43,045 nucleotides of DNA from an uncultured Alteromonas sp. (GTDB lineage Bacteria; Pseudomonadota; Gammaproteobacteria; Enterobacterales; Alteromonadaceae): the NCBI RefSeq assembly GCF_913058315.1, contig NZ_CAJXQY010000028.1:1-43045 (forward strand), read 5' to 3'. The position numbers were made by a program, and so were the translations under genes. The notes under the pieces were generated by a model. That model saw only the letters and a list, made by a program, of their open reading frames with translations. It was not told the origin of the DNA and searched no databases. Positions 1 to 43,045 of this stretch are shown in pieces; the first letter of the stretch is position 1, and each line of letters opens with the position of its first letter.

Positions 1-55
1 AACCAGTGACCCTCGCCTTGTAAGGGCGATGCTCTCCCAACTGAGCTAAGCGTCC
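1..55 (-). tRNA. tRNA-Val (anticodon TAC), 3' part outside window
   Basis: Read on the minus strand, the acceptor 5' strand (GGACGCT), D arm (GCTC...GAGC) and anticodon arm with loop CTTACAA are clear. The anticodon is TAC, which is valine. The T arm and 3' end lie beyond base 1. A tRNA-Val(TAC) gene divergent from gltX is also the E. coli arrangement (valU group), which supports the call. Confidence 0.93.
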
Positions 56-95
56 GCTTTCTTTGTTACTTGCTGTGCTAAGCAAGTGGTGGCGT

Positions 96-123
96 ATTAT
101 AGAGAGCAAAGCGCGACTGTCAA
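96..123 (-). promoter_or_regulatory. Consensus sigma70 promoter of the tRNA-Val operon
   Basis: On the minus strand TTGACA (123-118) and TATAAT (101-96) are both perfect hexamers, separated by 16 bp. A GC-rich discriminator follows the -10. This is the pattern of a strong, stringently controlled stable-RNA promoter. The tRNA begins about 40 bp downstream, leaving a short 5' leader for RNase P to remove. Confidence 0.85.
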
Positions 124-244
124 CAATAAAAATTAAAAAAATATCCTGCCAATGTTCGTTTGGCGAATAAGTAAACGAAAAGGCCTGTTTACGATGATTT
201 TCCGAACAATTCTGGCCAGAAACAATAAAAATAACACTGCTGCT

Positions 245-273
245 TTGTGGCACAGCCCAATGGCTGGTAAAAT
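245..273 (+). promoter_or_regulatory. Predicted sigma70 promoter of gltX
   Basis: TTGTGG (245-250) and TAAAAT (268-273) are separated by 17 bp and lie about 40 bp before the gltX start codon. No other good -10/-35 pair is visible between the two divergent promoters. Confidence 0.6.
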
Positions 274-314
274 GCGCCCACTTTGAAAAACACGTTTAAC
301 AAAAGAGATTATTC

Positions 315-1724
315 ATGTCGGTTGTTACCAGATTTGCACCCAGTCCAACGGGTTATCTTCACGTCGGTGGTGCTCGCACCGCATTATATTCCTGGCTCTA
401 TGCGAAAAGTCAGGGCGGCGAGTTTGTATTACGTATAGAAGATACAGATATAGAGCGTTCAACCGATGAAGCCAAACAAGCCATTCTGGATGGTATGGAA
501 TGGCTGGGTCTGACCTGGGATAAGGGACCTTATTACCAAACTGAACGGTTTGATCGTTATAAAACCATTATCCAGAGCATGCTGGATGAAGGTAAAGCGT
601 ATAAATGCTTTATGCCGGCAGAAGAGCTTGATGCCATTCGTGAGCAACAAAAAGAAAATGGCGAAAAACCCCGTTATCCGGGGACTTGGCGCGATCGTAC
701 CGATCACCCTGAAGGCCAGCCTTACGTTATTCGTTTCAAAAACCCACTGGAAGGCAGTGTAGTATTTGAAGATCACGTGCGTGGCCGAATCGAAATCAGC
801 AATACTGAACTTGATGACCTTATTATTCAGCGCTCTGATGGTACGCCAACCTACAACTTCTGCGTGGTTGTGGATGACTGGGATATGGGGATCTCTCACG
901 TGGTGCGTGGCGAAGACCACATTAATAACACACCAAGACAGATTAATATTTTAAAAGCTTTGGGTGCCCCGGTACCTGAATATGCTCATGTGTCGATGAT
1001 TCTGGGCGACGACGGTAAGAAACTGTCGAAACGTCATGGCGCGGTAAGCGTAATGCAATATCGTGATGACGGTTATCTACCGCAGGCGGTTAAGAATTAT
1101 CTGGTTCGCCTGGGGTGGGCGCACGGCGATCAGGAGATTTTCTCCGAACAGGAAATGATCGAGTTATTTAGCCTCGATGCCATCGGTCAGTCGGCCTCTG
1201 CATTTAATACTGAGAAACTGGTGTGGTTGAACCAACACTACATTAAATCGTTGCCTGCCGAAGAAGTCGCCAGTCATGCCATCTGGCATTTTGAGCAGCA
1301 GGGTATTTCGTTGGAAAACGGCCCGGCATTGACTGATGTAATAGCTATTCAGGCCGACCGGGTAAAAACATTAAAAGAGCTGGCGCAAATCAGCGCTTAT
1401 TTCTACCAGGATTATGAAGAGTTTGATGCCAATGCGGCAAAAAAACACCTTCGCCCGGTAGCGAAAGAAGCGCTGGTTCTGGTTCAGCAAAAGCTGGCAG
1501 GCATTAATGACTGGAATCCACAAACCATTCAGGCTGCCATTAACGATACGGCTGAAGAATTAGGTGTAGGCATGGGGAAAGTGGGTATGCCATTGCGCGT
1601 AGCGGCTACTGGCAGCGGTAATTCTCCGTCGCTGGATGTGACCCTGAATTTGTTATCTCAGGACAAAATTGTTGAGAGAATAAACAAGGCGCTCACTTTT
1701 ATAGCAAACAGAGAAAATTCCTAA
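315..1724 (+). CDS. gltX: Glutamate--tRNA ligase
   Basis: Cytosolic class I aminoacyl-tRNA synthetase that charges tRNA-Glu with glutamate. The 469-residue length is normal for bacterial GltX. The HIGH-type signature ([16 protein letters not shown], near residue 10) and the KMSKS-type loop (KLSKRHG, near residue 238) are intact, followed by the helical anticodon-binding region. The four-ligand zinc site of the E. coli enzyme is not conserved: the matching stretch keeps one Cys (AYKCFMP) but has PRYPGTWR where E. coli has further Cys/His ligands. The start ATG has AGAGA about eight bases upstream. The gene lies between tRNA-Val and tRNA-Ala as in E. coli, and its own cognate tRNA-Glu genes follow at once. 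No terminator is visible after the stop; the next promoter starts nine bases on. Confidence 0.97.
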
Positions 1725-1732
1725 AAAAAGCG

Positions 1733-1761
1733 TTGACATGATGGGGCGTGCTATCTAGAAT
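1733..1761 (+). promoter_or_regulatory. Strong promoter of the tRNA-Ala/tRNA-Glu operon
   Basis: TTGACA (1733-1738), a 17-bp spacer and TAGAAT (1756-1761) are followed by a GC-rich discriminator (GCGCCCC), typical of growth-rate-controlled tRNA operons. The -35 lies only nine bases after the gltX stop. Transcription would run through tRNA-Ala and the three tRNA-Glu genes to the terminators after 2677. Confidence 0.85.
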
Positions 1762-1819
1762 GCGCCCCGCTGTCACGGAACAGTCACTGACAAAGTCAAC
1801 GACATCCGTAACACAATTT

Positions 1820-1895
<76 letters not shown>

Positions 1896-2044
1896 AATTT
1901 CTTTTCATGATGTATATCGTGGAATAGGCCGAAGTAAGTTGAGAATTATTAGCTTAGTAATTCGTGAGTTACACTCCAGCTTCTTCAGGACTTGAAAATC
2001 AGTAAGGCTAAGGTCGCTCATTTTGCAGAGCAAAATTCGCCTTA

Positions 2045-2086
2045 CTGAAAATCCCGAAAGCAGTGCTTTCGGAAACAGATTTTCAG
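2045..2086 (+). other. Two-part hairpin including tRNA-Glu base 1 (copy 1)
   Basis: An outer 9-bp stem, CTGAAAATC (2045-2053) with GATTTTCAG (2078-2086), encloses an 8-bp stem CCGAAAGC/GCTTTCGG with a three-base loop. The last base of the outer stem is G1 of the mature tRNA, so the RNase P cleavage point lies in the helix. A second hairpin just upstream (CAGTAAGGC 2000-2008 with GCCTTACTG 2039-2047) shares three bases with it, so the two compete. Pairing was found by eye. Confidence 0.75.
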
Positions 2087-2161
2087 TCCCCTTCGTCTAG
2101 AGGCCTAGGACACCGCCCTTTCACGGCGGTAACAGGGGTTCGAATCCCCTAGGGGACGCCA
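2086..2161 (+). tRNA. tRNA-Glu (anticodon TTC), copy 1
   Basis: A 76-base tRNA with encoded CCA. Acceptor GTCCCCT/AGGGGAC, anticodon stem CCGCC/GGCGG and loop CTTTCAC give anticodon TTC. Together with its two identical siblings it supplies the substrate of GltX, encoded just upstream. Confidence 0.97.
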
Positions 2162-2315
2162 TCTATATCGCGTCACAGTCGATTAATACTGTGGATAGGC
2201 CGAAGTAAGTTGAGAATTATTAGTTTGGTAATTCGTGAGTTACACTCCAGCTTCTTCAGGACTTGAAAATCAGTAAGGCTAAGGTCGCTCATTTTGCAGA
2301 GCAAAATTCGCCTTA

Positions 2316-2357
2316 CTGAAAATCCCGAAAGCAGTGCTTTCGGAAACAGATTTTCAG
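2316..2357 (+). other. Two-part hairpin including tRNA-Glu base 1 (copy 2)
   Basis: The same structure as at 2045-2086, displaced by 271 bp and identical in sequence. The outer stem again ends on the first base of the tRNA (2357). Confidence 0.72.
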
Positions 2358-2432
2358 TCCCCTTCGTCTAGAGGCCTAGGACACCGCCCTTTCACGGCGG
2401 TAACAGGGGTTCGAATCCCCTAGGGGACGCCA
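2357..2432 (+). tRNA. tRNA-Glu (anticodon TTC), copy 2
   Basis: Identical over 76 bases to the copy at 2086-2161, including the encoded CCA. It is part of the second 271-bp repeat. Confidence 0.97.
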
Positions 2433-2557
2433 TCTATATCGTGTCACAGTCGATTAATACTGTGGATAGGCCGGAAGCTGAAATGCTTTCAGGACCGAAA
2501 TATTCTGTGAGGAATGATTATAAGGTCGCTCGGTTACGCAGAGCTTACCTCGCCTTA

Positions 2558-2597
2558 CAGAAATTTAGTGAAGCAACGCTTCACTAACAAATTTCTG
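2558..2597 (+). other. Sequence-divergent version of the tRNA-Glu hairpin (copy 3)
   Basis: The third spacer has different sequence but the same shape. Outer stem CAGAAATTT (2558-2566) pairs with AAATTTCTG (2589-2597). Inner stem TTAGTGAAGC (2565-2574, sharing two bases with the outer stem) pairs with GCTTCACTAA (2578-2587), with a three-base loop. The outer stem again closes on tRNA base 1. Upstream, AAGGTCGCTC, GCAGAGC and TCGCCTTAC are shared with the other spacers. Different bases with retained pairing is compensatory change. Confidence 0.72.
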
Positions 2598-2672
2598 TCC
2601 CCTTCGTCTAGAGGCCTAGGACACCGCCCTTTCACGGCGGTAACAGGGGTTCGAATCCCCTAGGGGACGCCA
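2597..2672 (+). tRNA. tRNA-Glu (anticodon TTC), copy 3
   Basis: Identical to the other two tRNA-Glu genes. It is the last tRNA of the operon and is followed within five bases by the A-rich start of a terminator. Confidence 0.97.
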
Positions 2673-2676
2673 TATT

Positions 2677-2706
2677 AAAAAAACCAGCCAATCGGCTGGT
2701 TTTTTT
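2677..2706 (+). terminator. Rho-independent terminator of the tRNA operon (1)
   Basis: The 8-bp stem AACCAGCC/GGCTGGTT (2682-2689 with 2694-2701) has a four-base loop, a preceding A run and a following T run. It works on paper in both directions. Confidence 0.92.
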
Positions 2707-2896
2707 ATGCGTGCTCTTTGGGATGAGAAGTCCTTATTCAACCTGCTAACTCATAAGTACTTCCGGAGTTTTTTCATTTGGGGTTCGACTGCCATGTCTG
2801 GAACATGGCAGAACGCGCTTTAGCGCGGCCCGAAGGGCAGAGTGCAGGACAGCACTCTGTAATCCCCTAGGGCTAGTCCGCTCGGAACGCCATATT

Positions 2897-2925
2897 AAAA
2901 AACCAGCCAATCGGCTGGTTTTTTT
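2897..2925 (+). terminator. Rho-independent terminator, second copy
   Basis: The same stem-loop as at 2677-2706 (stem 2901-2908 with 2913-2920), repeated in the tandem unit. Confidence 0.88.
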
Positions 2926-3115
2926 ATGCGTGCTCTTCGGGATGAGAAGTCCTTATTCAACCTGCTAACTCATAAGTACTTCCGGAGTTTTTTCATTTGG
3001 GGTTCGACTGCCATGTCTGGAACATGGCAGAACGCGCTTTAGCGCGGCCCGAAGGGCAGAGTGCAGGACAGCACTCTGTAATCCCCTAGGGCTAGTCCGC
3101 TCGGAACGCCATATT

Positions 3116-3143
3116 AAAAAACCAGCCAATCGGCTGGTTTTTT
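3116..3143 (+). terminator. Rho-independent terminator, third copy
   Basis: The same stem-loop again (3120-3127 with 3132-3139). With the two earlier copies this makes three terminators in series between the tRNAs and the next gene. Confidence 0.88.
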
Positions 3144-3267
3144 CATGCCTGCTCTTCGGGATGAGAAGCCCTTACTCATTCTGTTCAGCTTTATATAACA
3201 GGCTAAGACAGTTATGCGTGTTCTGGTTACTGTGCAATTGGCCGTCACTTCATCCACTCTGCAATCA

Positions 3268-3276
3268 TGCTACAAT
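3268..3276 (+). promoter_or_regulatory. Extended -10 promoter of the M14 peptidase gene
   Basis: TG-C-TACAAT is an extended -10 element 33 bases before the start codon. No convincing -35 lies 16-18 bp upstream, as expected for an extended -10 promoter. Confidence 0.5.
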
Positions 3277-3309
3277 TCACCTGTAAATTTACTAGCAATA
3301 AGGTGATCA

Positions 3310-4209
3310 ATGTATCCTATCGGCACACCAGGTAAGCCCTGGGAAGAAGAAGAAAAAAAACAATGGCTCGCGGCGCAATCAGTTAAGCGTAGTTACGCCG
3401 ATGAAGTATTAAGTCAATTAGACGCCATGCCGGATTATTTTTCTGTTATTCAGTACGGTGCCTTGCCCTATGATGAGTCACGCTACCCACTTTATGCATT
3501 GTTACCCAGGCAGCCAATAGCAGATGCCCCCTGGGTACTGGTAACTGGCGGTGTACACGGTTATGAAACCAGTGGCGTGCAGGGCGCTTTGTTATTTGCG
3601 CGGGAATACAGTCAGGCGTATACCGGTAAAATCAATCTGATAGTGGTTCCCTGCGTAAGCCCTTGGGGTTATGAAACTATTAACCGTTGGGATCCGCTGG
3701 CTATCGATCCGAACCGCTCTTTTTATCCCGACTCGCCAGCGCCAGAGTCAAAACTACTCATGGACTTTATTGGCGCAATGCCGCAGGAATTTTTACTGCA
3801 CATCGATCTTCATGAAACCACCGATACGGATAACAGCGAGTTTCGCCCGGCATTAGCGGCCCGTGATGCTATTGAGCAAAAAGCCTGGGAAATCCCCGAC
3901 GGCTTTTATCTGGTGGCCGATGCCAAAGCGCCTCATCTGCCACTGCAGCAAGCGATTATCAACGAGGTGAAAAAAGTTACCCATATTGCTCCAACGGATG
4001 AAAACGGCCTGATTATCGGCGCGGAGGTGCCTTCTGAAGGCGTAATCTGCTATGACAAGAAAAAGCTCTTCTTATGCGGCGGATTTAATAATGCTACCTA
4101 TTGTTCTACCACAGAGGTGTATCCGGACAGCCCGTCAGCTACTCCGGAAATTTGTAATCGTGCTCAGGTTGCGGCTGTAGAGGGCGCTTTACAGCATTTA
4201 CTGAAGTAA
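3310..4209 (+). CDS. M14-family zinc carboxypeptidase-like protein
   Basis: A 299-residue protein without a signal peptide, related to the M14 carboxypeptidase / succinylglutamate desuccinylase (AstE, aspartoacylase) superfamily. Visible zinc ligands are the HxxE pair in GVHGYET (H83, E86) and the distal His in DLHET (H168). DPNRSF (133-138) matches the substrate-binding Asn-Arg pair. The substrate is not predictable; hydrolysis of a C-terminal peptide or N-acyl amino acid bond is the family chemistry. AAGGTGA seven bases before the ATG is a good ribosome binding site. The gene stands alone: terminators precede it, and a new promoter and operator follow. Confidence 0.8.
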   Translation: MYPIGTPGKPWEEEEKKQWLAAQSVKRSYADEVLSQLDAMPDYFSVIQYGALPYDESRYPLYALLPRQPIADAPWVLVTGGVHGYETSGVQGALLFAREYSQAYTGKINLIVVPCVSPWGYETINRWDPLAIDPNRSFYPDSPAPESKLLMDFIGAMPQEFLLHIDLHETTDTDNSEFRPALAARDAIEQKAWEIPDGFYLVADAKAPHLPLQQAIINEVKKVTHIAPTDENGLIIGAEVPSEGVICYDKKKLFLCGGFNNATYCSTTEVYPDSPSATPEICNRAQVAAVEGALQHLLK

Positions 4210-4229
4210 TGCGATAAATGGTCGATTAT

Positions 4230-4269
4230 CGATGTCTGGATGTTTGGATTTCTAGACGTCTAAATGTAT
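4230..4269 (+). promoter_or_regulatory. Array of five MetJ-type octamers (met boxes)
   Basis: Five contiguous 8-mers start at 4230, 4238, 4246, 4254 and 4262: CGATGTCT, GGATGTTT, GGATTTCT, AGACGTCT, AAATGTAT. The fourth is the exact met-box consensus; the others match it at 6, 5, 5 and 5 of 8 positions. MetJ, the S-adenosylmethionine-dependent methionine repressor, binds two or more adjacent octamers cooperatively. The array covers the -35 and reaches into the -10 of the promoter at 4244-4272, the right place for repression of the gene at 4305. Confidence 0.72.
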
Positions 4270-4272
4270 ACT
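4244..4272 (+). promoter_or_regulatory. Promoter of the small gene pair
   Basis: TTGGAT (4244-4249) and TATACT (4267-4272) are separated by 17 bp. The promoter is embedded in the met-box array and lies 32 bp before the ATG at 4305. Its position excludes the upstream in-frame ATG at 4218 as the start. Confidence 0.65.
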
Positions 4273-4304
4273 CCTCGCTATGCTTAACGCGTTGCGGGGA
4301 TATC

Positions 4305-4484
4305 ATGGTTTACGTTGCATTGTTATATGAAGGGGTAGGGCAAAGACTGGTCAGATATGAAGCCAGTAATGAAGCCGATTTTTTTGCTAAACTCGATGCC
4401 CGGTTTGGCTGCTATGTTTGTCTGTGGTTTACCGAGGAACTGATCGCGAATAATGAAAAAGTTCACCCCCAGAGTCCCTGTTGA
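4305..4484 (+). CDS. Small protein of unknown function, possible MetJ target
   Basis: A 59-residue product that I do not recognise. It begins MVYVALLYEGVGQRLVRYEA and contains a short aromatic/cysteine stretch (GCYVCLWF). The ATG at 4305 is chosen because GGGGA lies four bases upstream and because promoter and operator end just before it; an in-frame ATG at 4218 would lie upstream of the promoter. The 3' end overlaps the next gene by 32 bp in another frame, suggesting translational coupling. The five-octamer MetJ-like operator implies a link with methionine or S-adenosylmethionine supply. Function remains open. Confidence 0.62.
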   Translation: MVYVALLYEGVGQRLVRYEASNEADFFAKLDARFGCYVCLWFTEELIANNEKVHPQSPC

Positions 4485-4674
4485 ACAGGCAATTGCTACA
4501 TCGCCCTGCATTGGTAACTGCTGTCTGGATGATGAGGACATTTGTTTGGGCTGTCAGCGCCATATTAATGAAATCACTGGTTGGCACAGTGCCGATGCCA
4601 CAGAGCGTCGCGCCATTTTAAATCGGTGTGAAAAACGCTTTGCTTTACGTTCAGGGCAGAAGTACCAATTCTGA
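4453..4674 (+). CDS. DUF1289 family protein (YdhL-like)
   Basis: A 73-residue cysteine-rich protein. The pattern SPCIGNCCLDDEDICLGCQR followed by HINEITGW is the hallmark of DUF1289, with four to five Cys that could bind metal or an iron-sulfur cluster; no biochemical role is established to my knowledge. It overlaps the preceding small gene by 32 bp. A GAGGAA lies rather far (about 13 bases) before the ATG, so translation may depend on the upstream gene. No better in-frame start exists before the Cys motif. It probably shares the MetJ-type promoter. DusC, encoded next, has its own candidate promoter. Confidence 0.82.
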   Translation: MKKFTPRVPVEQAIATSPCIGNCCLDDEDICLGCQRHINEITGWHSADATERRAILNRCEKRFALRSGQKYQF

Positions 4675-4693
4675 TGCCAGCGGCCTAATGTTC

Positions 4694-4702
4694 TGCTAAA
4701 AT
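4694..4702 (+). promoter_or_regulatory. Extended -10 promoter of dusC
   Basis: TG-C-TAAAAT is an extended -10 element about 32 bases before the dusC ATG. No Shine-Dalgarno sequence is visible between it and the start. Confidence 0.45.
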
Positions 4703-4733
4703 CCGCCCCCTTATTTTTTGAATACTGAATACT

Positions 4734-5678
4734 ATGCGAGTTTTGTTGGCGCCGATGGAAGGCGTTGTTGATCATTTAATGCGCGACATGCTTACCCGGG
4801 TAGGCGGTTTTGATCTGTGCGTAACAGAATTCGTTCGTATCGTTGACCAAAAACTTCCCCACAAAACCTTTTACCGTCTGTGCCCTGAATTGCACGAGGG
4901 GGGGAAAACCCCCAGTGGCGTTCCCGTTCGCGTACAGTTATTAGGGCAGCACCCTCAGTGGCTGGCAGAAAATGCCTTAACCGCTGTTGAGTTGGGTTCT
5001 CCCGGCGTCGATTTAAACTTTGGTTGTCCGGCTAAAACGGTGAATAAAAGTAAAGGCGGCGCAGTGTTACTGCAATATACTGAGTTGCTGCATGATATCG
5101 TTAAAACTGTGCGAGAGGCAGTGCCCGCCCATTTGCCCGTAACGGCAAAAATTCGTCTCGGTTTTGAGGATAAATCGCTGGCTATCGACAATGCGGTGGC
5201 CATTGATGAAGCCGGTGCATCTGAGTTAGTTGTTCATGCCCGCACCAAAACCGAAGGCTACCGGCCACCGGCCTACTGGGACTGGATTAAAAAAATTCGC
5301 GCCAATACCCGTTTACCGGTGATTGCTAATGGTGAAATCTGGTCTTATGACGATGCCAAACGCTGCCAGGAAATGTCGGGCTGCGATGATGTAATGATTG
5401 GCCGCGGTGCTCTTGCTATGCCTAATCTGGCCCGTCACATTCGTGATAACGAGCCGCCGATGAGCTGGCCGGAACTGGCGCAACTGCTGATAGATTATTC
5501 CGGTTATGAGATATACGGCGATAAAGGCCGCTACTATCCAAACCGACTGAAACAATGGTGTGGCTACCTGAAGCGCCAATACCCCCAGGCGGAAGTCCTG
5601 TTTGATAATATCCGCCGGTTACAAAAGGCCGATGAAATTGTTGCGGTGCTACAACAATCGGCTGCCACTGCAAAATAG
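4734..5678 (+). CDS. dusC: tRNA-dihydrouridine(16) synthase DusC
   Basis: An FMN- and NADPH-dependent enzyme reducing a uridine (U16 in the DusC subgroup) in the D loop of tRNA. The 314-residue sequence follows E. coli DusC closely by eye: LAPMEGVVDHLMRDMLT at the N terminus, CVTEFVRIVDQKLP, VRVQLLGQHPQWLAENA, and the catalytic-Cys segment NFGCPAKTVN near residue 100. The FMN phosphate region IANGEIW...GCDDVMIGRGAL is intact. Subgroup assignment rests on these matches and on length (E. coli DusC 315). No Shine-Dalgarno is seen, and the leader would be short. Confidence 0.92.
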   Translation: MRVLLAPMEGVVDHLMRDMLTRVGGFDLCVTEFVRIVDQKLPHKTFYRLCPELHEGGKTPSGVPVRVQLLGQHPQWLAENALTAVELGSPGVDLNFGCPAKTVNKSKGGAVLLQYTELLHDIVKTVREAVPAHLPVTAKIRLGFEDKSLAIDNAVAIDEAGASELVVHARTKTEGYRPPAYWDWIKKIRANTRLPVIANGEIWSYDDAKRCQEMSGCDDVMIGRGALAMPNLARHIRDNEPPMSWPELAQLLIDYSGYEIYGDKGRYYPNRLKQWCGYLKRQYPQAEVLFDNIRRLQKADEIVAVLQQSAATAK

Positions 5679-5796
5679 CTTTTGCTGCTTGTACGTTGTC
5701 TTGCTATTCGCTACCGTAAGTCAGACCCATCAGCATTGAATTAATGCATGATCGGTTATGGCACTCAAACGACAACTATTAGAACAAAGGTAATGC

Positions 5797-7215
5797 ATGA
5801 CTATTAACCTGAAGCAGTTAAGTCTTACTGCGGCGTGTTGCTGTGCTTTGCTGCTTTCTGCCTGTGCAGACGATAAAGCGGAAAAAGCCGAGCAGTCACC
5901 GAAAGTGACTATCGATAAAAATCCATTTCCCAGTCAATATACGCCTCTTCCTGGCGCGCCAACGGTGATTACCGGCGTCACTATTTTAGATGGCATCGGT
6001 AATAAAATTGATAACGGTATGGTGTACTTTGCCGACGGCAAAATTGCCGCTGTCGGTGAAAGCCTGGATATTCCCGCCGGCGCTACCGTAATCGACGGCA
6101 CCGGTAAATGGGTCACACCGGGCATTATTGATGTACACAGCCATTTAGGGGTTTACCCTAATCCCTCTACCCATTCACATTCCGATGGAAACGAAATGGT
6201 TAAGCCAGTCACTGCGAATGTGTGGGCTGAACATTCGGTATGGCCTCAGGATCCTGGCTTTGGCCGTGCATTGGCCGGTGGCGTTACCGCGCTGCAAATC
6301 TTACCGGGCTCTGCCAACCTGTTTGGTGGGCGTTCAGTGGTGCTGAAAAATGTGCCGGACCGTACTATGCAGGAAATGAAATTTCCCGATGCGCCTTACG
6401 GACTCAAAATGGCCTGTGGAGAAAATCCGAAACGGGTTTATGGCAAAAAAGGCGGACCTTCAACCCGTATGGGCAATGTAGCCGGTTATCGCCAGGCCTG
6501 GGCCGATGCTGAAAACTATAGGCGTGCCTGGGAGCGGTACGAAGCGGACTATGATGCGGGGAAAAATCCAACGCCGCCCAAGCGCGATCTAAACCTCGAT
6601 ACCCTGATGGGCGTGTTAAAAGATGAGATCCGCGTTCATATGCATTGTTATCGCGCCGATGAAATGGCCGTGATGATGGATGTCATGAAAGAGTTCGGCT
6701 ATCAGATCTATTCGTTCCAGCACGGTGTGGAAGCCTACAAGATTGGCGATTTACTGGCGGAGAATAACGTTTGTTCGGCAATGTGGGCCGACTGGTGGGG
6801 CTTTAAAATGGAAGCCTACGACGGCATCCGCGAAAACATTCCAATGGTGCATGAGGCCGGCGCCTGTGCGATTGTGCATTCCGACAGTGATTTAGGCATT
6901 CAGCGACTTAATCAGGAGGCTGCCAAAGCCTGGTCTGACGGCCGCCGTGCAGGCATTGATATCAGTCAACAGGAAGCCTGGATCTGGTTGTCAGCCAACC
7001 CGGCTAAATCCCTGGGGATTTTTGATGAAACCGGCTCATTGGAAGTCGGTAAAAATGCCGATTTAGTGCTGTGGAGTGCTAACCCGTTCTCAACTTATGC
7101 CAGAGCAGACAAAGTCTATATCGACGGTGGACTGGCTTTTGATCTCAGTGATCCGGCGACCTGGCCGGTGGCAGATTTTGAGTTAGGACAAGTGGGCGAG
7201 GGAGATATCAAATGA
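5797..7215 (+). CDS. Amidohydrolase-superfamily lipoprotein
   Basis: A 472-residue periplasmic or outer-membrane-anchored hydrolase. The N terminus is a lipoprotein signal with lipobox LSAC (Cys23). The metal-dependent TIM-barrel motifs are present: DVHSH (H114, H116), VHMHC (H281, H283), QHG (H309) and HSDSD (H361, D363). The C-terminal segment returns to the small beta-sandwich (GSLEVGKNADLVLWSANPF). It resembles imidazolonepropionase/prolidase-like amidohydrolases, but the substrate is unknown; a cyclic amide or dipeptide is a guess. AAGG lies before the ATG. The stop overlaps the next start by four bases, so the pair is translationally coupled. Confidence 0.85.
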   Translation: MTINLKQLSLTAACCCALLLSACADDKAEKAEQSPKVTIDKNPFPSQYTPLPGAPTVITGVTILDGIGNKIDNGMVYFADGKIAAVGESLDIPAGATVIDGTGKWVTPGIIDVHSHLGVYPNPSTHSHSDGNEMVKPVTANVWAEHSVWPQDPGFGRALAGGVTALQILPGSANLFGGRSVVLKNVPDRTMQEMKFPDAPYGLKMACGENPKRVYGKKGGPSTRMGNVAGYRQAWADAENYRRAWERYEADYDAGKNPTPPKRDLNLDTLMGVLKDEIRVHMHCYRADEMAVMMDVMKEFGYQIYSFQHGVEAYKIGDLLAENNVCSAMWADWWGFKMEAYDGIRENIPMVHEAGACAIVHSDSDLGIQRLNQEAAKAWSDGRRAGIDISQQEAWIWLSANPAKSLGIFDETGSLEVGKNADLVLWSANPFSTYARADKVYIDGGLAFDLSDPATWPVADFELGQVGEGDIK

Positions 7216-8489
7216 AGTCATTATTAACGATATGCCTGTTGGCAACGGTGAGCAGTGCCGCCCTGGCCGATAAACTGGCAATTGTTGGCGGTAAAGTGTT
7301 TACCGGCACGGCGCAGGGGACACTCGATGCCGCTACGGTACTTATTGAAAACAATAAAATAGTTTCGGTTAATACGTCATCCTCAGTGCCTGAGGGCTAC
7401 ACAACAATTGATGCCAGCGGTAAGTATGTAACGCCGGGGTTGATTGGTGCTTATACTCAGTTGGGTCTGGTTGAGGTCAGCAGTTCCGCCGGCACAGTAG
7501 ATGCTTCGGTATCATCGAATCCTGTTTCATCTACCGGCGCGGCTTTCGATGTTAGCTATGCGGTGAATCCGGATTCCAGTTTGCTGGCGATTAGCCGGGT
7601 TGAGGGGATCACGTCGGCAGTTAGTGGTATTTCGCGCAGCGACGGCTTATTTCATGGACTGGGCGCGGTAATCACGCTATCCGGCGCCGCTGATTCGATA
7701 TTAAAACCGCAGGCATTTACGGCCGTGAATGTGGGTAACAATGGGGCAGACAGCCGCGGCGGTTCCAGAGCTGCACTGTGGGTGATGTTGAACGAAGCCA
7801 TCAGTGAAGCCATGCAGGTAAGTGATGCCGCACAGTTGAGCCCGTCATCTGAATGGCATGGACTCAACAGCCGGGCTGACATCAAAGCCTTAAAGCCAGT
7901 GGTAGACGGTACAACACCACTGCTGATGTTTGCCGATCGCGCTGCGGATATTCGTCAGGTGATCGCGTTTAAACAGCGCTATCCCAAAATCAGGGTGGTA
8001 CTGGTAAAGGGTATGGAAGCCTGGCGTGTCGCGGATGAACTGGCGGCGGCGGATATTCCGGTGATTATCGATCCGGAATTTAATTTGCCTGGCAGTTTTG
8101 AACAGCTCGGTGCAACCCTGGCCAATGCCAGTCGGCTGGAAGAGGCGGGGGTAATGGTCGCAATGGGAATGGAGACTCATAATATCCGCCTGGCGACTCA
8201 GCATGCGGGTAATGCTGTGGCGTTTGGGATGTCCTGGGAGAGTGCAATGGCAGCTCTCACAGTAAATCCGGCCAGCATTTTTGGTATGTCGGACCAACTC
8301 GGTGTACTTAAGAAGGGGGCAAAAGCCGATGTAGTGGTCTGGAGTGGCGATCCGCTGGAGGTTACCGAAGCACCGGAAGTGGTGCTCATCGATGGCCAGC
8401 AGATCGACATGACATCCCGTCAGATCAAACTTCGGGACCGCTATCAACAGCGGGCTGAGTCGGGCGAGACATCACAGTATATTCGCTAG
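7212..8489 (+). CDS. Amidohydrolase-like protein lacking metal ligands
   Basis: A 425-residue exported protein: signal peptide MKSLLTICLLATVSSAALA, then the amidohydrolase fold (KLAIVGGKVFTG near the N terminus; GVLKKGAKADVVVWSGDPLEVTEAPE near the C terminus). The HxH metal motif expected after VTPGLI is replaced by GAYTQLG. The usual His strand reads PLLMFADRA, and the Asp region reads GMETHN. All first-shell metal ligands I can place are therefore missing. It is probably a non-catalytic partner or a metal-independent derivative of the enzyme encoded just before it (ATGA overlap). I recall other members of this family with the same losses, so it is unlikely to be recent decay. Confidence 0.82.
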   Translation: MKSLLTICLLATVSSAALADKLAIVGGKVFTGTAQGTLDAATVLIENNKIVSVNTSSSVPEGYTTIDASGKYVTPGLIGAYTQLGLVEVSSSAGTVDASVSSNPVSSTGAAFDVSYAVNPDSSLLAISRVEGITSAVSGISRSDGLFHGLGAVITLSGAADSILKPQAFTAVNVGNNGADSRGGSRAALWVMLNEAISEAMQVSDAAQLSPSSEWHGLNSRADIKALKPVVDGTTPLLMFADRAADIRQVIAFKQRYPKIRVVLVKGMEAWRVADELAAADIPVIIDPEFNLPGSFEQLGATLANASRLEEAGVMVAMGMETHNIRLATQHAGNAVAFGMSWESAMAALTVNPASIFGMSDQLGVLKKGAKADVVVWSGDPLEVTEAPEVVLIDGQQIDMTSRQIKLRDRYQQRAESGETSQYIR

Positions 8490-8507
8490 TATTGCAAGCG
8501 ACGCGAT

Positions 8508-8539
8508 AAGCCGGTAGCTCAAGCTGCCGGCTTTTTTTT
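8508..8539 (+). terminator. Rho-independent terminator after the amidohydrolase pair
   Basis: AAGCCGGTAGC pairs with GCTGCCGGCTT (8508-8518 with 8523-8533, one G-T pair), loop TCAA, followed by a run of eight T. It separates the operon from the convergent gene that ends at 8555. Confidence 0.92.
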
Positions 8540-8554
8540 GCGGCGAGCTAATGG

Positions 8555-9214
8555 TTAGTCGCTATTCGTTGTCAGCCCCTGACCCAGGTAAGTGATTCGC
8601 TGGCTGGCGACATAGCAAACCAGTTTCACGCTCATGGCATACATCAGGGTGAGCACCGAAACCGCAAACGCCGGGCCAATAACCTTAACTTCAGTGATGT
8701 TAGAGCCCATAGCTACCCAGCCCAGCAGGGTCATAATAGCGCCCAGCCACAAACAGGACGAGCCAAGCACATCAAACACCATGGCACTGCTCTGGACATG
8801 CCGCAAAGATTCAACGTGCCCTGACAGCAGGCTGCTAAAAGCTTGTTTAACCTTTGCCGGCGAGGTAACCGCTAGGGTAAATACCAGCGCTGGTGGCAAG
8901 GTAATAATAAACGATGGCACATCAAAGAACATACTGCTACCACCGGAGAGCTCCATGGCAAAAAAGGTTAATCCGGCAAAAAATACAATACTGAATGCAA
9001 ACATAATAAGCGCCTTTTGTGTTTGGTTAACAAAGTGAAATGAAGTGATCAGTGCCTGGCGCCAGTACCATAACTGACAGGACTGTTTATTGTGTTTAAG
9101 TTGAATTTCTCTGAACTGTTCTTCGAGGTCGCCCAGCAAGGGGTCCTTAAGATGCGCCGGCAGGATTTTCGCCAGCAATGCCTCGGCCAGGCGTGGTGGT
9201 GAGTTATTGTTCAC
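8555..9214 (-). CDS. Four-helix membrane protein with permease prefix domain
   Basis: A 219-residue inner-membrane protein. The first 60 or so residues (PPRLAEALLAKILPAHLKDPLLGDLEEQF...WYWRQ) match the 'permease prefix domain 2' that normally precedes MacB/FtsX-type ABC permeases encoded beside PadR regulators. Here the prefix is followed by only about four hydrophobic helices (near residues 65-85, 100-120, 150-170 and 180-205) and no FtsX domain. The GTG at 9214 overlaps the padR stop (TAGTG) and has GGGGTG just upstream, so I prefer it to an ATG at 9253 inside padR. Its function is unknown; co-transcription with padR points to envelope stress or export. Confidence 0.72.
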   Translation of the reverse strand: MNNNSPPRLAEALLAKILPAHLKDPLLGDLEEQFREIQLKHNKQSCQLWYWRQALITSFHFVNQTQKALIMFAFSIVFFAGLTFFAMELSGGSSMFFDVPSFIITLPPALVFTLAVTSPAKVKQAFSSLLSGHVESLRHVQSSAMVFDVLGSSCLWLGAIMTLLGWVAMGSNITEVKVIGPAFAVSVLTLMYAMSVKLVCYVASQRITYLGQGLTTNSD

Positions 9215-9549
9215 TACTGCACCCCAACAAAACTCAGTTTTACATCCCGCCACATGGCATCCAGTGACTGGCGTGTTTCTGCTAACGCTCGCTTACCTTC
9301 CCCCGTTATTTTAAAATATTTTTTTGCCCGTCCTCCCCGTTCAGCAGTAGCTTCTCCCATTGCTGAACTGAGCAGTCCTTTCTCTTCAAGCCGGGTTAAG
9401 GTGGTGTACAACGCGCCGATACTGACGTCCCGTTGAATTACGTCGAGCAGTATCTGACGAATAGTGGTGCCATAAGCCTGTTCCCCGAGGCGTAAAATGG
9501 CGAGTAACACAAACTGTTCAAACTCACCTAAAAATCGTGACTTACCCAT
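9214..9549 (-). CDS. PadR-family transcriptional regulator
   Basis: A 111-residue winged-helix repressor of the short PadR type. Typical features: LGEFEQFVLLAILRLGEQAYGTTIRQILL (helices 1-2), VSIGALYTTLTRLEEKGLL (recognition helix), GGRAKKYFKITGEGKRAL (wing), and a short C-terminal dimer helix. GGAA lies upstream of the ATG. Two operator-like repeats are in its 5' region, so autoregulation is likely. It is coupled by TAGTG to the membrane protein gene, its probable target. The inducer is unknown. Confidence 0.92.
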   Translation of the reverse strand: MGKSRFLGEFEQFVLLAILRLGEQAYGTTIRQILLDVIQRDVSIGALYTTLTRLEEKGLLSSAMGEATAERGGRAKKYFKITGEGKRALAETRQSLDAMWRDVKLSFVGVQ

Positions 9550-9561
9550 ACATGTTCCAAC

Positions 9562-9582
9562 TGTATTTTGTACTACAAAGTA
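9562..9582 (-). promoter_or_regulatory. PadR operator-like repeat, start-proximal
   Basis: A 21-bp element of the form TGTAT-N6-CTACA plus AAGTA lies 12 bp before the padR start. It matches the element at 9600-9620 at 17 of 21 positions (by eye). The half-sites fit PadR-type TGTA/TACA operators. Confidence 0.62.
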
Positions 9583-9599
9583 AAAGAAATTGGCGTAAG

Positions 9600-9620
9600 T
9601 GTAGTTTGTTCTACAATGTA
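9600..9620 (-). promoter_or_regulatory. PadR operator-like repeat, distal
   Basis: A 21-bp element containing the perfect inverted repeat TGTAG-N6-CTACA, followed by ATGTA. It is in the same orientation as the copy at 9562-9582, with 38 bp between centres. The two sites probably straddle the padR promoter, whose exact -10/-35 I cannot fix. Confidence 0.62.
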
Positions 9621-9873
9621 AAGCTAATAAAAATTGATACGTTGGTATGTGCGCGTATAAAAAACACAGCCAATTTTATTCAAACACGGTAAATAAACCA
9701 GAAACGGCGTCAATCGCTGCCTGTCTTTCTGTCAGAATTTTAAAAAATATCAGCAAACTACAGCAAATTGTCCTATGCTAGTGGTATCTGAGAATTGTAT
9801 TATCTTTAACCATTCTCGCTCTGCGTTTGTGCTGGCGTGCCAACGGTTAAATGACTTCGTTTATTGAAATAGG
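9621..9873. other. Intergenic region before the GGDEF-EAL gene
   Basis: About 250 bp, AT-rich, with no convincing ORF or RNA gene. It should contain the promoter for the gene at 9874; several AT-rich -10 candidates exist (for example TATTAT near 9800) but none has a good -35. Confidence 0.4.
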
Positions 9874-12777
9874 ATGGTCTTGCGTAGTCACAAAAAACCT
9901 CATCAAAAACATCGCCCGGTCTGGCTATTTTTAAGCGTATTCACGGTTATCGTTTCGGTCACTCTGGCGGCGGATTATGGTGCCAGTAAGTGGCAACGGG
10001 AAGAGCAAATTAACCGGGTTACACAAAAACTGGGTTTGCTTCGTTCTAACCTGGAGTTTGAGCTCTATACAAATATCGAGCTGATCCGGGGGGCTGCCGC
10101 TTACATATCGTTGACTCCCGAAATCGATCAGGCTGGCTTTAGCCGCTACATGAGCCGCTTGCTGGAACAGCGCAATAACATTATCAATATCGCCGCGGCG
10201 CGCGGATTTGTGGTCAACCTGATTTACCCCGTAGCCGGTAATGAAAAAGCCTTAGGTCTTGATTATCGGATTAATGAAGAGCAGCGGGAGTCGGCTTTTA
10301 CGGCTGCTGATACCGGCTCGCCGGTACTGGATGGTCCGGTTAGTCTGGTTCAGGGGGGAGTGGGGTTTATAGCGCGATTACCCGTTATCAATGATAGCGG
10401 CGTATGGGGAATAATTTCTGTTGTACTGGATTATCGCGGCGTACTAAGTGACGCCGGCTTCATCGAAGATGCCGATCTCGATATACTGATCACCGGCCGG
10501 AATGAGTTTGGTAATATGGCCGAAATCTTTCGCAGTCAGGCCGTAGGCACTATTCAAACGCCGGTTCAACTGTCTATTCAGTTGCCCTACGGTGAGTGGC
10601 AGCTTTCAGCGCAACCTGCCGGGGGCTGGGTCTCTTTTCAGTTTCACCCTTTGTTCTGGGTGCTGGCTTTTATCATTAATGCCTTTGCCTTTTATATTGT
10701 CCAGCTGAGGTATAACAATTCCTTATTAGAGCAGGAAAAGCTCGAAGCCCTGACGACCTCGGAAGAAAAGTTTCGGCAATTTTTCTCAGCGCACGCAGTG
10801 GTTATGCTGATTGTTGATGACGCTGGCAATATTGTAGATGCGAACGACGCGGCGTTGAATTATTACGGCTACAGCGCCAGGCAGTTTTCCGGTATGACGG
10901 TGTTTGATTTACAGGCACAGGAACAAACTTCTATTATGTCGAGGGTAAAACAGGCGCTGTTACAACGGTCGACAACATTCAATGTTAAACATCGCCTGGC
11001 CTCAGGTGAAGTGCGTGATGTAGAGGTGTTTAATACCCCGGTAGATAGTGGCGGCCAGCGATTGCTTTACTCGCTGGTTATGGATACCACTGAGCAACTG
11101 GAGTATCAAAAACGCTGGGAGTTGAGTCAGCAGGTATTTAATCACAGCCTGGAGGGGATTGTGGTTACCGATACGCATCACAAAATTGTGTCAGTTAACC
11201 CGGCATTCACTGAAATCACCGGCTACTCAGAGTCTGAAGTGATTGGCAGATCTCCTTTCTTCCTTGGCGAGGGAGTAGTGGAAGAACGGTTTATGGTAGC
11301 CATGTTACAAACTCTGACTGAATCCGGTTTTTGGCGCGGTGAGATATTAAACCGGCGTAAGGATGGCACGGTTTTTCCTGAATTACTCAGTGTCTCGGTG
11401 GTTAAAAATGACCGCGGTGACATTATTAACTACCTTGGCGTTTTCTCGGATATTACTAATTTAAAACAATCTGAAGAAAAGCTCGAACACCTGGCTCATT
11501 ATGACTCATTAACCGGCTTACCTAATCGGGTGCAGTTTCAATTACACCTTCAGCACGCGGTGTCGCGCAGTGAACGTTCAAATCAGCAGTGTGCTTTACT
11601 TTATCTGGATCTCGACCGCTTCAAAGTGGTCAATGACAGTCTTGGCCATCTGGCCGGCGACGAGTTGCTGAAAATGGTAACCGAGCGTCTGTTATCACGG
11701 TTAAGAGCATCGGATATACTGGCTCGAATGGGCGGCGATGAGTTTGTGCTGCTGGTGGAGGAGTATCATCAGCGTGAAGAACTTGAAACCCTGGCACGCA
11801 AACTCATTGCTGAAATGAACCAGCCCTTTTATCTGGCTGGCGAACAGGAAATCAATGTTGGGGGGTCAGTTGGCATAGCCTGTTTCCCGGAAGATGCCAA
11901 CAACAGTGAAGACTTATTGGTGCGCGCTGATGCGGCCATGTATAAAGCAAAACAGGCCGGCGGCGCTGCACTGGCATTCTTTACTCAGGATATTCTCATA
12001 GAAGCCAGTTCCCGACTGACCATCGCCGCGGAGCTGAAAAGGGCGATCGCCGAAAATGAGCTTGAATTATTCCTGCAACCTCAGTTGGACAGTGCCAGTG
12101 GCGAAGTGGTGGGGGCAGAGGCCCTGTTGCGTTGGAATCACCCGGTAAAAGGGTTTCTTACCCCGGCGGCCTTTATTGATGTGGCAGAGCAAACCCGGGC
12201 TATTCGACTGGTCACGGGGTGGTTGGTAAAAGAGTCCTTTGGCATTATCAAACGCTGGGAACAGGCTGGTCGGGACTTGTTTTTGTCATTCAATATATCG
12301 GCCCTCGATTTAGCCGACAACGAACTGCTGTTAAGGATGACAGAAGAACTCAAACTTCAGCAAATTGACCCGGCCTATATTGAGCTGGAAATTGTGGAAA
12401 GTGCCATCATCGAAAACTTTCAGTCAGCAAGTGCCATTTTATCAAAGCTTCGCGAAGTCGGGTTTCATGTGGCCATCGATGACTTTGGTACCGGTTACTC
12501 ATCGCTGGCGTATCTCGATAAGCTGCCGGTGGATAAACTCAAAATTGATCGTGAGTTCACGTCCAAGCTAGAACTTGGCGAAGGTGCAGGTATTGTAAAA
12601 TCCATTGTCGACCTGGCAGCTAACTTTGACTTGCGGGTACTGGCTGAAGGGGTGGAGACTTTCGAACAGGAACAACTGCTCAAACAACTCGGTTGTCATC
12701 GGGTACAGGGATTTTATTACAGCAAACCCGTACCGCTGGCAGAGTTCGAACAAAAGTATTTGTTACCTCAGGCGTAG
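9874..12777 (+). CDS. CHASE-PAS-PAS-GGDEF-EAL cyclic di-GMP signalling protein
   Basis: A 967-residue inner-membrane sensor. Order: TM helix (about 15-35), periplasmic CHASE-like domain (about 70-215, with GLDYRINEEQRESA), TM helix (about 258-280), two PAS domains (about 295-410 and 420-535), GGDEF domain with intact GGDEF at 620-624, and EAL domain with EAL at 749-751, plus DDFGTGYSS and AEGVET. Both cyclase and phosphodiesterase motifs are intact, so either or both activities are possible. The ATG at 9874 directly abuts AGG; the TTG two codons on (9880) has AGGA at better spacing and may be the true start. It stands alone, converging on a small minus-strand gene. Confidence 0.93.
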   Translation: MVLRSHKKPHQKHRPVWLFLSVFTVIVSVTLAADYGASKWQREEQINRVTQKLGLLRSNLEFELYTNIELIRGAAAYISLTPEIDQAGFSRYMSRLLEQRNNIINIAAARGFVVNLIYPVAGNEKALGLDYRINEEQRESAFTAADTGSPVLDGPVSLVQGGVGFIARLPVINDSGVWGIISVVLDYRGVLSDAGFIEDADLDILITGRNEFGNMAEIFRSQAVGTIQTPVQLSIQLPYGEWQLSAQPAGGWVSFQFHPLFWVLAFIINAFAFYIVQLRYNNSLLEQEKLEALTTSEEKFRQFFSAHAVVMLIVDDAGNIVDANDAALNYYGYSARQFSGMTVFDLQAQEQTSIMSRVKQALLQRSTTFNVKHRLASGEVRDVEVFNTPVDSGGQRLLYSLVMDTTEQLEYQKRWELSQQVFNHSLEGIVVTDTHHKIVSVNPAFTEITGYSESEVIGRSPFFLGEGVVEERFMVAMLQTLTESGFWRGEILNRRKDGTVFPELLSVSVVKNDRGDIINYLGVFSDITNLKQSEEKLEHLAHYDSLTGLPNRVQFQLHLQHAVSRSERSNQQCALLYLDLDRFKVVNDSLGHLAGDELLKMVTERLLSRLRASDILARMGGDEFVLLVEEYHQREELETLARKLIAEMNQPFYLAGEQEINVGGSVGIACFPEDANNSEDLLVRADAAMYKAKQAGGAALAFFTQDILIEASSRLTIAAELKRAIAENELELFLQPQLDSASGEVVGAEALLRWNHPVKGFLTPAAFIDVAEQTRAIRLVTGWLVKESFGIIKRWEQAGRDLFLSFNISALDLADNELLLRMTEELKLQQIDPAYIELEIVESAIIENFQSASAILSKLREVGFHVAIDDFGTGYSSLAYLDKLPVDKLKIDREFTSKLELGEGAGIVKSIVDLAANFDLRVLAEGVETFEQEQLLKQLGCHRVQGFYYSKPVPLAEFEQKYLLPQA

Positions 12778-12962
12778 GTATCGATATTGCGGCCTACTGA
12801 ACCGGTGGTTGCCGTTGGCTGGGAAGATGACGGAGGAGTGGGCGTCGGCGCATCACTCTGATTACTCTCAAGGCGTTCCTGACGTGGCGACTCGCTGCGT
12901 TCCGCGGGCTCTGGCGTTGGTCGCGAGTACGCACTGTCGATGGGTGATTGTCCAATTTCCAT
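12768..12962 (-). CDS. Small Pro/Ser/Thr-rich protein of unknown function
   Basis: A 64-residue product of low complexity (many P, S, T, E, Q) with an ordered-looking C terminus, SVGRNIDTYA. Support for reality: GAGGGG six bases before the ATG is the strongest ribosome binding site nearby, and a perfect TATAAT -10 lies about 40 bp upstream. It fills an otherwise empty gap, and its 3' end overlaps the convergent signalling gene by ten bases. I do not recognise the family, and no membrane or signal segment is seen. It is probably intrinsically disordered. Confidence 0.55.
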   Translation of the reverse strand: MEIGQSPIDSAYSRPTPEPAERSESPRQERLESNQSDAPTPTPPSSSQPTATTGSVGRNIDTYA

Positions 12963-12999
12963 TCTTTACCCCTCAAAATAGCTGTTCAGTTAATATCCA

Positions 13000-13005
13000 A
13001 TTATA
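13000..13005 (-). promoter_or_regulatory. -10 element of the small Pro/Ser-rich gene
   Basis: TATAAT on the minus strand, just after the tesA stop and 38 bp before the ATG at 12962. No clear -35 is seen at 16-18 bp. Confidence 0.4.
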
Positions 13006-13027
13006 GATGGATTTATCAAAAATGCGA

Positions 13028-13744
13028 TTATTTCCCGGTGTCGGAAAACAAAAAAGGCGATAGCTGCTGGTGCATAAACTCTGCAATAAGCGGTTGGCCT
13101 TCGGCGTTGGGGTGAATCCCATCGCGCTGCATCAGAGATTCATCAAGGGCGATATCCTGCAGGAAAAACGGAATTAGCGGAATATCCTGGGCATCGGCAA
13201 CCTGTTCAAAGGTATTGCTGAACATCTGATTATAGCGTCGACCGTAGTTGGTCGGGATTTCCATATCCTGAAGATAAACCCGGGCACCGTAGTCTTTGAC
13301 CAATTGCACCATCCGGGTAAGGTTGTTCTGCAGCTTGCCAACGTTATGCCCCTGCAACCCATCGTTACCGCCGAGTTCAATTAATACATGGGTAGGCTGA
13401 TGTTGCTCAAGCAAGCGGGGCAGTCTGGCCAGGCCGCCATCGGTCGTTTCGCCACTAATCGCAGCATTTATCACATCAATCCCGCGTTGCTCGTCGAGCC
13501 AGATATTTTGTAACAAACTAACCCAACTTTGTGCTTGCAACAAACCATAGCCCGCACTTAGGCTATCTCCAAGTATAAGCAAGCGTGTATCTGATGGCGT
13601 TGAGCTGCTTTGCTGACTGGCAGGCTTAGCAGTCGCTGATTGCGCCAGTAATTGATCTGAAAACAGTACAAAAGGTATTAGTAATACCAGTGTTTTTATC
13701 CACTTAAGAGTGGGTCCACGACGGAATAAACAATGACAAATCAA
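13028..13744 (-). CDS. tesA: SGNH-family lysophospholipase/arylesterase TesA
   Basis: A periplasmic multifunctional esterase/thioesterase. The SGNH blocks are intact: GDSLS (nucleophile Ser), ISGET (oxyanion Gly), GGND (Asn) and DGIHPN (catalytic Asp/His). A hydrophobic export signal (LVLLIPFVLFSDQLLAQSA) precedes a Ser/Gln-rich linker. E. coli TesA matches through most of the length. The start is uncertain: no ATG is available; TTG at 13744 has AGGAG 11 bases upstream, and another TTG at 13771 lacks one. Either way the 5' end overlaps the divergent ybbA reading frame, an arrangement also known beside tesA in E. coli though more compact here. Confidence 0.88.
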   Translation of the reverse strand: MICHCLFRRGPTLKWIKTLVLLIPFVLFSDQLLAQSATAKPASQQSSSTPSDTRLLILGDSLSAGYGLLQAQSWVSLLQNIWLDEQRGIDVINAAISGETTDGGLARLPRLLEQHQPTHVLIELGGNDGLQGHNVGKLQNNLTRMVQLVKDYGARVYLQDMEIPTNYGRRYNQMFSNTFEQVADAQDIPLIPFFLQDIALDESLMQRDGIHPNAEGQPLIAEFMHQQLSPFLFSDTGK

Positions 13745-14473
13745 AACGACAATAGCTCCTATATGATTCAAACCAAAGACATTACTAAGACCGTTAATAC
13801 GAGTGAAGGTTCGTTACAGATCCTTCAGCCTATTTCCTTTGAAGTCAAGGCCGGGGAGTCCATTGCTATTGTCGGGGCGTCCGGTTCCGGAAAATCCACC
13901 TTGTTGAGCTTACTTGCCGGATTGGATGAAGTCAGCAGTGGCGAGATATTTCTGGACGCTGCGTCGTTGCATAACATGGACGAAGAACAGCGAGCCCGAC
14001 TGCGCGGCGCGAAAGTGGGGTTTATCTTTCAAAGTTTCATGTTGGTGCAAAGCCTGACGGCGATTGAGAATGTGATGCTACCGGCTGAAATTGCCGGCTT
14101 GCCCGACGCTCACAAACGCGCCCAGGCGATCCTTGAACAAGTGGGCTTAAGCCATCGCGCTCACCATTATCCCAATCAATTATCGGGGGGTGAGCAACAA
14201 CGTGTGGCCATTGCCAGAGCCTTTATCGGGCAACCTAAAATTCTGTTTGCGGATGAGCCAACCGGCAATCTGGATGCTGCTAACAGTGTCAGAGTTGAAG
14301 ACTTATTGTTTAACCTGAACCGGGAAATTGGCACCACCCTGGTGCTGGTGACACATGATAATGAACTGGCCAAAAAGTGTGAACGGCAACTGCAGATGCA
14401 GGCCGGAGAGCTAACCGAAATTACCGTTTCCCCGCTGGCCGCAGAGGAAAAGGATCTCGCATATGGTAGCTAA
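13733..14473 (+). CDS. ybbA: ABC transporter ATP-binding protein YbbA
   Basis: A 246-residue ATPase of the LolD/MacB class. Walker A GASGSGKST, Q-loop IFQSFMLV, signature LSGGEQQRVAIARAF, Walker B ILFADEPTGNLD and the switch His in VTHD are all present. It is the partner of the large permease encoded immediately downstream (11-bp overlap). CGGAA lies about eight bases before the ATG at 13733. The N-terminal extension of ten residues relative to the next Met resembles that of E. coli YbbA. Divergent tesA confirms the conserved tesA/ybbA-ybbP locus. The physiological substrate is not known. Confidence 0.93.
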   Translation: MTNQNDNSSYMIQTKDITKTVNTSEGSLQILQPISFEVKAGESIAIVGASGSGKSTLLSLLAGLDEVSSGEIFLDAASLHNMDEEQRARLRGAKVGFIFQSFMLVQSLTAIENVMLPAEIAGLPDAHKRAQAILEQVGLSHRAHHYPNQLSGGEQQRVAIARAFIGQPKILFADEPTGNLDAANSVRVEDLLFNLNREIGTTLVLVTHDNELAKKCERQLQMQAGELTEITVSPLAAEEKDLAYGS

Positions 14474-17000
14474 TCTTGCCTGGCGGTTATTTAAGCACGA
14501 AGCCCGGCGGGGCGAGCTCACTATCATTCTGTTTGCCATTATTCTGTCGGTCGCCGCCGTGTTGTCGTTGTCGTTATTCAGCGAACGGCTACAGGGGGCG
14601 CTCGTTGAGCGGTCTTCGCAGTTTATTGCCGCAGATAGTCAGCTGCGCTCGCGCAAGCCTATCAGCGACGATTGGAAACGCCAGGCCGAAGCCGATGGGC
14701 TGGCCACTGCTGAGCAGGTCAGTACCCGGTCCATGGCCTTCGGTGAACAAAAAATGTCGCTGGTGGATTTACGGGCCGTGAGTCCGCAGTATCCACTCAA
14801 AGGTGAAATTCAGCTCGCTGACAAGCCTTTTGGTACCCCCTCAGCCACTGATAAATCGCCGCTTGCCGGTGAAATATGGATCGACTCCAGGCTGTTTCAG
14901 CTGCTTGACGTCGAGCTGGGCGATACGGTGTATATTGGCGACGGCGAGTTTACAGTAAGTCAGGTGTTATCAGAAATTCCCGATCAGGGATTCAGTGTTT
15001 TTAATACCGATCCTATGGTGCTGATAGCGCTGGACGATTTGGCCCGAACGAATATTACCGGGCCGGGCAGTCGGGTAACGTATAAAGCGTATTTCGCCGG
15101 TGAGAATTCGCTGATTGAAGCCTATTATGACTGGCTTCGACCGAATCTCGATGACGAATTACACCGCTGGCAGCAGGTCGGGGATGATGATTCCGCCATT
15201 GGCCGCTCGGTTGCCCGCGCAGAACGGTATTTTCTTCTGGCCAGCCTGCTGGCCATTGTGTTGGCGGCGGTTGCGATAGCTGTGGCAGCACAGCGGTATA
15301 GTCAGCGCCATTTTGATCCGGTGGCTATCCTTAAAACCCTGGGCGCAACCAAACAAATGATTCGCCGGGTGTATGTGTTGCAAATTATGTTTATTACCCT
15401 GCTGGGGATCCTCATTGGCATCATTGCCGGTGTCATTATTCAGCAGTTGGTTGTCTCGGCTCTTGCTGGTCAGGTAGATGTGTCGCTGGATGTCTGGCAC
15501 TGGCGACCGGTCTTTATCGCCGTGCTTACCGGCTCCATTTGTGCCGTGCTGTTTTCACTTTATCCGCTGCTTAGGTTATTTTCGGTACCACCCTTGCGGG
15601 TATTGCGTCGCGACATGGACTCAGGGTTAAGTTCCAGAGGGCTGCAGTTCGGCGCATCAGGCGGCGCTATTTTCCTGCTCATGTGGGTTTACAGCCGCGA
15701 TCTGGAAATCAGTGCCATCTTATTTGGCTCCGGTGTACTCCTGGTGATTACCCTGTTAGGTGTCACCTTTGGCCTGATAGCCGTCGGCCGGCGGTTAGGA
15801 CAGGGGGCAATGGGCTCATGGCAGCTGGCGTGGGCCCGTATTCGCCGCCGCGCTATGGATAACAGCGTGCAACTTATCAGTTTCTCGGTAACCATTATGC
15901 TGTTGCTGGTGGTTCTGGTAATGCGCAACGATATGATTGCTCAGTGGCGAGCACAGTTGCCGGTGGATACGCCCAATTACTTTATGGCCAATATTACCGA
16001 GGCGCAAAGAGCACCGCTGGAGGCACATTTTGCCGATAATCAGGTCAGTGTGGACGAATTCTATCCGGTGGTCCGTGGCCGTTTCGTGGCAGTCAATGAT
16101 GAACGGGTAAATACCGAAGTCACCAAAGAAGAAGATCCGGAGCAAAGCGAAGGGCGTCGAGGCCTTGGCCGGGAAGCTAACCTTAGTTGGAGCGAGCGGT
16201 TACAGCGCGAAAATACGGTAGTTAAAGGGCAGTGGCACGAAAGCTGGCAACCCGATGGGCAGGATATGACTGAAAGTGGTCAACAAATTTATCCGGTATC
16301 GGTAGAGGAGGGCGTTGCGACCCGGTTGAATATAGCGCTGGATGATCTACTGACCTTTAATGTGGGCAGTGAAATTGTGGTGACCCGGGTAACCAGTATT
16401 CGAGAAGTTAACTGGCAAACCATGCAACCTAACTTTTTCTTTGTACTGCATCCGGCAGCGATGCAGGAGTTCAGTGCCACTTACATTACCAGTTTCCACC
16501 TTGATGGCGATCGTAAAGCCGATATCACGGCGCTGATGCTGCCCTTTAGTTCGGTCACCCTGTTTGATGTGGATGCCAGAATTAACCAGGTACGCGAAAT
16601 TATCGACCAGGTATCACTGGCCGTGGAATTTATTCTGGTACTGGTTCTAATAGCCGGTTCCCTGGTACTGTTTGCGCAAGTTCAGGCGAGCATGGATGAA
16701 CGTCAGCAGGAACTCGCTATACTGCGCACATTGGGCGCTAAAGGCAGCCTGATCCGCTTCAGCGTTATCAACGAGTTTTTGATTATTGGCACCGTTGCCG
16801 GCCTGATGGCTGCAATGGCCAACGAAGTCAGTCTGTATTTGCTGCAAAGCCGGATTTTCGATATGCAGGCCTCTATGCACTGGGAATACTGGGTTATAGC
16901 TCCGCTGGTTGGCGCTTTGGTTGTTGGCGTGTTGGGGGGGATAGGGTGTTATCGCCTGTTACGTCTCAATACCGGGCAATTACTGCGTAAAATGGTGTAA
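14463..17000 (+). CDS. ybbP: FtsX-like ABC permease YbbP
   Basis: An 845-residue inner-membrane permease with the YbbP layout: an N-terminal helix (about 20-40) followed by a periplasmic domain, a first FtsX core (helices about 255-370), a central pair of helices (about 395-440), another hydrophobic helix (about 470-490), a second periplasmic domain, and a C-terminal FtsX core (about 720-835, with ELAILRTLGAKGSLIRFSVINE). The matching first-core coupling motif is VAILKTLGATKQMIRRVYVLQ. AAGGA precedes the ATG. Family proteins are thought to act on envelope lipids or lipoproteins; the cargo is unproven. Confidence 0.92.
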   Translation: MVANLAWRLFKHEARRGELTIILFAIILSVAAVLSLSLFSERLQGALVERSSQFIAADSQLRSRKPISDDWKRQAEADGLATAEQVSTRSMAFGEQKMSLVDLRAVSPQYPLKGEIQLADKPFGTPSATDKSPLAGEIWIDSRLFQLLDVELGDTVYIGDGEFTVSQVLSEIPDQGFSVFNTDPMVLIALDDLARTNITGPGSRVTYKAYFAGENSLIEAYYDWLRPNLDDELHRWQQVGDDDSAIGRSVARAERYFLLASLLAIVLAAVAIAVAAQRYSQRHFDPVAILKTLGATKQMIRRVYVLQIMFITLLGILIGIIAGVIIQQLVVSALAGQVDVSLDVWHWRPVFIAVLTGSICAVLFSLYPLLRLFSVPPLRVLRRDMDSGLSSRGLQFGASGGAIFLLMWVYSRDLEISAILFGSGVLLVITLLGVTFGLIAVGRRLGQGAMGSWQLAWARIRRRAMDNSVQLISFSVTIMLLLVVLVMRNDMIAQWRAQLPVDTPNYFMANITEAQRAPLEAHFADNQVSVDEFYPVVRGRFVAVNDERVNTEVTKEEDPEQSEGRRGLGREANLSWSERLQRENTVVKGQWHESWQPDGQDMTESGQQIYPVSVEEGVATRLNIALDDLLTFNVGSEIVVTRVTSIREVNWQTMQPNFFFVLHPAAMQEFSATYITSFHLDGDRKADITALMLPFSSVTLFDVDARINQVREIIDQVSLAVEFILVLVLIAGSLVLFAQVQASMDERQQELAILRTLGAKGSLIRFSVINEFLIIGTVAGLMAAMANEVSLYLLQSRIFDMQASMHWEYWVIAPLVGALVVGVLGGIGCYRLLRLNTGQLLRKMV

Positions 17001-17011
17001 ACAAGGAACGG

Positions 17012-17030
17012 CCCGGGGGCAGGCCTCGGG
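17012..17030 (+). other. GC-rich hairpin between ybbP and the next ABC gene
   Basis: CCCGGGG (17012-17018) pairs with CCTCGGG (17024-17030) with one G-T pair and a five-base loop. There is no T run, so it is not a typical terminator. It lies in a 51-bp gap and may act as an RNA-stability or attenuation element in a longer operon. Confidence 0.4.
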
Positions 17031-17051
17031 TTGTAGAGAAGGGAGCAGGCG

Positions 17052-17675
17052 TTGTTAAGCTTTGAACAGGTCAGCCATCATTTTGGTGCCAGAACGCTTT
17101 TTGGCAATTTAACACTTTCACTGCCCGAGCCACGGGTAGTGCTCACCGGCGCTAATGGCTCCGGAAAAACCACACTACTGCTAATTGCCGCTGGTATTCT
17201 GATACCCAGCCTGGGCGCCGTGCGGTTTAATCAGCAAAATGTCGCTGAGACTGCCATGCGCCGAACAATCGGTATCAGCGCCAGCAAAGTTAATCTGCCG
17301 GGCTTTTTTAAGGTCACTGAAATGCTGGCTTTTCATGCGCGGCAGTTTCACTGTGTTCCGGATTGCCATTGGGCCGATTATCCGTGGGTTACCGCATTTG
17401 GCTTAACCCCTTTTATTAATACACGGGTGCAGGATCTCTCACTTGGCAATTACAAAAAGCTCAGTCTTATTCTGGCTCTTATGCACGAGCCCGAGTTGCT
17501 GTTACTGGACGAACCCACCAACGGGTTGGACGACAAAACCCGTGACGCGCTTCAAGGCTGTTTTGCCGCTTACAAAGGTCAGTTAGTGATTGCCAGTCAT
17601 GAACCGCAGGTCTTCTCAAGTGCCAATGACGTGCGTCATTTGCACCTCGACGCGAGCGGAGTACACGATAAGTGA
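17052..17675 (+). CDS. ABC transporter ATP-binding protein
   Basis: A 207-residue minimal ABC ATPase. Walker A GANGSGKTT, signature-like LSLGNYKKLSL, Walker B LLLLDEPTNGLDD and the switch His in ASHEPQ are visible. The signature deviates from LSGGQ (Ser-Leu-Gly-Asn), as in some CcmA/ABC-2-type ATPases. Translation starts at TTG with GGGAG six bases upstream. Its stop overlaps the GTG of the following membrane protein by four bases, so the two form one exporter. No cargo can be deduced. Confidence 0.85.
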   Translation: MLSFEQVSHHFGARTLFGNLTLSLPEPRVVLTGANGSGKTTLLLIAAGILIPSLGAVRFNQQNVAETAMRRTIGISASKVNLPGFFKVTEMLAFHARQFHCVPDCHWADYPWVTAFGLTPFINTRVQDLSLGNYKKLSLILALMHEPELLLLDEPTNGLDDKTRDALQGCFAAYKGQLVIASHEPQVFSSANDVRHLHLDASGVHDK

Positions 17676-18802
17676 ACTACTGGCAATTTCGCCGCCAGCT
17701 CTATCAGCACGCCTTAAGACAGTGGCTGGAAAGCCTCACCCAGGTAAGCACCGGCATTGTAGCGTTATTCCCGATGGCCCTTTACGCCTTGTTGCTGTTA
17801 CCGCTGCTGGCCCTTGGAGTGCTGGCCGATAAGGACGCTCAGGGAGAGAGTTTTTTCTATACATTATGGGGTTACCTGCTGCTGGCATATTGTTGGATAG
17901 CCATGCAAAAACAAGCACTGGCAGCGGCTGATCACGCCATGTATGACCGCTCGTTACCGGTTTCAGGCTGGCAACGGGCAGTCACTGAACTGGGCTTGTT
18001 ATTGTATGCGGCCAACGTCTTTATTCTGGCACCGGCTGCCGTGCTTGTGGCCATGGTGTACGGCCATTTTGAAGAGCTGTTGCGTGGAGAACTGTGGATT
18101 TCGGTTGCTCAGCTCTATCCGGTCAGCGGGTTACTGGTTTTGACTTTCTATTATTGCCAGAGTGCGATGGGCTCGGTAAAACCCTGGCTCAGCTTAGGCC
18201 TGTTGCCACTGATAGCCATGCCGTGGGCAGGCCAAATGCAGTCGCCCTGGCTTTGTTTACTGGGGCTGGTAGTGGCCGTTTTGGTTGAGCGCATGGTTCG
18301 CTTACCCGCGCCATCCCTGGCCGCTTTGCCACAAGGGTTCTGGCGTCTGTTTTTGCAGCAGGATATAAATCACACCAAGCCTACCTTGCTGCGAGCTGTG
18401 GTGATCCTGCTGCTACTCGTCATAAGTGCAACGTTTATCAGGCAAATTGACATCAGTGCCAGGGCACCCGCTGGTATGTTAGTGGCCTTTGTACTGGGCG
18501 TTATTTCGGCAACAAAGCTTTTGGAGCTGCAGTCACTGCGGCGCCGTTACCACTACTATTTGAATGCGCTGCCCCTGAACCATCATAATGGCAACGTTCA
18601 GGCACTCGCTTATTGCCTGGCATATTGCCTACCTGTCATTCTGCTTATAGTAAAGTTTGACCTGTTATCGCTGAGTCAATGGGGATTTTTCTTTTTGAGT
18701 TACGCCACCACGCAAGCGGGTATTCTGCTCAGGCCCGGATACTATCTGTTTTTTCCACTGCTAACAGGGACTCTTGTTGTTCTTGTCAGCTTGCTTGTTT
18801 AA
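17672..18802 (+). CDS. ABC exporter membrane subunit, family unclear
   Basis: A 376-residue, very hydrophobic protein with about nine to eleven predicted helices and no soluble domain. I do not recognise the family by sequence. Its role is inferred from the four-base GTGA overlap with the ATPase gene. The arrangement resembles two-gene ABC-2-type exporters. A cytoplasmic basic patch (LQSLRRRYHYYLNALPLNHHNGN) near residue 285-305 could be the coupling region. Its 3' end overlaps the convergent yfcH gene by four bases. Confidence 0.72.
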   Translation: MNYWQFRRQLYQHALRQWLESLTQVSTGIVALFPMALYALLLLPLLALGVLADKDAQGESFFYTLWGYLLLAYCWIAMQKQALAAADHAMYDRSLPVSGWQRAVTELGLLLYAANVFILAPAAVLVAMVYGHFEELLRGELWISVAQLYPVSGLLVLTFYYCQSAMGSVKPWLSLGLLPLIAMPWAGQMQSPWLCLLGLVVAVLVERMVRLPAPSLAALPQGFWRLFLQQDINHTKPTLLRAVVILLLLVISATFIRQIDISARAPAGMLVAFVLGVISATKLLELQSLRRRYHYYLNALPLNHHNGNVQALAYCLAYCLPVILLIVKFDLLSLSQWGFFFLSYATTQAGILLRPGYYLFFPLLTGTLVVLVSLLV

Positions 18803-19695
18803 CTTTTTTCTGTCTCAGCAAACGCCTTATCCACGGTGTCGAATCTGAACTCAAAGCCGGCATCAAGCAACTTCTCAGGGATAACCCGCTGACCAGTGAG
18901 TAGCATGTCTGCTGCTTCACCCATCATGATTTTTAATGCGAACCCCGGCATGGGAATAAAGGCCGGGCGATTAAGGGCACTGGCAAACGCGCTGACAAAG
19001 TCTTTATTGGTTACCGGTTGGGGGGCGGTTAAATTGAATGGACCGCTACACTGAGAATGGGTAATCAGAAAGCTAATCGCGGCCACCATGTCGTCCAGGT
19101 GGATCCAGGACATATACTGGTCACCGCTGCCTATGGGGCCACCAAGGCCGAGCTTGAAGGGCAGCCGCATTTTATCCAGTGCGCCGCCGTCAGCCGCCAG
19201 CACCACTCCGGTTCGCAGCAGGCATACACGACAGTGCTGTTTAACCGTTTCGGCTATCTGTTCCCAGCGATGGCACACCTCATGGGTAAATTCCTGATGG
19301 GGTTCAGTGTTGTTTTCTGTGACCTGTTTGTCGCCCTGACGGCCATAGTAGCCAATAGCGGAACCTGATATGAATGTATGCGGGGGCGTTGTGGATGCGT
19401 TGATTTTTGTTACCAGCGAGGTCGTCAGCTGCCAACGGCTCTGGCAGATCTGGTGTTTTTGCTGACTGGTCCAGCGCTTATCGGCAATGGGTTCTCCTGC
19501 CAGGTTTATCACCACGTCATAGTCATTAAAATCTGCAAGTGTGTCGAGGTTATCAACAACCGTCACGGCGGCTGGCAGAACAGACCGTGCTTTCGCCTCT
19601 GAACGGGTGAGCACGGTGATTTGATGTGCAGGGGCAAGCTTTGCTATCAGATGTTGCCCGATAAGGCCTGTGCCGCCAGTTATGAATATTTGCAT
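18799..19695 (-). CDS. yfcH: TIGR01777-type epimerase/oxidoreductase YfcH
   Basis: A 298-residue extended short-chain dehydrogenase fold. The dinucleotide site GGTGLIG is at residues 7-13, VINLAGEPIADKRW is the family hallmark, and SGSAIGYYG carries the Tyr position. A C-terminal DUF1731-like tail (VIPEKLLDAGFEFRFDTVDKAF) is present. The substrate is unknown for the family. The gene is convergent with the exporter membrane subunit and divergent from the AI-2E family gene. Confidence 0.9.
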   Translation of the reverse strand: MQIFITGGTGLIGQHLIAKLAPAHQITVLTRSEAKARSVLPAAVTVVDNLDTLADFNDYDVVINLAGEPIADKRWTSQQKHQICQSRWQLTTSLVTKINASTTPPHTFISGSAIGYYGRQGDKQVTENNTEPHQEFTHEVCHRWEQIAETVKQHCRVCLLRTGVVLAADGGALDKMRLPFKLGLGGPIGSGDQYMSWIHLDDMVAAISFLITHSQCSGPFNLTAPQPVTNKDFVSAFASALNRPAFIPMPGFALKIMMGEAADMLLTGQRVIPEKLLDAGFEFRFDTVDKAFAETEKS

Positions 19696-19796
19696 ACATG
19701 CTCCGTTACACTCTTTGTACCTGGCTGCGCGCTCAGGGCTACCTAATTCTGGTTAAATCTGGTAGCGTGGCATTTTGCCAGCGAAACCAGTCTTTT

Positions 19797-20876
19797 ATGT
19801 CAACTCTGTCGCCAACCGCTAAAGCCCTGCTCATTTTTGCCAGCCTGATTGTAATACTGGCCGGGATTAAAGCTGCCAGCACTATTATGGTGCCGTTCTT
19901 TTTATCCGGCTTTATCGCAATCGCCTGTGGCCCGTTGATTCTGTGGATGTCGAAATACCGCATCCCACGATGGCTGTCTATTACTCTGGTTATACTGTTA
20001 ATTGTGGTATTTGGTTTTATGTTGGCGGGTTTAGTTGGACAGTCACTGGCTGAATTCCGCGAAAATATGCCGCAGTACCGGGAGAAACTCTCTGGTGAAT
20101 TTACCTGGGTAGTGAATCAACTCGCGCGTTTTAATATTCATGTGGATAAAGATTTAATTATTTCCTATCTCGATCCGGGCATGGCCATGTCTATGGTAAC
20201 TAACTTTTTAAGTGGGATGGGCGGCGTGCTGTCTAATCTGTTTTTAATCCTGCTTACTGTGATTTTTATGCTGTTTGAAGCGGAAGGGATCCCAAGACGC
20301 CTGCATATTGCGCTATCTGATCCCCAAATGAAAATGCATCACATCGACCGTTTTATTCAGTCGGTTAACAGTTATCTGGCGATTAAAACGGTGGTCAGTC
20401 TGGCCACCGGTCTGCTGGCCGGTACCTGGTTGTATATTCTGGGAGTCGATCATTTTCTGCTCTGGGGCGTGCTGGCGTTTTTGTTTAACTATATTCCGAA
20501 TATCGGTTCTATTATTGCCGCTGTACCGGCAGTATTGATGGCGCTGGTACAATACGGCGGCGGGGAAGCCGGCCTGGTGGCGCTGGGTTTTGTGGTGATC
20601 AATACTGTTATGGGCAATGTGGTTGAACCCCGGTTTATGGGGCGCGGTCTGGGCCTTTCAACGCTGGTGGTTTTCCTGTCGTTAATTTTCTGGGGCTGGC
20701 TGCTGGGGAGTGTGGGCATGTTACTTTCTGTACCGCTAACAATGATTGTGAAGATTGCCCTGGAGTCCCGGGAAGAAAGCCGCTGGCTGGCCATTTTATT
20801 GTCCAGCGATGGGGAAGCCGTGCTCGATGAAGCGAAACATCGTCATGCTAGCGAGGAGCCGGCAAAGTTACCCTGA
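19797..20876 (+). CDS. AI-2E family transporter (TqsA/PerM-like permease)
   Basis: A 359-residue membrane protein with about eight helices. Typical family segments are the N-terminal helix pair (KALLIFASLIVILAGIKAASTIMVPFFLSGFIAIACGPLI), the central soluble stretch, and the C-terminal FNYIPNIGSIIAAVPAVLMAL...GNVVEPRFMGRGLGLSTLVVFLSLIFWGWLLG. Members export or take up small molecules such as AI-2, or act as ion antiporters. ATG 19797 fits the family N terminus. An in-frame ATG at 19698 would lie only two bases from the divergent yfcH start, leaving no promoter space. The 3' end overlaps the convergent phoQ-like gene by 29 bp. Confidence 0.88.
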   Translation: MSTLSPTAKALLIFASLIVILAGIKAASTIMVPFFLSGFIAIACGPLILWMSKYRIPRWLSITLVILLIVVFGFMLAGLVGQSLAEFRENMPQYREKLSGEFTWVVNQLARFNIHVDKDLIISYLDPGMAMSMVTNFLSGMGGVLSNLFLILLTVIFMLFEAEGIPRRLHIALSDPQMKMHHIDRFIQSVNSYLAIKTVVSLATGLLAGTWLYILGVDHFLLWGVLAFLFNYIPNIGSIIAAVPAVLMALVQYGGGEAGLVALGFVVINTVMGNVVEPRFMGRGLGLSTLVVFLSLIFWGWLLGSVGMLLSVPLTMIVKIALESREESRWLAILLSSDGEAVLDEAKHRHASEEPAKLP

Positions 20877-22173
20877 TACTTGCGCCGCCTGAGGCTGAAC
20901 GCTCAATGGAGAGTTTACCTTCATAGGCCGTGAGTAAATCGGTAACCACGGCCATGCCGATACCCTGACCGTCGGTGTAGGCATCGAGTCGTTGCCCGCG
21001 GTTAAGCAACCGTTCGACTTGTTCAGCCGGTATGCCCGGACCATCGTCATCAATGCACAACTCGGTTTGCCGCGATAACTGTTTAACCGAAACCACTACC
21101 TGGTGGCGAGCTGCCTTACAGGCGTTATCCATCAGGTTGCCGAGAATTTCCATCAAATCGGTTTTATCACCAAAAAATACGCCTTCATCACCGGATGCCT
21201 TAAGCTGCAATGCCTTGTCGCGATACACCTTATTCAGGGCTGCGATCAATTGCTCTGCAACCGGCATCACCGGCACGCCCTGACTCCACGCTGAGGCACC
21301 GGCTGAAGCCCGCTTCAACTGGCGCTTAATCAGGGCATCAATTTGTTGCAACGGCTCTCTGGCTGACTCGGGTAAGGATGAGGTACCCATTGCTACTGCC
21401 AGCGGGGTTTTGAGACTGTGAGCTAAGTCACCGAGGCTGTTCTTATAGCGCTCCCGTTGTTCAGCTTCGCCGGCCAGTAATTGATTAATGCTTTGTTTGA
21501 GCGGGGTAAATTCAGGCGGATAGTCTTCCATTAACCGGGTTTGGTTACCGCCACTGGCTTGCTGTATTTCGCCAATCAGCAACCGTACGGGCTTGAGCAA
21601 GGTGTTCATGCCTAGAATCAGTACCACCAATAATCCTGCGCCCAGGGCCCCGAGGTATTGCCATACGGAGCGCAGAAAGGCATCCCGCTCCTGCAAAAAG
21701 TCCTGTCTGTCGTTATACACATAAAAACTGACCGGGATATACCGTTCGCCATCATCGAACTCAGCCGTAAAGCTATAGGCGAAATACTCACCATCGGAAT
21801 TCTCAAAGGCAAACTGAGTGACAAAATTTTCATCACCGGTAGCTGGCGTTGATGTCTGGGGATCGAACACGGTGTAAACACTGGAGGCGGATTGCCATAC
21901 CAGTTCGTTATTAATGGTAATGGCGCCCAGATACCCGGAGTCGGGCAGGTTAAGCTGCTCATCGTAGAGCATGTCGGGCATCTGACTGACACCGTCATCA
22001 AACTCGAATACCGAGATCATGGCAAGGTTCATCAGCTTCAGTTCGCTGTATTTGGCTTGCAATAAACTGGAGGTATATGCCTTGGACAGTGTTAATACGG
22101 TAACCGGTATGAAAATTCCCAGGGCGAGTATGGCAATAAGCAAACTGCGCAGCCGCAGCGACAGGTTCGGCAT
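20848..22173 (-). CDS. phoQ: PhoQ-like sensor histidine kinase
   Basis: A 441-residue inner-membrane kinase: TM helix (about 10-30), periplasmic sensor (about 31-168, acidic, including DDGVSQMPD and EFDDGERY), TM helix (about 170-190), HAMP-like linker, dimerisation helix with phospho-acceptor His252 in LAHSLKTPLAV, and a HATPase domain with N box NLMDNACK, DDGPGIP and GQGIGMAV. The His box and the ALNKVY segment follow E. coli PhoQ closely. The acidic sensor patch suggests divalent-cation or cationic-peptide sensing, as in PhoQ; that is inference. It lies three bases after the regulator gene. Confidence 0.88.
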   Translation of the reverse strand: MPNLSLRLRSLLIAILALGIFIPVTVLTLSKAYTSSLLQAKYSELKLMNLAMISVFEFDDGVSQMPDMLYDEQLNLPDSGYLGAITINNELVWQSASSVYTVFDPQTSTPATGDENFVTQFAFENSDGEYFAYSFTAEFDDGERYIPVSFYVYNDRQDFLQERDAFLRSVWQYLGALGAGLLVVLILGMNTLLKPVRLLIGEIQQASGGNQTRLMEDYPPEFTPLKQSINQLLAGEAEQRERYKNSLGDLAHSLKTPLAVAMGTSSLPESAREPLQQIDALIKRQLKRASAGASAWSQGVPVMPVAEQLIAALNKVYRDKALQLKASGDEGVFFGDKTDLMEILGNLMDNACKAARHQVVVSVKQLSRQTELCIDDDGPGIPAEQVERLLNRGQRLDAYTDGQGIGMAVVTDLLTAYEGKLSIERSASGGASIRVTLPAPR

Positions 22174-22176
22174 TGG

Positions 22177-22872
22177 TTAGCTGCCGCTAGCGTCCTGAGC
22201 CAGTTCGCGACTTATCCTGTAACCCCGGCCCCGCAGGGTCTCAATGGGTTTTAAGGTACCTTCAGGGTCGAGTTTACGGCGTAAGCGACCAACAAAGACT
22301 TCTATCACATTGCTGTCGAGATCGAAGTCCTGATCGTAAATATGCTCGGTCAGCTCAGTTTTGGAAATTACCTTCTGCGGATGAAGCATGAGATATTCCA
22401 TTACCTTGTATTCATAGGCGGTGAGGTCCAGTGCGCGGGCGTTAACGCGGATTTCCTTAGCCTGCATGTCGAGCACCACGGGGCCAAATTCAATCGTAGA
22501 GCTGGCCTGGCCGGACGCCCTGCGGATCAGCGCTTTGACCCGGGCGAGTAATTCTTCATTATGAAAGGGCTTGGTAAGATAGTCGTCAGCCCCGGCATCC
22601 AGTCCTTCCACTTTTTCCTGCCAGCGGTCGCGAGCGGTCAGGATCAGGACTGGCGTGCTGATATCACTGCTGCGTGCCTGGCGTATAACGTCGAAGCCAT
22701 CGAGTTTGGGCAGACCAATGTCGATAACCGCTAAATCGTAATTCACTTCTTTTAGCTGGAACAAGGCTTTTTTACCATCGTCAGCCAAATCGACGCTGAA
22801 TCCTTGTTGCTGGAATAAACTATCTAACTGCATCAGCAGACGGCTATCGTCTTCTGCGACTAATACTCTCAC
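22177..22872 (-). CDS. phoP: PhoP-like response regulator
   Basis: A 231-residue OmpR/PhoB-type regulator. Receiver domain: acidic pair D8/D9, phospho-acceptor D51, K101 in LTKPF. The C-terminal winged helix (LTAYEYKVMEYLMLHPQKVISKTEL...VFVGRLRRKL) is complete. Its closest recognisable relative is PhoP. Translation starts at GTG, which shares its G with the stop of the preceding small gene (TAGTG). The upstream direct repeat at 23211-23227 suggests autoregulation. Confidence 0.92.
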   Translation of the reverse strand: MRVLVAEDDSRLLMQLDSLFQQQGFSVDLADDGKKALFQLKEVNYDLAVIDIGLPKLDGFDVIRQARSSDISTPVLILTARDRWQEKVEGLDAGADDYLTKPFHNEELLARVKALIRRASGQASSTIEFGPVVLDMQAKEIRVNARALDLTAYEYKVMEYLMLHPQKVISKTELTEHIYDQDFDLDSNVIEVFVGRLRRKLDPEGTLKPIETLRGRGYRISRELAQDASGS

Positions 22873-23147
22873 TAATTATCATCCTTGCGCTTGCTGGGTT
22901 TAACTTGTCCGGACCGTTTATCCACATCGAGGGAGACAACCCGGCCTGATTTCTTCAGCATTTTTACCCGGTAGGAGCTTTTCTTGGTGTCTACCTTCAA
23001 CACTCGGCCTTCAACATGGCGCTTGGCCTGTTGAGCCGCCTGGGTCGAGTTTTTAACGGGTTTTTGCTTGTCTTGCCGGGCCATTGCACCAGGCGCACAG
23101 ACAGTCAGCATAACAAGCAATACACCGGTCACAACGCTTTTGAACAT
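22872..23147 (-). CDS. PepSY-like small exported protein
   Basis: A 91-residue product: signal peptide MFKSVVTGVLLVMLTVCAPGAMA, then a very basic mature part (AKRHVEGRVLKVDTKKSSYRVKMLKKSGRVVSLDVDKRSGQVKPSK), which resembles a PepSY domain (peptidase-inhibitor-like fold, as often encoded beside two-component systems). ATG 23147 is preferred because GGAG lies five bases upstream; an in-frame ATG at 23264 would run through the promoter and lacks a signal sequence. It is first in a three-gene operon with the PhoP/PhoQ-like pair and may modulate the sensor. Family assignment is moderate. Confidence 0.78.
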   Translation of the reverse strand: MFKSVVTGVLLVMLTVCAPGAMARQDKQKPVKNSTQAAQQAKRHVEGRVLKVDTKKSSYRVKMLKKSGRVVSLDVDKRSGQVKPSKRKDDN

Positions 23148-23193
23148 GTCACTCCACTCGTTGGGTAGTACCCAATCATTCGTTATTATCAGC

Positions 23194-23227
23194 AGGATAG
23201 CCTGGTCAGGCTGAATATTGTCTGAAT
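23194..23227 (-). promoter_or_regulatory. PhoP-box-like direct repeat and -10 of the phoPQ operon
   Basis: On the minus strand ATTCAG-N5-ATTCAG (23227-23211) is a perfect hexamer repeat with 11-bp period. After exactly 11 bp it is followed by TATCCT (23199-23194). This geometry is that of PhoP-activated class II promoters, where the box takes the place of the -35. The hexamer differs from the enteric GTTTA-type box. The start codon at 23147 lies about 46 bp downstream. Confidence 0.55.
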
Positions 23228-23329
23228 CGTGCTTAGGCTCATCCAGAACCTTATCGGGCACCATAAAAAGTCAGGCAATATTGCTCCGTCCTTAACCGTT
23301 ATAAATTATAGTACCACCGGGGGAGAAGA

Positions 23330-23355
23330 GCGCAAAGCTTATAGCAGCTTTGCGC
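23330..23355 (-). terminator. Stem-loop at the end of the trp operon
   Basis: A perfect 10-bp stem GCGCAAAGCT/AGCTTTGCGC with a six-base loop lies 11 bases after the yciI stop on the minus strand. The downstream tract (TCTTCTCC) is only partly T, so it may act as a weak terminator or as protection of the mRNA 3' end. Confidence 0.55.
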
Positions 23356-23366
23356 GGGAGGGGGAG

Positions 23367-23666
23367 TTAGGGCAACACTTTTTTGTAGGGCTTAACCACG
23401 ACTTCCTGGTAAACCCCGGCATCGATATAAGGATCGGCGTCGGCCCAGGCCTGAGCGTCTTCCAGACTGCTAAATTCCGCTACGACCAGCGAGCCGGTGA
23501 AGCCTGCGCTGCCCGGATCATCACTGTCGATGGCAGGGAATGGGCCGGCAATTAGCAAACGCCCCTGATCTTTTAACTCATTGAGGCGCGCCAGGTGTGC
23601 CGGACGCGCAGCTAAACGCTCACCCAGGGTGTCGGGTTTATCCGTGGCGCATATCATATAGAACAT
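23367..23666 (-). CDS. yciI: YciI family protein
   Basis: A 99-residue ferredoxin-like fold protein. YciI marks are the N-terminal [32 protein letters not shown] with its conserved His, and [23 protein letters not shown] with the Asp-Pro-Tyr motif. Family members may catalyse small-molecule chemistry, but no substrate is established. In E. coli yciI also lies in the trp neighbourhood. It follows trpA by three bases and is the last gene of the operon here. Confidence 0.9.
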
Positions 23667-23669
23667 GGG

Positions 23670-24476
23670 TTATTTTCCTGTGGCTGCTTTCATTTGCGAC
23701 ACAAACTGCCCCAGGGCAGCAAGCATTGCCGGTACGTCATTGAGGTTTTGCTCAATAAGGTTAACGGTAGCTGAGCCAGAGATGGCACCGGCTGCACCGC
23801 TTTCAATAGCATGCTTTACCTGTTCAGGGTTTGAAATCCCAAAGCCGAGCAGTGGCGGTGCTGCATTCACGCTGGTCAGTCGTGCAATTAATGAAGCCGC
23901 TGGCATGGTGGCTGCGGTTTCTGCCCCTGTTACACCGGCTCTGCCAAGTAAATAGGTATAGCCGGCCGACAGATCACCAATGGCTTTAAACGTGGCATCC
24001 GTGGCGTTAGGCGGCGCAATCAGTATTTGTTTAATACCGTTGGCATTGGCGGTATCAATAAATCGCTGTGCTTCGCGGATTGGCACATCGGCAATTAATA
24101 TTGAATCGACGCCAGCATCAGCTGCTTGTGCATAGAAGCCTTCTACCCCTTTGGCCAGTACCAGATTGCTGTAAAGTAGCAAGCCTACCGGCACGTCAGG
24201 GTATTTTGCCCGAATGCGTTTCAGTAACTCGAAACAGGCGGCGGGGGTTACGCCGCTTCCCAATGCCCGGATACTGGCTTTTTGAATCGTCGGGCCATCG
24301 GCTACCGGGTCTGAAAACGGGATCCCCAGTTCCAATGCATCGGCGCCGCTCTCGATCAGTTGGGTAATGATTTTCTCTGACGTTTCTATGTCCGGATCGC
24401 CGACCATCACAAAAGGCACAAACGCGCCGGCGTTCTGCTCGTTTAAACGGCCAAACATGGCTGCATATCTATCCAT
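23670..24476 (-). CDS. trpA: Tryptophan synthase alpha subunit
   Basis: A 268-residue TIM barrel that cleaves indole-3-glycerol phosphate to indole and glyceraldehyde 3-phosphate, passing indole to TrpB. Catalytic Glu and Asp are in [19 protein letters not shown]. The phosphate loops ([26 protein letters not shown]) are intact. The length equals E. coli TrpA. It overlaps the end of trpB by eight bases, in keeping with subunit coupling. Confidence 0.97.
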
Positions 24477-25656
24477 TCAGGTCATCTCCCAAAATACTAA
24501 TTACGTGACCAAGATCTTTATCGCCCCGGCCAGACAGGTTTACCACAATAATGGTTTCTTCTTCGGCTTCATCCGCCATGTTTAACGCATAGGCCAGCGC
24601 ATGAGATGACTCAAGGGCGGGGATAATCCCTTCTTTACGCGCCAGTAACTGGAAGGCATTGAGGGCTTCTTCATCGGTAACAGAAAAGTATTCAGCCCGA
24701 CCGATATCAGAAAGGTATGCGTGCTGAGGTCCTACCGCCGGGTAATCAAGCCCCGCTGATACGGAATAGCTCTCTTCAATCTGACCATCGGGGTTTTGCA
24801 TAATATAGGTATAGGCGCCATGCAGAATGCCTTTGGTACCCTTGCCAATAGCGGCACCATGTTCTTTGGTATGTACGCCTTTACCAGCAGGTTCCACACC
24901 CACCAAGCGCACCGAAGGTTCATCAATAAAGTCGGCAAACATGCCGATGGCATTAGAGCCACCGCCCACACATGCCACTACGGCATCTGGCAGTCGACCT
25001 TCTTTCTCTAAAATTTGCGCCCGGGTTTCTTCACCAATCATACGGTGATATTCGCGTACAATAGTCGGGAACGGGTGAGGACCGGCTGCAGTACCGAGCA
25101 GGTAGTGTGCTTTGTCGTAGTTGGCTGACCAGTCGCGCAGGGCTTCGTTTACCGCATCTTTTAAGGTGCCTGAGCCTGAATCTACCGGAATGACTTCAGC
25201 TCCCATTAGTCGCATCCTGAACACGTTAGGTGACTGACGCTCAACGTCTTTTGCGCCCATGTAAATGCGAGCCTTTAAACCAAGCAGGGCACAGGCCAAC
25301 GCAGTGGCCACACCGTGCTGACCGGCTCCGGTTTCGGCGATGACTTCGGTTTTGCCCATCCGTTTGGTGAGCAGTGCCTGACCCAGCACCTGATTGGTTT
25401 TGTGCGCGCCGCCGTGAAGCAAGTCTTCACGCTTTAAATAGAGTTTTACGTTAGGGTTAGACACCAGGTTACGGGTCAGGAACATCGAGGTTGGACGTCC
25501 TGCGTAATCTTTTAAAAGTGACATAAACTCGGCATTAAATTCCGGGTCATCTTTGGCATCAAGAAACGCTTGTTCAAGCTGATCCAGCGCAGGAATAAGC
25601 AGCTCGGGCACATACATGCCGCCGTATTCCCCAAATTTTGTATCTAATTGATTCAT
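24469..25656 (-). CDS. trpB: Tryptophan synthase beta subunit
   Basis: A 395-residue PLP enzyme condensing indole with serine. The PLP lysine is in [12 protein letters not shown]; the [10 protein letters not shown] phosphate loop and ESSHALAYA are intact. The start is taken at ATG 25656, with AGGAC seven bases upstream and the family N terminus [19 protein letters not shown] longer in-frame start at 25770 would overlap trpCF and adds no family sequence. Confidence 0.97.
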
Positions 25657-25684
25657 GAAATGTCCTGTTGAATATATCTGCCGG

Positions 25685-27082
25685 TTAATACTGACGACAA
25701 ATAGTAAAAAGTTCGCTGACCTGCTGTGCAGACTTATTACCCGGGCTGTCTTCCACGCCCGAGTTGACATCTACAATGGCAACGCCGGTTGCCTGCGCAG
25801 CGGCAATATTCTGTGGGTTAATGCCACCTGCTATAACCAGTTTTTCGAGTTCCAGCTCATTGTGGATCAATGACCAGTCAAATTGTTGCCCGGTGCCACC
25901 GGTCTGTTTGCCAACCTGACAATCCAGCAACACCTTATCCAGCGTCTCATCGTCCAGCAGCGCATGGGTTAAATAAGGTAATTCCCCGGCTACGCCAATG
26001 GCTTGCCATATTTCACAGCCCTCTGGTAAGTTTGCTCGTAAGTGCTGGCGGTACATAGTGTCTTCATCACCATGCAACTGAACGGCTTTAAGGCCCAGCT
26101 CATTGGCAATTCCGAGTACCATTTCAAGTGGTTGGTTAACAAACACGCCGACGTAGTTACCCGGCGTAGCGGTAACGATTTCACGAGCCTGCTCGGGGCT
26201 AACACAGCGTTTGGAGTGAGCGGCAAAAATTAGCCCGCAAAAACTGGCACCTGACGCAAAGGCATGACGCACCTGATCCGGCTGGGTCATACCACACATT
26301 TTTACGGTACCGTAAACCAGTTGGTTGACGGCCAGCGGCAGATCCTGCTGGGCCATTAGCGCGCTACCGACTAAAAAGCCCTGACACAGCGGTGCCAGAC
26401 GCAGTACGTCCTGGTGGGTATAAATACCCGACTCGCTGATTACGACGAACTCGTGAGTGGCTTCCTCAAGCAATGGTACCAGTCTTTCGGTGGTCGCCAG
26501 ATCGGTTGACAGGTCGCGCAGATCGCGGTTGTTAATACCAATAATCCTGGCTTTTAACGCAATGGCGCGGTGCATTTCTTCTTCATTGCTGACTTCGGTC
26601 AGGATATCCAGACCCAGCGAGTCTGCCACATCAGCAAGCTGTTGGTAGGTTTCGTCATCCAGTACCGACAACATCAGCAAAATTGCATCGGCGTTGTAGT
26701 AGCGCGCGAGATAAACCTGGTACTCACAGACAAAAAAGTCTTTGTTAAGGACCGGTTGACTGACACGCTCGGTAACATAAGCTAAGTATTCAAATTTACC
26801 CTGAAAGTACTTTTCGTCGGTCAGCACAGAAATGCCCGCCGCATGGGGCGTATAGGCGGCCAGAATTTCATCAAGGTCGAATGTTTCGCGGATCAACCCT
26901 TTTGAGGGGGAGGCCTTTTTACACTCCAGAATGTAACCTGCATTCGGGCCATTCAAAGCCTCGAAGAGGCTTTTGGTGGATGGTGTTAACCCCTGCTTAA
27001 TTTGCTCAAGAGGCGTTTCGGCCATGCGTGCTTCAATTTCGACACGTTTGTCTTCAACTATTTTCTCGAGGACGTTGCTCAT
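25685..27082 (-). CDS. trpCF: Bifunctional IGP synthase / PRA isomerase (TrpCF)
   Basis: A 465-residue two-barrel fusion for two consecutive steps of tryptophan synthesis. N-terminal indole-3-glycerol-phosphate synthase (about 1-255): [35 protein letters not shown] and VISESGI. C-terminal phosphoribosylanthranilate isomerase (about 256-465): [11 protein letters not shown] with the catalytic Cys, and [14 protein letters not shown] with the catalytic Asp. The fusion is typical of Enterobacterales, Vibrio and Alteromonadales. It overlaps trpD by four bases; the gap to trpB is 28 bp. Confidence 0.97.
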
Positions 27083-28107
27083 GCATTTTCTTCCAGTTGA
27101 CTGTGTTCAGCGACTTGTCTGATTAATTTGATTGGCGAGGCATCGGCCATGGCATTAAGCGCTTGCTCGGCACCCTGTTTAAAAGTGTTGGCGAACCCGG
27201 CAACTTTCAGTAGTGCACCGGCATTCATGGCAATGGCTTCGCGATGGGCCTGTTCACCTTCACCGCATAACGCCGCTTCAATAAGCTGCCGGTTCTCTTT
27301 TGGCTCACCACCGGCAATGGCACTGATAGGCGCATGGCTTAAGCCAAAATCGGCCGCTGTAACCGTATAGTGGGAAGTACTGCCATGATCGATTTCAACG
27401 ACCTGAGTGGGGCCATGTAATGATAGCTCATCCAACCCGTCACCGTGGACGATTAACGCTTTACGTTGCCCCATCAGGGTCAGTGTTTGCGCATAGATAT
27501 CCAACAGTTCAGGTGTATAAACGCCGTACACACCAAACGTAGGGCCGGCGGGATTGGCCAGCGGGCCGAGAATATTAAACAGGGTACGGGTCTTCATTTC
27601 GGCACGTACCGGGGCGGCGAAGCGCATACCCGCATGGTAAACCGGTGCAAACAGAAAACAGAAGTTTACCTCATCGAGGCATTTGCGCGCGACTTCCGGG
27701 GTAATATCGAGCTTAATGCCGCATTCGCGAAAGAAATCAGCCGAGCCGGATTTGCTCGACACGCTGCGGTTGCCGTGCTTGGCAACTTTAATACCGCAAC
27801 TGGCGGCTACCAGTGCCGCAGCACTGGAAATATTGATGGTATGATGGCCGTCGCCACCGGTCCCTACGATGTCACCAAACTCATAGTCCGGTGTTGGATA
27901 AGGGCGTGCATTTGACACCATCGCACTGGCGGCCCCGGCAATCTCATTGGGGGATTCACCGTTGATTTTTAGCGCGGTCAGTAAGGTAGCGAGCTTCACT
28001 TCCGATAGCTCACCGTGCATCACCTGATTGAACACCGAAAACGATTCGGCCTGGGTCAGGTTTTGACCGTCGAAGAGTTTTTCAATTACCTTGCTGTAAT
28101 CAGCCAT
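27079..28107 (-). CDS. trpD: Anthranilate phosphoribosyltransferase
   Basis: A 342-residue enzyme joining anthranilate to PRPP. The PRPP loop GTGGDGHHTINIS, KHGNRSVSSKSGSAD and the acidic Mg-binding region (HGDGLDELSL) are intact. It is not fused to TrpG, unlike the enteric enzyme. Three bases separate it from trpG, and its stop overlaps trpCF. Confidence 0.97.
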   Translation of the reverse strand: MADYSKVIEKLFDGQNLTQAESFSVFNQVMHGELSEVKLATLLTALKINGESPNEIAGAASAMVSNARPYPTPDYEFGDIVGTGGDGHHTINISSAAALVAASCGIKVAKHGNRSVSSKSGSADFFRECGIKLDITPEVARKCLDEVNFCFLFAPVYHAGMRFAAPVRAEMKTRTLFNILGPLANPAGPTFGVYGVYTPELLDIYAQTLTLMGQRKALIVHGDGLDELSLHGPTQVVEIDHGSTSHYTVTAADFGLSHAPISAIAGGEPKENRQLIEAALCGEGEQAHREAIAMNAGALLKVAGFANTFKQGAEQALNAMADASPIKLIRQVAEHSQLEENA

Positions 28108-28110
28108 GAG

Positions 28111-28713
28111 TTAATCCTCTTTGGTCAGGTAATGAATACTTTGCAGCAGCAGGCGACTGCCTTCTGCTGTCAGAATGGACTCCGGATGAAACTGGAATCC
28201 AAGCATTTTATCGTCTGCCTGGTAAACCGCCATCACCGTGGTACCAACTTTAGCCAGCGGCGCTAAACCGTCTGGCAGTTCCAGCGCCATCAGTGAGTGG
28301 TAGCGGGCAACGTGAAGCGGCTGAGGCATATTCGCAAACATGGCTTCACCAGTATGCGTAATGGCCGATGATTTGCCGTGCATCACATCTTCAGCACGGC
28401 CTACGGTGCCGCCATAATGGGCTACAATTGCCTGATGACCAAGACAAATTCCCAGCACCGGAAAATGCCCCTGGACCATCGCTAGCAATTCGGGCATACA
28501 GCCAGCTTCGTGCGGTGCGCCAGGACCCGGGGATAATAGCAATAAAACCGGCCCGTTTTCAGCCTGCAATTGCATTTTTTCAAATAACATTTTAGCGTCG
28601 ACATTATTGCGGTACACCACGATATTTAAATTCATGGTGCGCAACTCATCGACCAGGTTGTAGGTAAAGGAATCGACGTTATCTAACAGAAAAACGGTAA
28701 TGGGCTGGCTCAT
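28111..28713 (-). CDS. trpG: Anthranilate synthase component II (glutaminase)
   Basis: A 200-residue class I glutamine amidotransferase that supplies ammonia to TrpE. The catalytic Cys is in LGICLGHQAI; His and Glu are in FQFHPESIL; the oxyanion loop SPGPGAP is present. The ATG lies inside the trpE stop (four-base overlap), ensuring coupled synthesis of the two subunits. PabA can look similar, but its place in the operon fixes TrpG. Confidence 0.95.
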   Translation of the reverse strand: MSQPITVFLLDNVDSFTYNLVDELRTMNLNIVVYRNNVDAKMLFEKMQLQAENGPVLLLLSPGPGAPHEAGCMPELLAMVQGHFPVLGICLGHQAIVAHYGGTVGRAEDVMHGKSSAITHTGEAMFANMPQPLHVARYHSLMALELPDGLAPLAKVGTTVMAVYQADDKMLGFQFHPESILTAEGSRLLLQSIHYLTKED

Positions 28714-30308
28714 TGTACTTCTCCCTCAACGAGCAATGAGGATTTCACTGCATTGATGACGGCTTGCGCCTTATTACGGGTTTCATCTGCCTCTGCCTGC
28801 GGGTCGGAATCATACACTACGCCGGCCCCGGCCTGTATATAGGCGCGGCCATTTTTTACAAAGGCTGAGCGGATCACGATACAGGTGTCCATATCGCCAT
28901 CGTTGTTCAGGTAGCCTACCGCTCCTCCGTAGCTACCGCGGCGTTTATGTTCGACCTTGCGTATTAATGAAGCGGCACTAACCTTAGGCGCGCCTACCAG
29001 GGTACCCATGTTCATACAGGCCTGATAAGCATGCAGGGCATCCAGATCGTGGCGCAAATGACCAACAACGCGGGACACCAGGTGCATAACATGGGAATAG
29101 CGGTCAACTTTAAGTAAATCCTTAACATAACGGGTACCCGGCTCAGACACTTTTGCCACATCGTTACGTGCCAGATCTACCAGCATCAGGTGTTCGGCTT
29201 TTTCTTTTTGGTCTTCGCGCAGATTCAGCTCAATCCGGCTGTCCATGTCGTGATCGATCTCACCGTTGGCACGTTTACCCCGTGGGCGGGTGCCGGCAAT
29301 CGGGTAAATCTCTACCACATTACTCTGCGCTGTATACTTCAGTGCTGACTCTGGTGAAGCGCCAAAAATGGTAAATTCAGCATCCTGCATGTAAAACATA
29401 TAAGGGCTGGGGTTTTGTTTTTTCAGAGCGGCGTAGGCGGTGAGAGGAGCGGGGCAGGGCAGAGAAAAAGTCCGGGACGGCACCACCTGAAAGATATCGC
29501 CGGCCAGTATGTGCTCTTTTAAGGTCAGCACATCGTTACAGTACTCTTGATCCGACTTGTCCATCTCCAGCGAGGTTGGCTCATTCACCCTGACCGGTGA
29601 TAAATCCAGCGGCGCGAGACTTTGTAATTCCGCACACAGCGCCTCCAGACGCTGAGCAATGGCAAAGTAACTGGTTGCTACTTCTCTGCCGCTGAACACA
29701 CTGCCGAGTAAGCGGGCTTCGCGGGTCTGGTGATCGAAGGTAATTAGCGTTTCAGCCAGATAAAACACATAGTCGGCACAGTCATTGGCGCCTTCCGCTA
29801 CCTCAGGCAGTTCTTCGAAGGTTGCGAGTAAGTCATAAGCAAATACTCCCCCTAAAAAGACGGCATGCTGGTGATCGCGAAGCGGCGTGATTTGGTTGAC
29901 AACCTGGCGCAAGACGTCAAATACGCTGGTGGACTTTAAGCGACTGTCTTCGTCAAGATTCGCGGTGTCGGCATGGCAATGAAGGGTGATTTCGGTATCG
30001 TTAATTACCTGGCACCGCATGTCTGCCGGACAGCTTTCGATGAACAGGGGTAACAGCCCCTTGCCGTTAGCACTCAGCGCTTTGATGGCAACCTGTTGTC
30101 CCCGGCACTCAAAGCGCAAGGCACCGTCTACCATCAATAAGCTTTGCAGATTATCCTTGCTGTCTATTTCTGCTGACTCCAGCAATAACGCATGAGGCTT
30201 TTCGCCACATAGCTGGGCAAATGCCGCCAAGGGATCATTGATGTAGGTTGCTGTTCTCTCAATGGTTTCCACTTTTCCCGGGACCATGCCTAATTCGGCC
30301 AAACTCAT
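28710..30308 (-). CDS. trpE: Anthranilate synthase component I
   Basis: A 532-residue chorismate-binding enzyme making anthranilate. The tryptophan feedback site LLLESAEI is near the N terminus. The catalytic half contains DIFQVVPSRTF, IAGTRPRGK, ELNLREDQKEKAEHLMLVDLARND and GAPKVSAASLI. ATG 30308 is chosen because GGAG lies upstream and the attenuator ends just before it. The frame is open back to 30515, but that part is the leader and is not expected to be translated as TrpE. Confidence 0.97.
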   Translation of the reverse strand: MSLAELGMVPGKVETIERTATYINDPLAAFAQLCGEKPHALLLESAEIDSKDNLQSLLMVDGALRFECRGQQVAIKALSANGKGLLPLFIESCPADMRCQVINDTEITLHCHADTANLDEDSRLKSTSVFDVLRQVVNQITPLRDHQHAVFLGGVFAYDLLATFEELPEVAEGANDCADYVFYLAETLITFDHQTREARLLGSVFSGREVATSYFAIAQRLEALCAELQSLAPLDLSPVRVNEPTSLEMDKSDQEYCNDVLTLKEHILAGDIFQVVPSRTFSLPCPAPLTAYAALKKQNPSPYMFYMQDAEFTIFGASPESALKYTAQSNVVEIYPIAGTRPRGKRANGEIDHDMDSRIELNLREDQKEKAEHLMLVDLARNDVAKVSEPGTRYVKDLLKVDRYSHVMHLVSRVVGHLRHDLDALHAYQACMNMGTLVGAPKVSAASLIRKVEHKRRGSYGGAVGYLNNDGDMDTCIVIRSAFVKNGRAYIQAGAGVVYDSDPQAEADETRNKAQAVINAVKSSLLVEGEVQ

Positions 30309-30330
30309 CTTTTTTCTCCGGTTAAAAATT

Positions 30331-30360
30331 AAAAAAAAGGCCCGTAACATTACGGGCCTT
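30331..30360 (-). terminator. trp attenuator (3:4 terminator)
   Basis: On the minus strand GGCCCGTA pairs with TACGGGCC (8 bp, loop ATGT, extended by flanking AA/TT), followed by eight T. ACGGGC at 30398-30393 is complementary to GCCCGT of the terminator arm, giving the 2:3 antiterminator. This segment overlaps the stop codon of the leader peptide, as in the classical mechanism. Confidence 0.93.
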
Positions 30361-30397
30361 TTTTGTTTGTTCTGCGCACTAACGCTCACACCGCCCG

Positions 30398-30463
30398 TTA
30401 TCGAAGGGAGTGCCACCACCAGATAGTTACCATTACGGCATGTTGTTGTGGTTGTTTGAGCAT
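30398..30463 (-). CDS. trpL: trp operon leader peptide
   Basis: A 21-residue leader ORF starting MLKQPQQ and ending TIWWWHSLR. Three consecutive TGG codons at positions 15-17 let the ribosome sense charged tRNA-Trp: stalling there frees segment 2 to pair with segment 3 and prevents the terminator. The stop (30400-30398) lies at the edge of segment 2, and the leader ends 38 bases before the terminator stem. The ribosome binding site is weak (GAGACAG). E. coli trpL has two Trp codons; three here implies stronger response. Confidence 0.93.
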   Translation of the reverse strand: MLKQPQQHAVMVTIWWWHSLR

Positions 30464-30489
30464 TAGTTTTCTGTCTCTGTGTTTTATTT

Positions 30490-30518
30490 GATAACTTCGA
30501 TAGGCATCGAAGCATTCA
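30490..30518 (-). promoter_or_regulatory. Predicted trp promoter with inverted repeat in the spacer
   Basis: On the minus strand TTGAAT (30518-30513) is a -35 candidate, with a poor -10 (GTTATC, 30495-30490) 17 bp on. The spacer is filled by a perfect inverted repeat CTTCGAT-N4-ATCGAAG (30512-30495), the position of a repressor operator. It does not resemble the E. coli TrpR operator (ACTAGT-type). The start of transcription would be about 20 bases before trpL. Confidence 0.5.
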
Positions 30519-30583
30519 ATCCGTATACTGTGCTATAGAAGAAAACAAAAACCTATTTGTGTCAACCATAAATTTGAAATTAC

Positions 30584-31450
30584 ATGAAAATTGACTTGCA
30601 CAGTCACACGACTTTCTCGGACGGTCGGTTAACGCCGGCCGAACTTATTCAACGCGCTCAAACCATGCAGGTTGATGTTCTGGCCATTACCGACCACGAC
30701 ACGATTTACGGATTGGCTGATGCGCATGCCGAGGCGAGTAAACATTATCCGGCGCTCACGTTGATAGACGGCGTTGAAATATCCACTCGCTGGCACAGTT
30801 TTGAAATTCATATAGTCGGATTGAATATCGACACCGCAGACCCGGTTTTACAGCGGTTTTTGGCAGAACAACAGCAAAAACGCGAAGAACGTGCAGTGAA
30901 AATTGCCGATAAGCTGGCAAAGTGTGGCTTTGTAGGTACTCTGGAAAGGGCCCGTCGTTATGCGGGTGTCGGGCAGATAACGCGAGCGCATTTTGCCCGC
31001 GTACTGGTAGATAATTTTCAGGTCCCGACCCTCGAAAAAGCCTTTAAATTGTATTTAGGCAAAGGCAAACGCGCGGCAGTAAAAGCCGAGTGGCCGGATA
31101 TCGCCGCAGCGGTGAAAGTGATCCAGCAAGCCGGTGGGCGCGCTGTGCTCGCTCACCCAATTCATTACGATATGAGCACCAAATGGTTGCGCCGCCTTAT
31201 CGGTGAATTCTCTGCTTCAGGCGGGGATGCGGCCGAAGTCGTCTTTCCTGGCATGAATGCGGATAAACAAGCCTTCTTGCAATCCATCGTTGCTGAACAT
31301 GAGTTACTGGCATCGGCGGGTTCGGATTTTCATTTTCCCGGTCGCTGGACTGAGCTGGGGCGTTGTCAGTTAAAATCAGACACGCTTACTCCGGTCTGGC
31401 ATGACTGGCATTTATCTGTGAGACAATCCTCACTTAAGGACCCTGTATGA
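30584..31450 (+). CDS. rnm: RNase AM, PHP-domain 5'-3' exonuclease (YciV/TrpH)
   Basis: A 288-residue PHP-fold phosphoesterase. Metal ligands: DLHSHTTFSDG (residues 4-14), ITDHDT, GVEIST, LAHPIHY and AGSDFH. The E. coli homologue YciV (RNase AM) trims 5' ends of 23S, 16S and 5S rRNA precursors and also attacks 3',5'-bisphosphates. Its place divergent from trp and before yciO is the E. coli arrangement. The 120 bp between it and trpL must hold both promoters; TG-C-TATAGA at 30531-30539 is a possible extended -10 for this gene. Confidence 0.92.
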   Translation: MKIDLHSHTTFSDGRLTPAELIQRAQTMQVDVLAITDHDTIYGLADAHAEASKHYPALTLIDGVEISTRWHSFEIHIVGLNIDTADPVLQRFLAEQQQKREERAVKIADKLAKCGFVGTLERARRYAGVGQITRAHFARVLVDNFQVPTLEKAFKLYLGKGKRAAVKAEWPDIAAAVKVIQQAGGRAVLAHPIHYDMSTKWLRRLIGEFSASGGDAAEVVFPGMNADKQAFLQSIVAEHELLASAGSDFHFPGRWTELGRCQLKSDTLTPVWHDWHLSVRQSSLKDPV

Positions 31451-32067
31451 GTCAGTTTTTTTATGTCCATCCGGATAACCCGCAGGCCCGCTTAATTAAA
31501 CAGGCCGCTGAACTGATTCGGCAGGGAGAAGTGGTGGTGTATCCCACCGATTCCGGCTATGCCATTGGTTGTCAGATGGACGATAAACGCGCGCTGGATC
31601 AACTCTGCCGTATCCGCCAGATTGGTAACGAACATAATTTTTCGCTGATGTGCCGCGATATGTCTGAGCTGTCGGTGTATGCAAAAGTGGATAATGTGGC
31701 ATTTCGGATGTTAAAGAATAACACGCCGGGGCCCTACACCTTTGTGCTGAAAGCCACCCGCGAAGTCCCTAAGCGATTACAAAATCCCAAACGGCGCACC
31801 ATCGGTATTCGCGTGCCCGATAACACCATAGCCCTGGCGTTACTCGAAGAACTCAATGAACCTCTTATGTCCACATCGTTGATTTTACCCGGCCAATCTC
31901 TGGCTGAGTCCGATCCCGATGACATTCGCGACAAGCTGGAAAAACAGGTTGGTTTGATTATTCATGGCGGTTACCTCGGCGAGCAACCCACTACCGTGAT
32001 TGATTTAAGTGACGGCGAGCCGGTTGTGGTACGCGAGGGCAGCGGTGACATAACGCCATTTTTGTAA
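31447..32067 (+). CDS. yciO: Sua5/YciO/YrdC-family protein YciO
   Basis: A 206-residue protein of the threonylcarbamoyladenylate synthase fold: VVYPTDSGYAIGC (nucleotide pocket), FSLMCRDMSELSVYAK, PGPYTFVLKAT and GIRVPDN are characteristic. YciO differs from TsaC/YrdC in residues around the active site, and its own reaction is not settled. Its ATG overlaps the rnm stop by four bases. STSLILPG near residue 138 is the family substrate loop. Confidence 0.92.
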   Translation: MSQFFYVHPDNPQARLIKQAAELIRQGEVVVYPTDSGYAIGCQMDDKRALDQLCRIRQIGNEHNFSLMCRDMSELSVYAKVDNVAFRMLKNNTPGPYTFVLKATREVPKRLQNPKRRTIGIRVPDNTIALALLEELNEPLMSTSLILPGQSLAESDPDDIRDKLEKQVGLIIHGGYLGEQPTTVIDLSDGEPVVVREGSGDITPFL

Positions 32068-32094
32068 TGTCTGAAAAGTACAACGGGCAATGAG

Positions 32095-32931
32095 ATGAGC
32101 AACAGCGACGAAACAGCTTCAACCCTTTCCACGCCAGTGCAGCAGCCGCTGCCCCTGGCGTTTGTGAATGGTGAGGCGGTTATTGAAAAACCGGAAGATT
32201 TATATATTCCTCCGGAAGCGCTGGAGGTGATCCTAGAGTCTTTTGAGGGCCCACTGGATTTGCTGTTGTATTTAATCCGTAAACAGAAATTTGATATTAC
32301 CACGATGCCGGTGGCGGAAATTACCCGTCAGTACATGGAATACGTGGAAGTGATGCAAACGCTTAAGCTCGAACTGGCGGCTGAGTACCTGCTAATGGCT
32401 GCGATTCTGGCTGAAATCAAATCGCGCCTGCTGTTACCCAGTCGCAGTGACGAGGAAGACGACGAAGAAGATCCGCGTGCCGCGCTGATAAGGCGACTGC
32501 AGGAATACGAGTTAATTAAACAGGCCGCCGAAGACCTGGATATGCAGCCACGCATGGAGCGGGACCTGTTCAGGGTAAGTGTGGAACCGTCATCCGATAT
32601 TAAACCGGTGATCATTCAGCCTGACGTGTCGCTACAGGAATTGGTACTGGCCTTTTCGGCTGCCATCCAGCGAGCTGCCGCATTCGAGCATCATCATATT
32701 GCTCCGGAGGCGCTTAGTACCCGCGAGCGGATGAGTAAAATTTTACAGTTACTCAATGCCCAGGAGTACACGCCAATGGAAGCCTTATTCACCGCCGAAG
32801 AAGGCAGAGCTGGCGCTGTAGTGACCTTTCTGGCGATTTTAGAATTGGTTAAAGGGCAGAGTGTTAAACTGGTACAGGCGGGGCCCTTTGCCCGCATTCA
32901 TGTGAAGTTAGGCAGTTTTGAAGCACCATGA
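32095..32931 (+). CDS. scpA: Segregation and condensation protein A
   Basis: A 278-residue kleisin of the Smc-ScpAB complex that compacts and segregates the chromosome. The N-terminal Smc-binding helix region shows FEGPLDLLLYLIRKQKFDI. MAAILAEIKSRLLLPS is the kleisin core, and the winged helix lies at the C terminus (TFLAILELVKGQ). An acidic stretch (DEEDDEEDP) separates the parts. It overlaps scpB by four bases. ScpAB instead of MukBEF argues against Enterobacterales or Vibrio. Confidence 0.95.
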   Translation: MSNSDETASTLSTPVQQPLPLAFVNGEAVIEKPEDLYIPPEALEVILESFEGPLDLLLYLIRKQKFDITTMPVAEITRQYMEYVEVMQTLKLELAAEYLLMAAILAEIKSRLLLPSRSDEEDDEEDPRAALIRRLQEYELIKQAAEDLDMQPRMERDLFRVSVEPSSDIKPVIIQPDVSLQELVLAFSAAIQRAAAFEHHHIAPEALSTRERMSKILQLLNAQEYTPMEALFTAEEGRAGAVVTFLAILELVKGQSVKLVQAGPFARIHVKLGSFEAP

Positions 32932-33557
32932 AAAAAATAAATAGCGAACAGCTCAAACAGCTTATCGAAGCGACAATATTTGTCTCGGACCAGCCGGTTT
33001 CGGTTGAGAAACTAAAAAATACTGTCCTGGCCGATTTCACCGTCAGCGATAAAGCGATACAATCAGCATTGAGCGCTTTGGAGCTGGATTATCGCCCACG
33101 CGGGATCCAACTGAAAGAAGTAGCCAGTGGCTACCGGTTTCAATCTCTGGATAGCCTCAGCCCGTGGCTGAGTCGTTTATGGCAGGAAAGCAGCCCTAAG
33201 TATTCCCGGGCGATGCTCGAAACACTGGCGCTAATTGCTTATCGACAGCCCATCACCCGCGGTGAGATTGAGCAAGTGCGTGGTGTGGCGGTAAGCAGTA
33301 ACATCATAAAAACGCTGACTGAGCGTGAGTGGATAAAAGTGATTGGCCATAAGGAAGTTCCTGGTCGGCCGGCACTGTATGCCACCACTAAACAGTTTTT
33401 AGATTATTTTTCGCTGAAGTCACTGAGTGACTTACCTAATGCCGAGGACTTTATGGCCTCCCTTGATGCCAGTCAGAATATCACTCATGTACTGCATGAG
33501 CAGACTGATACTCAGGCAGCAGGTGATAGCGACAACCAGAATGAGTCAATACACTAA
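32928..33557 (+). CDS. scpB: Segregation and condensation protein B
   Basis: A 209-residue double winged-helix protein that dimerises and binds ScpA. Family segments: [52 protein letters not shown] and [18 protein letters not shown]. The C-terminal 30 residues are acidic and Gln-rich and probably disordered. Coupled to scpA (ATGA) and to rluB (TAATG). Confidence 0.95.
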
Positions 33558-34426
33558 TGACAGAGAAATTACAGAAAGTACTCGCTAACCATGGCATTGG
33601 ATCGCGCCGTGAAATGGAACGCTGGATTGAACAAGGGCGTATATCCGTAAATGGCACGGTGGCGAAATTGGGTGACCGCGTTGATGCTGCTGCACAAATT
33701 CGGGTCGACGGCCATATCCTTTCGCGCAGCAATGAAGAGCCGGTTTGCCGGGTGCTGATGTACAACAAACCGGAAGGCGAGCTATGTACCAGGATTGATC
33801 CTGAAGGCCGCAGTACGGTGTTTGATCGTCTGCCTGCAATTAGTCAGGGTCGTTGGATTGCCGTAGGCCGGCTGGACATTAACACCAGCGGTTTGTTGCT
33901 GTTTACCAATGATGGTGAGCTGGCCAACCGCCTGATGCATCCGCGCTGTAAAGTAGAGCGTGAGTATGCAGTGCGCATTTTCGGTGACGTGTCGGCCAAA
34001 ACGCTGCAGATACTTAAAAAAGGTGTCACGCTGGAAGATGGTCTGGCTAAGTTTAATGCCATTAAGCCACGTCCTGCTACTGACGAAGAGAGCATGAATA
34101 ACTGGTTTAATGTTACCCTCGAAGAGGGCCGTAACCGGGAAGTGCGTCGTTTATGGGAGTCACAGGATTGCCAGGTGAGCCGTCTGATTCGGGTACGTTA
34201 CGGGCCGGTAGAGCTGCAAAAGCGTTTACCACAGGGTGCCTGGGTAGAGTTGCCACTAAGTGAAGTTAATGCATTACGTCATATCGTTCAGTTACCGGCA
34301 GAAAATGAAAGTATGGTTGATGAACGCCAGACGAAACTGGATCACGCCCGTCTGAGTCGTATGCGTCGTTCAGTGAAGAAACATAAAATCCGTAAAGAGC
34401 GGGTTCATCAACGTCGTCAGTTTTAA
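33557..34426 (+). CDS. rluB: 23S rRNA pseudouridine(2605) synthase RluB
   Basis: A 289-residue RsuA-family enzyme. The N-terminal S4 RNA-binding domain ([31 protein letters not shown]) is followed by the catalytic core with the nucleophilic Asp in [27 protein letters not shown], and by [13 protein letters not shown]. The basic C-terminal tail ([22 protein letters not shown]) is typical of RluB. The site U2605 is inferred from subgroup and from its place after scpAB, as in many Gammaproteobacteria. Confidence 0.93.
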
Positions 34427-34436
34427 TTCTCTTTGA

Positions 34437-34460
34437 AGACTCCTCCGGCGGGGGGAGTCT
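34437..34460. terminator. Hairpin between rluB and the convergent peroxidase gene
   Basis: AGACTCC (34437-34443) pairs with GGAGTCT (34454-34460) around a GC-rich loop. There is no T run on either strand, so it is at best a weak bidirectional terminator between two convergent genes. Confidence 0.4.
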
Positions 34461-34461
34461 G

Positions 34462-34947
34462 CTATTGTGCCAGTAACCTTTCTATCTCTTGATGCAGCGA
34501 TTCCGGGCTGGTCTGCGGACCAAAACGCCTTATCGATGCCCGGTCTTTACTGATCAGAAACTTAGTAAAATTCCATTTAATAGCTTTAGTACCAAACAGA
34601 CCCGGCGCCTGCGCTTTAAGGTATTGATATAATGGGCTCGCATCTGAGCCGTTCACTTCAATTTTTTTCATTACCGGAAAAGTGACGTTATAGTTCAGGC
34701 TACAAAAAGACTGGATACTGGCATCATCCCCCGGCTCCTGCTGGCCAAACTGGTTGCAGGGAAAAGCGATTATAGCCAGGCCCTTATCGTTGTACTGTTG
34801 GTGTAAGGCTTCTAAGCCCTCGTATTGTGGCGTGAAGCCGCATTTACTGGCCGTATTAACGATAAGCAATACCTTACCGTCGAATGTTTGCATGGCGATA
34901 TCATCGCCTTGTTTATCCTGAATAGTTAACGCGGAAAATTGCATCAT
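34462..34947 (-). CDS. Glutathione peroxidase family protein
   Basis: A 161-residue thioredoxin-fold peroxidase. The catalytic residues are Cys in NTASKCGFTPQY, Gln in FPCNQFGQQEPG and Trp in IKWNFTKFLI. As a Cys (not selenocysteine) form it most likely uses thioredoxin as reductant, and the FCSL cysteine after the Gln motif could be the resolving residue. The start ATG shares bases with the lipoprotein stop (TAATG), so the two are one operon. No signal peptide: cytosolic. Confidence 0.92.
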   Translation of the reverse strand: MMQFSALTIQDKQGDDIAMQTFDGKVLLIVNTASKCGFTPQYEGLEALHQQYNDKGLAIIAFPCNQFGQQEPGDDASIQSFCSLNYNVTFPVMKKIEVNGSDASPLYQYLKAQAPGLFGTKAIKWNFTKFLISKDRASIRRFGPQTSPESLHQEIERLLAQ

Positions 34948-35618
34948 TACATTGCCGAACTCTGGTAGTGAACTTTGGATGTCATCGTGTCCGGAATGTC
35001 GAGTTTAACTTCACGCCCTAAAATGATGTCGCCCGTCAGTTGTACGCTGGCGTCTATCAATAATGTAGGGGTTGAGTGGTTGTCGTTATTTTCCGGATCT
35101 TTATAAATAATATCACCTTTAATTACACTATTACCGGTAATACTGATGTCTCCATTGACGGTCTCAATGTTGTCGGAAAGTGTAAGGTCCGCAGCTTCGA
35201 TATCGCCATTAACGGTGATCAGGCTACCATCAACCTTTGCCCCGGAGCCAAGGGTAATATCGCCATTGACCGATTCTATACCGTCACCCGATACCAGTTT
35301 CTGACCGGCTTCAATGTCGCCATTGACGACGGTAATACCATCAATTTCACAAAAATCGCCAACCGTGACTCCGCCATTAACCGTAGTCAGTTCATCGGCT
35401 TTAACATTGGACCTTAGCGTAATGCCGCCATTGACGGTGGTAAGTGAACCTACCTGGCGATTTTCAGAGATATCAATGCTGCCGAATACACGGTTTACAC
35501 TGCCGTCATAATCGGAAGCGCTTTGACCACCGACGTTGATCACACAGCCAGAGAGCGCAGTGCCAATGACAAAACACAGGGGCGCAAGGCGGGAAATGTT
35601 AAGTAAGCGATTTTTCAT
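34947..35618 (-). CDS. Lipoprotein built of six VNG[GD] beta-repeats
   Basis: A 223-residue lipoprotein with lipobox LSGC (Cys25). After a short linker come six copies of a 16-20-residue unit centred on [T/S]VNG[G/D][I/V] (LTTVNGGI, LTTVNGGV, ITVVNGDI, IESVNGDI, LITVNGDI, IETVNGDI) between about residues 58 and 165, each with alternating hydrophobic residues, as in a beta-helix or bactofilin-like scaffold. It resembles DUF4097-type repeat proteins. A final segment (LTGDIILGREVKLDIPD) may cap the helix. Its function is unknown. It is translated just ahead of the glutathione peroxidase. Confidence 0.85.
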   Translation of the reverse strand: MKNRLLNISRLAPLCFVIGTALSGCVINVGGQSASDYDGSVNRVFGSIDISENRQVGSLTTVNGGITLRSNVKADELTTVNGGVTVGDFCEIDGITVVNGDIEAGQKLVSGDGIESVNGDITLGSGAKVDGSLITVNGDIEAADLTLSDNIETVNGDISITGNSVIKGDIIYKDPENNDNHSTPTLLIDASVQLTGDIILGREVKLDIPDTMTSKVHYQSSAM

Positions 35619-35754
35619 AATACTTCAGAGCATATTAGGTTAAACACGCAATAACCTTAGCATGGGGGCTGAAAAGCTCGTACTTTAAAATAATTTCAAA
35701 ATATGTCTGACGCCAACAGGGCATTGGTAATGCAAGGGTAATTGTATCAAGATT

Positions 35755-35786
35755 AAAAAAGCAGGCGGGACCGCGGATGGCCTGCC
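35755..35786 (-). terminator. Rho-independent terminator of bamE
   Basis: On the minus strand GCAGGC and GCCTGC (35785-35780 with 35766-35761) form a stem with a GC-rich loop, followed by six T (35760-35755). It lies about 36 bases after the bamE stop. Confidence 0.7.
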
Positions 35787-35821
35787 GGTTCAACTCTGGC
35801 AAGCCATAATCAAAGAGAGGC

Positions 35822-36178
35822 TTATTGCTCGAGAGGGGTGTTAAAGTCCTCAGACAGTTCGAAATCGCTGTCTACGGTTTCTACGCGATCATCAATAAAC
35901 GTAATGACCAGACTTTTTTCAAAATCTTCACCGCGTTTTTCCATGCCACGCTTCATTTCGTAGTAGTAATACCAGGTATCTTTATCGAAGGCATCTTTAA
36001 GTATCGGACGGCCAAGAACAAATTCTACCTGTTCCTTTGTCATTCCAATACGCAGTTTTTTTACGTCCTGCTCGTCCAAAAAGTTACCTTGAGGAATATC
36101 TATCCGGTAAATCCAGTTAGAGCACGCAGTTGATAAAAAAGTAAGTGAAAGCACAACAATCAGGTGAGACAGCTTCAT
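35822..36178 (-). CDS. bamE: Outer-membrane assembly lipoprotein BamE (SmpA/OmlA)
   Basis: A 118-residue lipoprotein of the BAM complex, which inserts beta-barrel proteins into the outer membrane. Signal and lipobox STAC (Cys19); IPQGNFLDEQDVKKLRIGMTKEQVEFVLGRPIL is the BamE hallmark, followed by DTWYYYYEMKRG. The length matches E. coli BamE (113). ATG 36178 begins the signal peptide; a longer in-frame start at 36286 has none. No clear Shine-Dalgarno is seen. TG-TAATAA a few bases upstream suggests its own promoter with a short leader. It follows recN as in E. coli. Confidence 0.93.
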   Translation of the reverse strand: MKLSHLIVVLSLTFLSTACSNWIYRIDIPQGNFLDEQDVKKLRIGMTKEQVEFVLGRPILKDAFDKDTWYYYYEMKRGMEKRGEDFEKSLVITFIDDRVETVDSDFELSEDFNTPLEQ

Positions 36179-36334
36179 TAACAGATAAATCCAATTATTA
36201 CAGTAAGTATTCGTTATTATTTGGTCTGCATGCCAGGCTGTTACACGCGTGGGATAGTCATTGCAGACGCTATGGGTGCCGAGCATGCTAATCGCTCAAC
36301 ACCGGCACGTCAACTTTGACCAATGAATTGCAAT

Positions 36335-38020
36335 TTAGTTCGCCAAAGCATTATCAAGTAATTCTTTGGCATTAGCCAGCGCATTGGGCGTAATTTTGTC
36401 GCCCGCCAGTAGCCGCGCCAGCTCATCAATTCTGGCTTGTTCCGTAAGTGCCAGAATATGTGTTTGCGTTTCGCTGTTTTCGGTTGTTTTGGTCACAAAT
36501 AGCTGATTATGCGCCTGTGCCGCCACCTGAGGTAAGTGAGTCACACACATAACCTGATTTTCTTTACCCAATCGACGTAACAACTGCCCCACAATTGAAG
36601 CGGTTGGGCCACTTATACCGGTATCCACTTCGTCAAAAATCATGGTGGGTGTCAAACTCGTATCCCGGCTAATCACCTGTAATGCCAGTCCAATTCTGGA
36701 TAATTCACCTCCAGATACCACCTTATCCAGTCGATCATGCGCTTGCCCCGGGTTGGTAGACACTTTAATAACTACCGTATCCATCCCCAGTGCGGTAGGC
36801 CGTGACTGAGCGCAGTGAGTCACGTCAATGCAAAATTCCGCGTGAGGCATATTGAGTGTGCGCACCTGGGTTTGCACCATCGCGGCCAGCTTCTCAGCCG
36901 CGCTGCTGCGGCTTTGCGACAGCTTTTCACTGGCAGTCAGATAGGCCGCATGACTACTATCGAGTTCTTCCTGCAATGCCGACAGTCTTTCGGTATCTGC
37001 ACTCAGGCCAGCCAGTTCTTCAGACAACTGCTGATGATGTTGATACAGTGATTCGGGCATTACCTGATGTTTTCTGGCCAGCTCCAGCGCCTGAGCAAAG
37101 CGTTTTTCAACCTGTTGTAAACGCATTGGATCGATTTCCAGTTGATCACAATAACTACGCAGTTCATTGGCCGACTCTTCCACCTGAATTGCCGCTTCGT
37201 TAAGCAATGCCACAATCGGGGATAATGCCGGATCGTGATCTTCCAGGTGACTGAGCTTATCAATGCTGGTTTGAATGGCTGACAGCGCATTGAACTCATC
37301 GGCTTCATATAAATGATAAAAACTTTTTTGTGCCTCTTCGAGTAATGTCTGACCATTACTTAAGCGTTTATGTTCGGCTTCCAGTTCGCTGAATTCCTCT
37401 TCAGCCAGAGCAAATTCGTCCAGTTCAGCAACCTGATAACTCAACAGTTGTTCTCTGTCTGCGCGTTGCTGGGCGGCTTGTTCCAGGGCGCTAAGTTCTT
37501 TGGCCAGTTGCTGCCACTGCTTATAACTGGCAGCTGTGGCGTTTAGCAGTGGCCCGTGTTCAGCAAAATCATCCAGCAGTTTTCTCTGCACGTCGTCTTT
37601 TAATAGTTGCAGGTGGGTATTCTGGCCGTGAATTGCCAATAAATACTGACCCAGTTGCTTTAGTTGCTGCAACGCCACGGGCACGCCATTAATAAACGCT
37701 TTTGAGCGCCCTTCCTTAGAGATCAGGCGGCGAATAAAGCAAGTGTTGGGATCATCATCGAGTACGACGTCATTTTCATCCAGCCAGGCTCTTGCCAGCG
37801 GCGCATCAAGCAACGAGAAATAGGCAATAATTTCTGCTTTATCGGCGCCTTTTCTCACCGCCGACGCATCGGCGCGCTCACCAAGGCACAAGCTCAGTGC
37901 ATCGATTGCAATAGATTTACCTGCACCGGTTTCACCGGTCACCGCAGTCATGCCGGACTCAAAGGCAATATTTATTTCTTTAACGACAGCAAAGTTTTTA
38001 ACCGATAAATGCGATAACAT
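36335..38020 (-). CDS. recN: DNA repair protein RecN
   Basis: A 561-residue SMC-like ATPase acting in double-strand break repair. Walker A GETGAGKS is at residues 29-36; signature VVSGGELSRIGLALQVI and Walker B MIFDEVDTGISG are near the C terminus. Between them two coiled-coil arms (about 160-370) are rich in Q, E, L and A. Two LexA-type boxes lie immediately upstream, in line with SOS control of recN in E. coli. Confidence 0.97.
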   Translation of the reverse strand: MLSHLSVKNFAVVKEINIAFESGMTAVTGETGAGKSIAIDALSLCLGERADASAVRKGADKAEIIAYFSLLDAPLARAWLDENDVVLDDDPNTCFIRRLISKEGRSKAFINGVPVALQQLKQLGQYLLAIHGQNTHLQLLKDDVQRKLLDDFAEHGPLLNATAASYKQWQQLAKELSALEQAAQQRADREQLLSYQVAELDEFALAEEEFSELEAEHKRLSNGQTLLEEAQKSFYHLYEADEFNALSAIQTSIDKLSHLEDHDPALSPIVALLNEAAIQVEESANELRSYCDQLEIDPMRLQQVEKRFAQALELARKHQVMPESLYQHHQQLSEELAGLSADTERLSALQEELDSSHAAYLTASEKLSQSRSSAAEKLAAMVQTQVRTLNMPHAEFCIDVTHCAQSRPTALGMDTVVIKVSTNPGQAHDRLDKVVSGGELSRIGLALQVISRDTSLTPTMIFDEVDTGISGPTASIVGQLLRRLGKENQVMCVTHLPQVAAQAHNQLFVTKTTENSETQTHILALTEQARIDELARLLAGDKITPNALANAKELLDNALAN

Positions 38021-38038
38021 AAATGCCTCACAGTTTGA

Positions 38039-38073
38039 CTAGATGAATATACAGTACGTGTAAATATATACAG
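38039..38073 (-). promoter_or_regulatory. Two LexA (SOS) box-like sites before recN
   Basis: On the minus strand, box 1 (38073-38058) reads CTGTATATATTTACAC and box 2 (38054-38039) reads CTGTATATTCATCTAG. The consensus is CTG-N10-CAG. Both have a perfect CTGTATAT half and an imperfect second half (CAC, TAG). They are 19 bp apart, centre to centre, and end about 20 bp before the recN start. Tandem LexA sites are also found at E. coli recN. Confidence 0.75.
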
Positions 38074-38080
38074 TATTTTG

Positions 38081-38386
38081 GGTGAGTTAAATCCCGTTGG
38101 TCGAATTTCCCGGAGATATCTACGCAAGGCTATGATAAACCTAAAAAAATATATTTTTCCAGGAGACTTGCAGTATCAACTGACTCTGACACTTTATATA
38201 GCCCGTAGCCGCCTGTATATAGTTAATACCTTTTGCCGGAAATTACTCTTCAGGTTATTGAAATCGTGTAACTAAATATTTTTCACGTATGCAAATTCAA
38301 ACCTTCTTAATGAATCACACATAGCAACTTTGCAAATCTGGCGTATAGTTTACTTTTTATCCTAATCGCGTTGTTGAATGTAGATT
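38081..38386. other. Intergenic region between recN and the giant PAS gene
   Basis: About 300 AT-rich bases. It must contain the promoter for the gene at 38387; TTTGCA and TATAGT are present near 38330-38349 but too close together to pair. No RNA gene or strong hairpin is seen. A 65-codon open frame (38078-38275) lacks a ribosome binding site. Confidence 0.4.
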
Positions 38387-41300
38387 ATGAGTGCCTGTTG
38401 CCAGAGAAATTATCTTCAAAACAAGGGATTGTTATTGCTTAGTGCTGTGGCACCCAATGTTTATGCTTTCCCGTCTTCCCTCCAGTCCCTGTCGCCGGAC
38501 CAGTTTAATCTCATAGTGTATGCCGGTGTTGCAGGTGCCGGGTTCCTGTTACTGATGATTTTATTCGGTGCATTCAAGCGAAGCAGGCTCACTAAGCAGC
38601 TCAGCAAAGCTAATGCGCTGCTAACCGTTCAACAGGAGCGGTTGAATGCCGTCAGCGTTGGCGTCATCCTGGTTGATGAGAATCTGGCTGTCTGCTACGC
38701 AAACCGCACTGGTGCCTACCTGTTGGGACAGAATGCCGACACCGTTAAAGGCAAGGGACTGGCCGAATTGCTGCCAGTTGACGCACAACAATTACTCAAC
38801 CAGGCCAGTGGTGCCAGCCGCGAGTTATCAATGCAGTGTGTACTTGGTCAGCGCGACAGGGCATACCGCTTACGTATTAATCCGGCGCTGAGTCAGGCAG
38901 CAGATGCTCACATGATGGTTATTGTTGAAGATGTGCAGGATTATCAGCAACAGCTGGATGACTCAGCAGCCATGCTCGAGCATATGGGCAGCCTGTTTGA
39001 CGGGCAAAAAGTTGGCCTGGCTGAAATCGACCTTTCGGCCCAGCAACTGACCCTCAATGAAAGTTTAGTTACCTGGCTCGGCACTCAGCACAGCGACCTG
39101 TCGGTAGCCGACTTTATCCAACGGGTAGTCGATCGCGATCAGCAAATGCTGACCGATGCTTTTGAGCGTCTTGCGAGTGGTGAAATACTGGCGGCCGATA
39201 CGTCCTTGGTGGCGGCTGATAATAGCATCATACCGGTCACCCTGTGTGGGTCGCTTGCCGAGCATACCAGTGAATCAGGTTCTCCTATCGGGCATATTTC
39301 GGTGGTCGACTGCAGGGAAATAACCCACACCAAAGCGGAGCGTGATGTGGCAATCCAGCGCTTCAGCGCATTGCTCGCCAGTTCCACTCAGCCGCTCTAT
39401 CTACTGGATGGAGAAGGGAAGTTTGTTGACGCTAACCGGGCCTTCCTGAGCTTATTTAACACCGATCTAATGTACATTAAAGGGAAGCCATTAAACGACC
39501 TTAAGCAGTTTGATGAGGCGTTCAAAACGCTCCATCAGAGCCGTGACAGAATAACCACCAGGCGCCAGATGATTGCGGTTAAGCGGGAACATGGTTTATC
39601 CCTTTCTCTGAATGTTATTTTGCAGGCGCTGGCCGGCGAGTCAGGCGGGGTTATGGGTATCATCGAAGACCATACTGAAGTGGAGTCTTTAACCCATGAG
39701 GTGGCTCAGGCCAAAGACCGCTTAAGTATGTTTACCGACCATTCGCCAATGGGCATCGCAGTGTTTAATCGTGAAGGTGAAATTAAGGAAGTTAACCAAA
39801 CCCTTTGCCGACAACTGGATATGAATAGTCAGGACTTGTTATCACACTCCTTTTACCAGTTGTTTACGGATAAAGCGGAAACCGACAAACTTACGCTGCG
39901 ACTTGACCGTCATGATCAGGCAAGGGAATTTCCGGCGCGGCTCAAAAGTGGCACTAACAAAACCCTGTCGACGACCTTGCATGCCAACAAAATTAGCGAG
40001 ATCCCAGAAGAGTATGTGTGCTGGATTGGCAGCCGTGAAGAGCAGGATTATCTGAACAGTCGCTTTGATCGCCTGGTGAAATACGCCAGTGTGCCGGTGG
40101 CGCTGTTAACCAACGAGGGTTTTACCCAGTTTAATTCTGCTGCCTGTGCTTTCTTTGGCATTCAGGATGAAGAAGAGATGCTGGGGCTGCAGTTAACAGC
40201 CCCTGAACTACACGGTGCTGCGGCAAATACCGAGACGCTCGCACAAAAGCTGGATATCGTTGGCAGCCGGGGTCAGGTGGTTACCCTAAGCTGGCAACAC
40301 CAGTACCAGCAGCGAACGCTGCCCTGCGAACTGACGCTCATTCCCATTTTAAGGGACGCCAAACTACAGGGTATTATTTGTGTCTGGATAGATTTGCGTG
40401 CCATTGAACAAGCCAAAGTGGCGCGGACGGAGGCGGTTAAACTTCGCGAAGCGGCCGAACTTGAAGTTGAAGAAAAACAACAACAACTGGCCAGCAGTCA
40501 GCATCAGTTAGCACAACAACAGGAAGCGCTGGCTGAAACCGAACAAACCCTGGCTCAGGCCGAGCTGAAATTACAGGATGCAGAAGTTACCCTGTCGGAG
40601 AAAATAGAAACTATCTCTGAGCTACAACAGGCGCATAAGGATATCAGTGAACACCTGGCCAGCCTGAAGTCTGACTACACACAAAACCGCGAACTCCTGG
40701 AAGAAAGCCAACAGGCAAACGCGGCGCTTGAAGCGCAACTTGAACGCTCCAGCATGAAAGTGGGCAGTCTGGAAAAACAACGCAATCAGATCGCCGATGC
40801 CCTGCAATACAGTGAACGTAAATACCGTGAGGCGCAGGATCAACTCGAACAAAGCCAACAGGAAACACAGCGACTGGAACAACAGCAGGCTGAGCAACAA
40901 TCAGCGGTTGAAAATTACGTAGCGGAAATAGCCGGTTTACAGGCGTCTATTGAAAATAAAGATAAGCAAATTGGCGACGTGAGCGGCCAGATTGCCGCTT
41001 TACAGTCACAGTTAAACAGTTCCAGTGAAGCGTCAGAGAAGCTGCGCGAGCAACTGGTAAATCAACGCAAGGCCAGCGAGCAGGCAGAAGTGGAGCGCCG
41101 AGAGCTGGCTATGGCGTATCAGAAAATGCAGGCCGAAGCCGAAGGAAAAGCGCGTCATATCGATCACTTGCAGCATGAAATGCAGATGCTTGAAACGATG
41201 TCTACTCAGCAGAAGGGTGATATGCAGGCCCACGCAGAGCAACTGGCCAAAGAGCTGGAAGCCAAGCAGTCGCAGTTGCAGTCAACGCAAACGGCACTGG

Positions 41301-42277
41301 CAGAAATAAAGCAACAGGCAGAACAGGATAAGCAGGAAAAGGCCGCGCAGCAGGAACGTCTGGCGCAACTGCAGAATGATTTGGCCGATATTGAAAGCCG
41401 CACGGTTGAGCAACAGTCGAAAGTTGCCGAAGCAGATGCGCAGCGCAAGGCTGAGCATGAAGCGCTGCAGCAGGCACTGCAGGCCAAACAGGCGGAGTTA
41501 CAACAAACAGAGCAGATCCTGTCTGAGGCCAAGCAACAAACTGAAGCTGAAAAACAGGAAAAAGCCCGTCAACAGGCTATCTTCGCCAAGCTCCAGGAAG
41601 AGCTCGGTGAAATGCAGTACAAATCCAGTCAGCAACAGCAAGCCATACAGCAAAGCGAGCAAAAATGGCAGGCTGAACAGGAAACACTGGCTAAGGAACT
41701 GGCTGCTAAACAAGCAAAGCTTGCCGCAGCCGAAGCGGAACTGGACAACCGCCAGAAGCAGATGGAAGCAGAAAAACTGGAACGTGAGTCACAGCAGAGC
41801 AAGCTGGAACAATTGCAGTCGGAAATGGCCGACGTGGCGCAGCGAGCCGCCAAGCAGAAAGAAATGATGCTTGGCAGTGACGAACAGTGGCGTAAGCATC
41901 ACGAGGAAATCGAAGCTCAGAAGCAACAGTTACAGCAAGCGCTGGAGGAAGCTCAAAGTCAGAATTCAGCAATGCAGAACAAACTGCACTCAAGTATGAG
42001 CGAGCTGGCTGATGCTGAAGAGAAAGTAACGCTGACACAAAGCGAAGAGCAAAAACTGCAGGAAGAGCTGAATCGCTCCAAAGAACAGGCGCAGGCATTA
42101 GAAGCACGGCTGGCGCAACAGGAAGAGCAGGAAGCAAGACTTCGGGCTCAGGTTGAACAGCAGCAGTCTTCACTGAAGTCCAGTCAGAACAGTATTGAGC
42201 AACTCGAACAGCAACAGCAGCAGCTCACCGAGCAACTGGAGGCCGTGCAGCGCGAATACGCCGCCTCGCAGCAATAG
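38387..42277 (+). CDS. Giant multi-PAS coiled-coil membrane protein, amber-truncated
   Basis: 1296 codons are open before TAG. Order: possible signal-like stretch (14-28), TM helix (about 41-62), about five PAS-like domains (near 80-190, 205-305, 320-440, 450-560, 565-680; e.g. GVILVDENLAVCYANRTGAYLL, PLYLLDGEGKFVDANRAFLSLF, GIAVFNREGEIKEVNQTLCRQL), then about 600 residues of Gln/Glu/Leu-rich coiled coil. No kinase, GGDEF or methyl-accepting motif is seen. The frame continues past the TAG without a break to 42886 with the same coiled coil, so the intact protein would have 1499 residues. The start ATG lacks a clear Shine-Dalgarno sequence. The role may be a membrane-tethered signalling scaffold (inference). 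Confidence 0.85.
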   Translation: MSACCQRNYLQNKGLLLLSAVAPNVYAFPSSLQSLSPDQFNLIVYAGVAGAGFLLLMILFGAFKRSRLTKQLSKANALLTVQQERLNAVSVGVILVDENLAVCYANRTGAYLLGQNADTVKGKGLAELLPVDAQQLLNQASGASRELSMQCVLGQRDRAYRLRINPALSQAADAHMMVIVEDVQDYQQQLDDSAAMLEHMGSLFDGQKVGLAEIDLSAQQLTLNESLVTWLGTQHSDLSVADFIQRVVDRDQQMLTDAFERLASGEILAADTSLVAADNSIIPVTLCGSLAEHTSESGSPIGHISVVDCREITHTKAERDVAIQRFSALLASSTQPLYLLDGEGKFVDANRAFLSLFNTDLMYIKGKPLNDLKQFDEAFKTLHQSRDRITTRRQMIAVKREHGLSLSLNVILQALAGESGGVMGIIEDHTEVESLTHEVAQAKDRLSMFTDHSPMGIAVFNREGEIKEVNQTLCRQLDMNSQDLLSHSFYQLFTDKAETDKLTLRLDRHDQAREFPARLKSGTNKTLSTTLHANKISEIPEEYVCWIGSREEQDYLNSRFDRLVKYASVPVALLTNEGFTQFNSAACAFFGIQDEEEMLGLQLTAPELHGAAANTETLAQKLDIVGSRGQVVTLSWQHQYQQRTLPCELTLIPILRDAKLQGIICVWIDLRAIEQAKVARTEAVKLREAAELEVEEKQQQLASSQHQLAQQQEALAETEQTLAQAELKLQDAEVTLSEKIETISELQQAHKDISEHLASLKSDYTQNRELLEESQQANAALEAQLERSSMKVGSLEKQRNQIADALQYSERKYREAQDQLEQSQQETQRLEQQQAEQQSAVENYVAEIAGLQASIENKDKQIGDVSGQIAALQSQLNSSSEASEKLREQLVNQRKASEQAEVERRELAMAYQKMQAEAEGKARHIDHLQHEMQMLETMSTQQKGDMQAHAEQLAKELEAKQSQLQSTQTALAEIKQQAEQDKQEKAAQQERLAQLQNDLADIESRTVEQQSKVAEADAQRKAEHEALQQALQAKQAELQQTEQILSEAKQQTEAEKQEKARQQAIFAKLQEELGEMQYKSSQQQQAIQQSEQKWQAEQETLAKELAAKQAKLAAAEAELDNRQKQMEAEKLERESQQSKLEQLQSEMADVAQRAAKQKEMMLGSDEQWRKHHEEIEAQKQQLQQALEEAQSQNSAMQNKLHSSMSELADAEEKVTLTQSEEQKLQEELNRSKEQAQALEARLAQQEEQEARLRAQVEQQQSSLKSSQNSIEQLEQQQQQLTEQLEAVQREYAASQQ

Positions 42278-42886
42278 TTAAATCAGCAGAATTCTTCACA
42301 GTCTGATTTACATGCCCAGCTTAGTTCACTGGAAAATGAACTGAGCGAGCGTAAATCGCAACTGGAGAATCGCGAGAAGGCGTTACAGCAAGCTCAGACG
42401 AAATTGAAAGACAGTGAGTCGAGACTGGCAGAACAGGAGAAAGCGCTGGTTGAAGCGCAAAAAGTGGAGTTGCAACAAGCGCAGGAAATTACTGAACAGG
42501 TACGCGAAAAACCAGATTTTGCCAATCTTGCTATGCCGCCTGATCCAAATGCCTGGTTTGATTTGCTGAATTATCTGCAAAGCAGTCATCAGGTAAGCTC
42601 AATGGCCACGTCTTTAACCAGTTTGATGGACAAACTGTCGGCCGCAACTCAAATTATGGATGAAGCGGTGATGGCCGACGATCATCGGGCCATACTGCTG
42701 GGGTGCCGGCGGTTAATAAGCGTTATTAGCACCATTAATTCAGCACCGCTCAAAGATATGGAGTCACGACTGAGCGCAGACTGTAATCATGACAACATCG
42801 ACAATATTTCTATTTACTGGCCAATGGCAAAGCAAAACCTGCAGCGTACCCTAAGAGTGATTTATTCTCACCTGTATGAAGATTAA
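42278..42886 (+). pseudogene. In-frame C-terminal part after the amber codon
   Basis: The 202 codons after TAG stay in the frame of the gene at 38387. They complete the coiled coil (LNQQNSSQSDLHAQLSS... to VREKPDF), then encode a helical domain of about 115 residues (PPDPNAWFDLLNYLQSSHQ to the end) that resembles a degenerate Hpt domain without the phospho-His. An ATG at 42404 could restart translation but has no ribosome binding site. The codon before TAG is CAA, and the run is Gln-rich, so TAG most simply derives from CAG by one C-to-T change. Readthrough or sequence error are alternatives. Confidence 0.72.
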
Positions 42887-42919
42887 TAGTGGGTTTGGCG
42901 GTTTGTGGCTTAGTTGGGT

Positions 42920-42958
42920 GAGTTCTAATTTAATCAGGCAAAAAATAAATTAGGACTC
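42920..42958. repeat. 13-bp inverted repeat after the giant gene
   Basis: GAGTTCTAATTTA (42920-42932) and TAAATTAGGACTC (42946-42958) form a stem with one T-G pair and a 13-base A-rich loop. It could be a transcription end signal, though without a T run, or the edge of an element that extends beyond the window. The remaining bases to 43045 show no gene; a small ACCGC/GCGGT hairpin lies near 43000. Confidence 0.55.
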
Positions 42959-43045
42959 AATCAGTTATAACACTTCAGCTAATGGTCATTGGACTAAACC
43001 GCTCCGCGGTAGTAGTGCCGCCCCCACCTCATTAATTATATTCTG

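Follow-up and report, generated by a model that had tools for sequence, protein, structure and literature searches.

What does a row of predicted MetJ operator boxes control when the first gene downstream encodes a 59-residue protein of no placeable family? MetJ is a textbook repressor, and most of the targets known for it serve to synthesise, take up or recycle methionine. The question is raised by a locus in a 43,045-nucleotide stretch of DNA from an uncultured Alteromonas (hereafter the window, meaning the whole stretch that was analysed). From the sequence and its conservation among relatives, we consider it very probable that the row of MetJ boxes would repress the small gene until S-adenosylmethionine becomes scarce, with a likely additional lock against read-through transcription.

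A row of met boxes over a promoter

The predicted operator occupies positions 4230..4269 of the forward strand and consists of five gapless octamers, in order CGATGTCT, GGATGTTT, GGATTTCT, AGACGTCT and AAATGTAT, which match AGACGTCT at 6, 5, 5, 8 and 5 of 8 positions. The array overlies promoter-like sequence on the same strand, with a −35 box TTGGAT (4244..4249) separated by 17 bases from a −10 box TATACT (4267..4272). A Shine–Dalgarno-like GGGG (SD; 4296..4299) stands 5 bases upstream of the start codon of the small gene (4305..4484, forward strand), an open reading frame of 59 residues. The original prediction had claimed five tandem octamers, one exact and the others at 5–6 of 8, over a TTGGAT-17-TATACT promoter, with a 59-residue reading frame of no placeable family first downstream; reading the locus bore out all three points, and no family was found for the protein.

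A single box carries little weight at this scale. One match to AGACGTCT occurs in the window, and at least one match occurred in 26 of 100 shuffles; the double-box 16-mer with at most 3 mismatches gave 13 forward matches genome-wide against 13 for the reversed control. Both are at chance level and were rejected as evidence, and it is the tandem array, as opposed to the single box, that is the significant object. The double-box matches of the genome include the metA, metJ/metF, metK and serA operators (gene names from reading the translations), and a MetJ matrix was built from 13 boxes of these operators, all of the same genome, with the candidate array excluded. Scored in this way, the array is the best of the window whether 2, 3, 4 or 5 adjacent boxes are taken together. 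The five-box array reaches 36.05 bits, a score equalled at 0 of 7.84 million Markov-simulated positions, and at none of the four sizes did any simulated position, out of about 7.9 million, match or exceed the score of the array. The matrix comparison proposed with the original prediction thus places the array far above random DNA. Elsewhere in the genome, a met-box pair between aspartokinase-like and AraC-like genes (L007, G000:C5:27238-27261; names by reading) may be a further MetJ site.

The repressor itself, whose presence the original prediction needed, is encoded in the window's genome (G000), where PF01340 is matched at E 1.4e-56; the protein aligns over 100 residues (E 9.1e-50) with the E. 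coli met repressor of PDB entry 1cma. The search covered part of the genus genomes and matched PF01340 in 35 of 40 genomes, counting G000 itself. One genus member without a PF01340 match (G017, locus L036; 180 contigs) carries both the small gene and the array, and reflects either an assembly gap or a real loss of MetJ.

Of the 59 genus genomes, 55 were found to carry the small gene, 54 by search and one more (G022) by reading of the locus and a profile, and the array precedes it in all 55. The nearest loci that bear a name, five at 90–95% protein identity, are from Alteromonas oceani, A. alba and bacteria labelled only as Alteromonadaceae or Gammaproteobacteria, and on this basis the genus is taken as Alteromonas. 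At 54 loci the best 3-box score has a median of 27.2 and lies between 17.8 and 29.9, whereas no control stretch exceeds 6.1 (210 stretches, each of 160 bases, drawn from 30 of those loci); the array of the 55th locus (L117, in G022) scores 27.5. The arrays comprise three to six gapless boxes, and that of the close relative A. oceani (L018) has a sixth box that is an exact 8-base expansion of the array. The 55 loci include many close relatives and therefore do not amount to 55 independent events. Between close relatives, too few codons had changed for the comparison to be informative.

An inverted repeat over the ribosome-binding site

Between promoter and start codon, an inverted repeat (4272..4300, forward strand) is predicted to fold into a hairpin, with a 5′ arm that begins at the −10 box and a 3′ arm that contains the ribosome-binding region. 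The hairpin of the window has a predicted energy of −15.9 kcal/mol (z −3.4), and the mean z across loci is −4.6 relative to single-letter shuffles. A predicted structure of at least 7 pairs with the SD bases in the 3′ arm is present at 54 of 54 loci, with an unbroken helix of at least 7 pairs in 52; the leader of L028 folds otherwise than the rest. When leaders that share a predicted shape were compared, both sides had changed, with pairing kept, in 9 of 276 pairs. RNAalifold on a MAFFT alignment of the leaders returned no consensus pairs, and an Rfam search returned nothing. A covariance model of the hairpin gave 47 matches and was not used for pair counts, because 12 or more of these were antisense or elsewhere.

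The usual distance from a −10 box to the transcription start would place the outer 5′ arm outside the native mRNA and inside RNA that arrives from the upstream gene. That gene (3310..4209, forward strand) is co-directional and a possible source of read-through; it encodes an M14/AstE-like peptidase, with a Pfam AstE_AspA_cat match over the cut-off (E 4.5e-07) and a Peptidase_M14 match below its own. In RNA read through from it, the inverted repeat would hide the ribosome-binding site; a transcript from the gene's own promoter, in contrast, should have its 5′ end within the 5′ arm, so that the site is less tightly paired. The predicted unpaired fraction of the SD in the window is 0.00 in read-through RNA and 0.34 with a start at +7. 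Mean predicted accessibility over the loci is 0.04 in read-through RNA, compared with 0.37 for a start at +7 and 0.29 for random arms, and in read-through RNA the SD is unpaired at less than 0.3 at 53 of 54 loci. At 50 of the 54, no more than 3 of 30 random arms closed the SD as tightly as the natural arm did (the exceptions being L028, L046, L047 and L057). A gain in accessibility of at least 0.3 with the start at +7 is predicted at only 33 of 54 loci, and only 8 reach 0.5. The SD of the upstream gene is also rather closed, with a mean of 0.14 over 17 loci.

These predictions make it likely that the inverted repeat would serve as a second lock on the small gene, directed against read-through RNA. 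That it instead acts within the gene's own mRNA, as a 5′ stability hairpin or in translational control, is a real possibility, though we lean away from it: the predicted structure of at least 7 pairs with the SD in its 3′ arm, present at all 54 loci, would suit such a role, as would a mean accessibility of just 0.37 even with the start at +7, but a native mRNA that starts at the usual distance from the −10 box would lack the outer 5′ arm. Guards against read-through are familiar from the fold-back of the IS10 transposase message and from the early and late messages of T4 gene e, in which a repeat hides the ribosome site in transcripts from outside and the gene's own transcript starts within the arm. 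The locus would share with them an inverted repeat that covers the ribosome site in RNA from outside and a transcript of its own that begins inside the arm; it would differ in that the gene is chromosomal and under a predicted metabolite-gated repressor. The portion of PMC8450116 that was available gives no support for the IS10 comparison.

Predicted operator and small gene in two genera

An alignment of the 54 loci was anchored on the last GACGTC before the start codon, so that those six bases are fixed by construction. At most places, conservation reaches 0.93 to 1.0 of the 54 loci for the bases flanking GACGTC, for the −35 TTG and for the box bases that precede the −35; the flank from −100 to −33 averages 0.23 bits per position in the same alignment. 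The promoter boxes keep fixed offsets 17 bases apart, with TTG at 54 of 54 loci and TATANT at 51 (TATGAT at 2 and TATTAT at 1).

Distant homologues were also found outside Alteromonas. A profile search of 394 genomes of the order matched 12, namely 7 in the genus, 3 of a second genus, labelled g21, and 2 that were rejected; the g21 genome G315 did not match this profile. A wider profile, which already contained three of the five g21 proteins, was run against 295 genomes of the family and recovered five g21 genomes and G574, with rows at E 9.8e-4 and weaker left out of the counts. Judging from protein names, g21 is probably Glaciecola. Three further candidates do not count as separate cases. 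L086 and L087, the two matches rejected in the order, were dismissed on their reading frames; L086 has no boxes, and L087, whose boxes were not scored, is antisense to a long reading frame read as malate synthase. L094 (G574, under another genus label) has gene and array and was not taken as an independent case because L043 encodes the identical protein.

The g21 small genes lie in other neighbourhoods than those of Alteromonas. A met-box array precedes the small gene in 5 of 5 g21 genomes, at another distance from the start codon, with 2-box scores of 17.3 to 21.3; the next best score elsewhere in a locus is at most 8.4, and the weakest of these arrays would be expected about 0.0001 times per 400 bases. 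MetJ is present in all five genomes. The conservation that the original prediction called for thus extends from 55 of 55 homologues in the genus to 5 of 5 in the second. At four of the g21 loci (L083, L084, L104 and L107) a divergent gene for an S46-like peptidase is found, and at three of these secG and tpiA as well (names by reading); the boxes lie between the small gene and the peptidase gene, which might share their control. The fifth locus (L085, genome G427) has different neighbours.

One could read the conserved block as mainly a strong promoter, or as bound by a different regulator whose 8-base repeat is similar, since the −35 and −10 boxes belong to it. We find this very improbable: bases of the met-box pattern are conserved ahead of the −35 as well as between the two promoter boxes, where a sigma-70 promoter does not need them, the matrix that recognises the array was built from the genome's own met operators, and the g21 boxes sit at another distance from the start codon.

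In the window, the small gene is overlapped by a gene for a DUF1289 protein (4453..4674, forward strand; PF06945, E 1.4e-18), followed by a dusC-like tRNA-dihydrouridine synthase gene (4734..5678, forward strand; PF01207, E 2.3e-75), hereafter dusC. Both may be co-transcribed with the small gene in this genome. Further upstream, at 1820-3183 of the window, lie a tRNA-Ala gene and three nearly identical tRNA-Glu genes in 271-base direct repeats, followed by exact 219-base repeats with a terminator-like stem. The statement that DUF1289 follows the small gene holds here and, by motif, at 44 of 54 loci, but the partner is optional, being absent from 8 (2 were not judged, and a stricter motif found 32) and not seen beside the small gene at the g21 loci read. 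DUF1289 is thus a common but dispensable partner, and what is conserved is the operator together with the small gene.

In three genomes of the genus (G012, G015 and G072) the M14-like gene and dusC are still in place but the small gene and the boxes are both missing, the best 3-box score anywhere in the locus being 0.5, 0.5 and 3.0, respectively. Another (G060, 87% complete) gave only a 39%-identical synthase match at the search, and gene presence could not be scored there. Loss of the small gene was also compared with that of MetE: TIGR01371 has no match in the three gene-less genomes, but as it has none in three gene-bearing ones either (G006, G057 and G066), MetE absence was rejected as a correlate. 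In most of the genus the MetE-like match is of half length only.

Since the boxes are gone together with the small gene in 3 of 3 cases and are present at the differently placed g21 genes, the predicted regulation follows the small gene and not DUF1289 or dusC, which were rejected as the conserved target. It is accordingly most improbable that the operator serves its neighbours (DUF1289, dusC or the divergent g21 peptidase) with the small frame as a passenger, as the frequent DUF1289 partner and the peptidase across the boxes in 4 of 5 g21 loci might suggest, given that the array is kept at 8 of 54 loci without DUF1289, that three genomes keep M14-like gene and dusC without boxes, and that no divergent gene is seen beside the boxes of L085.

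The small protein and the MetJ regulon

From the array and its setting, we infer MetJ binding and repression at the small-gene promoter. MetJ loaded with S-adenosylmethionine would bind the row of boxes cooperatively and, once bound, would block RNA polymerase. Because MetJ boxes are conserved over the promoter, the 59-residue protein is predicted to be made only in S-adenosylmethionine shortage.

The function of the protein is approached through its predicted fold, ββαβ, a simple and common arrangement, and structure matches were found at that level only. Pfam gave no match for the window protein at E 1; single members of the protein set A1 matched 11 families, none of them Gp2- or epsilon-like. 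Foldseek found no match in the PDB at E 0.001; among viral models, its matches at E 0.01 were confined to phage proteins that are themselves uncharacterised. Tentatively, and with somewhat less than even confidence, we suggest that the protein might be an adaptor or inhibitor that binds a partner protein in S-adenosylmethionine shortage, and not an enzyme. A more speculative extension, which we think unlikely in its full form, would give the MetJ regulon a small-protein effector, neither enzyme nor transporter, under a double lock of S-adenosylmethionine-gated operator and inverted repeat; the released ββαβ protein would bind and retune a key machine, possibly RNA polymerase, as T7 Gp2 and the RNA polymerase epsilon subunit (YkzG) do. 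Unlike a member of those families, the small protein has no sequence-family match to such RNA polymerase binders.

The locus shares the hallmarks of the MetJ regulon of gammaproteobacteria as the available parts of two studies describe it (PMC3228920, PMC4239095), namely tandem gapless 8-base boxes near AGACGTCT, placed over a promoter in a MetJ-bearing genome. Enzymes, transporters and regulators make up the targets named there, along with a few unknown proteins of larger size. The present target differs from these in that no protein of about 60 residues is named in those parts, although the supplementary tables could hold one. Alteromonas macleodii was among the species of the 2011 survey (PMC3228920), whose selection criterion, in the part available, was a target role in methionine metabolism. 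A literature search at the level of titles found none on a MetJ-controlled small protein. Judged from operator and gene together, we would place the target in the MetJ regulon of Alteromonas and a related genus, as a small-protein member that is new and uncharacterised, and the methionine response probably includes this protein as a part so far overlooked. With one operator, one 59-residue protein, a clear expression prediction and gene-less species for comparison, the locus offers a cheap entry point. A tiny, tightly conserved target of no known family suggests that a regulatory step may be missing from the present picture of how these marine bacteria respond to low S-adenosylmethionine.
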